Below are positions 1 through 64,000 of a stretch of 64,000 nt of DNA, in pieces. The DNA is from Roseovarius aestuarii (GTDB lineage Bacteria; Pseudomonadota; Alphaproteobacteria; Rhodobacterales; Rhodobacteraceae): assembly GCA_027214255.1 (NCBI GenBank), contig JAPWHL010000014.1, forward strand, positions 62,001 through 126,000. Direction: 5' to 3'. A program made the translations under genes and the position numbers. Positions within the stretch are counted from its first letter, which is position 1. Every line of letters begins with the position of its first letter. The notes below the pieces were generated by a model. The model had not been told where the DNA came from and searched no databases. It worked only from the letters and a program-made list of their open reading frames with translations.

Positions 1-64
1 CTTTCTTTTTGCTGCGGATGCGATTAGGCTTTTCTGCAGTGCTGCATTTCGGGGAGGAACGTCC

Positions 65-637
65 GTGGCTGATACCCAAAAACCGTTGCTGATTAAACGT
101 TACGCCAGCCGTCGTCTCTATAATACCGAAACGTCGGATTACGTGACGCTGGATGACATTTCGAACTTCATTCGCGAAGGCCGCGAGGTGCAGATTATTG
201 ACCTGAAATCGGGCGATGACTTGACCCGGCAATATTTGCTGCAAATCATCGCTGAACACGAAAGCCGCGGTGAAAACGTACTTCCCACGACCGTCTTGAA
301 CGATCTGGTGCGCAGTTACACCACGCAGGCCACCAGCGTCGTCCCCGAGTTCCTCGCGGCCAGTTTTGAAATGCTGCGTGACGGGCAGTCCAAGCTGCTG
401 AACAATATGACCAAGGCCAATCCCATGTCCGCCATGCCGGGAATGGAGGCCATGCGCGCCCAGCAAGAAGCCTTTATGAAGGCTATGACCAGCGGCATTG
501 GCACCCTGGGCACAGGAATTGGGGGCACGGCGCCTGACATGGATGAGCCCAAACCTGAGGACAAGGACGATAATCTGGACGAGATCAAAGCCCAATTGGC
601 CGATCTTCAGCGCAAGCTGTCCAAACTGGGTAAGTAA
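65..637 (+). CDS. phaR: Polyhydroxyalkanoate synthesis repressor PhaR
   Basis: This 190-residue cytoplasmic DNA-binding regulator controls PHA granule synthesis. In the family it binds PHB and represses phasin and its own gene. The N-terminal PHB/PHA accumulation regulator domain is clear at about residues 8-70 (IKRYASRRLYNT and YVTLDDI). A PHB-associated region follows, and the C-terminus is acidic with a short coiled coil (ADLQRKLSKLGK). The GTG start follows GGGAGGAAC. No PHA synthase or phasin gene lies in the window, so they are either left of base 1 or elsewhere. The LysR gene starts 6 bases after the stop and may be co-transcribed. Confidence 0.93.
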   Translation: MADTQKPLLIKRYASRRLYNTETSDYVTLDDISNFIREGREVQIIDLKSGDDLTRQYLLQIIAEHESRGENVLPTTVLNDLVRSYTTQATSVVPEFLAASFEMLRDGQSKLLNNMTKANPMSAMPGMEAMRAQQEAFMKAMTSGIGTLGTGIGGTAPDMDEPKPEDKDDNLDEIKAQLADLQRKLSKLGK

Positions 638-643
638 CCCTCG

Positions 644-1609
644 ATGGTGGAAAGCCCGGGCCGGATCACCTTGTGGGGGATAGAAGTGTTCATGGCCGCT
701 GCCGATGAACGCTCAATTTCGGCGGCTGCCCGACGGCTGGGGGCCAGCCCCTCGACCATCAGCCAACAACTGACCAATCTGGAAGGGGCGGTCGGGGCGA
801 CGCTTTTGGACCGCAACGCTCGTCCCATCCGGCTGACCAATGCGGGCGAAATCATGCATCGCCGTGCGCAGGCCATCCTGAACGAGGCCGCACAGGCGCG
901 TGCGGAATTGGCCATGTCGGATCTGTCGGTTCTCACACGGTTTCGTTTGGGCATGATCGAGGATTTCGAAGCGGATGTGACGCCGCAATTGCTGACGCAT
1001 ATGGCCGGGCAGCTCAAAACCTGCCAGTTCCTGCTGGAAACTGCGGCTAGCCATACGCTCCATGATCTGCTGGATGCGCGCACACTTGACGTGATCGTGG
1101 CTGCCGAACTAGGGGGCGAGGCCGACTGGATCGAGGTCCATCCCCTCCTGCGCGAAGGGTTCATTGTTGCTGCACCCAAAGGAACTGTTGACCCAGCGGC
1201 AGACGTGCTGCATCAGTTGCGCCGCCTGCCATTGATCCAATACACGCAACGCCAATACATGGGCCGTCTGATCAGTGCCCACTTGGCGCGTCAGAATATC
1301 TCGCTGCCGCACCGGTTTGAATTAGACAGCTATCACGCCATCCTTGCACTGGTCGGGCAGGGCAGTGGCTGGACGATACTGACGCCATTGGCGCTGCAAC
1401 GTGCGCGTCGCTTTGCCGATCAGATTGACGTGATGCCACTTCCATTTGAGCCGCTCACGCGCACGATTTCCCTCACCGCGCGCAAGGGAATTCTTCAGGA
1501 GATGCCACAACAGGTCGCCACCACGCTCAAGCCGATTTTGCAAAATACTATCGTTGCTCCGGCCCTGGCCCGACATCCATTTCTGGCGGGCGCATTGACG
1601 GTTCTATAG
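644..1609 (+). CDS. LysR-family transcriptional regulator
   Basis: This 321-residue protein has a typical LysR architecture. The N-terminal winged helix-turn-helix covers about residues 8-65 (ISAAARRLGASPSTISQQL, then a recognition-helix region ending LTNAGE). A periplasmic-binding-like effector domain follows from about residue 95. It starts 6 bases after phaR and reads the same way, so it may share the phaR transcript. The gene beyond it (class IV aminotransferase) is convergent, so this regulator is not divergent from an obvious target. Effector and regulon cannot be read from the sequence. Confidence 0.88.
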   Translation: MVESPGRITLWGIEVFMAAADERSISAAARRLGASPSTISQQLTNLEGAVGATLLDRNARPIRLTNAGEIMHRRAQAILNEAAQARAELAMSDLSVLTRFRLGMIEDFEADVTPQLLTHMAGQLKTCQFLLETAASHTLHDLLDARTLDVIVAAELGGEADWIEVHPLLREGFIVAAPKGTVDPAADVLHQLRRLPLIQYTQRQYMGRLISAHLARQNISLPHRFELDSYHAILALVGQGSGWTILTPLALQRARRFADQIDVMPLPFEPLTRTISLTARKGILQEMPQQVATTLKPILQNTIVAPALARHPFLAGALTVL

Positions 1610-1695
1610 CGCGACTCCACTGCTTTTTCTTGGTGAAAATACCCATACTCTGCCCTGCCAACATACGGCGAGGGCCAGATAGAGCGCCGGGGCCG

Positions 1696-2628
1696 CTATT
1701 GATGTCGCGATATATAGGTTACGTCTGTGCGATGCCGTGTATTCGCCAGCAGATCGAAATAGGATGCGCGCAAACGCGTTGCGACTGGCCCCGCATGGCC
1801 ATTGCCATAGCGCCGTGCCCCCAATTGCGCGACGGGCACGACACCGCCGCCCGAGGTGGACAGGAACACTTCGTCGGCCGTGTGAACTTCGCTGACGGGC
1901 AGGGTGCGTGTTTCGACCCGAAGTCCCTCGGCCTTGCACATCTCGATCACAGTGCGTCGGGTGATGCCATGCAAGACCCCGCTTTCGGGCGTCACCACCA
2001 CATTGCCTTTAAGCGCAAAAACATTAAATCCCGGCCCTTCGGTTAGGTTTCCTGCGCCATCGCTCAGCAGTACAGTGTCAAATCCGGCATCTTTGGCTTC
2101 GAACAGCCCTTGGGTGAAATCGCCCCAATGGTAATTCTTGATCAACGGGTTGACGCTGGCCACAGGGATGCGCTGCACAGTGTCACTAAGCCAGACGCGT
2201 GCGCCGGCATCTGCTATATCGGGCGTGATGACATGCACATAGGGCACACACCACGCATAAAAATGATTGTCGCAATCGCGCGGATCACGGGTGCCGGGGA
2301 TTAACGGCGTGCCGCGCGCGCCCACCATGGCGACATAGGCATGGCGCAGCCCAGAGGCCCCGACCATCGTTTGCAAGGCGTCAACCATCTCTGCACGTGT
2401 TACTTGAACGTCCAGCCGCAGGGCCTTCAGCGAGGACTCAAACCGGTCCAGATAGTCGTCCAGTCTGAAAAACGCGCCGTCCCAAACCGGCACAACATCA
2501 TAGGTCACGTCCGAGTGGGTCACGGCCCAATCGGTGACACCGATGCTGGCCTGATCAATCGGAACCACACGGCCCTTGATCCATGCTGCGCCCTTGGAAA
2601 AATCCACCTGCGTTATGGTGTCTGTCAT
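1696..2628 (-). CDS. Class IV PLP aminotransferase, (R)-amine transaminase-like
   Basis: This 310-residue cytoplasmic enzyme has fold type IV of PLP proteins. The candidate Schiff-base lysine is K164 in PLIKNYHWGD, and the cofactor-phosphate region includes LTEGPGFNVF. The N-terminal block HSDVTYDVVPVWDG (38-51) followed by FFRLDDYLDR closely resembles, from memory, the (R)-selective amine:pyruvate transaminase of Arthrobacter. It is less like BCAT or D-amino-acid transaminases. Known family chemistry is reversible transfer of an amino group from an (R)-amine or D-configured donor to a keto acid. It lies 83 bases downstream of a second aminotransferase on the same strand and is probably co-transcribed with it. 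The physiological substrate is unknown. Confidence 0.85.
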   Translation of the reverse strand: MTDTITQVDFSKGAAWIKGRVVPIDQASIGVTDWAVTHSDVTYDVVPVWDGAFFRLDDYLDRFESSLKALRLDVQVTRAEMVDALQTMVGASGLRHAYVAMVGARGTPLIPGTRDPRDCDNHFYAWCVPYVHVITPDIADAGARVWLSDTVQRIPVASVNPLIKNYHWGDFTQGLFEAKDAGFDTVLLSDGAGNLTEGPGFNVFALKGNVVVTPESGVLHGITRRTVIEMCKAEGLRVETRTLPVSEVHTADEVFLSTSGGGVVPVAQLGARRYGNGHAGPVATRLRASYFDLLANTRHRTDVTYISRHQ

Positions 2629-2711
2629 AAGCTATCCCCCGACAACAGTCTGGCGTAGTCGGGGCAGGCGAGGCAAGGGGGTAAAATGCGTGCTGCGTTT
2701 TACCGGCTGCT

Positions 2712-3929
2712 TCAGGTGCCGTAAGCCTTTGCTTGGCCCATAACTTCGGTGGCGGCTTCCAACAAGATCGCAGCAATCGCATCCAGTTCGGGAACGGTCA
2801 GGCGGGCAGGCAGGCGCGTGTCGCAGGCGCGCGACAGCATCGTGCGGGTGCGCGGCAGATCCGGCACCGGGCCGGGGATGAACTGCCAGTTCCAAAAGGC
2901 GCGGGCATTGTCGGCGCTGGCTCCGAATACCTGCACCTTGACGCCTCGCCGCGCGGCGGCGGCGGCAAATGCTGCGGCGTCATCGTCGGACATATCAATC
3001 AGGTTGAACTGAATCGAATCCGGAGCCCGCTCTTCGGGGGGCAGTTTGGCAGGGACGCTGATCCAAGGGCTGGTGCCCAGTTGCGCCGCTACACGGTCAT
3101 GGCCGGCGCGACCGTCGCGCACCCTGCGCGGCACCTCATCCAACTGCGGGCGGATGATCGCAGCCGACAGGTTCGACAGGCGCAGGTTATAGAGCGGTAA
3201 TTGGTTTTGGTACTTGGCAAAGGCAGCGGTCAACGCCGCGTCTTCGCCTGCCATATGCTTGGCCCAGTTGTGTTCATATGCTCCGGACATGATCACAGCG
3301 CGGGCCACCAGATCGGCGTCGTCGGTGATCAAAATGCCGCCTTCGCCTGCGTTCACCAGTTTGTAAGACTGAAAGCTAAAGCATCCAACGCGCCCTAAAG
3401 TGCCGATGTTGCGCCCATGCCACGTGGTTCCTAGTGAATGCGCCGCATCCTCGATCACCGGAATATTGCGTACATCGCACAGCGCCATTATCGCATCCAT
3501 ATCCGAGGTATGCCCGCGCATGTGGCTAATGATGACGGCCTGTACGTCGCCAAGCCGGGCCTCGAAATCGGCGATGTCTATCCGATAATTGTCACCGACT
3601 TCGCACAAAACCGGCTGGCAATCGGCGTGAACCACCGCGCTGGGCACGGCAGCAAAAGTAAAGGCGGGGATCATCACTCGAGCACCGCGCGGCAGGTCCA
3701 ACGCCTTTAGAGACAGGAACAAAGCAGCGGAACAGCTGGAGACCGCCAAGGCATAGCGACTGCCCATCATCGCCGCAAATTCACGCTCTAGCAGGGCGAC
3801 GGGGGCATCTTGGGGCGCTGTATAGCGAAACAGGTCGCCCGAACGCAGTAAGGCGTCGATCGCGACACGCGCAGATTCGGGGATCGGTTCGGACTGATGC
3901 GTGTCGGGTGGGGTGATCTGATGTGTCAT
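2712..3929 (-). CDS. DegT/DnrJ/EryC1/StrS-family aminotransferase
   Basis: This 405-residue, fold type I PLP enzyme normally transaminates keto-sugars or cyclitols in nucleotide-sugar or antibiotic pathways. Visible elements are the substrate/PLP loop near SSCSAALFLSLKA (64-76), the PLP-nitrogen aspartate in IEDAAHSLG (D161) and the catalytic lysine K190 in FSFQSYKLVNAGEGG. No nucleotide-sugar epimerase, dehydratase or glycosyltransferase is nearby, so a sugar role is not supported. Pairing with the downstream class IV aminotransferase suggests amine or amino-alcohol metabolism instead. The start lacks a clear ribosome binding site, and an inverted repeat lies 11 bases upstream. Confidence 0.85.
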   Translation of the reverse strand: MTHQITPPDTHQSEPIPESARVAIDALLRSGDLFRYTAPQDAPVALLEREFAAMMGSRYALAVSSCSAALFLSLKALDLPRGARVMIPAFTFAAVPSAVVHADCQPVLCEVGDNYRIDIADFEARLGDVQAVIISHMRGHTSDMDAIMALCDVRNIPVIEDAAHSLGTTWHGRNIGTLGRVGCFSFQSYKLVNAGEGGILITDDADLVARAVIMSGAYEHNWAKHMAGEDAALTAAFAKYQNQLPLYNLRLSNLSAAIIRPQLDEVPRRVRDGRAGHDRVAAQLGTSPWISVPAKLPPEERAPDSIQFNLIDMSDDDAAAFAAAAARRGVKVQVFGASADNARAFWNWQFIPGPVPDLPRTRTMLSRACDTRLPARLTVPELDAIAAILLEAATEVMGQAKAYGT

Positions 3930-3939
3930 GTTCTGATAA

Positions 3940-3958
3940 TCCGAAATGATGTTTCGGA
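3940..3958 (-). promoter_or_regulatory. Inverted repeat in the leader of the DegT-like gene
   Basis: TCCGAAA-tgatg-TTTCGGA is a perfect 7-bp inverted repeat with a 5-base spacer. It is centred about 20 bases upstream of the DegT-like start codon, where a Shine-Dalgarno sequence would be expected. It could be a repressor operator or an RNA hairpin limiting translation initiation. The binding factor is unknown. Confidence 0.4.
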
Positions 3959-4166
3959 AAAAATAAACAAATTAGCGCCAAAACCCAAGAAGAAAATGAA
4001 GGTCACAGGGTGCCGCGCCGATTTCACACGTCGGAGCGGTGGAATTGCTGGTGAAAATGTTCGACCGAGTGGGCAATGTTAAGCCGATCCTCCACGCCAA
4101 TTTCATCGCACCGAACATTTAAAAACGCCGTGCTTGGGACGGTTTGTCAGCCGGGACCGCCCTTGG

Positions 4167-4745
4167 TTAGAATGTGGGAGGGGTGCAGGCGCTGATGATC
4201 TGGCAGGGTTCGGGGCCGATTTGGCGAAAGCGATGCGGCGTGCGGCTGTCAAAGTAATAGGCATCCCCGGGTCCCAAAACCTTGCGTTGGTCGCCAACCG
4301 TCACTTCGATCCGGCCCGTCACGACGATGCCGCCTTCTTCGGCCTCGTGGCCGATCATTGTACGGCCTGTGTCGGCTCCGATGTCGTAGGTTTCCCGCAA
4401 GATCATCATCGCCCTTCCGAATAGCGTGCTGCCGATCTGGCGCAGCGAGACGCCGTTCTTGCCGATTTCGGTCAGGTCATCCGCGGCGTAGAAAATCGTG
4501 CGCTCGGCCTCGGGTTGATAGGCGAAAAACTCCGACAGGCCGACGGGTATGCCTTCCAGAATGCGTTTTAGGGCGGCGACGGAAGGGTTCACGCGACCGG
4601 CCTCGATCAGCGAGATCGTCGAATTTGGAACGCCCGTCCGTTTGGCCAGCGCGCGTTGCGACAGACCAGCGCGGTTGCGCAGGCTGCGCAACCGCGGGCC
4701 AAGGTCCAGATCGTCGGACGCGCCGGGGCGGGATGTGTTGTTCAT
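4167..4745 (-). CDS. XRE-family regulator with C-terminal cupin (PuuR-like)
   Basis: This protein of about 192 residues has a helix-turn-helix near residues 12-66 (LGPRLRSLRNRAGLSQRALA, then TGVPNSTISLIEAGRVNPS). A cupin-2 sensor domain follows at about 110-190 (GRIEVTVGD and GDAYYFDSRTPHRF). The layout matches PuuR, the putrescine-utilisation repressor of enterobacteria. ATG 4745 is preferred because it follows GAAAG and gives the usual XRE-cupin N-terminus; ATG 4775 would add ten residues. It is divergent from gabT across about 170 bases and close to a polyamine-type ABC importer. It therefore plausibly represses GABA/polyamine genes; the ligand is inferred, not shown. Confidence 0.85.
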   Translation of the reverse strand: MNNTSRPGASDDLDLGPRLRSLRNRAGLSQRALAKRTGVPNSTISLIEAGRVNPSVAALKRILEGIPVGLSEFFAYQPEAERTIFYAADDLTEIGKNGVSLRQIGSTLFGRAMMILRETYDIGADTGRTMIGHEAEEGGIVVTGRIEVTVGDQRKVLGPGDAYYFDSRTPHRFRQIGPEPCQIISACTPPTF

Positions 4746-4913
4746 GTTCAATACTTTCAACGAAACTGCTTTCATTTACGTTAAATCAATGAATTGCGGC
4801 ACGCAAGAAATCACCTTTTTAGCAACTGCAAAACACCCTATGCTGCGCGGATTGCATCCAAAGGGCCCGATTCCGCCCCGATGCGTTATTTCAAACCTTC
4901 GAAAGGATGCGTC

Positions 4914-6191
4914 ATGTTGAACGCTGAAATCGCAGAACGCCGCACCGATGCTATCAGTCAGGGTGTGGGCATGATGACCCAGATCTATGTGGATCACGCC
5001 AAAAACGCCGAAGTATGGGATGTTGAGGGCAATCGTTACATTGATTTTGCCGCCGGGATCGCCGTGGTAAACACGGGTCACTGCCACCCCAAGGTCATGG
5101 CCGCCGTCGCCGAACAGGCCACACGTTTCACACACACCTGCCATCAGGTGATGCCTTACGAAAACTACATTCGTCTGGCGGAACGCCTGAACGAAAAAGT
5201 ACCCGGTGACTTTGCCAAGAAAACCGTGTTCGCCACAACTGGCGCCGAAGCCGTTGAAAACGCGATCAAGGTTGCGCGCGTCCACACCGGTCGCTCGGCT
5301 GTTGTTGCTTTTGGCGGTGCGTTCCATGGCCGCACCTTTATGGGCATGTCCCTGACCGGCAAGGTTGCACCCTATAAAAAGGGTTTTGGCGCGATGATGC
5401 CGGATGTCTATCACATCCCCTTCCCGATTGATTTGCATGGCATCTCGACCAAGGACTCGCTGGATGCGTTGAACCTGCTGTTCAAATCCGATCTGGACCC
5501 CAGCCGCGTTGCCGCGATGATCATCGAGCCCGTACAAGGCGAAGGCGGATTTTATCCGGCGCCTGCCGAACTGATGCGCGCCATCCGCAAACTGTGTGAC
5601 GAGCATGGCATCGTGATGATCGCGGATGAGGTCCAGACAGGGTTCGCGCGCACTGGCCACATGTTCGCCATGGAAGGTTATGACGTGGTCGCCGATATCA
5701 CCACTATGGCGAAAGGTTTGGCCGGAGGGTTGCCGTTATCGGCACTGACCGGGCGCGCCGAGATGATGGATGCGGCGCAACCGGGTGGATTGGGTGGCAC
5801 CTATGCCGGTAACCCCTTGGGGATCGCGGCCTCTAATGCCGTTCTGGATGTGATCGAGGAAGAAGACCTGTGTAACCGCGCGAACGAACTGGGTTCGCGT
5901 CTCAAGCAGCGTTTGGAATCGATCCGGTCCACGACACCTGAAATGGTCGACGTGCGTGGCCCTGGCTTTATGGTCGCGGCCGAGTTCAACACCAAGGATG
6001 GCCAGGCCCCGAACCCGGAGCTGACCAATGCGATCCGCCTTGAAGCGCTGAAGCGCGGATTGGTTCTGTTGACTTGTGGCGTTCACGGTAACGTGGTCCG
6101 ATTCCTTGCACCGATCACTGTGCCGGACGATGTGTTTGCCGAAGGTTTGGACATTCTGGAAGAATCGATCGCAGCCGCGCGCGCGCTCTGA
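4914..6191 (+). CDS. gabT: 4-aminobutyrate--2-oxoglutarate transaminase
   Basis: This 425-residue class III PLP aminotransferase converts GABA and 2-oxoglutarate to succinate semialdehyde and glutamate. It shows the PLP-nitrogen aspartate D238 in IADEVQTGFARTG, the Schiff-base lysine K267 in MAKGLAGGLPLSA, and ATTGAEAVENAIKVAR near 107-122. The length matches GabT when ATG 4914 is used; the frame is open upstream to 4794 but that part shows no conserved sequence. It is divergent from the XRE-cupin regulator. No succinate-semialdehyde dehydrogenase is adjacent. A rho-independent terminator lies 25 bases after the stop. Other omega-amino acids or diamines could also be substrates. Confidence 0.9.
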   Translation: MLNAEIAERRTDAISQGVGMMTQIYVDHAKNAEVWDVEGNRYIDFAAGIAVVNTGHCHPKVMAAVAEQATRFTHTCHQVMPYENYIRLAERLNEKVPGDFAKKTVFATTGAEAVENAIKVARVHTGRSAVVAFGGAFHGRTFMGMSLTGKVAPYKKGFGAMMPDVYHIPFPIDLHGISTKDSLDALNLLFKSDLDPSRVAAMIIEPVQGEGGFYPAPAELMRAIRKLCDEHGIVMIADEVQTGFARTGHMFAMEGYDVVADITTMAKGLAGGLPLSALTGRAEMMDAAQPGGLGGTYAGNPLGIAASNAVLDVIEEEDLCNRANELGSRLKQRLESIRSTTPEMVDVRGPGFMVAAEFNTKDGQAPNPELTNAIRLEALKRGLVLLTCGVHGNVVRFLAPITVPDDVFAEGLDILEESIAAARAL

Positions 6192-6215
6192 TCTTCTTGA
6201 GCATTCCAAGACCGA

Positions 6216-6245
6216 GGGCTGGCCGTTTGGCTGGCCCTTTTTCTT
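6216..6245 (+). terminator. Rho-independent terminator of gabT
   Basis: A GC-rich stem of about nine pairs (GGGCTGGCC / GGCTGGCCC, two wobbles) with a GTTT loop is followed by TTTTTC, 25 bases after the gabT stop. Confidence 0.75.
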
Positions 6246-6639
6246 TGCGCGGCCTTGTCTGCGGTGGTGCGCAGCTTTGCAACGCTCAAGTTTTGAGCGC
6301 GAACGCGTCACCGCCGATTTGATAGGGTATAGGTGCTGGCCCGAGACGGTATCGCGCCGATATCAGAGCAGTCGTATGGTACAATCGCTAACGTTCAAGG
6401 CACGGGCCCGCAAGCCCCCGCGCAAAGCGGTCAGATGACGGGCGCTTGACCTCGGGACCGCTGGTGAATGGTAAAAATGAGTTGACTCTGTGGCCAATGT
6501 CAACAAACTCACTGAATGAACATTCAATAAAAGAGATGCGTCAGGCAAGCTTGGCAGTGTCAATATCGCTGATCCCCGGGCGCGCCGCTCAGACGCTGGC
6601 ACAGGCAGGTAAACTGCCGCTACAAGGGAGAAGACCAAC
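6246..6639. other. Intergenic leader of the PotD-like operon
   Basis: About 390 bases contain no convincing gene. Visible elements are a 7-bp inverted repeat CGCTCAA-gtt-TTGAGCG at 6283-6299 and the palindrome TGAATGAACATTCA at 6513-6526. A GGGAG ribosome binding site sits just before the binding-protein start. Short open frames here lack ribosome binding sites and conserved sequence. Confidence 0.6.
6513..6526. promoter_or_regulatory. Candidate TetR/BetI-type operator
   Basis: TGAATG-aa-CATTCA is a perfect palindrome in the leader of the PotD-like operon. Its TGAA-N6-TTCA skeleton recurs at 51730-51743, upstream of the third flavoprotein gene. Both loci carry a BetI-like TetR regulator, so a related operator is plausible. 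A motif this short also occurs by chance. Confidence 0.35.
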
Positions 6640-7761
6640 ATGGATGTACTTGACCAGTTAGGAACGATGCGTGAAGGCAAGATGAGCCGCCGGGCGTTTA
6701 TGCGCTCGTTATCGGCTGTCGGTGTGGGGATGGCGACCGTCCCGCTGACAGCGCCACGCGCATTGGCCGCTGCCGAGGATCAGGCCACCTATTTTACATG
6801 GGGTGGCTATGACATCCCCGAACTGTTCGGTCCTTATATGGAAAAGAACGGCGAACTGCCCAACTTTGCAATCTTCGGTGGCTCCGAAGAGGCGCTGACC
6901 AAAATGCGTGGCGGCTTTGTTGTGGATGTATCGCACCCGTGCAACCAGGCGGTGCCGCGTTGGGTCGCAACGGGCCTGTTCCAATCCATTGACACATCCC
7001 GCCTCAGCAATGGTCCGGATATCATTCCACGCCTGACCGAGCTGGAAGGCAACAAGGACGGCGACAATCTGTGGATGGTGCCATTTGACTGGGGATCGAC
7101 CTCGATCACCTATCGCACTGATCTGTTCGAGCTGGAGGGCGAAGAGTCTTGGGATATGCTGTGGGACAAGCGCTATGAAGGGCGTTTGGGCAGCCTTGGA
7201 TCGGCTGCGGATGCATGGTGGGTTGGCGCGATCAAGGCGGGCGTTTCGTTCGACGATATCGACACACCCGAAGCGTTCGAGAAAATTGCGGCCCTTATGC
7301 GGGAACAACGCCCGCTGATCCGCGTCTATACCGACGACAACAGTACGCTGGAACAGGCGCTTGCCTCGGGTGAGATGGTGGCGGCCATGACGTGGAACAG
7401 TTCTGCTGTTACGCTGGCCGCAGAAGGTGTGCCGGTCAAGTTTGCCAACCCCAAAGAGGGCGCGTTGACATGGGTTTGCGGCCTGATGGTGCACAAGGAT
7501 GCGCCGAATCTGGACAAGGCTTATGACGTGATCGACAGCCTTATCAGCGTGGAAACCGGCAAGTTCATGGTCAATGACTATGGCTATGGCCACTCAAACG
7601 CCAAAACATTCGACCATTTCGATGAAGAAACACTGGTAGGGCTGGGGCTAAGCAAAAATCCCGAAACGATTCTGGGGGCAGGCCATTTCCAAAAACCGCA
7701 AACGCAAGAGTTCGAAACCAAGATGAACGGTCTGTTTGAGCAGATCAAGGCGGGCTTCTAA
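6640..7761 (+). CDS. PotD-like ABC transporter substrate-binding protein (Tat-exported)
   Basis: This 373-residue periplasmic binding protein of the spermidine/putrescine family captures solute for the permease pair encoded next. The N-terminus carries a twin-arginine signal (SRRAFM near residue 16, then a hydrophobic stretch ending before AAAEDQATYF). The mature protein opens with FTWGGYDIPELF, typical of PotD-like proteins. GGGAG precedes the ATG. The four-gene order (binding protein, two permeases, ATPase) is complete. Polyamine uptake would fit the nearby gabT and PuuR-like regulator. The downstream demethylase-like flavoproteins instead suggest a methylated amine or betaine, so the ligand is unresolved. 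Confidence 0.88.
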   Translation: MDVLDQLGTMREGKMSRRAFMRSLSAVGVGMATVPLTAPRALAAAEDQATYFTWGGYDIPELFGPYMEKNGELPNFAIFGGSEEALTKMRGGFVVDVSHPCNQAVPRWVATGLFQSIDTSRLSNGPDIIPRLTELEGNKDGDNLWMVPFDWGSTSITYRTDLFELEGEESWDMLWDKRYEGRLGSLGSAADAWWVGAIKAGVSFDDIDTPEAFEKIAALMREQRPLIRVYTDDNSTLEQALASGEMVAAMTWNSSAVTLAAEGVPVKFANPKEGALTWVCGLMVHKDAPNLDKAYDVIDSLISVETGKFMVNDYGYGHSNAKTFDHFDEETLVGLGLSKNPETILGAGHFQKPQTQEFETKMNGLFEQIKAGF

Positions 7762-7921
7762 GGCCTTTAGGGTCAGGGGGCGGGGCAATACTATCGCTTG
7801 ATCCCCCTGACTAATGTCTCTTGGACGCGCGGCCCGTTGTTGCCGCGCGCCCAGTTACCGCTTGCCTTGGTCGATCCCGCCCAAACCGGGACTGCCACCA
7901 TCTGACCGGAGAACAACGCCT

Positions 7922-8854
7922 ATGGGTGATACTGCCGCCAGCCCGCCAGACCCGTTATTACACCCCAAAAGACGCAGGCGTCCCTTGCGCGGATTGATGC
8001 AGCGATCCGAAGCGATCCGCGCCTATATTCTGATGAGTCCGACTTTAGTTGTGATGACTCTTGGGATCGTTATTCCCTTTGCCATTTTGATCACCATCAG
8101 CCTGTGGACCGCACAGGGGTTTGGGTTTGATACCTCGCTGACGTTGAACAACTATGCGCAGGCCAACGAGCAGCCGATCTATAATGCGCTATTGTTCCGC
8201 TCGCTTAAGATGTCGGGATTGGCCACGGTCGCGACAGTTCTGCTGTCTTATCCGATGGCCTACTATGTGGCTTTTCACGTCAAAAGAAACAAGATGATGT
8301 GGATCGTCCTGATGACCTTGCCTTTCTGGACCAGCTACCTGTTGCGCGTCTTCGCATGGAAGGTGGTTCTGGGGTACGAGGGGGTGATCAACTCGGGGCT
8401 TCTGGCCACCGGATTGATCGACAAGCCGCTGGAATTTTTGCTTTATAGCCAAAGTGCGGTTGTCATTACGTTGGCCCATGCATGGGCGGCCTTTGCGATC
8501 TTGCCACTTTATGTGTCGCTTGAGAAAATCGATCGCTCTCTGCTGGAGGCAGCGACCGATCTGGGCGACGGGCCGGTGATGCGGTTTTTGCGGGTGACGC
8601 TGCCGCTGTCACTGCCCGGGGTTATCTCGGCCAGCCTGTTGATCTTTATTCCCACCACCGGGGATTACATCACGCCTGCTTTGTTGGGCGGGCCGGATGG
8701 CACGATGATCGGCAATCTTATTCAGTTGCAATTTGGTCCGGTCAACAATTGGCCGATGGGGGCGACCCTGTCGATAATCCTGATGCTGTGGATCGCGGGC
8801 CTCGCGCTGGTGTTCCTGTTCCTGACACAACTGGCCAAGAAGAAACTGACATGA
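7922..8854 (+). CDS. ABC transporter permease, PotB-like
   Basis: This inner-membrane permease of about 310 residues has roughly six transmembrane helices, starting at AYILMSPTLVVMTLGIVIPF. The cytoplasmic EAA loop (LEAATDLGDGPVMRFLRVTL) contacts the ATPase. ATG 7922 follows a purine-rich stretch and gives a basic cytoplasmic N-terminus (HPKRRRRP). The frame is open 36 codons further upstream without recognisable homology. It overlaps the second permease by four bases (ATGA), indicating translational coupling. Confidence 0.88.
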   Translation: MGDTAASPPDPLLHPKRRRRPLRGLMQRSEAIRAYILMSPTLVVMTLGIVIPFAILITISLWTAQGFGFDTSLTLNNYAQANEQPIYNALLFRSLKMSGLATVATVLLSYPMAYYVAFHVKRNKMMWIVLMTLPFWTSYLLRVFAWKVVLGYEGVINSGLLATGLIDKPLEFLLYSQSAVVITLAHAWAAFAILPLYVSLEKIDRSLLEAATDLGDGPVMRFLRVTLPLSLPGVISASLLIFIPTTGDYITPALLGGPDGTMIGNLIQLQFGPVNNWPMGATLSIILMLWIAGLALVFLFLTQLAKKKLT

Positions 8855-9669
8855 GCAAGACCAGCTATATCAACCGCCCCAATCGACCACTGCAAATCTA
8901 TGCGGTCCTGTTTTTGATCTTTCTCTATGTACCAGTCCTGTTTTTGCCGCTGTTCAGCTTTAACGACTCGATTTATGTGCGCTTCCCGCTCGAAGGGTTC
9001 ACGTGGCGTTGGTACATTGAACTCTGGCATCGCGAACCAGTTTGGAATTCGCTGATGAACAGTGTCAAGGTGGGGGCGGCCACTTCGGTGATCGCAACCG
9101 CGCTGGGCATCTTTGCCGCCAAGGCAATCACACGTTACCGCATGCCGGGACGGGGGCCTATTGTGGGGTTTGTCATGCTGCCACTGGTCGTGCCGGGGAT
9201 CATATTCGGCGTGGCGCTGTTGGTTCTGCTGAGCCGGCTGGGTGTGCCCCTGTCTCTTTATACCGTGGCCATCGGGCATATGATCGTCTGTTTGCCATTT
9301 GCTATCGCCACGCTGATTCCGCGGTTCGAGGGGTTTAACAAATCCATCGAAGAGGCCTCGGCCGATTTGGGCGAAAACGGCTGGTGGACCTTTTGGCGTG
9401 TCACCTTTCCAATCGTGTGGCCGGGGGTGTTGGCCAGCCTTTTGTTGACGTTCACGATCTCGTTTGATGAGTTCATCATGGCCTTTTTCCTCAGCGGCAC
9501 CGAGCCCACGTTGCCGATGTATATCTGGGGTCAGCTTCGGTTTCCCCAACAGTTCCCTTCCGTGTTGGCGCTGTCGTCGCTGATTATCTTTGTTTCCTTC
9601 TTTATCGTTCTGATCGGTCAGTATCTGAACCGGGACGTGCAGGAAACGCTTGTGAAGAAAGATACTTAA
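8851..9669 (+). CDS. ABC transporter permease, PotC-like
   Basis: This 272-residue second inner-membrane permease begins at ATG 8851 inside the ATGA overlap with the preceding gene. Six hydrophobic segments are visible, the first being IYAVLFLIFLYVPVLFLPLF. The EAA loop is IEEASADLGENGWWTFWRVT. It forms the heterodimeric channel with the PotB-like subunit. The ATPase gene begins three bases after its stop. Confidence 0.9.
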   Translation: MSKTSYINRPNRPLQIYAVLFLIFLYVPVLFLPLFSFNDSIYVRFPLEGFTWRWYIELWHREPVWNSLMNSVKVGAATSVIATALGIFAAKAITRYRMPGRGPIVGFVMLPLVVPGIIFGVALLVLLSRLGVPLSLYTVAIGHMIVCLPFAIATLIPRFEGFNKSIEEASADLGENGWWTFWRVTFPIVWPGVLASLLLTFTISFDEFIMAFFLSGTEPTLPMYIWGQLRFPQQFPSVLALSSLIIFVSFFIVLIGQYLNRDVQETLVKKDT

Positions 9670-9672
9670 ACC

Positions 9673-10761
9673 ATGACCAATGACGCCTTTATCTCGGTTC
9701 GTAACGTCAAAAAGATGTTCGGTAGTTTTCAGGCGATCGAAAACATCTCGATCGACATTGCCCATGGCGAGTTCTTTTCGCTGTTGGGCGCATCCGGTTG
9801 TGGCAAGACCACGTTGCTGCGCATGCTGGCGGGGTTTGAAAACCCGACCTCGGGCGAGATTTACATCGACGGTCAGCCCATGTCGGACGTCCCCCCGCAT
9901 GAGCGCCCCGTGAACATCGTGTTTCAGAACTACGCCATTTTTCCACATCTGAATGTGCGCGAAAACATTGCCTATGGCCTTCGCAAGCAAAAGCTGCCCC
10001 GTGCCAAACGCAATGAGATGGTTGACGAGATGTTAGATCTGATCGCGCTGCCGGGTTATGGGGACCGTAAGGCGACGGAGCTGTCGGGAGGGCAACGGCA
10101 ACGCATCGCTTTGGCGCGCGCGTTGATCCTGCGGCCCAAGGTTCTGCTGCTGGATGAACCGCTGGGCGCATTAGACAAACAATTGCGCGAGCAGATGCAG
10201 CTTGAATTGCGAGCCTTGCAGCGCACGATCGGGATTACGTTTGTCTTTGTGACCCACGATCAGGAAGAGGCATTGACCATGTCCGACCGCATTGCCGTGA
10301 TGCAGGGCGGTAAATTGCTGCAATTGGATACGCCGACGGGCCTTTATGAAACGCCGCACAATCGCGAGGTGGCGTCGTTTATCGGAACGATGAACTTTTT
10401 TGACGGGGTCGTCACCGCAGAGTCGGGCAGCGATCTGACAATTGATACAAAGGGCTTGGGGGAAATCGTCGCGCCAAAGCGTCAAACCACCTATGGCGTC
10501 GGTGATGTGGTGCAAGTCGCGATCCGACCTGAAAAGTTGCAGATGGCGGACGCACATGACCCCGAGGCGGCGCATTCGGTGTCAGGATTTTTGCAGAACG
10601 CGGCCTATCTGGGGGAACGCAGCCATTTCTATGTGACGATCGACGGTGTCGAGCGCCCTGTGGCCGTGTCCTCGCAGAATATCAACGGTTCAGGCACCGG
10701 TTTTGATCAACCACGCAAGGTCTGGCTGAATTGGCGCAAGGATGTCGCGGTGGTTCTTTAA
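9673..10761 (+). CDS. ABC transporter ATP-binding protein, PotA-like
   Basis: This 362-residue ATPase energises the polyamine-type importer. Walker A is GASGCGKTT (about 38-46), the signature is LSGGQRQRIALARAL, Walker B is VLLLDEPLGALD and the switch histidine is in VTHDQEEALTM. A C-terminal TOBE-type regulatory region from about residue 280 (VQVAIRPEKL) is typical of PotA/FbpC ATPases. It is the last gene of the four-gene transporter set. A 170-base gap separates it from the TetR gene. Confidence 0.92.
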   Translation: MTNDAFISVRNVKKMFGSFQAIENISIDIAHGEFFSLLGASGCGKTTLLRMLAGFENPTSGEIYIDGQPMSDVPPHERPVNIVFQNYAIFPHLNVRENIAYGLRKQKLPRAKRNEMVDEMLDLIALPGYGDRKATELSGGQRQRIALARALILRPKVLLLDEPLGALDKQLREQMQLELRALQRTIGITFVFVTHDQEEALTMSDRIAVMQGGKLLQLDTPTGLYETPHNREVASFIGTMNFFDGVVTAESGSDLTIDTKGLGEIVAPKRQTTYGVGDVVQVAIRPEKLQMADAHDPEAAHSVSGFLQNAAYLGERSHFYVTIDGVERPVAVSSQNINGSGTGFDQPRKVWLNWRKDVAVVL

Positions 10762-10930
10762 GGTCTGACGCGCGGGCCTTGCTCTTTGGGTGGGCGGTGA
10801 GGGCATCGCTCGCCCGGGCATCCTTGATTGGGACTCTTTCGGGCTTGTCTGTGATTTGGAGGCTGACAGCACTGGGCAAAATGGGCAGGGGCGCTTATAG
10901 CGACCGGTCCAGAATATGAAGGCGAATGGT

Positions 10931-11641
10931 ATGACAAATGTAACGCCTAGCGCGGCCCGAACGAACAAGGCCGCTGGTCGGACCGCTTCCAAAGAGGTGC
11001 GTCGCCAGCAATTGATCGACGCGACCATTGAATCCATTGCCAAATACGGAATCTCAGGCACCACCACGACCACGGTGACGCGGTTTGCCGGGCTGTCCAT
11101 TGGCTTGATCAATTTTCACTTCAAGAACAAGGAAACCTTGTTGGAAGAAACGCTGCGGTATCTTGCGCAGGATCACACAGCGCATTGGAGAAAACGGATC
11201 AAGGCGGCGGGCGACGATCCGGCGGCCCAGTTGCGGGCACAAGGCGAATCGCATTTTCACCCCGATATTTGCTCGCGCAAGAAACTGGCGGTGTGGTTCA
11301 ACTTTTACGGCGAGGCACAGTATCGCGCGGCCTATCGCCGGATCGTCGCCGAAATGGACGATGAACGCTGGGATACCTCGCTGGGACTGTGTGCCAAACT
11401 GATCGAGCAGGGCGGCTATGGCGGGTTGAACGCCAGCGATATCGCCGACACGCTGGAAGGGCTTTATGACGGATTTTGGTTGAATATCATGATCTATCCC
11501 GACGGGTTTTCACGCAAAAAGGCACGTGCACGATTGCTTCAGTATCTGTGCATGGTTTTTCCCCGCCATTTCGATGCGCTCGAAGGCAGTGCCGGGAATG
11601 CGCCATCTGAAACACCGGGTGCGCGCGCCGCACCCATCTGA
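10931..11641 (+). CDS. TetR/AcrR regulator, BetI-like
   Basis: This protein of about 236 residues has an N-terminal TetR helix-turn-helix (RRQQLIDATIESIAKYGISG, then LINFHFKNKETLLEETLRYL). The ligand-binding half resembles BetI, the choline-responsive repressor. ATG 10931 is chosen because GAAGG lies eight bases upstream; ATG 10916 is an alternative. It sits between the PotDBCA-like importer and the flavoprotein genes, all on the same strand. It therefore probably controls one or both, with a quaternary or methylated amine as a plausible effector. A palindrome at 6513-6526 is a candidate target. Confidence 0.87.
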   Translation: MTNVTPSAARTNKAAGRTASKEVRRQQLIDATIESIAKYGISGTTTTTVTRFAGLSIGLINFHFKNKETLLEETLRYLAQDHTAHWRKRIKAAGDDPAAQLRAQGESHFHPDICSRKKLAVWFNFYGEAQYRAAYRRIVAEMDDERWDTSLGLCAKLIEQGGYGGLNASDIADTLEGLYDGFWLNIMIYPDGFSRKKARARLLQYLCMVFPRHFDALEGSAGNAPSETPGARAAPI

Positions 11642-11658
11642 AAAAGGCCCAGCACAAC

Positions 11659-13710
11659 ATGACGCGCGATCCCCGCTTTGATATCCTGTTCGAGCCGGTA
11701 AAAATTGGCCCCGTGACCGCACGCAACCGGTTCTATCAGGTGCCTCATTGCAACGGGATGGGGCGGGCTTATCCGTCGTCTGTCGCACAGATGCGCCGGA
11801 TCAAGGCCGAAGGCGGTTGGGCAGTCATTTGTACCGAAGAGGCTGATCTGCATCCCACCGGCGAAAGCAGCCCCCATAACGAGGGGCGGATATGGGATGA
11901 TGCCGATATTCCGGCATTGGCGCGCTTGACCGACGGCGTGCATGAATTCGGCAGTCTGGCGGGGATTGAGCTGGCCTATCCGGGCATGGCTGCTGCCAAT
12001 CTCTACAGTCGCGAAATCCCGATGGGCCCATCGCACCTGCCGGTGGACAGTGACACTCCGGTGCAGGCACGCGCTATCGACAAGGCCGATATAAAGCAGA
12101 TGCGCAAATGGCATGTTGACGCGGCCCTGCGCGCCCAAAAGGCCGGGTTTGACGTGGTTTACGTCTATGCCGGTCACCAATTGTCGATCCTGATGCATTT
12201 CCTTTCACGGCAACGCAACACCCGCACGGATGAGTATGGCGGCAGCTTGGAAAACCGTGCGCGACTGTTGCGGGAAGTGCTGCAAGACACGCGCGAGGCC
12301 GTGGGCGATAGCTGTGCAGTTGCGCTGCGTTTTGCGGTGGATGAATGCAATGGCATCAACGGGATCGCCTGCGACGCCGAGGGGCGCGATCTGGTCGAGA
12401 TGCTGGCAGAATTGCCGGACCTATGGGATGTCAATGTCTCGGATTGGGACAATGACAGTCAGACGTCACGCTTTTCCGAAGAGGGATTTCAGGACAGCTA
12501 TACCGCTTTTGTAAAGTCGGTCACGACGAAACCTGTGGTCGGTGTCGGGCGCTACACCTCGCCGGACAAAATGGTGTCGCTGATCAAGGGCGGGCATTTG
12601 GATTTCATTGGTGCGGCGCGCCCCTCCATTGCGGACCCGTTCCTTCCGGTTAAGATTGAACAGGGACGGATCGAGGATATTCGCGAATGTATTGGCTGCA
12701 ATATATGCGTGTCGGGCGATCTACAGCAGGTGCCGATGCGCTGTACCCAAAACCCAACAATGGGCGAAGAATGGCGGCGCGGCTGGCACCCCGAGAGGAT
12801 CGCGCCTAAGACTGCGGATGAAAGCGTGCTGATCATCGGCGCGGGCCCTGCCGGGCTGGAAGCGGCGCGCGCCTTGGGGCAACGCGGCTATGATGTGACA
12901 CTGGCGGACCGGGGCGGCCAGGTTGGTGGGCGGCTGACGCGCGAACGCTTGTTGCCAGGCCTGCATGCGTGGGGGCGGGTGGTGGATCACCGCCAGTATC
13001 AGATCAGCCAGATGGCCAACGTGAATGTTTATCTGGACAGCGATATGGACGCTGATGGCGTGAGGGAATTTGGCGCGGACCATGTGGTGATCGCCACAGG
13101 GGCCACGTGGTGTAACAGCGGCGTAGGGCGCAGCATCCGAACCTCCGTTCCGGTGGCGGGGGACATGCCCGTTCTGACGCCGGACGATATCATGGCCGGG
13201 GTCCAGCCGCCCAAGGGCCGTGTGGTGATCTATGATGACGATCACTACTATATGGGTGGTGTCATGGCCGAAAAGCTGCGCGGTGACGGGTATGACGTTA
13301 CGCTGGTGACACCTGCGCCCATAGTATCGCAATGGACAACCAAAACATTGGAGCAGGGGCGCATTCAGGCACGGATGATCGATCTGGGCGTCGAAATCGT
13401 CGCGCTGCACACCTTGGCCAAGATTGACGGCGACTTGACCGTTTTGAATTGCGTTTACAGCGGGGCTGAGCGCCGCGTTTCGTGTGGCTCGGTTCTGATG
13501 GTCACGATGCGTCGCCCCAAAGAGGCGCTGTATTTGGGGTTAGCAGATCAGAACATGCCGTCATTGACGCGCATCGGGGATGCGCTGGCCCCCGGCACTA
13601 TCGCCGCCGCGGTCTGGAGCGGGCATAGATATGCACGCGAGCTGGGCGAAACCTTGCCCGATCCAGTGGCGTTCAAACGGGAGCTGCCCGCATTGTCATC
13701 CCAATTCTAA
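11659..13710 (+). CDS. TMADH-like iron-sulfur flavoprotein, predicted N-demethylase (paralogue 1)
   Basis: This 683-residue enzyme has the trimethylamine dehydrogenase (TMADH) layout: an old-yellow-enzyme-type FMN barrel (about 1-350), a 4Fe-4S motif ECIGCNIC...C, then FAD/ADP-type Rossmann folds (VLIIGAGPAGLEAA). The family includes DgcA (dimethylglycine) and StcD (N-methylproline) demethylases, which remove N-methyl groups oxidatively and pass electrons to ETF or Fe-S partners. In TMADH numbering the cysteine that binds FMN covalently (C30) is kept in QVPHCNGMG, and Y169/H172 are kept in YVYAGH. The TMA-binding Y60 is Glu and W355 is Asp, so trimethylamine is unlikely as substrate. The next gene is a paralogue 20 bases away. 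Confidence 0.85.
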   Translation: MTRDPRFDILFEPVKIGPVTARNRFYQVPHCNGMGRAYPSSVAQMRRIKAEGGWAVICTEEADLHPTGESSPHNEGRIWDDADIPALARLTDGVHEFGSLAGIELAYPGMAAANLYSREIPMGPSHLPVDSDTPVQARAIDKADIKQMRKWHVDAALRAQKAGFDVVYVYAGHQLSILMHFLSRQRNTRTDEYGGSLENRARLLREVLQDTREAVGDSCAVALRFAVDECNGINGIACDAEGRDLVEMLAELPDLWDVNVSDWDNDSQTSRFSEEGFQDSYTAFVKSVTTKPVVGVGRYTSPDKMVSLIKGGHLDFIGAARPSIADPFLPVKIEQGRIEDIRECIGCNICVSGDLQQVPMRCTQNPTMGEEWRRGWHPERIAPKTADESVLIIGAGPAGLEAARALGQRGYDVTLADRGGQVGGRLTRERLLPGLHAWGRVVDHRQYQISQMANVNVYLDSDMDADGVREFGADHVVIATGATWCNSGVGRSIRTSVPVAGDMPVLTPDDIMAGVQPPKGRVVIYDDDHYYMGGVMAEKLRGDGYDVTLVTPAPIVSQWTTKTLEQGRIQARMIDLGVEIVALHTLAKIDGDLTVLNCVYSGAERRVSCGSVLMVTMRRPKEALYLGLADQNMPSLTRIGDALAPGTIAAAVWSGHRYARELGETLPDPVAFKRELPALSSQF

Positions 13711-13730
13711 ACTGCTGATCGGAGATAAAC

Positions 13731-15809
13731 ATGGCGCGCGACCCACGGTATGACATCTTGTTTGAGCCGATCAAGATCGGCCCGGTCACGGCCCCTAACC
13801 GATTTTATCAGGTGCCCCATTGCACCGGAATGGGGCACATGCGCCCGCGCACTTTGGCCGATATGCGCGGAATCAAGGCCGAGGGTGGCTGGGGGGTGGT
13901 CTGTACCGAATACAATTCGATTCACCCCACATCGGATGATCTGCCGCACATCTCGGCGTCGCTCTGGGATGAGCGGGACATTCGCGCCAATGCCCTGATG
14001 ACGGACGCAGTGCATGCCCATGGCGCGCTGGCCGGGGCCGAGCTGTGGTATGGTGGGATGCGCAGTTCAAACGCGATGACACGCGAGGTTCCGATGGATT
14101 TGGACTGTGTGCCGAATTCGGCCGGTTTCCCGTTTCAAACCCGCGCGATGGACAAACAGGACATTCGCAATCTTCGCGCGTGGCATCGGGCGGCGGCGAT
14201 CCGCGCCCAAAAGGCAGGGTTCGATATTGTGTACGTCTATGCGACACACACGTATCTGTTGTCCAATTTCCTGTGCCCGCGCACCAATACACGCAGCGAC
14301 GAATACGGTGGCAATCTGACCAACCGTGTGCGTCTGGTGCGTGAGCTGATCGAGGAGACCAAAGAAACGGTCGGCGATCGTTGCGCTGTCGCCGTGCGTT
14401 TCGCCGCCGATGAACAGATCGGCGAGGATGGCGTGCCTATCCACGGAGAGCGGCGCGATATGTTCGCCATGCTGGCCGATTTGCCCGACCTGTGGGATAT
14501 CAACATTGCCGATTACGGTGTCGAAATGGGCGTCTCGCGCTTTACCAAAGAGGGGTGTTTGGAACCCTACATGGATTACGTCAAATCCTTGACGGCCAAA
14601 CCGGTGGTCACTGTGGGGCGCTTTACCTCGCCTGACACGATGGTTAGCCAGATCAAACGCGGTGTCACCGATTTTATCGGCGCGGCGCGGCCATCAATTG
14701 CCGATCCGTTCCTGCCGACCAAAATCAACGAGGGCCGTCCGGAAGCGATCCGCGAATGTATCGGCTGCAATATCTGCTATTCGGGCGACACATTGGGTGT
14801 GCCGATCCGGTGTACACAAAACCCCACGATGGGCGAAGAGTGGCGCAAGGGCTGGCATCCTGAAAGGATCGCGCCCGCACCCAAGGCTTCGCGTGTGCTG
14901 GTGGTGGGGGCCGGGCCTGCCGGGCTTGAAGCGGCGCTGGCGCTGGGCAATCGGGGGTATCACGTGCTGCTGGCAGAGGCGCGCCGCGACTTGGGCGGTC
15001 GTATCCCGCGTGAGGCCGCATTGCCTGGCATGGCCGAATACATCCGTGTGCGCGATTACCGAGAACAACAGCTTCTCACCATGCCCAATGTCGAAATTTT
15101 CCGCGAAAGCCGTTTGGGTGTCGATGACGTGCTGGCCGTCGAGGCCGATCATGTGGTGCTGGCCACGGGCGCGACATGGCGCAAGGATCGGTTTGATGGT
15201 GCGCGCTATGTCAGTGTCGCGGCCCCCGGCAGTGATCCGGAAATCCTCAGCGCCGACGACATCATGGATGGTATTGTGCCCTCGGGACCGACGCTGGTGT
15301 GTGACGACGATGGCTATTACATGGGCAGTGTGATTGCCGAGCGGGTCAAGGCCGCCGGGCGCGCCGTAACCCTCTGCACAACAAGCGACAGCGTGTCACA
15401 ATGGGCGGCAAAAACATCCGAGCGGTGGCGCATCCGGACGCATCTGATGGGGCTGGGGGTACAGTTGGAGCTGGCGCAGACACTGATACAGTTTGACGGG
15501 CAGGTGGCGACGTTGGCCTGCGCCTATACCGGCGTGGCAAAAAAGGTGGCATGCCGCACGGTTGTGATGGTCAGTCAACGCAGGCCCAACGATCAGCTAT
15601 GGCATGATCTGACAGCCCTTGCCGGAGGGGAACGGTCCACGCTTCCCTTTACTTTGAAACGTATCGCCGACTGTGAGGCCCCCGCGATCATCGCGGCTGC
15701 GGTCTACGCCGGGCACCGCTATGCGCGGGAATTGGACACGGATGTGCCTGCCTTGAGACATGACCGGATTGATGGTGATTTGCCACAATTACATGGGGTG
15801 CAGTTATGA
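13731..15809 (+). CDS. TMADH-like iron-sulfur flavoprotein, predicted N-demethylase (paralogue 2)
   Basis: This 692-residue tandem paralogue of the preceding protein has the same order: FMN barrel, 4Fe-4S motif ECIGCNICYSGD...C, then nucleotide-binding folds (VLVVGAGPAGLEAALAL). The equivalents of TMADH C30 (QVPHCTGMG), Y60 (CTEYNSIHP) and Y169/H172 (YVYATH) are all present; W355 is Asp. It is thus nearer to TMADH than its neighbour but still lacks a complete aromatic bowl for trimethylammonium. A good ribosome binding site (GGAG) precedes ATG 13731. The next gene overlaps it by four bases. The two proteins may act on successive methyl groups or form a hetero-oligomer; that is inference. Confidence 0.85.
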   Translation: MARDPRYDILFEPIKIGPVTAPNRFYQVPHCTGMGHMRPRTLADMRGIKAEGGWGVVCTEYNSIHPTSDDLPHISASLWDERDIRANALMTDAVHAHGALAGAELWYGGMRSSNAMTREVPMDLDCVPNSAGFPFQTRAMDKQDIRNLRAWHRAAAIRAQKAGFDIVYVYATHTYLLSNFLCPRTNTRSDEYGGNLTNRVRLVRELIEETKETVGDRCAVAVRFAADEQIGEDGVPIHGERRDMFAMLADLPDLWDINIADYGVEMGVSRFTKEGCLEPYMDYVKSLTAKPVVTVGRFTSPDTMVSQIKRGVTDFIGAARPSIADPFLPTKINEGRPEAIRECIGCNICYSGDTLGVPIRCTQNPTMGEEWRKGWHPERIAPAPKASRVLVVGAGPAGLEAALALGNRGYHVLLAEARRDLGGRIPREAALPGMAEYIRVRDYREQQLLTMPNVEIFRESRLGVDDVLAVEADHVVLATGATWRKDRFDGARYVSVAAPGSDPEILSADDIMDGIVPSGPTLVCDDDGYYMGSVIAERVKAAGRAVTLCTTSDSVSQWAAKTSERWRIRTHLMGLGVQLELAQTLIQFDGQVATLACAYTGVAKKVACRTVVMVSQRRPNDQLWHDLTALAGGERSTLPFTLKRIADCEAPAIIAAAVYAGHRYARELDTDVPALRHDRIDGDLPQLHGVQL

Positions 15810-16282
15810 GCCAGCCAAGCGCAAAGTATCTTAAAACCCTGACCCGTTACTACGAGGAGGAAATCGAGGGCGAGGCGTATTTTCATGCTCTTGCCGACCG
15901 GCTGAGTGATGCCGACCAATGCCACAAGATGCGCCTGATGGCTGAGGTGGAAACCTTTGCCGCCGCCGCCGTGCGCCCGTTGATTGATAAATACGGATTG
16001 ACCCCAACGCCCGCCGTGCAATTGCATGCAACCGCGCGTCAGGATGCGGGTAAGGATATGCGCGATTGGGCCGCATTGATCAGTGACATGCGCCGGACGT
16101 TTCCGGGCTACATCGCTGAATTTCATGCGCTAGAGGCCATGGCCCCACCCGAGGATATCAATGCGTTAAAAGTCCTGACCAATCACGAATATGCGGCGAT
16201 TGATTTTCTTGAGCGCGAGGCGGTTGGCGATCCAGACAGCACCGAACCGATGCGGCGATATTTGCAATCGGGCACGGTATGA
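15806..16282 (+). CDS. Ferritin-like four-helix protein of unknown function
   Basis: This 158-residue soluble protein is predicted to be almost entirely helical. Acidic and histidine patterns resemble ferritin/rubrerythrin-like bundles: YYEEEIEGEAYFHALADRL near 13-31, AEVETFAAAAV, AEFHALEAM and NHEYAAIDFLERE. These could place carboxylates and histidines for a diiron site, but canonical spacing is not exact and I do not assign chemistry. The start overlaps the flavoprotein stop by four bases, and the next gene overlaps by four more. It is therefore a coupled member of the flavoprotein operon. It may be an accessory or electron-transfer partner, or a scavenger of the formaldehyde or peroxide released by demethylation. 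Confidence 0.6.
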   Translation: MSQPSAKYLKTLTRYYEEEIEGEAYFHALADRLSDADQCHKMRLMAEVETFAAAAVRPLIDKYGLTPTPAVQLHATARQDAGKDMRDWAALISDMRRTFPGYIAEFHALEAMAPPEDINALKVLTNHEYAAIDFLEREAVGDPDSTEPMRRYLQSGTV

Positions 16283-16542
16283 GACGCGCAGGACTTGCCA
16301 TTGCACTGAGTGTAGCCGTCTCTGGTGCGGCCATGATCGGGCGGGCCGACGAAGCGACAGCGCCAGAATCGCTGGAGCCGCCGCTTGCGTTGCCGGGGGG
16401 CGCTTTGCCCGCGATGCCGGAAACGGTCGAAGCGGGCGATGGATGCTCGACATGTGACGCCCGCCAAGCGGCCAAGACCCGGGCGCGCAAGGCCAAACAG
16501 GCCGCTTCGGATCGCAATGACACGGTTGAAGGCGACGACTGA
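16279..16542 (+). CDS. Small exported CxxC protein of unknown function
   Basis: This 87-residue protein has a short basic N-terminus and hydrophobic signal (RRAGLAIALSVAVSGAAM) and a probable cleavage site before ADEATAPES. A proline-rich linker and a CSTC motif near residue 56 follow, then a highly basic helix (RQAAKTRARKAKQAA) and an acidic tail. It overlaps the upstream gene by four bases (ATGA), which supports it as real despite its length. The single CxxC could bind metal or heme-free thiols or undergo redox chemistry; c-type heme would need a following histidine, which is absent. Function unknown. Confidence 0.55.
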   Translation: MRRAGLAIALSVAVSGAAMIGRADEATAPESLEPPLALPGGALPAMPETVEAGDGCSTCDARQAAKTRARKAKQAASDRNDTVEGDD

Positions 16543-16627
16543 GGCTGCATTGTCTGGCCTTCACGCCGCAAGCAGATTACAAGCGCGGCGCATTGAAGCG
16601 ATCCGTTGCCGACCAATGAGGCCCGAC

Positions 16628-17194
16628 ATGACCCGTATCCCGTCCACGCCTTTGGCCGACACATCCAAAGAGCAGGGCATACATTCTTTGATCCCAGCAT
16701 GGATTGATGGCCATCTGACGCCAATCGACAAGCTGGAGGTGCATCGGCGCGGCTTTCGGCACAAGGCGGTATCGGTGTTCATCCTGTGCGGGTCAGACGT
16801 GTTGATCCAGCGCCGGGCACTGGGCAAGTATCATACGCCGGGCCTGTGGGCGAATACATGCTGTACCCATCCCCACTGGGACGAAGCACCCGACACCTGC
16901 GCCGTTCGGCGTCTGCAACAGGAGTTGGGATTGACTGCGCCCAAGCTCATTCATCGCGGGCAGGTCGAATACCGCGCGGATGTCGGCGGTGGCTTGATTG
17001 AATACGAGTTGGTGGATGTCTTTGTCGGGCATGTGTCCACGCGCCCAGAGCTCAAGCTGAACCTGGATGAGGTGATGGATGTGGAATGGGTGTCGCTGGA
17101 TGGATTGCGCACACGTATCCTAGATTCGCCAGAGAAGTTCACGCCGTGGCTGCGCATCTATCTTGCTGAACACGCCACGCGGATTTTTGGATGA
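16628..17194 (+). CDS. idi: Isopentenyl-diphosphate delta-isomerase, type 1
   Basis: This Nudix-fold enzyme of about 188 residues interconverts IPP and DMAPP for isoprenoid (carotenoid, quinone) synthesis. The catalytic cysteine lies in TCCTHPHW, and the Nudix-like helix in AVRRLQQELGL. The conserved HRRGFRHKAVSVF and EYRADVGGGLIEYELVDVF blocks are also present. ATG 16628 has GAGG six bases upstream; ATG 16616 would add four residues, and the longer open frame overlapping the small CxxC gene is not needed. Type 1 Idi is common in Rhodobacteraceae that make photosynthetic or carotenoid pigments, but no such genes are visible here. Confidence 0.9.
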   Translation: MTRIPSTPLADTSKEQGIHSLIPAWIDGHLTPIDKLEVHRRGFRHKAVSVFILCGSDVLIQRRALGKYHTPGLWANTCCTHPHWDEAPDTCAVRRLQQELGLTAPKLIHRGQVEYRADVGGGLIEYELVDVFVGHVSTRPELKLNLDEVMDVEWVSLDGLRTRILDSPEKFTPWLRIYLAEHATRIFG

Positions 17195-17242
17195 TTTGGG
17201 ATTTTCGACAGGCACGATCTTTGGACAGGGTGGTTGGGTAAG

Positions 17243-18127
17243 ATGCTGACGACGGATGATATTTTCAATAGATACCAGCAGGTCAAGGGGCGTATGCCGC
17301 AGGCGGAAACGCCGATTGGGATGACGGATATCGCCGCTTTGACGGATATTGCCGATCAGGCCGATGCATTCGTGTTTGATGCGTTTGGCGTTCTGAACGT
17401 TGGCGAAACACTGATTCCAGGTGCGGACATGCGGCTGGATCAATTGCGCCAGATGGGGTGCCACATTCGCATACTGACCAATGCGGCTAGCTATGATCGC
17501 GCTGGTGCAGTGGCCAAGTTTGAGCGCCTGGGTCTTAATGTTATGCCCGATGAGATTGTGACCAGCCGCGATGCGACCTTGGCTGCGCTGACGCCGGGTG
17601 TGTGGGGAGCCATTTCTGCGCCCGGTGATACGCTTGAAGACTTGGGCGTTGAAACCCTTAGACTGGGCGATGCTCAGGGCGATTATGATCGTGCCGACGG
17701 GTTCTTGTTTCTGTCTGCGGCCGACTGGGGGGATGAACGGCAGGCGTTGTTGGCCACCTCATTGGCCAAACGCGATCGACCTGTGCTGATCGCCAACGCC
17801 GATCTCGCGGCCCCACGTGACGATGGGTTTTCACGTGAGCCGGGATATTATGGGCATTTGTTGATCGATGACGGGGCCGGAAGCGTGCGCTTTTTTGGTA
17901 AACCATTCCCCGAGGTCTATGCGTTGACAGAGGCGACATTGCCCGGCGTGGCTCGGGACCGGATCGTCATGTGCGGTGACACGCTGCATACGGATGTCAT
18001 GGGCGCGGCGGCGCAGGGCTGGCGGACTGTATTGGTCACGCAAGACGGGCTGTTTGCCGGGCATGATACGCATTCCTACTGCGCCAAGGCAGAACTGTTC
18101 CCCGACTGGAGATTGGCGCGCATTTAA
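17243..18127 (+). CDS. HAD-superfamily hydrolase, class IIA (NagD-like)
   Basis: This protein of about 294 residues has HAD motifs in order. Motif I is FVFDAFGVLN with nucleophile D46; the usual second acid (general acid/base, position 48) is Phe. Motif II is ILTNAAS, the motif III lysine is in FFGKPFPEVY, and motif IV is MCGDTLHTDVMGA. Class IIA members such as NagD dephosphorylate nucleotides and sugar phosphates. One hypothetical subfamily also has an aromatic residue at this position, so the replacement may be subfamily-typical. ATG 17243 is preferred over TTG 17234. It ends convergently with thiQ, overlapping by four bases. Substrate unknown. Confidence 0.75.
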   Translation: MLTTDDIFNRYQQVKGRMPQAETPIGMTDIAALTDIADQADAFVFDAFGVLNVGETLIPGADMRLDQLRQMGCHIRILTNAASYDRAGAVAKFERLGLNVMPDEIVTSRDATLAALTPGVWGAISAPGDTLEDLGVETLRLGDAQGDYDRADGFLFLSAADWGDERQALLATSLAKRDRPVLIANADLAAPRDDGFSREPGYYGHLLIDDGAGSVRFFGKPFPEVYALTEATLPGVARDRIVMCGDTLHTDVMGAAAQGWRTVLVTQDGLFAGHDTHSYCAKAELFPDWRLARI

Positions 18128-18825
18128 CCTGCGGTGCCCAGATAATCGCGCAGGGCATCGGGAGGATTATCCAAAACTTCTGTGGTGCTCTGCGGGGGCA
18201 GGGCATGCCCGTCCAGCACCAAGACCGTTTGATCCGCGATGCGGCGCGCGTCGGCCGGATCGTGGCTGACCATTAAAAGAGTCGTGCCGGTTTCGGCCAC
18301 TAGGGCCGCGACCAAATCCAGCATTTCGGCCTTTAACGCGGGGCCAAGTGCGGCAAAGGGTTCATCCAGCAACAAGATATCGCGGCGTTGTACCAAAACA
18401 CGGGCAAGTGCGACACGGCTTTGTTGTCCGCCCGACAACGCGGCAGGTTTGCGCCCCCCCATGCCAGACAGCCCCACGCGGGTCAGGGCGTCTTCGACCT
18501 GCGCGCGTTCTTCCTTGCTAAGGCGGCGACGGGGATGCAGCCCAAGCGCGACATTTTGGGCCGCCGTCAGGTGGGCAAACAGATTGCCATCTTGAAACAG
18601 CATCGCGATGGGGCGCTGACCGGGGGGCAGATCGCCCAAGTCTTGGCCCTGCCAGCGGATGCGCCCGCTGGTCAGGTCGCGAAAGCCTGCGATCGCCTCG
18701 ATCAACGTGGTCTTGCCCGCCCCGGATGGGCCGATCACGGCCACGCGCGTGCCTTGCGAAATGCTCAGGTCTGCATGCAGGGCAAACTCATCGGTCCTCA
18801 TGGTGCAATTTTCAAGCTTCAGCAT
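18124..18825 (-). CDS. thiQ: Thiamine ABC transporter ATP-binding protein
   Basis: This 233-residue ATPase drives import of thiamine and its phosphates through ThiP. Walker A is GPSGAGKTTLIEAIAG (about 32-47), the signature is LSGGQQSRVALARVL and Walker B is ILLLDEPFAALG. The short length without a C-terminal regulatory domain matches ThiQ. The start overlaps the thiP coding end by 14 bases, and the operon is preceded by a TPP riboswitch, which supports the thiamine assignment. Confidence 0.92.
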   Translation of the reverse strand: MLKLENCTMRTDEFALHADLSISQGTRVAVIGPSGAGKTTLIEAIAGFRDLTSGRIRWQGQDLGDLPPGQRPIAMLFQDGNLFAHLTAAQNVALGLHPRRRLSKEERAQVEDALTRVGLSGMGGRKPAALSGGQQSRVALARVLVQRRDILLLDEPFAALGPALKAEMLDLVAALVAETGTTLLMVSHDPADARRIADQTVLVLDGHALPPQSTTEVLDNPPDALRDYLGTAG

Positions 18826-20368
18826 GCCAGCGGCCTCCCCGGTCCAGTATCCAGAATGCGCCCATGGAAAGGCTGAGCAACAACAGGGCCGCTCCTGCGG
18901 CCGCCTCCATCTGATAGGCCCCCATCAGGCGGTACATTTGCAATGGTAACGTGGCCTGATCTGACGTTGCAAACAGCGTGATTACGCCCAAATCACCAAT
19001 CGACAGGGCGGCACCCAGCCCGGCAGAAAAGGCAATCTGCGGGCGCAGCCTTGGCACAAACACCCGCCAGAAGAAAGGCGCCCCCCCCATATTCAACGCG
19101 CAGCCCAAGCGCCCGTATCGCAGGGCGGTGTCGCGCGCGGCCGGGGATAGAATACGCAGTGCGAATGGCAGGGCCATGACTGCATTCACCAGAGCGGTGA
19201 CGGGCAGCGCCCAATTGCTTGGGTCGCTCACGGGGCGCAGGACCAAGAACAAACCTGTTCCGATAACCAATGGCGACGCGGCAAGGCCCAAAATGCCCGC
19301 TACCTCGATCCAACGCCCATGGCGCGTGGCCAGTGCCGCCGCCATCGGGACAGCCATGCACAACAATACCGTCGTGCTGGCCACCGCCACCAGAACAGAG
19401 GTCAGCGCGGCGGACCAGACCGCCATTGGCAAGGATACAATCGACGTGACCCCCTTAAAGATCAACGCTGTCAGTGGCAGCATTAGAAAGGCACCCGCCA
19501 GCGCGATCCATATCGTATCACATACCCGCGCCATCGGCCCGCGTGCATCCCATCGGCGCAAGCTCCGGTCCAGCCCGTCTCCCATGCCGTCAGCGCGTGA
19601 CAGGCGCAGGGCGATCAAGGCGGCGATACTGGTCAGGATCAGTTGCAGGCCCGATAGCATAGCGGCGCGTGTCAGATCAAAATCATACCGAAAAGCCTGA
19701 AAGATCGCTAATTCTACCGTGGTCGCGCGGGGGCCACCGCCCAAGGTGAGCGCGACGGCGAAACTGCTGAGGCAGATGGCAAACACCACGGCCAATGCGC
19801 CGGGTACGACACGGGCCAGCATGGGCAGTTCGATCAAGCGAAACATCGCCCAACCGTTCACGCCCAACTGTGCGGCCAGACGAAACCGCTCGGCTGGGAC
19901 CTCTTGCCAGGCTTGCAGGATAAGACGTGTCGCCAACGGAAGGTTGAAAAACACATGCGCCAGAACAACGCCGTGTAGACCATAGATTTGCACGCCGGGT
20001 AGGCCGACCCAAAACAACACATCATTCAACCAACCTGCGCGGCCAAAGACCTGCAACAACGCCATGATGGCCACAATCACCGGTAGGATAAAGGGCGCGC
20101 CCAACAACGCGATCAGTGCGGCACGCCCTGCAAATCGGCGCCGCGCCAGCGCGCGCGCCACGGGAATTGCAATCGCCACGCTGAGTCCGGCCGACAGCAT
20201 TGCCTGGATCAACGTGAATCGTAATGCTGCCAGATCACCGACCCCCAGACCGCGCCCAGGTTCGGCCCGTACCAAGACGGCCACCAGCGTGCCGACAATC
20301 AGCGCAGCCACCAAAAGGGCTGCGCTGATGCCGGGCAGGGGGCTTAGCGGCTGAGCGCGCTCAGCCAT
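18812..20368 (-). CDS. thiP: Thiamine ABC transporter permease
   Basis: This 518-residue double-length permease has two homologous halves, as in ThiP, with about twelve membrane segments; the first is ISAALLVAALIVGTLVAVLV. Each half has an EAA-type loop (VPAERFRLAAQLGVNGWAMF in the first, ALRYGRLGCALNMGGAPFFW in the second). It overlaps thiB by 25 bases and thiQ by 14, so translation of all three is coupled. Regulation is expected through the TPP riboswitch upstream of thiB. Confidence 0.92.
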   Translation of the reverse strand: MAERAQPLSPLPGISAALLVAALIVGTLVAVLVRAEPGRGLGVGDLAALRFTLIQAMLSAGLSVAIAIPVARALARRRFAGRAALIALLGAPFILPVIVAIMALLQVFGRAGWLNDVLFWVGLPGVQIYGLHGVVLAHVFFNLPLATRLILQAWQEVPAERFRLAAQLGVNGWAMFRLIELPMLARVVPGALAVVFAICLSSFAVALTLGGGPRATTVELAIFQAFRYDFDLTRAAMLSGLQLILTSIAALIALRLSRADGMGDGLDRSLRRWDARGPMARVCDTIWIALAGAFLMLPLTALIFKGVTSIVSLPMAVWSAALTSVLVAVASTTVLLCMAVPMAAALATRHGRWIEVAGILGLAASPLVIGTGLFLVLRPVSDPSNWALPVTALVNAVMALPFALRILSPAARDTALRYGRLGCALNMGGAPFFWRVFVPRLRPQIAFSAGLGAALSIGDLGVITLFATSDQATLPLQMYRLMGAYQMEAAAGAALLLLSLSMGAFWILDRGGRWHAEA

Positions 20369-21321
20369 TCGTCCAGCGCTGCACCACGAAGGGCTGCAGC
20401 CTCATCCGCGCTGTAGAGCAGCGCCTTTTGCGGTGTCGTCAATGTCTCAAACCCATCGGGTAGACCTGCGGCCGGCGTTACGGCCGGGTACATCCAATTC
20501 GTGGTTGGCAGGATCGACTGCGCGGCGTCCGACACCATGAAGGACAGGAACTGATCCGCAAGGTCAGGTTGATCGCTGGCAACCAGCTTTGCGGCTACTT
20601 CGACCTGCATGTAGTGCCCTTCGCTGAACAGTGCGGTTGTTTTGCTGTCGTCGCCTTCGGCAATCAGGTGATAGGCGGGCGAGGTTGTATAGCTGAGAAC
20701 CATGTCGGCCTCACCTTCCAAAAACAGCCCATAGGCTTCGGACCAGCCTTTGGTGACTGTGACGATATTGTCCGACAGCCCCTCCCAAATCTGGCTGGCC
20801 TCGTCACCGTAAGCCGCCTTGATCCAGTACAGCAGGCCCAGACCGGGTGTGGACGAGCGCGGATCCTGAATCAGGATTTTCACGTCACTTTCTGCCAGAT
20901 CGCGGAAGTTTCCGGGCATTTCAACATCTGCACTGTGCACAAAGGCGAAGTACCCCCAATCATATGGGACAAACACGGGATCGGTCCATGTGATCGGCAG
21001 CGCATAGTCCGCAGTTACGGAATTCGGGGCAAACAATCCGGTGTCCATGGCTGCCGACATCAGATTCGTGTCCAGCCCCAGAACGACGTCAGCGTCGCTG
21101 CGCGCCCCTTCAAGGCGGATGCGTGACAGCAAGGCCGCCCCATCCTCGATTCCGACCAGCTTTAGGTCACAGGCGCAAGTGGCCTCAAAAGCGGCCTCCA
21201 CCTGCGGGCCGGGGCCCCAGTCGGTGACGAAACTGTCATAGGTGTAGACCGTCAATATGGGAGTCTCAGCGACAGCCGTGGTCGCAGTCAGAATTCCCGC
21301 AGCAAATAGTAGATGTTTCAT
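20344..21321 (-). CDS. thiB: Thiamine-binding periplasmic protein
   Basis: This 325-residue binding protein has a Sec signal peptide (KHLLFAAGILTATTAVAE, about 1-19). The mature region begins with LTVYTYDSFVTDWGPGPQV, and ILIQDPRSSTPGLGLLYWI is a ThiB hallmark. It binds thiamine, TMP and TPP in the periplasm and hands them to ThiPQ. It is the first gene of the operon. The ribosome binding site GGAGG lies just upstream, and a TPP riboswitch ends about 54 bases before the start. Confidence 0.93.
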   Translation of the reverse strand: MKHLLFAAGILTATTAVAETPILTVYTYDSFVTDWGPGPQVEAAFEATCACDLKLVGIEDGAALLSRIRLEGARSDADVVLGLDTNLMSAAMDTGLFAPNSVTADYALPITWTDPVFVPYDWGYFAFVHSADVEMPGNFRDLAESDVKILIQDPRSSTPGLGLLYWIKAAYGDEASQIWEGLSDNIVTVTKGWSEAYGLFLEGEADMVLSYTTSPAYHLIAEGDDSKTTALFSEGHYMQVEVAAKLVASDQPDLADQFLSFMVSDAAQSILPTTNWMYPAVTPAAGLPDGFETLTTPQKALLYSADEAAALRGAALDEWLSALSR

Positions 21322-21374
21322 GGCATCCTCCTTTGCGGCGAGAGGGCAAGGTAGGATGCATGTATCCCGTTACC

Positions 21375-21458
21375 TTCCCTCCGCCGGTTCTAGCCGGTTC
21401 AGGTTCAACGGGTTCACACAAGTGCATCTCAGCGTGGATTCCACGCACCCCGAGGTGA
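21375..21458 (-). ncRNA. TPP riboswitch (THI element) controlling thiBPQ
   Basis: Read on the minus strand, the leader contains the conserved blocks in order: CTCGGGGTGC, GCTGAGAT, ACCCGTTGAACCTGA and ACCGGCGGAGGGA. These are the pyrimidine- and pyrophosphate-binding cores of the TPP aptamer. It lies about 54 bases upstream of thiB. In proteobacteria such elements usually repress by hiding the ribosome binding site or terminating transcription when TPP is abundant. I see no strong U-tract terminator here, so translational control is more likely. Confidence 0.95.
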
Positions 21459-21555
21459 CGCGGACCCTAGGGCCGGGCAGGGCGGGGCGCAAGCGGATTG
21501 CGTTCTGCGCAGGATTATGGCCGGGCTGCGTCATGTCAGGGGCTGAAACGACGAA

Positions 21556-21575
21556 GGGCCACCCGAAGGTGGCCC
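21556..21575 (-). terminator. Terminator of tRNA-Gly
   Basis: On the minus strand GGGCCACC-TTCG-GGTGGCCC forms a perfect 8-bp stem with a UUCG tetraloop. It is followed by TTCGTCGTTTC, about 31 bases past the tRNA 3' end. Confidence 0.75.
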
Positions 21576-21606
21576 GTCATATCCCAACTGGGTTCGTTGG
21601 CCGACT

Positions 21607-21681
21607 TGGAGCGGGCGAAGAGATTCGAACTCTCGACCCTAACCTTGGCAAGGTTATGCTCTACCCCTGAGCTACGCCCGC
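21607..21681 (-). tRNA. tRNA-Gly (GCC anticodon)
   Basis: This 75-base tRNA on the minus strand has acceptor arms GCGGGCG / CGCCCGC, discriminator T (normal for Gly) and an encoded CCA. The D-arm is AGCTCAGGGGTAGAGC, the anticodon stem-loop is AACCTTGCCAAGGTT (anticodon GCC) and the T-arm is GAGAGTTCGAATCTCTT. Confidence 0.96.
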
Positions 21682-22070
21682 ATCCTGTCGTGTGGGTCAG
21701 ATATAAATTCTGGCGGTGGGCTGCAAGCCCAAATTGTACCTTTCGCCAAATATTTTCCGCGAGCCTGCTGCGCGCCTTCCGAGCCAACATGAAACCAAGG
21801 CATTTTTGCTTGAACCTGCGGCATGGGGCACAGTGATCAGGTTGCAGTATTGCCGGGCGGATACCACGAGTGTTTGATCTGCACTCGCAGAATCACGCCA
21901 TCAAATACGTTCACATCTCTCGCGGCGTTGGAGTGGGGGCAAGCACCTCTTCAATCCGGCCAAACGTTGCATGGCCGGGTGGTTTTGATCGGGTGGGGAT
22001 GTTGTGATTGCGATATCGCTCAGCCACTCAGCGAATGGCGTGCCGCTTGGCGCGGGGGAGAGTGTGCGCG
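21682..22070. other. Intergenic region without a supported gene
   Basis: About 390 bases between the tRNA and the end of the leftward histidine-kinase gene. One 83-codon rightward open frame (21823-22074) has no ribosome binding site and no recognisable sequence. The tRNA promoter should lie at its left edge. Nothing else is evident. Confidence 0.5.
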
Positions 22071-23897
22071 TTAAGCGGACACTTTCGAAATCGGAACAGT
22101 AAACCAGAAGGTGGTTTTGCCGTTCTCTTCGCTGTCGAAGTCAATCGCACCGCCGGTTTGTTCAATAATCTTCTTGGTGATGCTAAGGCCCAGCCCAGTT
22201 CCCCCGCGCTCTTGGTTGTTGGTGGGCAGGTCTTGGGAAAACGGTTTGAAAATCTGCTTGCGGAATTCTTTGGAAATGCCGCTGCCATAGTTGGTTACTG
22301 ACACTTTGATGTCGTCGTCTGCTTTCTCAAGTGTGACATCAATTACGCTGCCATCATTGGCGAATTTCGCCGCATTGGACAGCAAGTTAGACATGACTTG
22401 TTGGAACCGTTTAGGGTCAACCAGCCCTTTCAACTCTTTGTCTACAATCCGTGTTTCGAACTGGACGCCGAATTTCTGAGCGTAGGGGCGATTGAGCGAA
22501 ATAGCGTCTTCGATCAAATTGGAAATCGGGTGGTCCGAGAGAGAGTACCGCATTTGACGGGCCGAGAATTTTTCAAAATCCAGAATGTCATTCACTAGGG
22601 ATTCAAGCCGGCTTCCGTTCTTTTGCGCAATGCCAATCAGTTTGCGCGCACTATCAGGCAGAGAAAATGCATCCGTTGAAGACAAAAGCGACAACGATCC
22701 CAGCAGGGATGTCAAAGGGGTGCGCAGTTCGTGGCTGACCGTGGCCACAAACTGATCCTTCAATTCATCAAGACGTCGTTGTTCAGTGACATCAACAATC
22801 TGCGAGATGAAGTGATCCGGTTTGCCGTTACTATCGACCACCATCCCAACACTCACTAACCCCCACATGACGGCACCGTTGGAGCGCAGATAGCGTTTCT
22901 CGGTTTGGTAGGATGAAGTTTCACCTGCTTTCAGTCGTTTGAACTGTTCTAGATCTTTTACCAGGTCATCTGGATGCGTGAGTGTTTGGAAATTTGTCTT
23001 GAATAGTTCCTCTTCGGTGTAGCCAAGTATTTCGCAAAGCGCGGTGTTTACTTGCAGAAATTCGCCCTCCAGTCCCACGACGGCCTTGCCGATGGTGGCG
23101 TTCTCGAAGGAGGACCGGAATTGTTTGGCTATTCGGTGATATGCGAGTTCGATCTTTTTGCGTTCGGTGATATCGCTCATCGCGCCAGTGGCTTGAACGA
23201 CTTTCCCTTCTGCGTCCCGCTTGGATACCGCCATGTCGGCGCTGACCCAGCGCCATTTTTTCCCGTCTTTCGAGCGCGTGCGATACTCGCAACTGACACG
23301 CTCGGATTCGCCGTTGAGACAGTCTTGCAAAAGATTCGTCACGGTCTCGGCATCATGTGGATGCACGCGGGATCGCCATTCCTCCATCAACGGCTGGGTT
23401 TCACTGCCATCCAGCTCCATCAGTTCACGCCACATATCCGAAACGCTTAACTTGCCGGTTTCACAGTCGTATTCAAAAACCCCGATACGTGCACCGTTTA
23501 TGGCGTTGTGGGCGCGTTTCAACTCTTCGCGCGACAAACGGGCCGCTTTGACGTCCTCTGCGATGTCTCGCATCGCCAACGCATGTTGTCGATCACCGTT
23601 GGTGTCAGTCCAAGCCGTCAACTGGATGAGGAGCGGGATGGGGGTGCCACTTTGGTTTATACCGGGCAAATCTGTGATAACGGCTGAATATGCAGGTGGT
23701 TCAATATACGCGCTGAGCTCGGACATCGTCTTGACTGACAAAACATCGAACACTGACAGGTAATTCAATGTGTTGTCTTCGTACCCGAACAACCGACTAG
23801 AGGCTTGATTGCAGTGGTGGATAACGCCGTCAGGCCCGACGATCATGAGGGGGACCTGCATATGCATAAACGCATCTATGATTAAAGATTCGCCCAT
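22071..23897 (-). CDS. Soluble PAS-PAS-PAS sensor histidine kinase
   Basis: This protein of about 608 residues has no membrane helix. Three PAS domains lie in tandem at roughly 10-110, 135-250 and 255-375. The second and third end with the PAC-like MSDITERKK and QIVDVTEQRRLDE. HisKA follows with phospho-acceptor His in FVATVSHELRTPL. The HATPase domain shows N box NLLSNAAKFAN, G1 YGSGISKEF and G2 GGTGLGLSITKK. There is no receiver domain. It is the last gene of a leftward signalling run (receiver, Hpt and receiver-dGGDEF genes upstream). ATG 23897 is used; GTG 23918 would add seven residues. The cytosolic PAS domains suggest a redox or small-ligand cue. Confidence 0.88.
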   Translation of the reverse strand: MGESLIIDAFMHMQVPLMIVGPDGVIHHCNQASSRLFGYEDNTLNYLSVFDVLSVKTMSELSAYIEPPAYSAVITDLPGINQSGTPIPLLIQLTAWTDTNGDRQHALAMRDIAEDVKAARLSREELKRAHNAINGARIGVFEYDCETGKLSVSDMWRELMELDGSETQPLMEEWRSRVHPHDAETVTNLLQDCLNGESERVSCEYRTRSKDGKKWRWVSADMAVSKRDAEGKVVQATGAMSDITERKKIELAYHRIAKQFRSSFENATIGKAVVGLEGEFLQVNTALCEILGYTEEELFKTNFQTLTHPDDLVKDLEQFKRLKAGETSSYQTEKRYLRSNGAVMWGLVSVGMVVDSNGKPDHFISQIVDVTEQRRLDELKDQFVATVSHELRTPLTSLLGSLSLLSSTDAFSLPDSARKLIGIAQKNGSRLESLVNDILDFEKFSARQMRYSLSDHPISNLIEDAISLNRPYAQKFGVQFETRIVDKELKGLVDPKRFQQVMSNLLSNAAKFANDGSVIDVTLEKADDDIKVSVTNYGSGISKEFRKQIFKPFSQDLPTNNQERGGTGLGLSITKKIIEQTGGAIDFDSEENGKTTFWFTVPISKVSA

Positions 23898-24168
23898 CTG
23901 CCTCACATTTCCCGTCACTGACTGGCCCGGTTAGGGAGAATCCCTGCAGACATCACCGCGCCGTCATACCTTCAAAACTGAACCACAGACAAATTTAGCT
24001 CTATCGTGGAATCCGGCCAGATAAAACCGAACAGCAGACGAACATGCCTACTTCACAGTTCGATATCCGGACCAGCATGACCCTAGAGGAAATCCCTCTT
24101 AAAGCAACCGCTTCGCCAGAGTCATTTCCCCATAGACATGTCTACAGACGAGAAATCAAGTTTTAGAT

Positions 24169-24558
24169 TCAGACAGCAATCCGTGGATGGCACATTTGCA
24201 TCGTTGTCATAATCTGGGTGCTCAAGGTCAGAGGATCGAACGGCTTGCTGATGACCTGTGCCGCGCCCAATTGATACAGCCATTCTACATCGTTGCTTTG
24301 GGCACGTGCGGTCATGAAAATGACAGGGACTTCGCTCAGGGATGGGTCCTTGCGAAAGTGTTCAAGTGTTTCGGGGCCTGTCAAACCCGGCATCATCACA
24401 TCCAGCAGGAACAAATCGGGTTGAAGGTGCGCGACGGCTTTTATGGCGTCCTCTCCTGACTCGCATTGAGTGACGTCAAAGTCGCCTGACAGAGATAACG
24501 CCATCAGCGCGATCTCACGAATGTCGGCATCATCTTCGACGTGAAGGATTTTTATCAT
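24169..24558 (-). CDS. Single-domain response regulator (CheY-like receiver)
   Basis: This receiver of about 129 residues has no output domain. The acidic pocket is in HVEDDADIRE, the phospho-acceptor Asp in LFLLDVMMPGLTG, the switch Thr in VIFMTARA and the conserved Lys in VISKPFDPLT. ATG 24558 has GGAG six bases upstream; ATG 24576 would add six residues. It lies 270 bases upstream of the PAS kinase and about 100 bases downstream of the Hpt gene on the same strand. It is therefore well placed as a phosphorelay intermediate between kinase and Hpt. Confidence 0.88.
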   Translation of the reverse strand: MIKILHVEDDADIREIALMALSLSGDFDVTQCESGEDAIKAVAHLQPDLFLLDVMMPGLTGPETLEHFRKDPSLSEVPVIFMTARAQSNDVEWLYQLGAAQVISKPFDPLTLSTQIMTTMQMCHPRIAV

Positions 24559-24656
24559 ACCTTGCTCCGGTGACATTTTTACGGTGATCTTGTGTCTGAG
24601 GCTGATGTGGCAACACCATCGTTACGTTGGAATTGCCCATGTTCGCCCATGCAGAT

Positions 24657-24989
24657 TCATTTAGATGTTTGAACGTCCTCCAGCTTTGAAATGACGTTGT
24701 CTATTTTGATCAATAGCTCGGGATTGACCAAAGTGCTTTGGTGGATCATTTCGTCTACTTCAGCGGCCCCTGCGCCGAGATCAGGATAGCCCAAAGTGGC
24801 TGCAGTTCCTGCAATTTTGTGATTGATTTCACCAATTTCGACCAAGGCTGCAGGTGCTGCCGAGGCGTCTTGCAATTGTGACACCAGAATTAACAACCGG
24901 TCTTGCCTGATTTGAGATTCTTCAGCGAAACGCGCGCGCACGCGCGTTAGGCCGTCAGAAATGTCGCTGTAGTTTGTGGAATATGACAT
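24657..24989 (-). CDS. Hpt (histidine phosphotransfer) domain protein
   Basis: This 110-residue stand-alone Hpt protein carries the motif HKIAGTAATLGYPDLG with phospho-acceptor H57, followed by a helix ending in DEMIHQSTLV. Hpt proteins shuttle phosphate between receiver domains. It starts 16 bases after the stop of the upstream receiver-dGGDEF gene and is evidently co-transcribed with it. With two kinases lacking receivers, one single receiver and three receiver-output proteins nearby, it could distribute phosphate among them. Confidence 0.88.
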   Translation of the reverse strand: MSYSTNYSDISDGLTRVRARFAEESQIRQDRLLILVSQLQDASAAPAALVEIGEINHKIAGTAATLGYPDLGAGAAEVDEMIHQSTLVNPELLIKIDNVISKLEDVQTSK

Positions 24990-25005
24990 TACTGCCCCTT
25001 TTTGA

Positions 25006-25992
25006 TCAATGTCCGAAGAGCATTCTCAGTGGTCCTGCACTGGAGATGACTTTTCGGGCACGGGGCATGCTAGCAACTTCCTCGGCGGCGGCCAATGCCT
25101 GGGTCAAAACGTTTGCCGTTCCACGTGCAGATTTGAGGTGCATCGAGATCGGGCGGCCTACGACCGGCATCAATGTCATTGGGCGACCATCGCAGAAATG
25201 CAGATCCATTTCACGAACTGTATCACAAAGCTGACTTTCAAAATCGGCCTCGTCGAATGCTTCTCCGTCGGTCAAGACACACACGAATTCGCCATTGCCA
25301 GCATGGGCCGCAAAATAGCTTCTTGATTTGAGGCTATCCGAAATTGCCTCGGCAAAGTCGCTGACGGCGGCCTGATACTCATAGAGGCTGCTGGTCTGGA
25401 AGGTCCGTTCCATGTCAGGGACGACGACCCCGAAGGCACGCATGCCAAACAAGGACATGCGCGAGACCTGCAATAGATAGTTTTCCAGCGCCAGGTATTC
25501 GATGAAACCATCGATTCCCGACAGCGCGATACGTGTGTCGAAATCTGCCTGAGTGACCGTCGCGGTTGCATGACGCGTAACCGGGATCGGGTTGCGGTCT
25601 GTGTTTTGTTTGCGCTCTTCGACGCGGTCCTGAATTTGGCGAAGGCGGGCATGGACCTCGCCAATTTCGAAAGGCTTCGTGATATAGTCGCTTGCGCCTG
25701 CAATGAATGCCTTGTCGATATAGGAACGGTCTGACATGGCCGTGATCATCACGATTGGAGTCGCGGCGTACTGTGGGAATTTCCGAATGGCCGAGGCCAA
25801 CTGGATCCCGTCCATTTCGGGCATCTGAATATCGAAAAGGCAGCAGTCAAATGGAACGCTGTTTTGCTCCACTGCTTCAAGCGCCTGATGCGCGGATTCG
25901 CACATGGTCAGATTTGTAAACCCTACCACCCGTAGAACATTTTCCAACAGCTCAAGAATGATTGGATCATCGTCAACAGCTAGGATTTTCAT
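25006..25992 (-). CDS. Response regulator with degenerate GGDEF output domain (paralogue A)
   Basis: This 328-residue protein begins with a receiver domain (MKILAVDDDP; phospho-Asp in CLFDIQMPEMDG; Lys in DYITKPFEIGE). A linker to about residue 150 and a C-terminal domain follow. That domain aligns by eye to GGDEF proteins, with HAGNGEFVCVL where active diguanylate cyclases have GGDEF. The second Gly and the Asp are lost, so cyclase activity is unlikely. It could bind nucleotide or act as a protein-interaction output. Two paralogues lie at 28666 and 30092. It is co-transcribed with the Hpt gene. Confidence 0.8.
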   Translation of the reverse strand: MKILAVDDDPIILELLENVLRVVGFTNLTMCESAHQALEAVEQNSVPFDCCLFDIQMPEMDGIQLASAIRKFPQYAATPIVMITAMSDRSYIDKAFIAGASDYITKPFEIGEVHARLRQIQDRVEERKQNTDRNPIPVTRHATATVTQADFDTRIALSGIDGFIEYLALENYLLQVSRMSLFGMRAFGVVVPDMERTFQTSSLYEYQAAVSDFAEAISDSLKSRSYFAAHAGNGEFVCVLTDGEAFDEADFESQLCDTVREMDLHFCDGRPMTLMPVVGRPISMHLKSARGTANVLTQALAAAEEVASMPRARKVISSAGPLRMLFGH

Positions 25993-26270
25993 TGTAGTTT
26001 GTCCCTATTCCAGCTTGTGAGCCTCGGTCGAGTATTGCTCGTTAAAAGTGTATTCATGATCCAATACAACCTTGGCGTAAGTACGGCGAAGGTCAAAGAT
26101 GAATACACTTTTGGGATTTTTTTGAAATTGGCTAACATACTGTGTACATTACCTTTTGGTTATACGCAGTGAAAAACTCTACCACTGATTGTGATACTTG
26201 CCACATTGTTGCCAATCTTTGCTTTTTTGCGTCAAGTCCGTACATTGCAAAGCAGGCAAGATGCGCGACG

Positions 26271-27638
26271 TCAGGCGTCTTCGTGCACCGGCAAATCCAC
26301 ATAAAAGGTTGTTCCCGGACCTTCGTTGCGGAAGTAATCCAGATCTCCGGAATGCGCATCGACGATACGTTTGGAAATGTTCATGCCCAGCCCGGTACCG
26401 CCAATCTTGCGACGATCCGAAGAGTCCAGTTGACTGAATTCTTCGAACACTGTCTGGCGGTCTTCTTCGTCCAAGCCCACTCCGCAATCGATGACTGATA
26501 TGCGTGCAAACTGACCGCGATCTTCGGCGCGGATCGTGACTGTTTGCCCGGATTCTGAAAACTTGGCGGCATTGGACAGAATGTTGGACAGGACCTGGTT
26601 CATGCGGGCTTCGTCGATTTGCACGCGCAGATGCGCGGGGCAGGGCTCTAGTACGAGGGTGACGCCCAGATTGTCTGCAAACGGCTGATTAGAGCTGACA
26701 GACTGCTCTATGAATGACGCGACCTGAGTGGTTTCAAAGTTAAAGGTCATGCGTCCGGCTTCGATCTTTTGCAGGTCTAGTAAGTCGTTGATGAGCGCGC
26801 CCAACCGGCCAACGTTGCGTTGAGCAATCGACAGCGCACTCGTCATTTTTTCAGGAATTTCACCAAACGCGCCATATTCGATCAGATCAAGCGACCCTTT
26901 GATCGAGGTGAGGGGCGTCCGTAATTCGTGGCTGACCGTTGACAGGAATTCGGACTTTGCCGTGTAGGCAAGCTTTGTCTTTTCGTGTTCGCGTTTGATA
27001 TCTTCCATTTGTTCTAACGTCTTCTCGTAGAGACTGCTGGAAATGCGCGAACATTCGGTGATGAAGAACATGACGAACACGCTGGTGAAGAACTGCGCCC
27101 ATAATTCGGACGACAGCGGCGCCTTGGTCACGGCAATGTCGTAAAGAGGGATGAAAAGAAAGGTGACAAAGTAGATCGACAGTCTGAGGTGAAGGATGGA
27201 TTTCAACTGATGGTTGTTCATAGTGGCAAAAAGGCCAGCAGCGAACAAAAAGAACAATGACATGAAGTGCGTGGTATGCCCCTGTAGCAATGCGATCGAT
27301 AGCGCGAAGCCGGAAATAATGATAGCGCTTATCAAAGTGGCAAAGAGCAATAGCTTTAGGCACAGCTGCGAATCCTTGATGCTGCGTTGTTTCATACGCA
27401 GAATTCTACGATATGTCAGCGTGTCAAAGACCTCTGAGAGGATCAAGGCCATTGCCGTGATGACGGCAACTAAGACGCTGTAATAGAATGCTTCTAGTAG
27501 TAGTGCCGCAGTATAAATCGCCCAGCGTTGCACGATCAGACCAACCCCGGCACGCGCATAATCGGTCAATTGCGCGTTCAGCATGAACAGATTCCGTGAG
27601 TTTCTGTAGTTTGCTCGAAAGTAATTCTTTAGCAACAT
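26271..27638 (-). CDS. Membrane-bound sensor histidine kinase
   Basis: This 455-residue protein has an N-terminal half with about six hydrophobic helices (for example YTAALLLEAFYYSVLVAVIT and LCLKLLLFATLISAIIISGF). They form a membrane sensor resembling integral MASE-type modules, with no large periplasmic loop. A short coiled linker leads to HisKA (FLSTVSHELRTPLTSIKGSL), then HATPase with NILSNAAKFSES, DCGVGLDEEDR and GGTGLGMNISKR. GGA lies upstream of ATG 27638. It is divergent from the AHL-synthase gene across 200 bases, which makes that gene a possible target or functional partner. A membrane-embedded sensor suits a hydrophobic signal; this is inference. Confidence 0.88.
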   Translation of the reverse strand: MLLKNYFRANYRNSRNLFMLNAQLTDYARAGVGLIVQRWAIYTAALLLEAFYYSVLVAVITAMALILSEVFDTLTYRRILRMKQRSIKDSQLCLKLLLFATLISAIIISGFALSIALLQGHTTHFMSLFFLFAAGLFATMNNHQLKSILHLRLSIYFVTFLFIPLYDIAVTKAPLSSELWAQFFTSVFVMFFITECSRISSSLYEKTLEQMEDIKREHEKTKLAYTAKSEFLSTVSHELRTPLTSIKGSLDLIEYGAFGEIPEKMTSALSIAQRNVGRLGALINDLLDLQKIEAGRMTFNFETTQVASFIEQSVSSNQPFADNLGVTLVLEPCPAHLRVQIDEARMNQVLSNILSNAAKFSESGQTVTIRAEDRGQFARISVIDCGVGLDEEDRQTVFEEFSQLDSSDRRKIGGTGLGMNISKRIVDAHSGDLDYFRNEGPGTTFYVDLPVHEDA

Positions 27639-27838
27639 TTCGTATCCTAAGACGGCTTATATCCCTAGTCTTCGCCAAGCATGTGCGTGGCATAGATATA
27701 CAATTTACCAATGTTTTGGTGGTAGTATTATCGCCTAAGTCAATCAAAAATAACACTTGAACATGGCGAAGGTATGGCTAAATGATGCAATCATAGGTTT
27801 AGTTGTCGGAACAAGCTTTGCTGAGAGTGAGGTCCACC

Positions 27839-28585
27839 ATGGGCATGCAGAAACAAGTGGACCGGGAAAGTCGGGCAAAAGACGTTTTTCCCGAAATCCG
27901 GCCGCAATCGCAGCTGGCGACGTCTGGCAAGTTCAGTGTGATCGAGCACAAGGAAAACCAATTCAGCAAGAAAGCGCCCGAGTTAACCAGCGAGATTCAG
28001 GGCACCACCTTGTCGTTCAGTAACATGCATCTTTACGGCTCGCTTTGCGCAAACCATCTAAGAGCACGCCGAGAAGTGTTCATTGAGGGCAAAGGTTGGG
28101 AGCTGCCACAAGCGGAAGGCATGGAATTCGACCAGTATGATACGCCTCAATGCCGGTGGGTTGTCGTTCATGAATATGGGCGCATTCTTGGCGGAATGCG
28201 GTTGCTTCCAACGACTGCCAAATGCGGGCAATACACATATATGCTTAGGGACGCCCAGTGCGGGTTGCTTGCAAATATCCCGCAGGACATTTTGTTTTTT
28301 GACGCCCCGATCCGTCCAGATATATGCGAGGCAACGCGGCTTTTCATCGCGTCATCCGTTTCGTCCAAGCGACGCCTTATTGTTCAGACGATTTTGCTGG
28401 AACAGATGGCGGCCGCTGCAAGAGAAATGGGCGCGACCGCCGTTATCGGTATTGTCCCAGCAGTGTTCAGCCGCTGGATGAAACGCATCCGAATGAGTGC
28501 GACCCCGGTTGGCCCGGCCATGAACATCGACGGGGACAAGACCCAAGCGGCTTTGATGAGCGTTACCCAGAACATGGTCAACTAA
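27839..28585 (+). CDS. LuxI-family acyl-homoserine lactone synthase, no adjacent LuxR
   Basis: This 248-residue protein matches the autoinducer synthase family. All eight invariant residues of LuxI/EsaI-type enzymes can be placed: Arg and Phe in RARREVF, Trp six residues later (GKGWELP), both Asp in EFDQYD, Arg in GGMRLLPT, and the Glu-x-x-Arg pair in CEATRLF. Spacing from the first Arg to GGMR is identical to EsaI (24, 28, 34, 45, 48, 68). The ExxR pair comes 14 residues later than usual, and there is an N-terminal extension of about 53 residues. Family chemistry joins S-adenosylmethionine to an acyl-ACP or acyl-CoA to make a diffusible AHL. GAGTGAGG precedes ATG 27839. No LuxR gene is in the window. 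Confidence 0.82.
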   Translation: MGMQKQVDRESRAKDVFPEIRPQSQLATSGKFSVIEHKENQFSKKAPELTSEIQGTTLSFSNMHLYGSLCANHLRARREVFIEGKGWELPQAEGMEFDQYDTPQCRWVVVHEYGRILGGMRLLPTTAKCGQYTYMLRDAQCGLLANIPQDILFFDAPIRPDICEATRLFIASSVSSKRRLIVQTILLEQMAAAAREMGATAVIGIVPAVFSRWMKRIRMSATPVGPAMNIDGDKTQAALMSVTQNMVN

Positions 28586-28633
28586 ACCATCGCGGGCACA
28601 GACCCGGAAGGTTTCCGATCTGTTTTGCCTGCT

Positions 28634-28667
28634 GACCTGCCGTGGCCGCTGTGCGCGGCGGCAGGTC
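28634..28667. terminator. Bidirectional hairpin between convergent genes
   Basis: GACCTGCCG / CGGCAGGTC form a perfect outer stem with an inner CCGC/GCGG stem, ending inside the stop codon of the convergent receiver gene. The rightward 3' flank ATTTGTATT is moderately T-rich. It probably terminates the AHL-synthase transcript. Confidence 0.55.
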
Positions 28668-29682
28668 ATTTGTATTCCATTTCCGTGGTTTTTCTTTCGA
28701 CCTCGTTGATCTTTGCAAAGATCCGGCCTTCGATTTCATCTACCTGCGGCAAACTATCCGACGACAGGCTGTTGCTCGCCTGAAATTCTGTCCGAACAAG
28801 TGCCACGATAGCGTCTCTTGACAGGATGTTCATGTTGGACAGCGACGTCACCTCCAGCGCTGGTGTCTCAGCATCTTCGGTGGCTAGGTTCTTTAATGCG
28901 GTACAGGCAGAAATTTGGTCTGGGTTCTTGAACAAGCCGGACACTTTCGTATCCCGCCCAATGATACAGCAAACGAACCGCCCATTTCCGATGTAGGAAA
29001 ACAGCAACCGTTTATTGGGGATGGCATCTGAAATTCTGCTGCTGACATCGTGTAGTTGCCGCATGACCTGCACGCGGTCGAGGTTTCGGTTCATGGTTCT
29101 AAACTTGCGCATCCGAACGCGGAACAGGCTGAACTGATATTGTCCCTGCGGCATTCTGAGCAGGTGGTTTTCCAGATGATGATAGTCGACCATGCTTTCG
29201 ATGTCTGCAAAGCAGGCCCGCTCACCTAGATCAATGAGATTGAAATCGGCGCCGCAGGATATAAGCGTACGTAAGGCGGTGCGCCCTTGGCGTTCCTTTT
29301 TCGTTGCCGCGACCAAAAGCATCGCCATTCTGATGCGGCCTGCAATTTCAATGTCGCACAGCGGTTTCCTAAGGAAATCCGTCGCGCCTGCAGAGAACGC
29401 TTGCCCAATCAGAGAGGCGGACTGGTTCGAGGTGATCATAATGATAGGCGCGGACTTGCACGTGGGATGCTGGCGAAGACGGTGGCACAATTCGATGCCA
29501 TCCATATCGCCCAGCATTATGTCCAAAAGAAAGCAATCAAACGGGATGCGCTGCTGCTCGACCAGTTCCAATGCTTCTTCGGCAGAGGCGGCGAGGGTGA
29601 TCCGAGCCAAACCTTGCAATGCCAGTTTCTCGGAAAATATCCCCCTGAAGACTGGGTCGTCATCAACCAAAAGGATTCTCAT
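28666..29682 (-). CDS. Response regulator with degenerate GGDEF output domain (paralogue B)
   Basis: This 338-residue paralogue of the proteins at 25006 and 30092 has an intact receiver (MRILLVDDDP; FLLDIMLGDMDG; FLRKPLCDIE). The C-terminal domain carries FSYIGNGRFVCCI at the GGDEF position, so it is more degenerate than paralogue A and not expected to make c-di-GMP. It ends convergently with the AHL-synthase gene, 80 bases away, with a shared hairpin between them. The three paralogues differ mostly in the output domain, which suggests separate partners. Confidence 0.78.
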   Translation of the reverse strand: MRILLVDDDPVFRGIFSEKLALQGLARITLAASAEEALELVEQQRIPFDCFLLDIMLGDMDGIELCHRLRQHPTCKSAPIIMITSNQSASLIGQAFSAGATDFLRKPLCDIEIAGRIRMAMLLVAATKKERQGRTALRTLISCGADFNLIDLGERACFADIESMVDYHHLENHLLRMPQGQYQFSLFRVRMRKFRTMNRNLDRVQVMRQLHDVSSRISDAIPNKRLLFSYIGNGRFVCCIIGRDTKVSGLFKNPDQISACTALKNLATEDAETPALEVTSLSNMNILSRDAIVALVRTEFQASNSLSSDSLPQVDEIEGRIFAKINEVERKTTEMEYK

Positions 29683-30091
29683 TTTCGCAGGCTCCCTAGA
29701 ATATAGTCCGCATACATGAATTCTACTTAAGGGAGTGTGGTTCTCTAAAGTGGCAATATTGAAGCGCTAAGAGGGATGATGGAAGTTTTTCCTGAAAATT
29801 TCCAAGACATTGAAAAATAAGTAAAAATATAAGGATCTTTCCGTCAAGTGTGGCAGGTAGGTCCAATTGGCGTCATATTTGGGCTGTCTGACACCGCCGC
29901 CAAATTGGCGAGAGTACAGGAAATACTGACAACCCAGGGTAATTATCGCCGATCATAATTAACTCTTAGGGATATCACAATTTGGACAGAATGCACGCAT
30001 AGGTAATACCGGACGAACCTTACGAAGCGCCGGAACCCGCACACATGAATGCGGGCCGAAGCCTCAGACAAGAACAGAAGGAATTGCACAG
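29683..30091. other. Divergent promoter region between receiver paralogues B and C
   Basis: About 410 bases, noticeably A+T-rich for this window (for example around 29800-29840), separate two divergently read receiver-dGGDEF genes. A near-repeat CCAATTGGCG (29863-29872) and CAAATTGGCG (29901-29910), 38 bases apart, could be paired protein sites. AGAAGGAA precedes paralogue C. No gene is seen. Confidence 0.5.
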
Positions 30092-31072
30092 ATGAAGATT
30101 ATGGCTGTTGATGATGACGTGATTTCGTTGGATCTTCTGAGTGAGTGCCTAGGGCAGGGCGGGTATGAGCATGTATCGCTTCTTCCCTCATCAAGCGGCG
30201 TCGTTCAGATGTTGATGGATACTGCGATTGCGTATGATTGCATTCTTCTGGATGTAGATATGCCCGGCAAGAATGGAATCGATTTGTGTTCCGAGATACG
30301 CAATCTTCCGCGCTACCGGAACACACCGATCATAATGATCACAAAGCACAATGAGCATACCGCGATCGAGCGGGCATTCGGGAACGGCGCGACGGACTAC
30401 ATCACCAAACCGTTCGAATTCTTCGAGGTGATTACACGTATCAAAGTTGCCGAGCGGCTGGTTCGGGAACGACAGGCCGCTCTGGACAGCTATATTCGTG
30501 TGAAAGCCGGTTCGCGGAGTGAGCGTAACCTCAAGCTTGTTTCGCCCGCGACAAAAGCTCGCAAAGCGAAAGAAGCCGAGGATGCAAGTATCACAACCGA
30601 TGAAATCATGTCTCAATCGGTCTTTCAGAACTATTTGGAAAAAGCCACGCAGACTGAAGATTGCTCGATCGATCTGATTGCCATCAAAGTGCGGAAAATC
30701 GATGGGATTTTCGCTCAGGCCAGCCCGGAAGAGTTTGTTAGCTTCCTCGGGAACGTGGCAGATGCGGTGATCCGCGAATTCGGTGCCGAGAAAACATTCC
30801 TGACGCATGTTGGCAACGGAACGTTCTTGTGTGCCACGTCGGTTCCTTACACGACGACTATAGAGGACATGGAGAAATCCGTGGCAGACCGATTGGCGGC
30901 AGGGCCATTGCCGCTTGTCTGTCAGAATGAGATTCGCCCAGCGGTCAAAGTCGGCAGGGCGTTAACCTTGAAAACAAACGCCAAGCTCAACTTCAATCGC
31001 GCCTCCAAGGCTGCAATCGCCCGGTTGGAATACCATGAGGGTGCATTGGAAGGCGCAAGCGTCGCATCCTAG
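30092..31072 (+). CDS. Response regulator with degenerate GGDEF output domain (paralogue C)
   Basis: This 326-residue protein has receiver motifs MKIMAVDDDV, ILLDVDMPGKNG and DYITKPFEFFE. The C-terminal domain holds THVGNGTFLCAT at the GGDEF signature position, so a cyclase active site is absent. A basic linker (about 145-175, KARKAKEAED) separates the two domains. It is divergent from paralogue B and convergent with the RTX gene. It is probably a phosphorylation-controlled protein-protein or ligand-binding switch within the same phosphorelay. Confidence 0.78.
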   Translation: MKIMAVDDDVISLDLLSECLGQGGYEHVSLLPSSSGVVQMLMDTAIAYDCILLDVDMPGKNGIDLCSEIRNLPRYRNTPIIMITKHNEHTAIERAFGNGATDYITKPFEFFEVITRIKVAERLVRERQAALDSYIRVKAGSRSERNLKLVSPATKARKAKEAEDASITTDEIMSQSVFQNYLEKATQTEDCSIDLIAIKVRKIDGIFAQASPEEFVSFLGNVADAVIREFGAEKTFLTHVGNGTFLCATSVPYTTTIEDMEKSVADRLAAGPLPLVCQNEIRPAVKVGRALTLKTNAKLNFNRASKAAIARLEYHEGALEGASVAS

Positions 31073-31184
31073 GGGCTGATCTCCGGCGTTTGATCGCCCC
31101 GAAGGCGCGGTGATACTGTCCCGGTCAACACATGGCGGCCGGTTGCGGTGGGGGAACGCACAGGCATTTCCGGTCAAACATGCA

Positions 31185-31217
31185 CCCCGTCGCAGACCAC
31201 GTCCGTCTGCGACGGGG
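31185..31217. terminator. Long perfect hairpin between convergent genes
   Basis: CCCCGTCGCAGAC-cacgtcc-GTCTGCGACGGGG is a perfect 13-bp stem with a 7-base loop, between the receiver gene (rightward) and the RTX gene (leftward). Neither flank has a strong U-tract, so it may terminate both ways inefficiently or stabilise 3' ends. Confidence 0.6.
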
Positions 31218-31226
31218 GCACATTTA

Positions 31227-34200
31227 TCACACGATATCTATGTCGTTTGCCAACTGTGCCTTGGTGGCATTTTCCACAAGCAAAGTACCGTCGGCTCCAA
31301 AGTCGAAGAACACGTCCCCATCAACGTTGACGGCAAGGGCCAACGCATCGGCCGCTGTGGCGAATCCTGCGAAATTGTCCAATTCGATCACGTCGATGTT
31401 GTTCTCAAAGTCCTTGATCACATCATTGCCTTCGCCACGGTCAAAATGAAACACATCTTGGCCAGCGTCACCGTAAAGCAGGTCGGTGCCTGTACCGCCT
31501 CCGCCATCAAGATAGTCATTGCCAGATCCGCCGCGCATCGTGTCCGCACCGTCAGCCCCATAGAGTGAATCGTCGCCGGAGCCACCGACCAAGCTGTCGT
31601 CGCCACCGTAGCCGTGCAGGCGGTCGTTGCCGCCATAGCCACGCAGGATGCTTTCGCCATCCGTGCCGCGCAGCGTGTCGTCCCCGGTGTTAGAGCCGGA
31701 GGCACCTTCAAAGTTCTGAACGACATCGTTATTGGCCCATGATCCCGAAGCAAGGTTGCTTCGGAAATCCAGATCGACCCCGCCTGCGCTGTCGTAATAG
31801 CTGATGTAATCCGTGCCGGACCCGCCGTCATAAGTGTCGGCCCCACCGCCCGCGCGCAGGTAATCATCCCCACTGCCCAGTTGGATCAAGTCGTCACCGT
31901 CTCGGTCATAGACATCGTCATCGCCACCATAGGTGCGAATGATATTGTCGCCGTCGGTGCCCCGGAACGTGTCGTCGCCAGTGCCCGAACCCGAGCCCCC
32001 TTCAAAGTTCTCTACCGTGTCATTGTTGGCCCATGATCCGGTGGCGGTGTTCGCCGCAAAGTCGATGTCCACACCACCCGAGCTGTCATAATAGCTGATA
32101 TAGTCAGTGCCGCTGCCGCCATCATAGCTGTCGGCCCCGCCGCCTGCGCGTAGGTAATCATCGCCCGAACCCAACTCGACCGTGTCTGCACCGCCCCGAT
32201 CATAGACGCGGTCATCCCCGCCATAGGTTCGGATCACGTTGGACCCGGAGGTGCCGCTGATTTCGTCGTCTCCGTTGCGAGAGCCTGACGCGCTTTCGAA
32301 ATTTTCGATCGTATCGTTGCTTGCCCACGAACCGCTGGCAGTGTTGGCGGCAAGGTCCAGTGTGACGCCGCCCGAACTGTCATAATAGCTGATGTAGTCC
32401 GTGCCGCTGCCGCCATCATAGCTGTCCTGACCGCCGCCGACGCGGATATAGTCATCGCCGCTGCCAAGGCTGATGCTGTCCGCACCAAGGTGATCATACA
32501 CCCGGTCATCGCCGCCATAGGTGCGGATCAGGTTTGCGCCATCCGTGCCCGAAAACGTATCATCGCCCGTGCCCGAGCCTGATCCACCCTCGAACCCGGT
32601 GACAACGTCATTATTGGCCCAAGATCCGGTGGCCGTATTCGCCGCAAAATCAATGTCGACGCCGCCCGAACTGTCATAATAGCTGATATAGTCGGTTCCC
32701 GCGCCACCGTCATAGGTATCGGCCCCACCGCCCGCGCGCACGTAATCGTCGCCATCTCCCAAGCTGACAAAATCATCGCCACGCCCGTCAAATGCGCGGT
32801 CCGCGCCATTGTCGGGAAGGTTCGCCAAAGTTACGGGAAAAGCCCCGCCGCCGTCTGCGCGTTTGATCAGCGATGCGCCACCAACAACGTCAGGCACAGA
32901 AAACCCGACCGTAGGGTCGACCACCCAATTGGCCGCCAGATTATCGGCACCCGCCGGATCGGTGATCTGAACGAAGGCGTTTTTGCGGATTTCTTCGGCC
33001 GTGCGCACATCACTCCACAGGCGGATGTCGCCGATATCTCCGCTTAAAATCTCGTTGGGCGAAAAACCTCCGCCCTCGCTGTCTTGCTCTTGTCCGAAAA
33101 TAAGCGCCCCCCCCGACACCAGACCGCCTGTATCGGCGGTCGCGCGGAACAGTTCGATGCCATCGACATACATGATGGTTTCGCCCGAAGTGGCGTTATA
33201 GCTCAGCGAGACGCGGTGCAATTCTCCATCGTTCAACTGGTCTGAGGGCTGTCCGGAATCATAGAATTGCCCGTTTAGGGCAAAGGCGGACTCTTCATCG
33301 CCAAAGTTACGGGTATAGATGCCCAAGGCGTTCGCCCCGCCGGGGGCGGAGTCGAAATAGGAAACCAGATTGCTTGAGGTGCCGGGCTGTGGACCAACCG
33401 AGCGGTACATCATCTCGATGGTGAAATCGCCATCCGGCATGATGTAGTCGTCAACGCCGATATACTGATTAGTGGTGAGGTTGGTGTTCATCCGGATCAT
33501 TCCGGGCTGATAGCCGCCAATGATGATATCATCATCCGCGCCACCCTCTAGCGTGTCATCCCCGTCACCGCCCAGCAAGATGTCGTTCCCGTCCCCCCCA
33601 CTGAGCGAGTCGTCCGCTCCGCCACCGTTCAGAAAGTCATCCCCTTTGCCACCGCTTAGAACGTCATCCGCGCCGCGCCCTTCCAAATGGTCATCCCCGG
33701 CCAGCCCCAATAGGGTGTCTTGATAATTCCCTGCGATCAATCGATCGTCTTCAGCACCCAGCTCAAATGTGGATAGGCCATTGTCCAATGCGCCTGTGCC
33801 GATCAGAACAGGGGTGCCGTCGACGTTGACGAACGTGTTCTCATAGGTTGTGTCTAGGTGTTGGTTAATTCCGTCTTCATAGGTGTCAATTTCGGTGAGT
33901 ACGCCATTGGTTGCGACATGGAACAAGACCAACGCATCATCGCCGGTGGCCGAAGCGGCCAGAAACGTCTCGCCCTCGATTTCGAAGGTCGTAAGGCCGT
34001 TGACTTCGGCCAGTTTCAGTGTGTCATCTGCCTGTATGTTAAATACATTGCTTAAAGCGCCCGCTGCACCAATGCGAAACACGCTGATGCCGGATTCGGT
34101 CGAGCCGCTGACGAAAAGATACGATTGAGTGCCGACATGGGCTGTCGCAAGGTTACTGGCCCCATTTAACTGCAAATCGACCGAGTCCGCGTCTGTCGTG

Positions 34201-34874
34201 CTGTCAAGAAAGATAAGCGAACCTGCCGCGTCCAACTGAAAACGAGACACGCCGTTTTCCAGTGGGCTTGTCGCAAAAACATATGTACTGTTGCCGATAT
34301 CTATGGAGGCAACGGAGTTGACAAAATCCAGAGTGGCCTCTGCATGTACGCTGTCGTCGACATTATCGGTGTTGGTCAATGTACCGTCGGCTGCGATGGA
34401 AAAGACGCTGATGCCATCATCATTTCTGCCCGCGGCGACCAGATAGTTTATTCCAGCGACGTTGGCGGTGGTCATGCGCCCCGATGCGCCGTCCAGATTA
34501 AGCAAACCTGCGTCGCTTACGTTTTGAGCCGAGGTTAGCGCGCCGTTCGCTTCGACCCGAAAAACGCTAAGACCGTCGTCTAACGGTCCATTTGCATAGA
34601 GATAGGTGTTGGCCCCTATCGTCACCGAGGTCAAACTTTGCGCGCCGCGCAGGTTTAACGCAGCAGTGTCTGAAATCGCGACGCCAATGTCGGCCAATGT
34701 GCCGTCAGCAAGCACTTCGAAGCCGGTAAGCCCGTCGTCCTGATTGCCCGCGACATAAACGAATGTGCGTCCGTTGGCGGTGACAGTATGCACACCAAAT
34801 GCGCCTTGTAACTGGAATATCGCATTGTCATTCACGTTCGTGCGGTTGACTATATCTCCCATAAGTAGGGCCAT
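31227..34874 (-). CDS. RTX calcium-binding secreted protein with propeller-like and LamG-like domains
   Basis: This 1,215-residue secreted protein has no Sec signal and is probably exported by type I secretion through its C-terminus. Residues 1 to about 375 hold six or seven blades of about 50 residues with a GISVF/GLSVF-x-GxL pattern, like lactonase-type beta-propellers. An RTX nonapeptide block follows (GGDGNDILLGGDGDD). Next is a LamG/concanavalin-like domain near 460-650 (DFTIEMMYRS; GDIRLWSDVRTAEEI), then four 98-residue repeats and a final RTX block with DVFHFDRGEGNDVIKDF. AAGGAG precedes ATG 34874. Likely roles are surface adhesion or extracellular binding. No type I secretion genes are adjacent. 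Confidence 0.88.
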   Translation of the reverse strand: MALLMGDIVNRTNVNDNAIFQLQGAFGVHTVTANGRTFVYVAGNQDDGLTGFEVLADGTLADIGVAISDTAALNLRGAQSLTSVTIGANTYLYANGPLDDGLSVFRVEANGALTSAQNVSDAGLLNLDGASGRMTTANVAGINYLVAAGRNDDGISVFSIAADGTLTNTDNVDDSVHAEATLDFVNSVASIDIGNSTYVFATSPLENGVSRFQLDAAGSLIFLDSTTDADSVDLQLNGASNLATAHVGTQSYLFVSGSTESGISVFRIGAAGALSNVFNIQADDTLKLAEVNGLTTFEIEGETFLAASATGDDALVLFHVATNGVLTEIDTYEDGINQHLDTTYENTFVNVDGTPVLIGTGALDNGLSTFELGAEDDRLIAGNYQDTLLGLAGDDHLEGRGADDVLSGGKGDDFLNGGGADDSLSGGDGNDILLGGDGDDTLEGGADDDIIIGGYQPGMIRMNTNLTTNQYIGVDDYIMPDGDFTIEMMYRSVGPQPGTSSNLVSYFDSAPGGANALGIYTRNFGDEESAFALNGQFYDSGQPSDQLNDGELHRVSLSYNATSGETIMYVDGIELFRATADTGGLVSGGALIFGQEQDSEGGGFSPNEILSGDIGDIRLWSDVRTAEEIRKNAFVQITDPAGADNLAANWVVDPTVGFSVPDVVGGASLIKRADGGGAFPVTLANLPDNGADRAFDGRGDDFVSLGDGDDYVRAGGGADTYDGGAGTDYISYYDSSGGVDIDFAANTATGSWANNDVVTGFEGGSGSGTGDDTFSGTDGANLIRTYGGDDRVYDHLGADSISLGSGDDYIRVGGGQDSYDGGSGTDYISYYDSSGGVTLDLAANTASGSWASNDTIENFESASGSRNGDDEISGTSGSNVIRTYGGDDRVYDRGGADTVELGSGDDYLRAGGGADSYDGGSGTDYISYYDSSGGVDIDFAANTATGSWANNDTVENFEGGSGSGTGDDTFRGTDGDNIIRTYGGDDDVYDRDGDDLIQLGSGDDYLRAGGGADTYDGGSGTDYISYYDSAGGVDLDFRSNLASGSWANNDVVQNFEGASGSNTGDDTLRGTDGESILRGYGGNDRLHGYGGDDSLVGGSGDDSLYGADGADTMRGGSGNDYLDGGGGTGTDLLYGDAGQDVFHFDRGEGNDVIKDFENNIDVIELDNFAGFATAADALALAVNVDGDVFFDFGADGTLLVENATKAQLANDIDIV
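31537..32715 (-). repeat. Four tandem 294-bp repeats inside the RTX gene
   Basis: The block encoding DYISYYDSSGG recurs every 294 bases (98 codons), for example at about 31.79, 32.08, 32.38 and 32.67 kb. Each unit holds YDGG-GTDYISYYDS, a SWANND strand, a GTGDDT..GTDG turn and IRTYGGDD calcium repeats. Units are similar at DNA level, so copy number may vary by recombination. The coordinates are approximate. Confidence 0.85.
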
Positions 34875-35115
34875 TAAAAAACTCCTTGAAATTGAAGTCG
34901 CGCGCGTAGCGCAAAGTCATAAATCCCAGAGTAATAGCATCAATTGCCCTCTCGGTCCACTGTGGTGCCTCAACCGACGGCCCCACACAACCGCAGCTGA
35001 GTGCCAGCGCGGCGGAATATGGGCCCGGTGCGTGTTTTAAAAGCGGGCGCTATGACCTGCTTCGACCGCCTTACTGACGTTCAGCTGTGTTCTGCCTGAC
35101 CGGGCGCGTTTGGCG

Positions 35116-35688
35116 TCAAAGGCGGGCTAAACTGTCCGCGATCTCTTGGGCAATAGCCCGGGCGTCCACGCCGTCACGTTCTGCCGAAACCCTCAGCCCC
35201 AATAGGTCGGACTGGTAGCGGCGGGCCAATGTTTCGGGGACATGTTCGCTATCGATGTCACCGGCTGACTGCGCTTGTCGAAACAGGTCTGCGAACTGAG
35301 CCTCCATCCTCAACAGAAGATGGTTTGCTTTGTTTGCCAACGGATGGTTGTGTGCATGAAGTTCCAAAAGCGTTTTAGACAGCATACAGGCCTTAGCAGG
35401 GGCGGTGGCGTTTCCAACGGCCATCTCAGGGAAGCGTTGAAGCGCCTTGATCGGGCCATATCGGTGGGCCAGTTCCTTTAACCGCTCGGCGCCATCAGAT
35501 GCATATTTGTCCATCGCAAGTTCGAACAGCGCATCCTTGGAGCCGAATGCCGCGTAAAAGCTTCCCGGTTTGATTTTCAGGGCGGCTTCGAGATCCTTTA
35601 AGGATGTGCCAGCCCAACCGCGCTTCCAGAACAGGTCTCGGGCGAGGTTGATCAATTCATCACGGTTGAAGTTCGGTTTGCGCGACAT
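35116..35688 (-). CDS. TetR/AcrR-family repressor
   Basis: This protein of about 190 residues has a TetR helix-turn-helix (RDELINLARDLFWKRGWAG, then LKIKPGSFYAAFGSKDALF) and a divergent ligand domain resembling TetR_C regulators of electrophile or solvent responses. ATG 35688 is preferred; the open frame begins 18 codons earlier, but that part lies inside the operator repeat. It is divergent from the AhpD-like gene, with a perfect inverted repeat between them. It probably represses itself and the AhpD/GST/MFS genes. Confidence 0.88.
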   Translation of the reverse strand: MSRKPNFNRDELINLARDLFWKRGWAGTSLKDLEAALKIKPGSFYAAFGSKDALFELAMDKYASDGAERLKELAHRYGPIKALQRFPEMAVGNATAPAKACMLSKTLLELHAHNHPLANKANHLLLRMEAQFADLFRQAQSAGDIDSEHVPETLARRYQSDLLGLRVSAERDGVDARAIAQEIADSLARL

Positions 35689-35702
35689 GAGATCACCAAT
35701 TG

Positions 35703-35742
35703 TTGATTGATCACTCAAATATATACTTGAGTGATCAATCAA
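35703..35742. promoter_or_regulatory. Operator: perfect 16-bp inverted repeat
   Basis: TTGATTGATCACTCAA at 35703-35718 and its exact reverse complement at 35727-35742 are separated by eight A/T-rich bases. Each arm is itself nearly palindromic around TGATCA, so this looks like two adjacent dimer sites. It lies 15-54 bases upstream of the TetR start and 50-89 bases upstream of the AhpD-like start, as expected for a shared TetR operator. Confidence 0.82.
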
Positions 35743-35791
35743 GAAAGCCTAAACCGACAGGCAATGACAACTTTTGAAAAGGTCTTATGAC

Positions 35792-36358
35792 ATGACATTC
35801 CCCTCCCATGATCTCGACACCGCCCCAGAAGCCTCCAAGCCCCTGTTGGAGAAATCGCAAAAGGCATTTGGCCGTCTGCCGGGCCTGCACAAAGTGCTGG
35901 CTGAAAGCCCGCAGGCTTATGAAGGGTATCAAGTCCTTCACAAGCTGTTCACGGAAACCGATTTTGACGCAGAAGAACTGACGGTTGTCTGGCAATCCAT
36001 CAATGTTGAGCACGCGTGCCACTATTGTGTCCCGGCCCACACGGGGATCGCAAAAATGATGAAAGTGTCTGACGACATTTCCGACGCTCTGCGTAACGAG
36101 ACACCGCTGCCGTCGGCCAAGCTGGAAGCGCTGCGGACCTTTACCGTTCAGATGGTGCGCGAGCGTGGAAATGTCTCGCAAGAGCAGATGGATACGTTCT
36201 TTGCGTCTGGGTATGGCCACCGCGCTGTTTTGGATGTGATCCTTGGTCTCGCTCAGAAAACGATGTCGAACTACATCAACCACGTTGCGCAAACGCCGGT
36301 GGACGAAGTGTTTCGGCCGTTGGAATGGCAGCGCAGCGACACACCTTTGAAGGTATAA
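35792..36358 (+). CDS. AhpD-like / carboxymuconolactone decarboxylase-family protein
   Basis: This protein of about 188 residues has the alkylhydroperoxidase AhpD core. The redox motif HACHYCVPAHTGIAKM gives CxxCxxxH, followed by a long helical tail. The family uses the CxxC pair and histidine to reduce peroxides or modify reactive electrophiles. ATG 35792 is used, with AAAAGG upstream; TTG 35774 is an alternative. It is divergent from the TetR gene and controlled by the shared operator, with a GST gene 220 bases downstream. The set points to detoxification of a reactive electrophile or peroxide. Confidence 0.85.
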   Translation: MTFPSHDLDTAPEASKPLLEKSQKAFGRLPGLHKVLAESPQAYEGYQVLHKLFTETDFDAEELTVVWQSINVEHACHYCVPAHTGIAKMMKVSDDISDALRNETPLPSAKLEALRTFTVQMVRERGNVSQEQMDTFFASGYGHRAVLDVILGLAQKTMSNYINHVAQTPVDEVFRPLEWQRSDTPLKV

Positions 36359-36582
36359 AACCACTTTGGGCGCGCTTAAGAAATTGTGCGCGCCCATGCT
36401 GATTTGAGCCTGAGCGCGCAATGGCCTATCTGACTTGACCGCATCTGTACCCGTACCTGTGGTCCGTTTGGTGAAGACTTGTTCAAGCGCCAGAATGCTT
36501 CGGATTTCGACAAGAAAAGGCGCGCGGTGATCGTGAACGCGACCCAGCACACGCTTTTACTCATAAACCTACAGGATAGCAG

Positions 36583-37260
36583 ATGCTGAAATTTTACTAT
36601 CACCCAACGCCAAACCCGTTGAAAATTGCCTTGTTTCTGGCCGAAACCGATCTGCCATACGAATTGGTACCGGTTGACACAGCGCAAGGCCAACAGCACA
36701 CGCCAGAATTTCGGGCTATTAACCCTAATGGGAAAGTGCCTGCAATCGATGATGATGGGACCTGCGTTTTCGACAGTACCGCGATCCTGCTTTATCTTTC
36801 GGATAAAACAGGCAAGCTGGGCGTGGCGCCCGAAGATCGCGGCGCATTGCTGTCTTGGCTTATGTTCATCGCCTCTGGGCTCGGGCCGTTTTCGGGGCAA
36901 AGCGTGCATTTCCATCACATCGCGCCCGATGATCTGCCGTATGCCAAAAACCGTTACATGCGCGAAGCAGAGCGGCATTATCAGGTGTTGAACGATCACC
37001 TGAAGGGCCGTGAATTCATTGTGGGGGACAGCTATTCCATTGCCGATGTTTCCGCTTGGGGATGGGCCATTCGCGGTGAGCGCGTCCTTGGTGGAGAGGG
37101 GCTGGCACAATTTCCAGAGGTTGCCCGCTGGTTCGAGGCGATCAACGCACGCCCGGCTGTCGAAAAGGCCCAGCAAATCGGCAAGGGCGAGACCTTCAAA
37201 ACGCCCGGTGACGAAGCCTCGTTGCGGGCGCTGTTCCCAAGCAACTATGTAAACGCGTGA
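36583..37260 (+). CDS. Glutathione S-transferase
   Basis: This 225-residue cytosolic protein has the N-terminal thioredoxin-fold domain with substrate-helix start YYHPTPNPLKIALFLAE. The cis-Pro region is GKVPAIDDDG, and FDSTAILLYL contains the glutathione-gamma-glutamyl-binding Asp-Ser pair. The C-terminal helical domain has FIVGDSYSIADVSAWGW. It conjugates or reduces electrophiles with glutathione. The 224-base gap from the AhpD-like gene leaves open whether they share a transcript; function and direction fit. Confidence 0.9.
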   Translation: MLKFYYHPTPNPLKIALFLAETDLPYELVPVDTAQGQQHTPEFRAINPNGKVPAIDDDGTCVFDSTAILLYLSDKTGKLGVAPEDRGALLSWLMFIASGLGPFSGQSVHFHHIAPDDLPYAKNRYMREAERHYQVLNDHLKGREFIVGDSYSIADVSAWGWAIRGERVLGGEGLAQFPEVARWFEAINARPAVEKAQQIGKGETFKTPGDEASLRALFPSNYVNA

Positions 37261-37267
37261 CTTTTTC

Positions 37268-37295
37268 CCGCCCCAAGGTGAAACACTTGGGGCGG
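37268..37295 (+). terminator. Hairpin after the GST gene
   Basis: CCGCCCCAAG-gtgaaaca-CTTGGGGCGG is a perfect 10-bp stem starting seven bases past the GST stop. The downstream bases are not T-rich, so it may act as an attenuating or stabilising hairpin before the MFS gene. Confidence 0.5.
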
Positions 37296-37381
37296 TCCTT
37301 CGGGTATGGCGTTCACGTGGTGAACCCGGCCCGCTTCGGATGACGGTGCCAAAACCCGACCCAAATTCACGGAAAAACGTA

Positions 37382-38617
37382 ATGATGCACAGCACTGGCA
37401 GGACTTTGCAGGTCCACTATGCATGGACTGTCGCAGCGATCTGCGGGCTCTCGGTGCTGTGTGGTTTGGGGCTTGGTCGCTTTGCCTTTGGGATGATGCT
37501 CCCTTCAATCTCGCAGGATTTGGGCCTGACTTACAGTCAAAGCGGGATGCTGGGTTTTTCAAACCTGACCGGATATCTGATGGCGGTGCCTTTGATCCCC
37601 ATTCTCGTGCGCAGGATCGGCACGCGCGTTACAGTTTCCCTGAGTTTGCTTGTCATGGCCCTGTCGATGGTCGCAATGGCTGTAACTCACAGCTTTGTCT
37701 GGCTGACGGCGTTCTATTTTGTCACCGGATTGAGTAGCGGCGCAGTGGTTCTGCCCTCGATGAGTGCAATGTCGAAATGGTTCGCGCCCTCTCATCGAGG
37801 TCTGTCATCGGGCATGGTGATGGCAGGGGCAGGCTTTGGTATTATCCTGAGTGGCTTTGCTGTGCCTAGATTGGTCCCGCTGGGCACGATAGCTGCGTGG
37901 CAGGTTGGGTGGCTGATCTTTGGTGGGCTGACAGTCGTCGTTTCGATTGTTGCCTTTGTCTTTATCCGCGACACGCCAGAGGATCGTGGCCTGCGCCCCT
38001 TTGGCCGCGCAGCGATTCAGACGGGCACCGCATTACAGCCGCTTGTCCGATCGGCCAAATTCAAACTCTTGACGCATCTTGGGGCCGTTTTCAGCATCTA
38101 CGGGGCGACCTATATGCTGTATGTGACTTTTATCGTCACCAGTATGATCGACAGCTACGGTATGACCGAGGCGCAGGCTGGCGTATTGTGGTCTTGGTTC
38201 GGAAGTCTCAGTATTTTTTCGGGGCTGTTGTTTGGGGCCCTGTCTGACAGAGTCGGACGCAGGGCTGGGCTGGCTGCGGCCTTTGGTGTTTTGACGCTTT
38301 CGTATGGCCTTGTCGGATTTGAAGTGCCGGGCATTGGTCTCTATCTCTCGGTGATACTGTTTGGCATCTCGGCTTGGAGCATACCAGTCATCATGGCGGC
38401 GTCAGCCGGGGATTATTTTGGCGCGAGCGGGGGGGCGGGCGCGTTGGCTATCTTGACGCTGTTTTTCTCTGCAGGACAGGCTGTAGGCCCGATTGTCGCG
38501 GGTGTGTTGGCCGAGATGTTGGGGGATTTCTCATTGAGCTACACTACCTCAGCCGTTGCTTCATTGCTGGCCATCGGAATGGTTCTGGCCATTCGGCCGC
38601 CAAACGTGATCGATTGA
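37382..38617 (+). CDS. MFS transporter, YbfB/YjiJ-like
   Basis: This major facilitator of about 411 residues has twelve predicted membrane helices. The YbfB/YjiJ-type start is clear (GLGLGRFAFGMMLPSISQDL, then LTYSQSGMLGFSNLTGYL). The conserved cytoplasmic loop GALSDRVGRRAG lies between helices 8 and 9. ATG 37382 follows GGAAAAACGTA; the open frame begins 14 codons earlier. Position after the AhpD-like and GST genes suggests efflux of the toxic compound or its conjugate. Direction and substrate are not determined. Confidence 0.85.
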   Translation: MMHSTGRTLQVHYAWTVAAICGLSVLCGLGLGRFAFGMMLPSISQDLGLTYSQSGMLGFSNLTGYLMAVPLIPILVRRIGTRVTVSLSLLVMALSMVAMAVTHSFVWLTAFYFVTGLSSGAVVLPSMSAMSKWFAPSHRGLSSGMVMAGAGFGIILSGFAVPRLVPLGTIAAWQVGWLIFGGLTVVVSIVAFVFIRDTPEDRGLRPFGRAAIQTGTALQPLVRSAKFKLLTHLGAVFSIYGATYMLYVTFIVTSMIDSYGMTEAQAGVLWSWFGSLSIFSGLLFGALSDRVGRRAGLAAAFGVLTLSYGLVGFEVPGIGLYLSVILFGISAWSIPVIMAASAGDYFGASGGAGALAILTLFFSAGQAVGPIVAGVLAEMLGDFSLSYTTSAVASLLAIGMVLAIRPPNVID

Positions 38618-39004
38618 TTTTGCAAGGCGAACGCGCGGGGGCAGGGGGGCGTTGCATGCCCTGCATGTCGAAATCGGCGCATTCAAAGCGTTTCGATCCA
38701 CATTGCTTTCGTCGGTTCCGAGTTTGGAAGTCTTTCTAGGTTAGTTTCTGAATCTATTGTTTCGTTGCTGTCGAAGTGATCCTGCAAGGTTGTTGTGGAA
38801 TGGGCGCTTCTCTGATTTTGCCCTTATTGACGGGCCTCAAATTGACCCAACAGGTGGTTAATTCTCATATTTTTCATTGCTGAAGGGGAGGGGAGGATTG
38901 CTTTCTTGTGGAGTGTGTACACTTTTGTGTTACACTTCCAGCATTGAGAGAATCCAAAGCTGAAACTCTGTTTCACGTAATGTCCAAGAAGGAACCATGA
39001 CGCT
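38618..39004. other. Intergenic region upstream of the Aap-like genes
   Basis: About 390 bases with no gene seen. Near 38915-38935 there is a GTGTACAC / GTTACAC near-repeat that could be a regulator site. AAGGAACC precedes the aapJ-like start. A four-codon frame from ATG 38997 overlaps that start. Confidence 0.45.
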
Positions 39005-40030
39005 ATGAAAAGACATACCTTATCCCTGCTGTTGGCTTCTGCAGGTTTGGCTGCAACTGTAACCGGTGCTTTTGCGGGCGTAACGCTGGACAAAATTGTC
39101 GAACGCGGAGAGCTGGTTTGCGGTGTCAGCCAAGGGTCGGCAGGGCTTTCCTTGCCTGATTCCAATGGCGAATGGTCGGGCCTTGATGTCGATTACTGTC
39201 GCGCTCTGGCTGCTGCTGCTTTGGGCGATCCAGCCAAAGTCCGTTTCGTGCCATTAAGCTCGGCTCAACGGTTTGAAGTTCTGGAAGCCGGCGACATTGA
39301 CGTCTTGTCACGCAACACAACCAAAACATCGACGCGTGATGGCACGCTGCCCGTCCTGTTTGTTGACACGATCTTTTACGATGGTCAGGCGTTCATGGTG
39401 CCTAAATCACTGGGCATTAGTGCCTCTACAGAACTGGATGGTGCGACCGTTTGTGTCCAGCCCGGTACGGTGAACGAGCAAAACTTGGTCGACTATTTCA
39501 CGACCAATAGCCTGTCCTTCAAATCGGTCGTGATCGAAAGCCTGCCCGAATTGGAATCTGCCTTCTACGCTGGGCGTTGCGACGTCTATCTGTCGGATGC
39601 ATCTACCCTGTCGGCCAGCCGTGCAACGCGTGCCGAAACGCCTGATGATTTTGTCATCCTGCCTGAACGCATCACCAAATCGCCCTTGGCACCTGTGGTG
39701 CGGAGTGACGATGTCGAATGGTACAAACTGGCCTCTTGGACCCGCAATATTTTGGTCGAAGCCGAAGAGCTGGGTATCACTCAGGCGAATGTCGAAGAGA
39801 TGAAAGCATCCCAGAACCCGTCCATTCAACGCCTGTTGGGTGTACATGAGGGAATCGGCAAATCCTTCGGTCTGGATGATGATTGGGCTGCACGTGTGAT
39901 CGCGGGTGTCGGCAACTATGGCGAGGTCTATGACCGCAACCTTGGCCCCGATACGCCCTTGAAGCTGGAACGCGGCCTAAACGCGCTGTGGACTGATGGC
40001 GGCCTGATGTATTCGTCGCCTGTTCAGTGA
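39005..40030 (+). CDS. aapJ: General L-amino acid ABC binding protein (AapJ-like)
   Basis: This 341-residue periplasmic protein has a Sec signal (KRHTLSLLLASAGLAATVTG). The mature start LDKIVERGELVCGVSQGSAG is characteristic of AapJ. Also visible are the amino-acid-binding stretches GLDVDYCRALAAA and LSRNTTKTSTRDG. AapJ captures a broad range of L-amino acids for AapQMP. It overlaps the permease gene by four bases (GTGA). The downstream gene encodes a fused permease and no ATPase follows. Confidence 0.88.
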   Translation: MKRHTLSLLLASAGLAATVTGAFAGVTLDKIVERGELVCGVSQGSAGLSLPDSNGEWSGLDVDYCRALAAAALGDPAKVRFVPLSSAQRFEVLEAGDIDVLSRNTTKTSTRDGTLPVLFVDTIFYDGQAFMVPKSLGISASTELDGATVCVQPGTVNEQNLVDYFTTNSLSFKSVVIESLPELESAFYAGRCDVYLSDASTLSASRATRAETPDDFVILPERITKSPLAPVVRSDDVEWYKLASWTRNILVEAEELGITQANVEEMKASQNPSIQRLLGVHEGIGKSFGLDDDWAARVIAGVGNYGEVYDRNLGPDTPLKLERGLNALWTDGGLMYSSPVQ

Positions 40031-42021
40031 CGGTAACGACTATGGGCGCATTACGCTCGAAGACAATGATCGGCGCTACGGCGTCGGTCATTTTCATTTT
40101 CATAATCGCTCTTCTGTCCAGCAACGGTTACTTTGCGGATGTCCTAGGCGTTCTGAGCCAGCGAGCTGGTTTTCAGATTCCAGAGTCCGCGTTTTCTGTA
40201 ACCGCAGCGGACCCGTTGTATTGGACCTTGCTGGCGGGGCTGATCAATACGGTCCGGGTGGCTGTGGCTGCCGCAATTCTTGCCACGCTATTGGGATTGG
40301 TGTTGGCAACCTTGCGCCTCAGTGCCTTTCCAGGATTCCGCCTGTTGGCTGGTTTGGTAATCGAACCGCTGCGCAATACCCCCGTCGTGCTACAGCTATT
40401 CCTTTGGTACGGTCTGTTGATCAACAATTTGCCGGCGACGCGGAACGCTGTGGAAATTCTTCCATCTGTCTTTCTCAGCAACCGCGGCCTTGCCTTGCCA
40501 ACGATCACCTCGGATGGGCTGTCCTTTCCGGAATTGACCGGTTTCAACTTTACTGGCGGCATGACAGTCAGCCCTGAACTGGCCGCGCTTTTGTTTGGCT
40601 TGACACTGTTTCACGCCAGCTATCTGGCCGAAATTTTCCGCGCTGGTATTATGTCGGTGCCGTCAGGACAGGTCGATGCGGCCAAGGCTCTGGGCTTGCG
40701 ATTTTACCGGCGTATGCGACTGGTTGTATTGCCGCAGGCGTTGAATTTCATCATACCGCCATCGACCAATCAATTTTTGGCTTTGGTCAAAAACTCCTCC
40801 CTGGCCGTCGCTATCGGCTTTCCCGATCTCGTGGCCGTGGTCAGCACCTTGATCAATCAAAGTGGAGACGCTGTTCTTGGGACGGTGATTGTGGTGGTTG
40901 CGTTTCTTGGCCTGAACTTGGTGCTGTCCGGTGGGCTGGCGCTGTATCATCGCAGCCAGATGCAACGCGGCAAACCATCCCTTTCCGTATCTCTTCCCGA
41001 ACCTGAAAAGGCGCAATGGGATGACTGGGTCAAAACACCTTGGCGCAAGGCCGGAACGATTGCATTGGGCCTATTGGGAACGTACCTTCTTTGGCAGCTT
41101 TTGAAGTGGAGCGTCGTTCAGGCTGTGTGGATTGGCTCACCGGACGAGTGCCGCGCTGCGAGTGGCGCGTGTTGGGCCATGATCACCGAGAAGTACCGCC
41201 TGATCTTGTTGGGCCCGTACCCTCTCGGATTGGGGTGGCGCCCGGTTCTGGCCACACTTGTACTGGCGTTGTCACTGATCTTTGCCGCACGATATGTGCG
41301 TCGCAAGCCACATTATGCGCTACCCGGAATCGGGATTGCCATAGCCGGTTGGTATTGGCTTATGGGCGGTGGTCTGACCTTGCCTGTGGTGAATATTGCA
41401 CTGTGGGGTGGCCTGCCGCTCACCATCGCGCTGTCGGTTCTGTCGATCTTCTTGGCGTTGCCCATTGGGCTGGCATTGGCATTGGCGCGGATGTCGCCGC
41501 TGCGTATTCTGTCCGCCCCGGCCTATATCGTGATCGATATTTTCCGCTCGGTTCCGCAGATATTTTTGCTCTTTGGAATAGCAATCTTGATGCCGCATAT
41601 TCTGCCCGCTGGGTGGACACCGGATAAATTCTGGCGCGCTCTTTTCGCGCTGATCATGATCACCAGCGCCTATATGGCCGAAGTTTTTCGGGCGGGATTG
41701 CTGGCCGTTCCGCCGGGGCAGGCCGAGGCGGCACGCTCGCTTGGAATGAACCGACTGACAATTTTTACTTTGGTCGTTTTGCCGCAAGCGGTGCGCATTG
41801 CGTGGCCTGCCATCGTCAATACGTTCGTCGGCGCGATCAAAGACACGTCATTGGTGTTTATTGTCGGATTGATGGATGTTTTGGCCGCGACCAAGGCCGC
41901 GGTTGTTGATCCGTCCTGGCGGCTTTATTCACTGGAAGGCTATTTTTTCACAGCGATGATCTATTTTGCGATCTGCTATTCGCTGGCGCGTTATGCGCGG
42001 CGCTTTGAGCGGCTGAGATAG
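40027..42021 (+). CDS. Fused AapQ-AapM amino acid ABC permease
   Basis: This 664-residue membrane protein joins what are normally two subunits. The first half resembles AapQ: GLINTVRVAVAAAILATLLG, then the EAA loop YLAEIFRAGIMSVPSGQVDA at about 199-218. A hydrophilic joint lies near residues 320-345 (PEPEKAQWDDWVKTPWRK). The second half resembles AapM, with FRSVPQIFLLFGIAILMPH and EAA loop YMAEVFRAGLLAVPPGQAEA near 548. The reading frame is continuous with no sign of frameshift. Separate AapQ and AapM are each nearly 400 residues, so the halves are trimmed. No AapP ATPase is adjacent. ATG 40042 is an alternative start. Confidence 0.88.
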   Translation: MTVTTMGALRSKTMIGATASVIFIFIIALLSSNGYFADVLGVLSQRAGFQIPESAFSVTAADPLYWTLLAGLINTVRVAVAAAILATLLGLVLATLRLSAFPGFRLLAGLVIEPLRNTPVVLQLFLWYGLLINNLPATRNAVEILPSVFLSNRGLALPTITSDGLSFPELTGFNFTGGMTVSPELAALLFGLTLFHASYLAEIFRAGIMSVPSGQVDAAKALGLRFYRRMRLVVLPQALNFIIPPSTNQFLALVKNSSLAVAIGFPDLVAVVSTLINQSGDAVLGTVIVVVAFLGLNLVLSGGLALYHRSQMQRGKPSLSVSLPEPEKAQWDDWVKTPWRKAGTIALGLLGTYLLWQLLKWSVVQAVWIGSPDECRAASGACWAMITEKYRLILLGPYPLGLGWRPVLATLVLALSLIFAARYVRRKPHYALPGIGIAIAGWYWLMGGGLTLPVVNIALWGGLPLTIALSVLSIFLALPIGLALALARMSPLRILSAPAYIVIDIFRSVPQIFLLFGIAILMPHILPAGWTPDKFWRALFALIMITSAYMAEVFRAGLLAVPPGQAEAARSLGMNRLTIFTLVVLPQAVRIAWPAIVNTFVGAIKDTSLVFIVGLMDVLAATKAAVVDPSWRLYSLEGYFFTAMIYFAICYSLARYARRFERLR

Positions 42022-43163
42022 TCTTCCAATCCGGCGGCAAACCGTTTGACGTCGTCCCCCCCGCTATAGACGTGGGGGGCGACACGAACGATGCCGTCTC
42101 GGGCGCTAACAAAGATATTCTTGGCGCGCAGCGCGTCGACCAGACCGTCAGAGAAACCTTCCGGCCCAGCGAGCCCCAAAAGATGAGGCGAACGTTTATC
42201 GGCCGGGATGACAGTGACGCCACATGATGCGGCATGCTCTGCTATCGCGGTGGTGATGCCGGCAATGTGATCGCGCACCGCCGAGATGCCGATGCCATGC
42301 AGATAGTCGAGCGCGGTGATTGCCATGGGAAGCGTGGCAAAGTTGGCCCGTTCCCCCATATCATAACGCCGTGCTCCGGGCATGAAGTCCATAGAGCGGT
42401 CGTAATGGTTGCTGTACCCGTCCGCGCCAACACGGCTAAAGGCGTGATGCTCAATCGGTTGCCCGTCTTGCCGCTTGGGCGCAGCATACAAAAACGCCAA
42501 ACCATAAGGGCCCAGAAGCCATTTGTACGTCGCAAAAGAGATAAAATCGGGCTGGATGGCTTTGACGTCCAGATCCATGACGCCCGCTGATTGTGTGGCA
42601 TCCACCACCAATGCAATGTCATGGGCACGCGCCAAGGCGCCCATCGCGACCAGATCAACAGCAGACCCGTCAGACCAATGCACCTGTGTCAGCGCGAGTA
42701 CGGAAACAGGCGGGCGGTTGCCATCCTTGACACGGTCGCTCAACGCTTGGGCCCATGATTGGTTTTCGGCGCGATTGATGTGTTCGACTGTGGCACCGAC
42801 CTCTTTGGCAAGAACGGTCCACGCGTAGGTTTGTGACGGGTGCTCGCCGGCGATGCTTAGGATTGTGGTTCCGGGCGCGACCGTCAGGTTCTTGGCCGCG
42901 ACCGCGATTCCGTAACTGGTTGAGCCGGTGATGGCGATATCATCAGCCGATGCGTTGATCAGTCTTGCAACGTTAGCGCGTGCTGCTTCAACCTCGTCAT
43001 AAAACGACGCCCGGCTTAACGTCCACGGTGCCGCTTTCTTGTCGACCCCGTCGCGGCCCGCTTGCAATACTTGCCGCGGGGGCGGCGTCATGAATGCGGC
43101 GTTCAGGTGGCTGATGTCGTTTGGGATATCAAAGTCAGAACGCCAAAGAGAAATTTCATCCAT
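41991..43163 (-). CDS. Class V PLP aminotransferase
   Basis: This 390-residue fold type I PLP enzyme belongs to the group containing cysteine desulfurases, kynureninase-like and isopenicillin-N-epimerase-like proteins. PLP contacts are TGSTSYGIAVAAKN, the aspartate in VVDATQSAGVMDLD and the lysine in FATYKWLLGPYG. No conserved desulfurase active cysteine loop is evident, so an amino-acid lyase or transaminase role is more likely. It overlaps the fused permease gene tail-to-tail by 31 bases. The neighbouring amino-acid importer suggests an amino-acid-like substrate. Confidence 0.85.
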   Translation of the reverse strand: MDEISLWRSDFDIPNDISHLNAAFMTPPPRQVLQAGRDGVDKKAAPWTLSRASFYDEVEAARANVARLINASADDIAITGSTSYGIAVAAKNLTVAPGTTILSIAGEHPSQTYAWTVLAKEVGATVEHINRAENQSWAQALSDRVKDGNRPPVSVLALTQVHWSDGSAVDLVAMGALARAHDIALVVDATQSAGVMDLDVKAIQPDFISFATYKWLLGPYGLAFLYAAPKRQDGQPIEHHAFSRVGADGYSNHYDRSMDFMPGARRYDMGERANFATLPMAITALDYLHGIGISAVRDHIAGITTAIAEHAASCGVTVIPADKRSPHLLGLAGPEGFSDGLVDALRAKNIFVSARDGIVRVAPHVYSGGDDVKRFAAGLEDYLSRSKRRA

Positions 43164-43473
43164 GTTAGCGCTCCGAATGTCTGGCTGTTGGAAAATTTAC
43201 TGTTTCGTAGTGCCCGAGTGATTGTGGCCAGTCAACTCAGAAGTGGGCCTTGGCAAACGGCATCATAGCCTGCGGCTCTGACGGAATACAAAGACGGCAA
43301 AACATCGTGCGAGTCCAGCTATCACATGGTCTGACTGGCTCGCAGTTAGACTTGTACTCCAGGGCCTTAAGGCTTTAAATGAGAGGTCGCTTTTGTATGT
43401 GTGACAGCAATCTGCGGGGGCATGCCGATCCAAGTCGATCCTAAGGATTCCTGTTCCGTTTGGATGCCGTGGA
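43164..43473. other. Intergenic region without a supported gene
   Basis: About 310 bases between the start of the class V aminotransferase gene and the end of the leftward TetR gene. It should contain the aminotransferase promoter. I see no gene, clear repeat or terminator. Confidence 0.45.
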
Positions 43474-44082
43474 TCAGTCGATGTCGCCCAAATGCGCCGC
43501 CAGCATCTTTCGGCACATGCTTTTGGCAGCTTCGGCAGACATTAAACCATCGTCCATTGATTGCTCTAACCACAAGCCATCGATCAGTGAAATGAGCATA
43601 ATCGCTAGGGTCTGAGCGTCCACATCGCGGGATTGGGACTTGGCCGCATTTGCGACGGCTTGGGCCAGAAGATCGCGGTACTTCTTGTAATGGTGGCGGT
43701 GCGCATCGCGAAGCTTTGGGTTTGTTGCGATTTCCCCCCAAAAGCTGAGCCACAGCGTAAGGTTCGCGCGGGTGAACAGCTTTTCGTCGAACACGGCATC
43801 AATCATCGCGGCCAACGTGGGGGGCTCGGCACCCGCTGGTATCAATTGGGCGAACATGCCCTCGTACAATGTGGAATAAATGGCCTCGAGCAGGCTATCC
43901 ATTGATTGGAAATGATGGGTGATCAAGCCACGCGAAACGCCCGCTTCTTTGATGACATTATCGACGGTGAAATGGGTGATGCCGCCTTGGGCCAAGCAAC
44001 GCATTCCGGCGTCGATCAGCATCGCACGGCGTTGTCCGCGCGTATAGCGGCGATATCTGGGGGCGCTTTCAGGGTTGGACAT
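43474..44082 (-). CDS. TetR/AcrR regulator, BetI-like
   Basis: This protein of about 202 residues has the TetR helix-turn-helix (RRAMLIDAGMRCLAQGGITH, then GVSRGLITHHFQSMDSLLEA). The ligand domain has the WLSFWGEIATNP block seen in BetI-like repressors, comparable to AVWFNFYGEAQY in the regulator at 10931. It is the last gene of the leftward hydrolase/ABC operon, after a stem-loop. ATG 44082 has a weak ribosome binding site, consistent with low-level expression; the upstream GTG 44121 lies inside the hairpin. It probably represses the operon, perhaps at 51729-51744. Confidence 0.85.
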   Translation of the reverse strand: MSNPESAPRYRRYTRGQRRAMLIDAGMRCLAQGGITHFTVDNVIKEAGVSRGLITHHFQSMDSLLEAIYSTLYEGMFAQLIPAGAEPPTLAAMIDAVFDEKLFTRANLTLWLSFWGEIATNPKLRDAHRHHYKKYRDLLAQAVANAAKSQSRDVDAQTLAIMLISLIDGLWLEQSMDDGLMSAEAAKSMCRKMLAAHLGDID

Positions 44083-44099
44083 GCGATTACATACTGCTT

Positions 44100-44130
44100 G
44101 GGGCAGCGGCAACAATATCACCGCTGCCCC
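44100..44130 (-). terminator. Stem-loop between the binding-protein gene and TetR gene
   Basis: GGGGCAGCGG / CCGCTGCCCC form a perfect 10-bp stem with an 11-base loop. It begins ten bases beyond the binding-protein stop and ends 17 bases before the TetR start. There is no U-tract. It probably attenuates transcription into the regulator gene or protects the upstream mRNA end. Confidence 0.5.
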
Positions 44131-44140
44131 CTAGTTTAAA

Positions 44141-45688
44141 TTATATTTTGCGAAACATTACGGGGTCCGGATGGCCATCGGCTAGGATCGAGGGGCGCAG
44201 GTTCTCGTCATGGATCGCAATGTAGGGTTCGAATGCGATAAAGATAAAGCCGCCTGACTCTTCCATAAGATCCTCCATGCGGTGGAACATTGCTTTGCGT
44301 TTTTCGGTGTCAGGCTCTAGCGAGGCCTTGGCATATAGGTCCGCAAATTCGGAATTGTCAAAGAATGACCAGTTATAGACACCTATCTGGTCGGGCATAA
44401 ACCACACCAGATTTTCCGTCGGCTCTAACCCGCCTGCAAAATTCATCAACACCAGTTCGATCGACTTGTATCCGTCGCCTTGGGTTTTGTCGCCAGCAGC
44501 CCAATAGGCCGCAGACTCGGTTGGTTGGATGTCGACCGAAATGCCCGCTTCGCCCAAGGTCGCCTGAATGATTTGCGCGATGGTCAGCGAGGTGGAGTCA
44601 CTTTGCGAAATAAGACTAAGGCGCAAGTTTTCTGCGCCGGCTTCGGCCAGCAGGGCACGGGCGCGTTCAACATCGCGTTTGGCATAGATGTTGGAAGGGC
44701 GAGAGTAGGGACCGGGTGCGACAACTCCTGTGGCGCGCGGCACGGCACCATCAAAAGCGCCTTGCAGAACCGCCTCGCCATCGTAAGCCAATTGGATGGC
44801 CTGCCTGACACGCGGATCTTTCAGCGGCTCGGCGTTCATGTTGATCGTAAGCCATGTGTAGCGGGTCGATGGAGCCTCGATCAACGTGGCTCCGGAGGGC
44901 ATCGACGATTTCACCTGCCTCAACGAATTCGGTGCAAGGCTGGTAAAGTCATAGGCGTCGGCCTCATACGCCAAGAGGGCCGTCTGATCATCCGCAACAA
45001 TATAGAATTCGATCGTGTCGAAATCTGGTTTCGGGCCGGTCCAATCTGGATTGGCCTTTAGCGTGACTTTGCGGTTTTGCTCCCAGTTGTCGAACAGATA
45101 GGGGCCGCATTGTGCGGGTATCTCAGTTGTGTAGCTGCCTCCGACAGCCTCGACAGCTGCCTTGCACTGAATATGGCCTGCATAATAGGGCAGGGCGATC
45201 AGATCAAAGGGGGGATATGCGGCATTGAGGTGGATAATGCCGTTGCGCTCATCAATGACCTCGACGTGATCCAGATAATCGAACTGATAGGCCCAAGCCG
45301 ATTCCGATCCCGCGATCCGTTCAAACGAGAATTTTACATCTTCTGCGGTCACCGGGCCATAGTCACCCGTCCAGTTCAAGCCCTCGCGCAGGGTAAATGC
45401 GAGTGTCGTCGGGCTGGTCCATTCCATTTTTTCTGCGCCCCACAGCGACAGCTCGCTGCCTTCGCGCGCATCCCCTAACCGCACCAGAGTAACCTGAGTG
45501 CAACGAGGGATGATGTCATCCAATTCACCAATGATGCCGAACGGATCAAGTACCTGAAAATCGCCCCCCACACGCAAACGCAGGGTGCTTCCCTCGACGG
45601 CCCAGGCAAACTGCGGACGAGCCATGGCCCCGGCCAGGGCTGCCCCTCCGAGCTGCATGAATCTGCGGCGATCTGTCATCCACTTCAT
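44141..45688 (-). CDS. Peptide/nickel-type ABC substrate-binding protein (DppA-like)
   Basis: This 515-residue periplasmic binding protein of the SBP_bac_5 family has a twin-arginine-like signal (DRRRFMQLGGAALAGAMARP). The family blocks FTLREGLNWTGDYGPVTAED and DPRVRQAIQLAYDGEAVLQG are visible. A near-consensus AGGAGGT lies six bases before ATG 45688. It works with the two permeases and two ATPases encoded upstream. DppA-like proteins bind peptides, but many also bind opines, glycosides or other amides. The neighbouring CocE-type hydrolase suggests an ester or amide ligand. Confidence 0.9.
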   Translation of the reverse strand: MKWMTDRRRFMQLGGAALAGAMARPQFAWAVEGSTLRLRVGGDFQVLDPFGIIGELDDIIPRCTQVTLVRLGDAREGSELSLWGAEKMEWTSPTTLAFTLREGLNWTGDYGPVTAEDVKFSFERIAGSESAWAYQFDYLDHVEVIDERNGIIHLNAAYPPFDLIALPYYAGHIQCKAAVEAVGGSYTTEIPAQCGPYLFDNWEQNRKVTLKANPDWTGPKPDFDTIEFYIVADDQTALLAYEADAYDFTSLAPNSLRQVKSSMPSGATLIEAPSTRYTWLTINMNAEPLKDPRVRQAIQLAYDGEAVLQGAFDGAVPRATGVVAPGPYSRPSNIYAKRDVERARALLAEAGAENLRLSLISQSDSTSLTIAQIIQATLGEAGISVDIQPTESAAYWAAGDKTQGDGYKSIELVLMNFAGGLEPTENLVWFMPDQIGVYNWSFFDNSEFADLYAKASLEPDTEKRKAMFHRMEDLMEESGGFIFIAFEPYIAIHDENLRPSILADGHPDPVMFRKI

Positions 45689-45702
45689 AATTGTACCTCC
45701 TG

Positions 45703-46680
45703 TTATTTTGTTAGTGTTTCGGCGTAATGGCAGCGGGCGAATTGGCCTGCGGACACCTCCCGTAGTTCAGGCGGGTGCTGACGGCAGAGGTCTTGGGCAA
45801 AGCGGCACCGATTGTGAAACTCGCAGCCCTCGGGGCGGCGCAAAATGCTGGGGATTTCGCCCTTGATCGCCAGATCAGAACGCCTTTTGCGCGGATCCGG
45901 TTGGGGCTTTGAAGCGATCAGATTTTGGGTGTAGGGATGTTTGGGATTTGCGAAAACCGTTCGGGTTGGTCCGGTCTCGATCAGGCGTCCCAGATACATG
46001 ATCGCGACATGGTCAGATACATGACGGACCATTGGCAGGTTGTGAGTGATAATCAGGAGGGCCAGCCCAGTCTCGTCGCGTATCTGGCGCAGCAGATTCA
46101 GAATTTCGCCCTGCACGGACACGTCCAAACCGGCTGTTGGCTCATCCGCGATCAACAGGCGTGGTGATAATGCCAATGCGCGCGCGACACAAACGCGCCG
46201 TGCCTGCCCGCCGGACAACTCATGTGGGTAGCGATCCGCAAGACTGGCAGGCAATCCGACACGATCTAACAGTTGCGCCGCACGGGCGCCCCTGTCCGGC
46301 ATAACGACACGGTGAATGACGAATGGCTCGGTCAACTGCTTGCCGATGCGCATACGTGGGGAAAGGCTCGCGATTGGGTCCTGAAACATCATCGCGGTAG
46401 AGCGGCGCAGAGATTGAAATCCGGCAGGTGTGGTTAACGGCACCTGATCAAAACAGATTTCGCCGCCTGAAATGGGCTGCAACCCCAGCAAGGCGCGCGC
46501 CAAGGTGCTTTTGCCCGATCCGGATTCCCCGACCAGCCCCAGCGTCGTCTTGGCATCAATCGTCAAGGAAATGTCGCGAAGAATATCAATCGTGGCCCGC
46601 CCCGGCGTCAAAAACTGCAAAGGCGACTGGGGCATCGGCAGTGATACGTCTAGGTTCGCGGCAGTCATGAGGGCCGTCAT
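45703..46680 (-). CDS. Oligopeptide-type ABC ATPase, DppF/OppF-like
   Basis: This 325-residue ATPase has Walker A GESGSGKSTLARALLG, signature LSGGQARRVCVARALAL and Walker B LLIADEPTAGLD. A C-terminal oligopeptide-ATPase extension has spaced cysteines (GCEFHNRCRFAQDLC). It overlaps the second ATPase gene by four bases. It pairs with that protein as a heterodimer driving import. Confidence 0.92.
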   Translation of the reverse strand: MTALMTAANLDVSLPMPQSPLQFLTPGRATIDILRDISLTIDAKTTLGLVGESGSGKSTLARALLGLQPISGGEICFDQVPLTTPAGFQSLRRSTAMMFQDPIASLSPRMRIGKQLTEPFVIHRVVMPDRGARAAQLLDRVGLPASLADRYPHELSGGQARRVCVARALALSPRLLIADEPTAGLDVSVQGEILNLLRQIRDETGLALLIITHNLPMVRHVSDHVAIMYLGRLIETGPTRTVFANPKHPYTQNLIASKPQPDPRKRRSDLAIKGEIPSILRRPEGCEFHNRCRFAQDLCRQHPPELREVSAGQFARCHYAETLTK

Positions 46681-47663
46681 TGCGCCACCTCATGACCCGG
46701 CACCCGAAAGCACCATGCCGCGTGTTCCTTTGCAATCTGAACGCGCGGAGGAGCAGAGGCAAAGCAACGCGTCTGTGCCTTTTCGCAGCGGTTTGCAAAG
46801 GCACAGCCCGCAGGCGGTGGTGCCAGATCGGGGACGCGGCCGGGTATTGTCGGCAATGTGCGTGGCGTTTCGTCCAGATGGACCAGATCGCAATCGATCA
46901 ACGCAGTGGTGTAGGGGTGGCCGGGGGTGTGATAGATTGCATCCACTGGTCCCTCTTCGACAACCTGTCCCGCGTACATCACATAGACACGATCACACAG
47001 CTCTCCGATGACCCCTAGATGGTGGGTCACCACGATGATTGTACCATCGTGATCGTGGCTAAGCTGACGCAGAAGATGAATGATCTGCGCCTCCATTGTC
47101 ACGTCCAGCGCGGTTGTGGGTTCGTCGGCGATCAACACATCGGGTGTCATAACCAAAGCGGCTGCAATGGCCGCGCGCTGGCGCATGCCACCGGACAGTT
47201 CGTGCACGTATTTGGCCATTATCTTGTCCGCAGCGGCGATGCCGACATGGGTCAAGGTGTCTATCGCATGTTGCCTTTTGTCCCGCTTTGAGACGCCACG
47301 TCGATGGAACTGAAAATCAATCAACTGCGCGCCCAAGGGAAGCACCGGGTTGAAAGCCGTCATGGGATCTTGGAAAATCACGGCAATGTCATGACCGCGA
47401 AACCGTCGGCGTTTGCGCTCGGACAAAGTTAAAAGATCGGTATCGTTAATCTTGACCGAACCGTTGGTAATGTAGGCGTTTGCGCTAAGCAGCCCAATCA
47501 TGGCGGACACCAAGGTTGATTTTCCGCTGCCGCTTTCGCCGACGATACCGATCACTTCACCGCGGCGGGCGGTCAGAGATACATCGCGCAACGCATGAAA
47601 CGCACCGCCGTTTGTGTGGTATTGCAACGACAGCTTGTCGATCTCGAACAATGGCGTGCTCAT
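46677..47663 (-). CDS. Oligopeptide-type ABC ATPase, DppD/OppD-like
   Basis: This 328-residue ATPase has Walker A GESGSGKSTLVSAMIG, signature LSGGMRQRAAIAAAL, Walker B VLIADEPTTALD and H-loop VVTHHLGVIGEL. The C-terminal cysteine-rich tail is GCAFANRCEKAQTRC. It overlaps both neighbours by four bases, so the transporter genes are translationally coupled. Confidence 0.92.
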   Translation of the reverse strand: MSTPLFEIDKLSLQYHTNGGAFHALRDVSLTARRGEVIGIVGESGSGKSTLVSAMIGLLSANAYITNGSVKINDTDLLTLSERKRRRFRGHDIAVIFQDPMTAFNPVLPLGAQLIDFQFHRRGVSKRDKRQHAIDTLTHVGIAAADKIMAKYVHELSGGMRQRAAIAAALVMTPDVLIADEPTTALDVTMEAQIIHLLRQLSHDHDGTIIVVTHHLGVIGELCDRVYVMYAGQVVEEGPVDAIYHTPGHPYTTALIDCDLVHLDETPRTLPTIPGRVPDLAPPPAGCAFANRCEKAQTRCFASAPPRVQIAKEHAAWCFRVPGHEVAQ

Positions 47664-48535
47664 CGTAGCCCCCGAATCTGAATTTTGGGATCCAGTGCGT
47701 CACGCAGCCTTTCGCCCAGAAAGGTGAAGCCAATCGTGGATAGAACCAATGGAATACCTGCAACGATCACCATTGTCGGGGCAAACCGCAGGCTCGTGTA
47801 CCCGTCATACAGGATGTTCCCCCACGAGGGTGTCGGTGGTCGGACGCCAAGGTTGAGATAGCTCAAACCGGCCTCAAGCATGATGACCACCGGAATATCC
47901 ATGCTGAGAACAATTACCAGTGGTCCGACGACATTTGGTAGGACATGCCAGAGGATGATGCGAATGTGCGAAGCGCCCATTGTGCGCTCGGCCATGATGA
48001 AATCACTATTTTTCAGGCTCAGTGTCTGGGCGCGGATCAATCGGGCATATCCGGGGATGGAAACGATCAGGATCACGAAAATCAGGGTGTTCGTACCGGG
48101 CCCGAGAACGGTGATGACCGCAAGGGCAAACATGATCATCGGCAGAGAACTGAACGCGTCAAAGACCAGCACCAGAAAGTTGTCCAGCAGGCGAGGACCG
48201 AAGCCGGCAATCATACCTAGCAAAAGCCCGAAAACCCCGGCCAGCCCGGTCGACACCAACGCAATCGTCAGGGCTGTACGTGCGCCGAAAATGATCCGTG
48301 ATAATGTATCACGCCCAAGCTGATCGGTGCCCGCGGGATGGGCCGGACTGGGGGGCTGAAATTTATTCAGGACATCAATCTTGATCGGGTCATAAGGCGC
48401 CAGATAAGGCGCAAAAACGGCCATCGACAAAAAGCCGAGTACCAAAATCAACCCAGCAAGCCCTACCGGATCGCGGGCCAGTTTGCGTATCAGGCCCGGT
48501 GCGCGGGCTGGCGATTCATCCACGCAAGACATCAC
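47660..48535 (-). CDS. Peptide-type ABC permease, DppC-like
   Basis: This 291-residue inner-membrane protein has the DppC N-terminal domain (GLAGLILVLGFLSMAVFAPY) and the FQPPSPAHPAGTDQLGRDTL block. About six helices are predicted, with EAA loop FIMAERTMGASHIRIILWHV. It overlaps the DppB-like gene by 20 bases and the ATPase gene by four. Confidence 0.92.
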   Translation of the reverse strand: MMSCVDESPARAPGLIRKLARDPVGLAGLILVLGFLSMAVFAPYLAPYDPIKIDVLNKFQPPSPAHPAGTDQLGRDTLSRIIFGARTALTIALVSTGLAGVFGLLLGMIAGFGPRLLDNFLVLVFDAFSSLPMIMFALAVITVLGPGTNTLIFVILIVSIPGYARLIRAQTLSLKNSDFIMAERTMGASHIRIILWHVLPNVVGPLVIVLSMDIPVVIMLEAGLSYLNLGVRPPTPSWGNILYDGYTSLRFAPTMVIVAGIPLVLSTIGFTFLGERLRDALDPKIQIRGLR

Positions 48536-49466
48536 GCACCCTCGGGTCTAGGCGGGCAATCAAAATATCCGCAAGGGTCACAACCAGCAGGTAAAACGCG
48601 GTCATAAACAACACCGTTCCCATGACAACCGGATAGTTTCTCTTTTGCACAGCCGAGGTCATCAACGTGCCAATGCCCGGGCGGGAAAAGACGCTTTCGA
48701 CAAATATTGCACTGGACAAGATACCGCCAAGCCCGACCGCGATGATCGCAATCGTTGGGATGATCGCGACGCGCAACGCATAGCGCAGGACGACAACGCG
48801 CTCTGGCAGGCCATAGGCGCGAGCGGTGCGGATGTGTTCCGCGTCGATCAGCTCTAGCATGGATGCACGGACCAATCGCGACAGATACCCAACCCACGTG
48901 ATCCCAATGGCAAAGGCCGGCAGTATGATAGCGCGCAGCTGAGACCAGAAATCACCCGCCTCACCCGAGCCGATGGCAGGCAGCCATCCCAGCCACACAG
49001 AGAAAATCAACAACGAGTAGAGGGCTATTACAAAAGAGGGCACCGCGATCATGCTGACGGACAGCACGCCAAGGACGCGATCAAGGTACGTTCCCCGATA
49101 GACGACCGCCACGCACCCCAAGCCGATCCCTGCGATCAAAGCCCACCCAATCGAGACGAGACCCAAGAGCAGCGTGTTTGGAAAGACCTCCATGATAACG
49201 TCGAGAACCGGGCGCTTGGACCATACGTCAATGCCCAGATCTCCGGTTGCCGCATTGCGGAAAAATTTGATGATCTGGGTGAGGAGTGGCTGATCAAGCC
49301 CCATGCGTTCGATAAGCAATGCTTTTAGTTCTGGGGATGCCCGTGGTCCCAACGCGACCGAGGCCGGATCACCCGGCACCAAGAACACCATGCCGAACAT
49401 GCCCAACATGACAACAATCAGGATCAAGAACGCCAAGGCGATCCGTTTGATCGTATAGTTCAGCAT
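48516..49466 (-). CDS. Peptide-type ABC permease, DppB-like
   Basis: This inner-membrane protein of about 316 residues starts with the usual DppB helix (YTIKRIALAFLILIVVMLGM, then FLVPGDPA). The EAA loop is HIRTARAYGLPERVVVLRYA. ATG 49466 is preferred because it gives the standard N-terminus; the open frame starts 29 codons earlier with unrelated sequence. It lies 108 bases downstream of the hydrolase gene on the same strand. Confidence 0.9.
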   Translation of the reverse strand: MLNYTIKRIALAFLILIVVMLGMFGMVFLVPGDPASVALGPRASPELKALLIERMGLDQPLLTQIIKFFRNAATGDLGIDVWSKRPVLDVIMEVFPNTLLLGLVSIGWALIAGIGLGCVAVVYRGTYLDRVLGVLSVSMIAVPSFVIALYSLLIFSVWLGWLPAIGSGEAGDFWSQLRAIILPAFAIGITWVGYLSRLVRASMLELIDAEHIRTARAYGLPERVVVLRYALRVAIIPTIAIIAVGLGGILSSAIFVESVFSRPGIGTLMTSAVQKRNYPVVMGTVLFMTAFYLLVVTLADILIARLDPRVRDVLRG

Positions 49467-49574
49467 TGAGGGCCTCTGGATCGTCTGCGATTCAAAGGGG
49501 CCTGTTTCTTTACGTGTTCTTCCCGATCCTGAGTTATTGCAGGATTCTTGCAATGGGCGTGATATCGAAACGGT

Positions 49575-51596
49575 TTAGACATGGTCCCGCCTTATCCTTT
49601 CATGCCATTGATTTTCAAACACTTCTCTCCCGTCTTCAGTGACGCGCAACTGCATGTCGACAATAAAATGTTCTGCATCACAACTTAGCGTTCCGGTGCT
49701 GTGATGGACGAAAACAGCATCCTGCCGCCGAATTTCGGTGCGAAAATCAGTATGAGTTTTTGCTGATAACGGATCGTCGCCTGCTATATCATGGCGCACA
49801 TGTGCAGTTGTCACGTGGGTCTGGTTGATGTCGGTCATTTCCACCACGCTATCGCCGCGCGGAAAAGTGACAGTGTATGTGTCGCTCAATAGGTCCCGCG
49901 TGACTTGGCGGGTGCTAGGCCCCGTTGTCACAGGGTGGGTGATTACAGGGGCTGCTGGAGCCTGTTCGGGGCGATCAAAAGCGCGCAATTCAGCATCATC
50001 CGGGTTGGGTGGCCGCACTGGAAGGCAGAGCGCACTGTGATCCACCTGAATGCTGAGTGTCGCCAATTCGGGTGAAGGCCAAGCGATGGGGTAATAGGTC
50101 GACGACAGCGATAGTCCGATTTTATGCCCGGCGGGAAAGGCGTGGGCGATATCGTCCAACTCCACCTCGACATCGTAGAATTCACCGGGGTTCAGGGCGC
50201 GCGGCTGTGCGTGGCTATCGCGATGTGTGAGGTTCAGAATGCCAAGGCAGACACGCGTCGTGGCTCCGCTGGGGGAGATGTCATTCAGGCGAACAGCCAC
50301 CAATGCCTGCGGTTTATCGGCAGCTATGCGCAGGCGCAGGACTGGCGCGCCCAGAATTTCAATCGGCTCTGGCAGGATTGCGCTGTTGAACGTCAAAGAC
50401 CCGCCATCATCCTCGCGTTGGTCGGTCGGCCAATCGGCCTCATTGCCATATCGTCCGACCTCTCCGGCGGCAAGCCCGACCCAAAGCGGCGAACAGACCG
50501 AGCGTGTCGCGGGCGGCTGACGGGTAGGGGCCAGCGTGCCTGCACCACCCAGCCAGAAATCCCGCGGTTCGATCCGGGGGGAAGGCCAGTCGGCCTCGCC
50601 GACCCAACGACCGGGGCGGGAAGTGTAGCAGGTTTTGGGCGGCACCGATTCCTGCATCCATGCACGCAGCTTCGGCTCGTCCATGATGCCGGTGTCATGC
50701 CCCTTTAGCCAATGATCAAGCCAGCGCAGCACCTCTTGTAGCCAACCGATCGCGGGGCCAACGGCTACGCTGTGCGGATAGGAATGCGCCCATGGGCCGA
50801 TCAACCCACGACATGGGCAGCTGAGCCCCGCAAGCAGCCGGGGAATGGATTCAGAATAATTGTCGGCCCAGCCACTGACGGCATAAATGGGGATCTGAAG
50901 GGCGGAAAAATCGGTATCGACCGATCCTTGCTGCCAATAGTCGTCTCGACGTTGGTGATGTAACCATTCGATGATCCATGGCTTGTTTGCTGTCATGCGC
51001 TGTTGCCACATATCCCGCCAACGATCCCCGACGATCTCAGGGTCTGGCGGCAGATCATTGTAGGCCAGCATCGTCGACGACCAGTCAAAGTTATCTTTAC
51101 TCAGGCATCCGCCGATCCAATGGACGTCAGTGGCATAGCGGTCGTCACTGGATCCAACGGTGATGACCGTTTTCAGGCAAGCAGGTTGGCGTGCGGCGAT
51201 TTGCAAACCGTTAAAACCGCCCCAACTGATCCCCATCATGGCAATCTGCCCGTCACACCAGGCTTGTTGCGCGATCCAGTTGATTGCGTCGATACCGTCC
51301 AGTTGTTCCTGCACGGTGTACTCGTCGGTGAGAATGCCGTCGCTGTCACCCGTGCCGCGAATGTCCAGACGTATGGCCACATAACCGTGTCCGGCCAAAT
51401 AGCCCAAAGTTTGATCATCGCGGCCACGGGTGCCGTCACGTTTGCGATAGGGCAAATACTCTAGAATTGCTGGCAGAGGGGTGTCGGTGACAGGCCGCCA
51501 AATCCGCGCTGCCAGCTGTGTGCCGTCCGGCAATGGCACAAAGATATTTTCAATCGTTTCGACCTGAAAGGGGAATTTGGTCTTGATTGTGGTCAC
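49575..51596 (-). CDS. CocE/NonD-family hydrolase
   Basis: This alpha/beta hydrolase of about 673 residues has the X-Pro dipeptidyl-peptidase/cocaine-esterase layout. The N-terminal catalytic domain has ILEYLPYRKRDG and RGTGDSDG, nucleophile Ser about residue 124 in MMGISWGGFNG, a cap, and a C-terminal jelly-roll from about residue 380 (RLRIAADKPQALVAVRLNDI). The family cleaves esters, amides or X-Pro peptides. No signal peptide is seen, so it acts in the cytoplasm after import. The GTG start at 51596 follows GGGAGG; an upstream TTG adds nine residues. It is the first gene of the leftward ABC operon, divergent from the flavoprotein/MttB pair. Confidence 0.88.
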   Translation of the reverse strand: MTTIKTKFPFQVETIENIFVPLPDGTQLAARIWRPVTDTPLPAILEYLPYRKRDGTRGRDDQTLGYLAGHGYVAIRLDIRGTGDSDGILTDEYTVQEQLDGIDAINWIAQQAWCDGQIAMMGISWGGFNGLQIAARQPACLKTVITVGSSDDRYATDVHWIGGCLSKDNFDWSSTMLAYNDLPPDPEIVGDRWRDMWQQRMTANKPWIIEWLHHQRRDDYWQQGSVDTDFSALQIPIYAVSGWADNYSESIPRLLAGLSCPCRGLIGPWAHSYPHSVAVGPAIGWLQEVLRWLDHWLKGHDTGIMDEPKLRAWMQESVPPKTCYTSRPGRWVGEADWPSPRIEPRDFWLGGAGTLAPTRQPPATRSVCSPLWVGLAAGEVGRYGNEADWPTDQREDDGGSLTFNSAILPEPIEILGAPVLRLRIAADKPQALVAVRLNDISPSGATTRVCLGILNLTHRDSHAQPRALNPGEFYDVEVELDDIAHAFPAGHKIGLSLSSTYYPIAWPSPELATLSIQVDHSALCLPVRPPNPDDAELRAFDRPEQAPAAPVITHPVTTGPSTRQVTRDLLSDTYTVTFPRGDSVVEMTDINQTHVTTAHVRHDIAGDDPLSAKTHTDFRTEIRRQDAVFVHHSTGTLSCDAEHFIVDMQLRVTEDGREVFENQWHERIRRDHV

Positions 51597-51728
51597 GGTC
51601 GTCGCCTCCCGACTGTTGAACAATCATATAACAAGATCCAGTATCTGACAACTGTTTTCCCCAATTCGCCGTCGCGTGCTGCGGGGTGTTCTGGATGAAA
51701 TGATTGACGATTCAGGGTATACCCAGTA

Positions 51729-51744
51729 TTGAACATTTATTCAA
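51729..51744. promoter_or_regulatory. Candidate TetR/BetI-type operator in the divergent promoter
   Basis: TTGAA-cattta-TTCAA is a perfect 5-bp inverted repeat with a six-base spacer, 24 bases upstream of the flavoprotein start and within the region shared with the divergent hydrolase operon. The same TGAA-N6-TTCA skeleton occurs at 6513-6526. It may be the target of the BetI-like regulator at the end of the ABC operon. Confidence 0.4.
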
Positions 51745-51767
51745 CAAGGACGTTACGAGGTGACGCA

Positions 51768-53822
51768 ATGCCAACCAATCCCCGCTATGACATCTTGTTT
51801 CAGCCTCTTAAAATCGGCCCGAAAACGACGAAGAATCGGTTTTTTCAGGTGCCTCACGCATCAGGTATGACCAATGCCGCACCCAACATTCGCGCCGCGT
51901 TTCGAGGGATGAAGGCCGAGGGCGGTTGGGGCGTGATCTGTACCGGGGCCTGTTCTGTCGATGACAGTTCGGACGACAGCCCGTTTCCTTTTGCGACCTT
52001 GTGGGACAATGCTGATATTCGCGCGCATCGGTTAACAACGGACGCGGTTCACGCGCATGGTGCATTGGCCGGGGTGGAGCTGTGGCATGGCGGGGCAGTG
52101 GCGGTGAACCGCACGTCGCGCATGGCGCCACTGTCGCCGTCCGGAGTGCCGTGGATGGCCACGCATGTCGGTTTCATGTCCTCGGCGCGGCCCCGTGTGA
52201 TGGATTCTCAGGATATCAAGAACCTGATCCAATGGCACCGCGACGCGGCGATCCGTGCCGAAGAGGCCGGGTTTGACATTCACTATGTCTATGCCGGTAT
52301 GGGGTATCTGCCCTATCAGTTCTTGTTGAGCGATTACAATCACCGCACCGATGATTACGGAGGTTCGGTGGCAAACCGCACGCGCCTCATCGTTGATTTG
52401 ATTGACGCGGTGCGCGAGGCCACGCATGGGCGTAATGCGGTTGCGTTGCGGATCAGCATGCAAGAATTGCGTGGGCGCCCTTCGGATATCGCCCTGTCCG
52501 AGGCTCATGAGGTGATTGACCTGCTCAAGGATGCGCCGGATCTGTTCGACGTCAAAATGGACACCAGCGCCTATGATTGCTCGCCGTCGCGATTTACCGC
52601 AGAGGGCAGCCACGAACCCGTCATCAACTTTATCAAAACGATCACAGATAAGCCGGTCGTCGGGGTCGGTCGCTTTACCTCGCCGGATACGATGGTGGGG
52701 CAGATCAAACGTGGCGTGCTGGATCTGATCGGTGGAGCGCGCCCATCAATTGCCGATCCATACTTGCCGCTAAAGATTCAGCAAGGACGCGAGGACGATA
52801 TCCGCGAATGCATCGGATGTAACATCTGTATTTCCAGTTGGCATGATGGCGTGCCGGTGCGCTGCACGCAGAATCCGACTGCAGGGGAAGAATGGCGCCG
52901 CGGGTGGCACCCCGAGATCGTGACTCGGGATTCTGCGGATCAGGCGCTGGTCATTGGCGGCGGGCCTTCGGGGCTGGAAACGGCGCTAACCCTTGCTCGG
53001 CGCGGCATGACTGTGGCGGTGGCCGAGAGCAAAAGCGATTTCGGCGGGCGTGTGCTGTTTGAATCGCGCCTGCCGGGTCTGGGGCAATGGGCGCGTGTGA
53101 TCGACTATAGGCTGGGACAGTTGCGCAAAATGGCAAATGTCTCGCTTTATGCCGAAAGCGAACTAAAGACTGGTGATGTAACCGAATTCGGGGCTGATCA
53201 TGTTATCGTGGCAACGGGTGCCACATGGACGCAAACCCTGTGTGGAGCGAATGAATTACCCGGCGGTTTTGCGCAGGGTCCGCGAATTTATACGCCTGAC
53301 GATCTTGCGCACGGAGAAAAGATAGAGGGGCCTGTGGCCGTCTTTGACTATGACGCCTATTACATGGGCGGTGCGGTTGCCGAGGCGTTGGCGCGCGATG
53401 GGCTAGAGGTTCAATACATCACGACCGCCGGGGCGGCGTCGGCGTGGACAATCATGACGAACGAACAGCCGCAAATTCACGAAACCTTCGCCAAGCACGG
53501 TATTGGCTTGCACACGCTGCATGTGGTCGACGCCTTTGACGGTGAAACCGTGACGCTTGCCCAGATGTATAGCGGGCAAAAGACCACTCTGGCCGCACGT
53601 TCTTTGATGGTGGTCGGCATGCGGGTGGGTGGGTCTGCTCTCTTTGATTGTTTGGTTGCGGCTGAGGACGGGCCGAAATCACTCTTTTTGACAGGGGATG
53701 CGAATGCGCCGGGGGCCATTGCCCATGCGGTGTATCAGGGCCACAAAACAGCGCGCGAAGTGGCCGCGCAAGTTACCAAACCCCGCCGGGACGCGGCCTT
53801 TGCTTCGGAGAATATGGAATGA
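51768..53822 (+). CDS. TMADH-like iron-sulfur flavoprotein (paralogue 3, non-covalent FMN predicted)
   Basis: This 684-residue protein is homologous to the two flavoproteins at 11.7-15.8 kb: FMN barrel, 4Fe-4S motif ECIGCNICISSW...C, then nucleotide-binding folds (VIGGGPSGLETALTLARR). In TMADH numbering the FMN-linking C30 is Ala (QVPHASGMT), Y60 is Ala (CTGACS), H172 is Met (YVYAGMGY) and W355 is kept. The active site therefore differs in both cofactor tether and substrate pocket. ATG 51768 (MPTNPRYDILF) is chosen by alignment with the paralogues. It overlaps the MttB-family gene by four bases, coupling the two products. Oxidation of an N-methylated compound is plausible but unproven. Confidence 0.85.
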   Translation: MPTNPRYDILFQPLKIGPKTTKNRFFQVPHASGMTNAAPNIRAAFRGMKAEGGWGVICTGACSVDDSSDDSPFPFATLWDNADIRAHRLTTDAVHAHGALAGVELWHGGAVAVNRTSRMAPLSPSGVPWMATHVGFMSSARPRVMDSQDIKNLIQWHRDAAIRAEEAGFDIHYVYAGMGYLPYQFLLSDYNHRTDDYGGSVANRTRLIVDLIDAVREATHGRNAVALRISMQELRGRPSDIALSEAHEVIDLLKDAPDLFDVKMDTSAYDCSPSRFTAEGSHEPVINFIKTITDKPVVGVGRFTSPDTMVGQIKRGVLDLIGGARPSIADPYLPLKIQQGREDDIRECIGCNICISSWHDGVPVRCTQNPTAGEEWRRGWHPEIVTRDSADQALVIGGGPSGLETALTLARRGMTVAVAESKSDFGGRVLFESRLPGLGQWARVIDYRLGQLRKMANVSLYAESELKTGDVTEFGADHVIVATGATWTQTLCGANELPGGFAQGPRIYTPDDLAHGEKIEGPVAVFDYDAYYMGGAVAEALARDGLEVQYITTAGAASAWTIMTNEQPQIHETFAKHGIGLHTLHVVDAFDGETVTLAQMYSGQKTTLAARSLMVVGMRVGGSALFDCLVAAEDGPKSLFLTGDANAPGAIAHAVYQGHKTAREVAAQVTKPRRDAAFASENME

Positions 53823-55351
53823 GCGATTCTAAACCCCGTAAACGTGGTGGACGCCGCAGTCCGCGTGTCTCGGGCGCCTTGCCGCAGCGCCCGTTTCGCC
53901 AAAGCAGAAATCCATACGCGCCAATTGAGGTCATCAGCGCGGATCAGGTCAACGCGATCCATCAGGCGGCGCTGACATTGTTGCGCGATACAGGCATGAG
54001 GGTTCTAAGTGAACCCGCCCGTGCGCTGTTTGCAAAGGCCGGTGCCACAGTTGCCAATAATCGAGTGCGATTTGACCCTGACATGGTGATGGAGCACCTA
54101 AGGACGGTTCCATCAGAATTCACACTGGATGCGCGCAATCCGGCACATAACTTGCGTCTTGGCGGCAATCACATGGTGTATGCTGCGGTTGGCGGCCCGG
54201 CATATGTCATGGACAACGACAATGGACGGCGAGGGGGCACCTATGCCGAAATGTGCAACTATATGAAGCTGACTCAACAGCTGAATGTAGTGCACCAAGA
54301 GGGGGGCGGCCCCTTCGAGCCGATGGATTTACCGGCCCATACCCGACATCTCGATATTTGCTACGCCCAGATCACTTTGTTGGATAAATCGTGGCAAACG
54401 CAGACATTGGGCTTTGAGCGGACAATGGACTGTATGAACATGGCCGCTATTTCTCTGGGAATAGATGTCGAGGATTTCAAGGATCGACCGACGCTACTGG
54501 GGATCATCAACACCAATTCGCCGCTGCAGCTGGATGTGCCAATGTCCGAGGGCCTGATTGCTATGGCTGAATACGGACAAGTCGTTGCGATAACACCCTT
54601 CACGCTGGCCGGCGCGATGAGCCCGGTCACATTGGCGGGCGCATTGATGCAGCAACATGCCGAGGCGATGGTCGGTATCATCCTGACCCAGATCGTTCGT
54701 CCGGGTGTGCCGGTGATGTATGGTGGGTTCACGTCGAATGTGGATATGAAAACTGGCTCTCCCGCATTTGGCACGCCGGAGTACACGAAGGCAGCACAGG
54801 CGTCCGGGCAATTGGCACGGCTGATCGATGTACCTTTCAGGTCCTCCAATGTAACGGCTGCGAACGACGTCGATTTTCAAGCTGCATATGAAAGCCAGAT
54901 GGCTATATGGGGTGCCTTGATGGGGGGCGCGCATTTGCTCAACCACGCGGCGGGATGGATGCATGGAGGCCTGACCGCCAGTTTTGAAAAGCTGATCCTT
55001 GATGCCGAAATGTTGCAGATGATGGATGCCTATTTTGAACCGTTAAGTGTTGATGTCGAAACCCTCGCAGTTGAGGCGGTGGATCAGGTTGGGCCGGGCG
55101 GACATTTCTTTGGCTCCGATCATACGATGTCGCGCTACGAAAGCGCCTTTCATGCGCCGATGATCTCGAACTGGGAAAGCCACGAAACATGGCTGAAAAA
55201 TGGCAGCGTCCAGGCTCCTGAACGCGCTAATAAGGTGTGGAAAACGTTGCTAAAGACGTATCAGCAACCTGCGATGGACCCCGCTGTAAACGAAGCTTTG
55301 CTGGCCTACATGGAACGCCGCAAGGCCGAAGGCGGCGCGCCCATGAACTAA
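53819..55351 (+). CDS. MttB-family (trimethylamine methyltransferase-like) protein without pyrrolysine
   Basis: This 510-residue protein of the MttB superfamily transfers, in characterised members, a methyl group from trimethylamine (pyrrolysine type) or glycine betaine and similar quaternary amines (non-pyrrolysine type) to a corrinoid protein. A basic N-terminus (KPRKRGGRRSPRVSG) and the TIM-barrel start near NPYAPIEVISADQVNAIHQA match alphaproteobacterial members. The frame has no internal amber codon, so it is the non-pyrrolysine type. No corrinoid protein or corrinoid:THF methyltransferase is adjacent; those would have to be elsewhere, or the chemistry differs. It is coupled to the flavoprotein gene by an ATGA overlap. 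Confidence 0.88.
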   Translation: MSDSKPRKRGGRRSPRVSGALPQRPFRQSRNPYAPIEVISADQVNAIHQAALTLLRDTGMRVLSEPARALFAKAGATVANNRVRFDPDMVMEHLRTVPSEFTLDARNPAHNLRLGGNHMVYAAVGGPAYVMDNDNGRRGGTYAEMCNYMKLTQQLNVVHQEGGGPFEPMDLPAHTRHLDICYAQITLLDKSWQTQTLGFERTMDCMNMAAISLGIDVEDFKDRPTLLGIINTNSPLQLDVPMSEGLIAMAEYGQVVAITPFTLAGAMSPVTLAGALMQQHAEAMVGIILTQIVRPGVPVMYGGFTSNVDMKTGSPAFGTPEYTKAAQASGQLARLIDVPFRSSNVTAANDVDFQAAYESQMAIWGALMGGAHLLNHAAGWMHGGLTASFEKLILDAEMLQMMDAYFEPLSVDVETLAVEAVDQVGPGGHFFGSDHTMSRYESAFHAPMISNWESHETWLKNGSVQAPERANKVWKTLLKTYQQPAMDPAVNEALLAYMERRKAEGGAPMN

Positions 55352-56235
55352 GCATTGGGGTCTGACGGGGCGGGTGGGTTTCCGCAGGGGATTTGGCGCA
55401 TTTTAATCGGCTGGCGGATTATCCCGCATCGCAGCCCATTCAAACATCATGTAGCTCAAACTGGCGTTTCGCTTTGAGCGCTACGGCTGAGCCTATGCTG
55501 AGCTTGCTGGGGGCCTTGTTGAATTTGAATGGACACCAAAGACGCTTGAACCCAGTTTTGGTCATTTTGTTGAAAGCACATGAGTGCGATGGGTTGTCTA
55601 TCAACCCTTCTCCGCATCACGGTCAAAGAAGGTACCGGAAAATCCCGGCAGCAATTGAAGGTCATCAGACAGGATGAACCCTTGCCGCTGAACGGCAAAT
55701 ATTTGCTGTTAAAAATGGTTGAACACAGTCGGTAAACCGGAAGTCTTGCCCGCGCGATGGTTGCTCGCGCGGTGGGCGATCAATGAACACAGTCACCGGT
55801 GGTTGCATCCACAGTCGCCGGATTGGCCGGTCACCTGCGATCTGAACGCCAAAGCCAAGTGTGTAGTCTGCATGCCGTAGAACAACAAAATCTGAGGCTG
55901 TATGATCTTTTGTGTGGGGTAAGCGTGTGGGGTGAAGGAATCTGCTGTCGGTGTTTTTTGTTGCAAATCAAATGCTTGGCGTGACGTCGGGTGTTTGGCG
56001 GAGGAGATGGCCGTTTTGCTTCCTTTGAGATTTAACTAAGTGACTGACTTATAAATATTTTTCATCAAGATACGCAGCGGTGTGTATAGTGGATTGTATA
56101 GCATTCTGGGCGGAGGCTGTGTGGCGATTGGTCGACGCGGTTGAATGCGTTGCTGGGTGTTTCTGGCTGGATCCCTTACATTCGACGCTCGGGCGATTCC
56201 CCCGAACGGTCTACAAACAGCTATTGGATGGATAA
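55352..56235. other. 884-base region without a recognisable gene
   Basis: No open frame here has a good start signal or a familiar sequence. The longest are 94 codons rightward (55393-55677) and 80 leftward (55456-55698). Base use looks less GC-rich than the flanking genes, especially at 55980-56100. The right end should contain the promoter of the enoyl-CoA hydratase gene; a GTATAG sequence repeats near 56085-56100. It may be gene debris between two catabolic loci. Confidence 0.5.
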
Positions 56236-57024
56236 ATGGACGCGGAAGTATTGACGGAAGTAGTAACCGGGGTTGGGACTATAAGGCTGAACAGGCCGAC
56301 TAGGTTAAACGCTTTAACCCGGAATCTGATGCTGTCGCTTGCTCGCGCGCTCGAAGGTTTCGCAGAAGACGACGCTGTGCGGGTTGTTTGTCTGACCGGA
56401 GTGGGGCGCGCGTTTTCGGCTGGGCAGGATTTGGAAGAGCGTGATCCACGGGTGCATGCACATCCATTTGATCTTGAGGCGTTGCAAATCGAGCTTTTTC
56501 ATCCTGTTATCCGTCTGATCACGTCGATGGATAAACCTGTTGTGGCTCGGGTCAACGGCCTTGCCGCGGGGGCAGGGGCGAGCCTAGCACTGGCTGCGGA
56601 CATCGTTCTTGCTGCACAGAGTGCCAAATTTATTCAATCTTTTTCCAAAGTGGGGCTTTCCGTTGACGCAGGGGGTGGCTGGCAATTGGTGCGCGCACTA
56701 GGGACGGCACGGGCGCGCGCCGTGTTGATGCTTGGCGAAGCGCTAGGTGCGGAGGAAGCTGCGGCCGCTGGGTTGATCTGGCGTAGCGTGCCGGATCTCA
56801 ATCTAGACGACGAACTCGCTGCATTGACAACGCGTTTGTGTTCTACACCTCGGTCTTCCCTTCGTTCGATTAAGAAGGCTGTGATCGCCGCAAGCGATAC
56901 AGCAGGTAGCTTTGAGTCCTACCTCGCGATTGAGGCGGCGCTACAAGGCGAAGCAGGCCTCGATCCAAACTATGCGGAAGGCGTTCTCTCTTTTCTGGAA
57001 AAGCGCCCGCCTGTGTATCGATAA
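56236..57024 (+). CDS. Enoyl-CoA hydratase/isomerase, PaaG-like
   Basis: This 262-residue crotonase-fold enzyme has the oxyanion-hole segments GRAFSAGQDLEER (about 56-68) and NGLAAGAGASLALAADI (about 107-123). A single acidic residue lies at SKVGLSVDAGGGWQL, as in PaaG-type ring-opened CoA isomerases rather than the two-glutamate hydratases. Likely chemistry is hydration or double-bond shift of an enoyl-CoA. It lies 200 bases upstream of a TRAP transporter in a CoA-ester catabolic cluster. Confidence 0.87.
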   Translation: MDAEVLTEVVTGVGTIRLNRPTRLNALTRNLMLSLARALEGFAEDDAVRVVCLTGVGRAFSAGQDLEERDPRVHAHPFDLEALQIELFHPVIRLITSMDKPVVARVNGLAAGAGASLALAADIVLAAQSAKFIQSFSKVGLSVDAGGGWQLVRALGTARARAVLMLGEALGAEEAAAAGLIWRSVPDLNLDDELAALTTRLCSTPRSSLRSIKKAVIAASDTAGSFESYLAIEAALQGEAGLDPNYAEGVLSFLEKRPPVYR

Positions 57025-57223
57025 GGAGTGTGAGTGTGAGGCGGTCGGTATTTCACGCCGATTACTCCACCCGCAATCCGGAAAATAATTCCGTCAGGCG
57101 GAATGAATTCTAGGCTATTCCGCTTTACACATGGCGTGATCAAGCTTCTTTTAATGGACATCAGAGATGCCTGCGGATCGCCATCGGCTTTCCTGGATCC
57201 TGTAACATGGGAGGAACCTAAAT

Positions 57224-58204
57224 ATGAAATTCTTCAAGCAGAGTCTGTTTGCGACTGCCGTAATGGCAGCGAGCACTATGGCAGCTGATGCCGAAAACCT
57301 GACCATGCTTTCCAGCTGGGATGAAAGCTACAACGCCGTTCCGGTTTTTGCGCAAGGTTTTGCTGAACTGCTGGAAAGTAAGTCCGGTGGTGATGTCACC
57401 GTAAGCCTACGCGGCCCAGAAACCGTGTCGCCCTTTGAGCAGTTACAGCCAGTGTCGGCGGGGTTGTTCGATATGTTGTTCACGCACGGTGCGTATCACC
57501 TTGGCGAGACTGCGATGGCATTCGGCATGGATGCTGTTACTGATGATCCAGTGGCCCGGCGTGAAAGCGGTATCTACGACGTGATTGATGCGCATTACGC
57601 AAAGCGGAACCTGAAGTTGATCGGCGTTTTTTCCGCGGCATCCGGGTATCATGTGATGTTGCGTGATCCGATCGGCGAGGATGGAGCGCTAGAAGGTCGC
57701 AAGATCCGGGCTTCGGGCACATACCATGACCTCGTGAACGAACTTGGTGGATCGGTTGTAACCTTGCCAGCCTCTGAGATTTACTCGGCATTGGAGCGTG
57801 GTGTGGTAGATGGCGCGGCGTGGCCGGTATTTGGTGCGATGGATTACAAATGGTTCGAAGTGGCCAATTACATGACCCGCCCAACCTTCGGTGTCACCAA
57901 CCTGACATTGCTTATGAATTTAGATAGTTGGAATGCGCTTAGCAAAGAACAGCGCGGCATGCTTGTCGATACGGCCAAAGAGCTGGAAGTGAAAGGCCGT
58001 GTGCATTTCGAAGCTCTGTGGGCCGAGGAAGACGCAGCCATGCAGGAAGCCGGATTGGCCATTACAGAATTTGGACCGGAAACCGCGGAGAACGTGAATG
58101 GCATCTTCGCTGCCGGTATCTGGAAGCAAGTCGAAAGCAAAGCAGGCGCAGACGGCGAGGCGTTTCACAAGCTGGCTCTTGAAAAAGGTCTGACGCTTAA
58201 ATAG
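57224..58204 (+). CDS. TRAP transporter substrate-binding protein (DctP family)
   Basis: This 326-residue periplasmic protein has a Sec signal (KFFKQSLFATAVMAASTMAA). The DctP-type carboxylate-binding arginine region is LEGRKIRASGTYHDLVNELG, and ALERGVVDGAAWP is the usual substrate-site stretch. It captures an organic acid for the QM membrane subunits encoded next. GGAGG lies eight bases before ATG 57224. The arginine suggests a carboxylate ligand; its identity is not readable. Confidence 0.92.
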   Translation: MKFFKQSLFATAVMAASTMAADAENLTMLSSWDESYNAVPVFAQGFAELLESKSGGDVTVSLRGPETVSPFEQLQPVSAGLFDMLFTHGAYHLGETAMAFGMDAVTDDPVARRESGIYDVIDAHYAKRNLKLIGVFSAASGYHVMLRDPIGEDGALEGRKIRASGTYHDLVNELGGSVVTLPASEIYSALERGVVDGAAWPVFGAMDYKWFEVANYMTRPTFGVTNLTLLMNLDSWNALSKEQRGMLVDTAKELEVKGRVHFEALWAEEDAAMQEAGLAITEFGPETAENVNGIFAAGIWKQVESKAGADGEAFHKLALEKGLTLK

Positions 58205-58231
58205 TCGACTAAAGCGAAAGAATTTCGAAAA

Positions 58232-58738
58232 ATGAAACGCCTATTCTGGTTGCATGATGCGACGACCAAAGCGACCTTCTGGGCGGCGTCGTTCGGGGTG
58301 CTCTACCTGACGCTTGTAACGGCTGGAGAAGTCTTCAGCCGTTACGTTCTGTCCGCACCTACGGATTGGGCGCCAGACACGGCTGCGGTGGCCTTCGCAT
58401 TGATCACCTTTTTCGCAGTGCCATGGCTGACGTGGCGGGCAGGGCATGCGTCGATGGATTTTCTAATTATGTCAACGCCCGCCCGTGTTTCTGTCTGGAT
58501 GCAACGAGTGACTTATCTGATAGGTTTTGTGGTTTGTGGCCTCTGTGCATGGATAGGCGCAGTAGAAACAGCACGACAGGTTTCAATGGGCGTTATGATA
58601 GTTTCTGTTACGCCGATCCCCAAATGGGCCGTCTTTGTGCCTTTGGTGTATGCCTTGGGCAGTTCAGCGCTCTATTTCGCACGGCATCTAATGGCCAGTT
58701 TTGCCACGCTTGATGCAGCGGAACTGAAGGGAAGGTAA
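58232..58738 (+). CDS. TRAP transporter small membrane subunit (DctQ family)
   Basis: This 168-residue inner-membrane protein has four predicted helices and the family block GEVFSRYVLSAPTDWAPDTA. It connects the binding protein to the large DctM channel. It starts 27 bases after dctP and ends three bases before dctM. Confidence 0.9.
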   Translation: MKRLFWLHDATTKATFWAASFGVLYLTLVTAGEVFSRYVLSAPTDWAPDTAAVAFALITFFAVPWLTWRAGHASMDFLIMSTPARVSVWMQRVTYLIGFVVCGLCAWIGAVETARQVSMGVMIVSVTPIPKWAVFVPLVYALGSSALYFARHLMASFATLDAAELKGR

Positions 58739-58741
58739 CGA

Positions 58742-60046
58742 ATGGAATGGTATGTTGTGCTGGTAAGCGTCTTCGTGATGCTCCTGGCTCTTTTCATGAT
58801 GGGGCTACCAATTTTCCTGTCGTTTCTTGTGCTGAATATTGGGGGCTTATACCTGCTAACCGGTAACACAGCAGGAATCCTGTTGGTGGTGAATTCGATG
58901 TTCAACACATCAACCAGCATTTCTCTTGCTGCGATTCCGTTGTTCGTCTTGCTGGGGGAAATTCTGTTCCGTTCCGGGTCGGTCCGGATCATTTTTGACG
59001 CAGTAGACTCGCTGGTTGGTAATTTTCGCGCACGGCTCTTTGCGGTCAGCATCGCGCTCTCAACGGTTTTTGGTGCGTTGTCTGGCTCGGCAATGGCCGT
59101 GGCTGCAATGATGGGCTCGTCGTTACTGCCGGAGATGGGCAAGCGGGGGTATGATCAAAAATTATCTATCGGGACGATTCTTGCGGGGGCGAGTCTTGCT
59201 CCGATTATTCCGCCATCAGTAATGGCCGTGGTTCTTGGTATCCTATCCAAGGTGTCGATCTCGGCGCTTTTGGTGGCGGGCATATTACCGGGCATTCTTT
59301 TGGCGGCGGCGTTCCTGCTATACACGATGATACGCGGCTTTTTAAATCCGAAACTTGCGCCGCTCAGCGAAAGCGCAGCGCGCCCTTGGAGTGAACGTGG
59401 ACGGATCGCGCTTCGGGCGGTGCCCTTCATGCTTATCATTGTTACCATTCTGGGCCTGATCCTTGGCGGTGTTGCCACTCCGACAGAGGCGGCTGCCAGC
59501 GGTTGTGTCGCAGCGGTGGTAATCTGTTCGATCTTTGGCAATCTACGTTTGGCCTCGCTTATCGAGGCGCTGCGCGCGACGGCGTCGATCACTGCGATGA
59601 TCATGATCATCATGGTTTCGTCTGTATCTTTTAGCCAATTACTGAATCTGACTGGATCAACGTTTGAACTGGTTCGGTTGGTGTCCGAACTCGCTCTACC
59701 GCTGGTGTTGATGTTCATCTTGCTGCAGGCGCTGCCATTCATTCTGTGCATGTTTATCGATCAAATTGCGCTGATGATTATGTTGGTGCCAATCTACCAA
59801 CCGATTGTTGGTGCGCTGGGCTTCGATCCGTTGTGGTTCTGGACGATTTTCCTGATCAACATGTCGATTGGCGGAATCACTCCGCCGTTTGGTTATACGC
59901 TCTTTTCGTTGCAAGGTGCCTCAAGCGGAGTGCCTATCCAAGTCATCTACCGCTCTGTGCTGCCGTTCATAGCGATCTTTATCGCCGTGATCGGGATTCT
60001 GGCGCTGGTGCCACAAATCATACTTTTCCTGCCGTCACTTCTGTAA
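58742..60046 (+). CDS. TRAP transporter large membrane subunit (DctM family)
   Basis: This 434-residue sodium-coupled channel subunit has about twelve helices. DctM signatures include LSGSAMAVAAMMGSSLLPEM and LAPIIPPSVMAVVLGILSKV. It completes a TRAP importer with the two preceding genes. The SDR gene begins 11 bases after its stop, so transport and catabolic genes form one operon. Confidence 0.93.
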   Translation: MEWYVVLVSVFVMLLALFMMGLPIFLSFLVLNIGGLYLLTGNTAGILLVVNSMFNTSTSISLAAIPLFVLLGEILFRSGSVRIIFDAVDSLVGNFRARLFAVSIALSTVFGALSGSAMAVAAMMGSSLLPEMGKRGYDQKLSIGTILAGASLAPIIPPSVMAVVLGILSKVSISALLVAGILPGILLAAAFLLYTMIRGFLNPKLAPLSESAARPWSERGRIALRAVPFMLIIVTILGLILGGVATPTEAAASGCVAAVVICSIFGNLRLASLIEALRATASITAMIMIIMVSSVSFSQLLNLTGSTFELVRLVSELALPLVLMFILLQALPFILCMFIDQIALMIMLVPIYQPIVGALGFDPLWFWTIFLINMSIGGITPPFGYTLFSLQGASSGVPIQVIYRSVLPFIAIFIAVIGILALVPQIILFLPSLL

Positions 60047-60057
60047 CGGCGTAAACC

Positions 60058-60852
60058 ATGGAGGATTCACAGTTGGATCTGGGAATTTCAGGTCGTTCAG
60101 CGCTTGTGCTGGGTGGCACACAAGGGCTTGGCTTTGGATGTGCGCGGACGCTGGCCGAAGCCGGTGTAAAGGTTGCCGTGAATGGGCGGGACGCCACCAA
60201 GGCTCAGGCCGCGGCTGACGAGATCGGAGCAGGGGCAGTGGCCGTTTCCGGTGATATATCCGATCCGAAAGCGCGTCGCGAAATTATCGCAGCGGCGCGC
60301 GCGGCGCTGGGACAAATCACGATCCTTGTGACCAACGCAGGTGGGCCGCCCCCCGGTCCGGTGGAGGATCACGAGGCAGACGTCTGGCTGAAGGCTCTAG
60401 CGACAAACATGCTGCCAGCTATCGAATTTGCGCGTCAATTGCTGCCAGATATGCGCAACGAGGGGTTCGGGCGTATCGTGAACGTCACATCTTTTACAGT
60501 GCGTGAGCCTTATCCTAATATGGGAGTTGCGACCGGCGTGCGCGCGGGCCTCACGGGCGCAATGCGCAGCCTATCACACGAAGTCGCGTCTGATGGCATC
60601 ACGGTGAACAACCTGCTCCCGGGGCTCATGGATACCGGCGCATTGGAGCGTGTCTACACTGCGCAGGCCAAGGCCAAAGGCATCACAGCGCAAGTCGCGA
60701 AAGACACTATGGCTCAAAGTGTGCCGATGAGACGACTGGGGCGGGCCGAAGATTTTGGGCCAGCCTGCGCATTTCTTTGCTCGGTGCATGCTGCCTACAT
60801 CACCGGTCAGAACCTGACAGTGGATGGCGGTCTATCGCGGCCATTACTTTGA
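60058..60852 (+). CDS. Atypical SDR-family oxidoreductase lacking the YxxxK pair
   Basis: This 264-residue Rossmann protein has a cofactor motif (VLGGTQGLGFGCARTLAEAG), NAGG, and the active-site serine in IVNVTSF. At the normal Tyr-x-x-x-Lys position the residues are ATGVR, so both catalytic Tyr and Lys are replaced. A recognised BKR-like SDR subgroup shares this RAGLTG pattern, so the protein is probably intact. It may catalyse a different reaction or bind cofactor or acyl-CoA without standard ketoreductase chemistry. It lies between the TRAP transporter and 3-hydroxyacyl-CoA dehydrogenase genes. Confidence 0.82.
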   Translation: MEDSQLDLGISGRSALVLGGTQGLGFGCARTLAEAGVKVAVNGRDATKAQAAADEIGAGAVAVSGDISDPKARREIIAAARAALGQITILVTNAGGPPPGPVEDHEADVWLKALATNMLPAIEFARQLLPDMRNEGFGRIVNVTSFTVREPYPNMGVATGVRAGLTGAMRSLSHEVASDGITVNNLLPGLMDTGALERVYTAQAKAKGITAQVAKDTMAQSVPMRRLGRAEDFGPACAFLCSVHAAYITGQNLTVDGGLSRPLL

Positions 60853-60877
60853 TACACAAAAGACTTAGGAGACCCGC

Positions 60878-62374
60878 ATGAAAGACATGACATATAAAAA
60901 CTGCATCATTGGCGTGGTCGGCGCAGGAGCGATGGGGGCGGGTATTGCGCAGGTTGCTGTTCAAAACGGGATTGCAACCATCATTTATGACGCTGGAGAT
61001 GGTGCTGCTGTTGCCGCAAAAGCAAACATAGCTCAGCGCCTATCGCGGCTGGTTGAAAAAGGAAAACTGGCCGAAGTCGACCGTGAGGCGGCCGAAGCGC
61101 GCCTCAATGTTGCATGCAGCATTGAGGAACTGGCACCATGCTCAGTTGTTATCGAAGCGATAATTGAAAATTTGGACGCCAAAGCATCCGTCTTCGGTGC
61201 TCTTGAACAGATAGTTGCCGCGGATACTATCCTCGCAACAAATACGTCATCGCTGCCGATCGGTGCGATCGCGGCCAGACTGGCGCATAAATCGCGCGTT
61301 GCGGGAATGCACTTCTTTAACCCGGTGCCATTGATGCGATTGGTGGAAGTGATCCCGGGGCCAGATACAACAAGTGCGGTGACGTCTCAGCTTGTTGCGC
61401 TGGCGGAGAAGATGGGACGCACCCCGGTCGAGGTCACGGATACGCCTGGCTTTCTGGTCAATTTTGGTGGTCGAGCCTATCCAACGGAAGCGCTGGCAAT
61501 TTTGCAAGAAAAGGTAGCACAGCCCGCGCAGGTTGATGCGGTGATGCGGGACTGCTTTGGATTTCGCATGGGGCCGTTTGAATTGATGGATCTGACGGGA
61601 ATCGACGTTAACTATCCGGTTAGTGAGTTCGTGCATCACGCGATGTTCGCTGACCCACGATTCCGCTCGACATCGCGGCACAAATACATGCTCGACACTG
61701 GCCAATTAGGCCGCAAGACAGGTCGAGGTTTTTTTAGTTACGGGGAAGAGGCGCAAACTCAGTCGCCGGACGCCGTTAGTAGCGCTGATTCAAGCCCTGC
61801 GGTATTCGTTCCCGAGGGCCATATTGCCGCGAGGGAGTTGATGCGTGAATGCGGGGCAAATGTGCTGGACCACGACGATGGCACAGCGCCGATCCTTGTG
61901 ACGTTGATTGGCGAGGATTGCTCGGCATTTGCGGCCCGCACGGGGACTGATGCCAAGCGTCTTGTCGCGCTGGACCCGTTGGGTGATACCTCGGCACGGG
62001 TTACGTTGATGACGCCGCCGGGCGCTATTTTGGAAGTGTTGAACGGGTGCATTGCGCGTATTGCGCCGAAGCGGGCGGTTACGGTCATTGGCGACTCGCC
62101 TGGCTTTATCGGGCAGCGGATCATGGCGATGGTGTGTAACCTTGGATGTGAAATGGCACAGATGGGATTGGCTTCACCTGAAGGGATCGATGTAGCGATG
62201 CGGCTTGGGCTCAACTATCCTAAAGGCCCGCTCGAGATGACCGATGGGCTTAAAGGAGAGATAGTGTATGAGATCTTAAGTAAAATGCAGTTTCTTACGG
62301 GTGACGACCGCTATCGACCCAGTCAATGGTTGCGCAGGCGTGCACAGCTTGGACTGTCAGCTTCGGCCGTCTAA
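60878..62374 (+). CDS. 3-hydroxyacyl-CoA dehydrogenase, double-domain (PaaH-like)
   Basis: This 498-residue NAD-dependent enzyme has the cofactor fold GVVGAGAMGAGIAQVAVQNG at residues 12-31 and the catalytic His in RVAGMHFFNPVPLM. The first 3HCDH C-terminal domain lies near 190-290 (TDTPGFLVNFGGRAYPTEAL). A second copy at about 405-490 (IGDSPGFIGQRIMAMVCNLG) is typical of PaaH/PaaC-type enzymes. It oxidises a 3-hydroxyacyl-CoA to the 3-ketoacyl-CoA. No thiolase is visible; one may lie beyond the right end. Confidence 0.9.
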   Translation: MKDMTYKNCIIGVVGAGAMGAGIAQVAVQNGIATIIYDAGDGAAVAAKANIAQRLSRLVEKGKLAEVDREAAEARLNVACSIEELAPCSVVIEAIIENLDAKASVFGALEQIVAADTILATNTSSLPIGAIAARLAHKSRVAGMHFFNPVPLMRLVEVIPGPDTTSAVTSQLVALAEKMGRTPVEVTDTPGFLVNFGGRAYPTEALAILQEKVAQPAQVDAVMRDCFGFRMGPFELMDLTGIDVNYPVSEFVHHAMFADPRFRSTSRHKYMLDTGQLGRKTGRGFFSYGEEAQTQSPDAVSSADSSPAVFVPEGHIAARELMRECGANVLDHDDGTAPILVTLIGEDCSAFAARTGTDAKRLVALDPLGDTSARVTLMTPPGAILEVLNGCIARIAPKRAVTVIGDSPGFIGQRIMAMVCNLGCEMAQMGLASPEGIDVAMRLGLNYPKGPLEMTDGLKGEIVYEILSKMQFLTGDDRYRPSQWLRRRAQLGLSASAV

Positions 62375-62394
62375 GTATTGGGTTTGGCGAAGTA

Positions 62395-63135
62395 TTAGAA
62401 CGATAGGGCCTCTTGAAGCAAATGATCTGCAAGTGTGCTGCGCATATCGGACTCGCTGACACTGCCGGTAGCCACTGGGATTGTTAGCGCGGCAAATTCG
62501 CCCTGAAAACTGATTGGAACCGCTAGGCCACCGACGCCAGGACGCCACATGTTTCGCACTACTGCAACGCCGTCCGCAAGGCATGAGTCAAGCGCGGAGT
62601 CGAACACATCTGTCGGTTCTCCCCGACGTGTTAAATCGGCCCGGAGTCGCCCTGCCAGCATACGGCGTTCTCTTTCAGGTAGGGCCGCGACAAGGGCGAT
62701 CCCTGCGGCGGAGACTTGCATACGCAATCGCCCACCGGTCGCGAGGCGGACTGAAACCAAGTTGGTTCCTTGAACCACCGATACAAAGGTAATATGGAAC
62801 CCATCGCGAATTGCCAGGGCTACCGTCTCACCGGTGGCCTTACTGAGGGCCTCAAGATTGGGTCGTGCACGATCCCGTAAACTTAGACCTGCAAGGACTG
62901 GATACCCAAGCGCCAAATTCTTCGGTGTCAATTCATATGTGCGACCGGTGCCTGCAGGGCGAATGTAACCTAGAACGCACAATGTATGAGTGAGGCGGCT
63001 GACGGTGGATGGTGCAAGGCCCACAGCGTCGGAAATTGCCCGATTGCCGATAGGGTGATGTGCACGCGACAGGCATTCTAAAATGGCTAGGCCTCGAGCC
63101 AAGGCATCCACAAACTGTCTATCCTCATTCGGCAT
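62395..63135 (-). CDS. IclR-family transcriptional regulator
   Basis: This protein of about 246 residues has an N-terminal winged helix (GLAILECLSRAHHPIGNRAI, then LAPSTVSRLTHTL) and a C-terminal IclR effector domain, including PISFQGEFAALTIPVATG. ATG 63135 follows AGGAG by seven bases; the frame is open 16 codons further. It is divergent from the acyl-CoA ligase gene and convergent with the dehydrogenase gene. It probably controls the catabolic cluster in response to its substrate or a CoA ester. Confidence 0.9.
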   Translation of the reverse strand: MPNEDRQFVDALARGLAILECLSRAHHPIGNRAISDAVGLAPSTVSRLTHTLCVLGYIRPAGTGRTYELTPKNLALGYPVLAGLSLRDRARPNLEALSKATGETVALAIRDGFHITFVSVVQGTNLVSVRLATGGRLRMQVSAAGIALVAALPERERRMLAGRLRADLTRRGEPTDVFDSALDSCLADGVAVVRNMWRPGVGGLAVPISFQGEFAALTIPVATGSVSESDMRSTLADHLLQEALSF

Positions 63136-63263
63136 CGCTTCACTCCTGTTAGAAATTCCGCACAGCAGAATGCCATTCTGCAAATTTCCATTGCGATTAA
63201 GGGCAGGATCATCACATGTCGATAGGGACAGCGCAATTTTGTCGGGAGTTGGAGGGAAAGCCC

Positions 63264-64000
63264 ATGTTGACAGGTGATATGCTTAGAAGGTCGGCCGAGC
63301 GGTTTCCGAATAAGCCGGCCATTCTCTGGCAAGGGCAATCGCTCAGCTATAGCTCGCTTAACGAAGCGTCAAATCGGCTTGCCAATCGCCTGATCGACGA
63401 GGGGCTGACTAAGGGCGCTAAGGTTGGAATGCTATGCCGCAATCGCATAGAATACGGCATAGCGTTTTTTGGTGTCGCCCGATCTGGCTGTGTGATGGTT
63501 AATGTCTCGGTGCTCTACGCGCCAGACGAGTTGGCCTATGTTTTAGACAAGGCGGACGTGGAATTCTTGATCTTCGAGGACGTCTTTGCAGAAAAGGTAA
63601 AGGCAGTTCAGGGCAAACTGCCCAAGCTGCGTAAATTGGTGCGCATCAGCGGGGCAGGCGACGATGAAATGTTTGATGATTTTGTTGCCGCTGGATCAGT
63701 TTCCTATCCACAGATTGAGATCGCTGAAGATGACCCTTTCTGCATGACTTACACGGGTGGCACGACTGGCCGACCCAAAGGTGTGCTTTGCAGTCACCGC
63801 AATCGCAACATCACGGCCCATACAGTCATGGTCGAAGAGGCAATAGACGAGCGTGATGTGGTGGGCATTGTCACGCCGCTTTTTCACGTTGCGGCTCTTA
63901 ACATTATGTTCCAACCAGCGATCTTGGCTGGTGCGACCACTACATTCTTGACCAAGTGGACGGTTGCTGATTTTGCCGCGATGGCGAAAGAGACTAGCAT
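63264..64000 (+). CDS. Acyl-CoA synthetase / AMP-dependent ligase (partial, cut by window end)
   Basis: The first 245 residues or so are in the window and the frame runs off the right edge. The AMP-binding phosphate loop is present (MTYTGGTTGRPKGVLCSHRN), followed by VTPLFHVAALN, so it is an ANL-superfamily ligase forming acyl-AMP and then acyl-CoA. GGAGG lies eight bases upstream of ATG 63264; ATG 63216 in frame would add 16 residues. It is divergent from iclR by about 130 bases. It is probably the activating enzyme for the acid imported by the TRAP system, feeding the hydratase and dehydrogenase encoded nearby. Confidence 0.9.
   Translation, partial: MLTGDMLRRSAERFPNKPAILWQGQSLSYSSLNEASNRLANRLIDEGLTKGAKVGMLCRNRIEYGIAFFGVARSGCVMVNVSVLYAPDELAYVLDKADVEFLIFEDVFAEKVKAVQGKLPKLRKLVRISGAGDDEMFDDFVAAGSVSYPQIEIAEDDPFCMTYTGGTTGRPKGVLCSHRNRNITAHTVMVEEAIDERDVVGIVTPLFHVAALNIMFQPAILAGATTTFLTKWTVADFAAMAKETS

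Follow-up and report, generated by a model that had tools for sequence, protein, structure and literature searches.

The window, a stretch of 64,000 nucleotides, lies on one (C27) of the 121 contigs of a 4.4 Mb Roseovarius aestuarii genome. It carries a luxI gene for an N-acyl-homoserine lactone (AHL) synthase together with two histidine kinases and several genes of the phosphorelay type (Table 1).

Table 1. Genes and repeats of the luxI-kinase locus, with positions counted in the window
Feature	Position	Strand	Basis
Soluble PAS histidine kinase	22071-23918	-	PAS, HisKA, HATPase_c
Single-domain response regulator	24169-24576	-	PF00072, 86.4 bits
Hpt phosphotransfer protein	24657-24989	-	PF01627, HKIAGTAATLG motif
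RECdg_a, receiver + degenerate GGDEF	25006-25992	-	PF00072, model, GNGEF motif
Second TGGC-N7-TGGC repeat, upstream of RECdg_a	26200..26214	-	pattern match
Membrane histidine kinase, proposed receptor of the LuxI product	26271..27638	-	HisKA/HATPase_c, sensor model, linkage
TGGC-N7-TGGC direct repeat upstream of luxI, possible operator	27764..27778	+	close relatives
LuxI-family N-acyl-homoserine-lactone synthase (delta type)	27839..28585	+	PF00765, eight residues, M13 conservation
RECdg_b, receiver + degenerate GGDEF, convergent to luxI	28666-29682	-	PF00072, alignment
RECdg_c, receiver + degenerate GGDEF	30092-31072	+	PF00072, alignment

The luxI open frame runs from a TTG at 27803 to the stop at 28585 on the + strand. 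Since M13 is nearly invariant, the ATG at 27839 is the likely start, which gives a protein of about 248 amino acids and leaves 200 bases to the divergent membrane kinase gene. The protein is a member of the PF00765 family (51.3 bits against a curated cut-off of 24) and scores far under the cut-offs of the NCBIfam TraI-type models (28.6 of 292 and 24.3 of 250). All eight residues that we take to be the LuxI catalytic set, R89, F93, W99, D110, D113, R133, E176 and R179 (numbered from the TTG), are present, and they are invariant across 22/22 aligned sequences. Profile score and alignment therefore agree with the original prediction of a LuxI-family gene with eight invariant residues, and the conserved residues suggest that this homologue makes an AHL.

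The gene flanking luxI in divergent orientation had been proposed to encode a membrane histidine kinase, and its open frame and domains bear this out. An N-terminal sensor with six transmembrane (TM) helices (approximately residues 20-210) is followed by HisKA and HATPase_c. The predicted model of residues 1-210 (pLDDT 89) is a bundle of six long hydrophobic helices joined by short loops. Kinases of the LuxN/CqsS type combine a multi-TM sensor lacking a large periplasmic domain, which the model predicts here as well, with a hybrid layout including their own receiver, which is absent here: Pfam finds HisKA and HATPase_c only and no receiver domain. The sensor itself has no significant match in Pfam (best E 0.87). 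In a sequence search against solved structures, none of the best 60 of 86 matches begins before profile position 199, all of them falling in the kinase core, and Foldseek with the sensor model returned nothing under E 0.001 and no clear fold match.

Among the remaining genes, the PAS kinase has one marginal hydrophobic segment only, and the Hpt protein scores 22.2 bits against PF01627, just below the Pfam cut-off of 24.6. Pfam detects no GGDEF domain in RECdg_a; its predicted model matches WspR, DgcR and PleD, and GGDEF is replaced by GxGxF, with a glycine in third position in 30/30 aligned rows, including RECdg_b and RECdg_c. For RECdg_a, model matches and motif thus uphold the earlier idea of a degenerate GGDEF next to a receiver, and the convergent receiver-degenerate GGDEF gene, second kinase, receiver and Hpt protein expected within the same 9 kb are all recovered from open frames and domains. 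None of the four receivers at the locus carries a DNA-binding or other output domain in Pfam. A relay of the Vibrio type includes both an Hpt protein and a LuxO-type output regulator; the former is present here and no output domain accompanies it.

The usual assumption is that LuxR senses LuxI signals intracellularly. No LuxR (PF03472) was found within the window, and the two PF03472 proteins of the genome lie on other contigs, C77 and C44, so that the adjacent cognate LuxR of a canonical LuxI/LuxR pair is missing. The absence of LuxR noted originally is therefore true of the locus only. A second LuxI is encoded on contig C55. The C77 LuxR shares 69% and 66% identity with LuxRs of two relatives (G035 and G012) that adjoin orthologues of the C55 LuxI (64% and 57% identity), so that it probably has a synthase of its own. 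In a further relative (G009) the two orthologues lie apart, as they do in this genome, and the C77 and C55 genes resemble a LuxR/LuxI pair that has become separated. For the C44 protein, the span of the PF03472 match (468-477 bases) is common to a match in 45/60 genomes of the genus, with or without this LuxI, a figure which is a count of listed matches rather than a reading from a tree.

We compared 100 relatives, 60 of which belong to the same genus as the window. A LuxI match at E 0.001 occurs in 48 of them; in 24 it is at least 45% identical to the window LuxI, the next being 29% identical. The sensor domain alone, used as query, was found in 29 relatives, namely all 24 with this LuxI and five of the 76 without it. 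Fisher's test for this co-occurrence gives 1.5e-18 over the 100 and 3e-12 when restricted to the 60 genus members, values that are not corrected for kinship. LuxI and kinase genes are neighbours in 23 of the 24 and lie on two contig ends in the other (G025).

A scan of named genomes gave at least 567 confirmed relatives. The 80 best loci were retained; judged by titles and genus names, we take these to be Rhodobacterales. In a genus-spread sample of 296 genomes, one per genus, 153 have LuxI matches (E 1e-20) and 38 have the sensor, with 40 matches at E 1e-15. By coordinates, 26 of these 40 sensor matches lie no more than 5 kb from a LuxI match. The other 14 loci have no LuxI of this family; six lie beside a FeeM gene and eight beside no recognised synthase. 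The sensor was found in two genomes of a class-wide sample of 289, both from the window's family.

The window and the fetched loci with a LuxI amount to 134 loci, or 127 after removal of duplicates. A kinase lies within 7 kb of luxI in 98 and a LuxR within 2 kb in 24; no locus has both and five have neither, three of these at contig ends. Broader LuxR profiles leave these counts unchanged, the only LuxR they add being located 8.6 kb from the kinase-linked LuxI of one locus (L057), beside a second LuxI. In LuxR-linked loci the adjacent LuxR is a short protein combining PF03472 with an HTH-like match (3/3 tested). The window LuxI thus shares its synthase family with classical LuxI/LuxR pairs but lacks the adjacent short LuxR of its sisters. 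The synteny check suggested with the original prediction shows, for synthase and kinase, a conserved linkage among relatives and LuxI loci alike.

On the LuxI tree, the kinase and LuxR partner labels need four changes, and well-supported branches force at least two for the LuxR label; one branch of 27 rows (100% SH-aLRT) holds 20 LuxR-linked and seven kinase-linked sequences. An N-terminal extension is common in kinase-linked LuxIs, 68/98 of which align from model position 16 or earlier, compared with 0/24 LuxR-linked ones (earliest position 34). In 96 kinase-linked loci, the correlation of LuxI distances is 0.74 (r) with sensor distances and 0.68 with distances of the kinase core; the partial correlations are 0.46 for LuxI and sensor given the core and 0.25 for LuxI and core given the sensor, and shared species history inflates all correlations among these distances. 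Genes for receiver-degenerate GGDEF proteins lie within 8 kb in 69/98 kinase-linked LuxI loci, 5/11 FeeM loci and 0/24 LuxR-linked loci, and an Hpt gene was found in 11/98 kinase-linked loci. Since other relay genes, and in some loci P450 or STPK/FHA/dynamin genes, accompany the pair, LuxI and kinase might be functionally unconnected passengers on a signalling island. We regard this as very improbable, because the neighbouring genes vary widely while LuxI and kinase remain together and because kinase-linked LuxIs recur within the LuxR-linked branch of the LuxI tree.

The sensor also occurs beside another type of synthase. In five genomes of the genus that have the sensor without this LuxI, the kinase directly adjoins a FeeM-type N-acyl amino acid synthase and a SAM methyltransferase; PF21926 was matched in the two of the five that were run against Pfam. 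Methyltransferase and FeeM are fused in one locus (L215), and in two others (L220 and L222) the methyltransferase accompanying FeeM is of another, membrane type (PEMT/ICMT-like). In one sensor locus without LuxI (L218), the FeeM-kinase pair has a LuxR as its neighbour, and two LuxRs adjoin a kinase without synthase in another (L223). On the sensor tree, the sensors linked to FeeM fall into two groups, of 9 and 2 rows, that branch apart from each other among those linked to LuxI. Twice, therefore, the sensor seems to have gained a partner from a second class of acyl-signal synthases, and this is the strongest sign that it may read the product of its neighbour rather than an unrelated cue.

These data suggest the following scheme. 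The AHL made by LuxI would partition into the membrane, where linkage, co-evolution and topology point to the six-TM domain of the divergent kinase as its binding site. Bound ligand would shift the kinase/phosphatase balance, and phosphate, as the gene content suggests, would pass to the receiver/degenerate-GGDEF proteins, either directly or via the lone receiver and Hpt protein. As the receivers of the locus lack both DNA-binding domains and an active-looking GGDEF, the output might, more speculatively, consist in contacts between proteins or in passing phosphate on to a further relay. Sensors of this family that lie beside FeeM and a methyltransferase would read N-acyl amino acid (ester) signals. 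From the sequence comparisons, we put at roughly 65% the probability that the kinase takes the place of LuxR as the receptor for this LuxI, with the signal relayed to the receiver/degenerate-GGDEF proteins.

LuxR-type proteins occur in 38/38 sensor-bearing genomes of the genus-spread set, and the LuxR objection to the kinase as receptor is not removed. The kinase could instead sense an environmental cue and control luxI expression or LuxI activity through the relay, the AHL being read by one of these LuxRs elsewhere; a kinase controlling the synthase would leave a similar linkage. The conserved direct repeat with 11-bp spacing in the kinase-luxI intergenic region, of the kind that OmpR/PhoB-class response regulators like, also fits this explanation. 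It is present in the window and in 3/3 aligned close relatives, and a fuller form of the pattern has three matches in the window against 0.02 expected, the pattern having been drawn from two of them. We nevertheless consider control by an environmental cue unlikely. DNA-binding domains are missing from the locus receivers (Pfam), kinase-linked LuxIs lack the adjacent LuxR of their LuxR-linked sisters, the C77 LuxR appears to be served by a C55-type synthase, the C44 span is widespread irrespective of this LuxI, and a purely environmental cue does not predict the exchange for FeeM on the same sensor. Kinase and a solo LuxR might also share the signal, as two receptors of one AHL. A solo-type LuxR is indeed present in most genomes of the genus and a LuxR adjoins the FeeM-kinase pair of L218, but no LuxR type was seen to track this LuxI, as read from the genus match listing rather than from a formal test, and we hold such sharing to be improbable.

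The receptor role of the kinase has partial parallels in known systems. CqsS is a hybrid kinase, and in both Vibrio CqsA/CqsS and Legionella LqsA/LqsS the synthase gene lies beside the kinase gene. As proposed for the window, a six-TM kinase reads a lipophilic signal in these systems, a likeness of topology and not of compared sequences; unlike CqsA/CqsS, the window has a LuxI-type synthase and a kinase without hybrid receiver. In Vibrio LuxM/LuxN, a membrane kinase with its relay senses an AHL, as proposed for the window; LuxM and LuxI are unrelated, however, and LuxN contains more TM helices than the window kinase. Ralstonia PhcB/PhcS, in which a methyltransferase-made ester signal is sensed by a histidine kinase, resembles what is predicted for the FeeM-methyltransferase variants and is not known to involve a LuxI or FeeM acyltransferase. 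CqsS has been described as a six-TM histidine kinase reading a lipophilic signal (PMC4821796) that feeds the LuxU-LuxO phosphorelay (PMC3310172). The membrane domain of CqsS has also been joined to the catalytic domain of an adenylate cyclase (PMC4821796). LuxN is a hybrid kinase (PMC3824088), which by Pfam the window kinase is not.

Orphan luxI genes beside histidine kinases were described as topologies H, I and J by Cude & Buchan 2013, with trees built from 38 genomes; the kinases were at most 26% identical to LuxN, and LuxN-like sensing was suggested (PMC3824088). The window locus is of the same type as these. It has the I-delta arrangement of a luxI without luxR beside a histidine kinase, and its orthologue is the locus of Roseovarius nubinhibens ISM (L106), which is listed under topology I in that study (PMC3824088) and groups with the window on the LuxI tree (6 rows, 99% SH-aLRT). 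The kinase-sensing reading is thus already in print as a hypothesis (PMC3824088) and is not new. Zan et al. 2014 counted 17 luxI solos (PMC3907830). Among literature titles and abstract openings, with few subscription journals covered, no experimental follow-up of orphan luxI-kinase sensing was found. What is new here are the partner counts over 127 LuxI loci, the co-occurrence of the sensor in 100 relatives and a sensor without Pfam or structure match. The original prediction of a LuxI-type signal read by a phosphorelay instead of LuxR finds good comparative support in the linkage, in the lack of any examined LuxI locus with both partners and in the exchange of synthases, and is upheld in part, given the LuxR-type proteins of the genome. 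The pattern of alternative partners and the FeeM exchange turn the published hypothesis into a specific, testable receptor family.

NAMEs have been reported from Roseovarius and Loktanella (PMC6296433), and Roseovarius tolerans EL-164 (GCF_028885395.1) is a named producer (PMC11580390). As of 2024 no gene had been put forward as their synthase, and they reportedly neither interfere with nor inhibit AHL-based sensing (PMC11580390). FeeM together with a methyltransferase is a natural candidate for NAME synthesis. We give even odds to a broader proposal, in which the six-TM sensor would define, within the Roseobacteraceae, a receptor family for N-acylated signals derived from amino acids whose synthases are interchangeable, either LuxI (AHL, perhaps P450-modified in some genera) or FeeM with a methyltransferase. 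If these proposals are true, a widespread LuxI branch would be read at the membrane by a kinase, changing quorum-sensing annotation in a major marine bacterial group; reasoning based on LuxR would miss the receptor of these LuxI signals, and there would be direct candidates for the enzyme that makes the orphan NAME compounds and for their receptor.

The word "cytochrome" is absent from the text of Cude & Buchan 2013 (PMC3824088). The P450 profile has no match on the window locus. A cytochrome P450 gene lies near luxI in 25/98 kinase-linked loci as against 0/24 LuxR-linked ones, and the AHL of those genera could accordingly be a modified one.

A TGGC-N7-TGGC direct repeat lies upstream of luxI and also upstream of the gene for RECdg_a, the receiver protein with a degenerate GGDEF domain, and a third copy occurs elsewhere in the window (see table). 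We take this arrangement to resemble the site of an OmpR/PhoB-type regulator, a putative assignment. In a pattern search of the genome to which the window belongs, TGGCRAMNNTRTGGC gave 6 exact matches against 1 for the reversed pattern. Start regions of luxI (470 bases each) included TGGC-N7-TGGC in 18 of the 98 kinase-linked cases, compared with 0.9 in composition shuffles. Some of these 18 repeats fall within reading frames or at a long distance upstream, and many of the loci are closely related to one another. The repeat was found in none of the 24 LuxR-linked luxI start regions.

Coordinates of features in the window and in related loci (L numbers)
Feature	Location	Strand	Remark
TGGC-N7-TGGC	window 27764-27778	+	upstream of luxI
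TGGC-N7-TGGC	window 26200-26214	-	upstream of RECdg_a
TGGC-N7-TGGC	window 5656-5670	-	third copy
Cytochrome P450	L064:6800-8290; L055:11825-13276		examples
Ser/Thr kinase/FHA/PP2C/dynamin-like cluster	L064:11894-19859; L055; L116		examples
RTX repeat protein	window 31227-34874	-	1215 aa; adjoins relay genes

Other genes accompany the LuxI-kinase loci. Of the 98 kinase-linked loci, 25 have a cytochrome P450 gene near both luxI and the kinase gene, and about one in ten adjoin a group of genes resembling those for Ser/Thr kinases, FHA proteins, PP2C and dynamin (STPK in 9/98 and DYN1 in 11/98; STPK and PP2C were named by eye). The luxI-adjacent kinase of L063 (genome G055) is seemingly split over two frames.

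Six-TM kinases also occur together with a FeeM-type synthase and a methyltransferase (L095-L099, L215-L218, L220 and L222), making these loci candidate systems for N-acyl amino acid ester signalling. In one of them, L218, which lacks LuxI, a LuxR-type gene adjoins the sensor kinase. Two LuxR genes do so in L223, where LuxI is absent and no synthase was seen. Sensor kinases of a third subfamily (L100-L102) are found beside dnaX-, mutL- and rmuC-like genes (named by eye), with no recognised synthase found beside them.

In the window itself, the RTX repeat protein shows pentaxin-like and lactonase-type beta-propeller matches.
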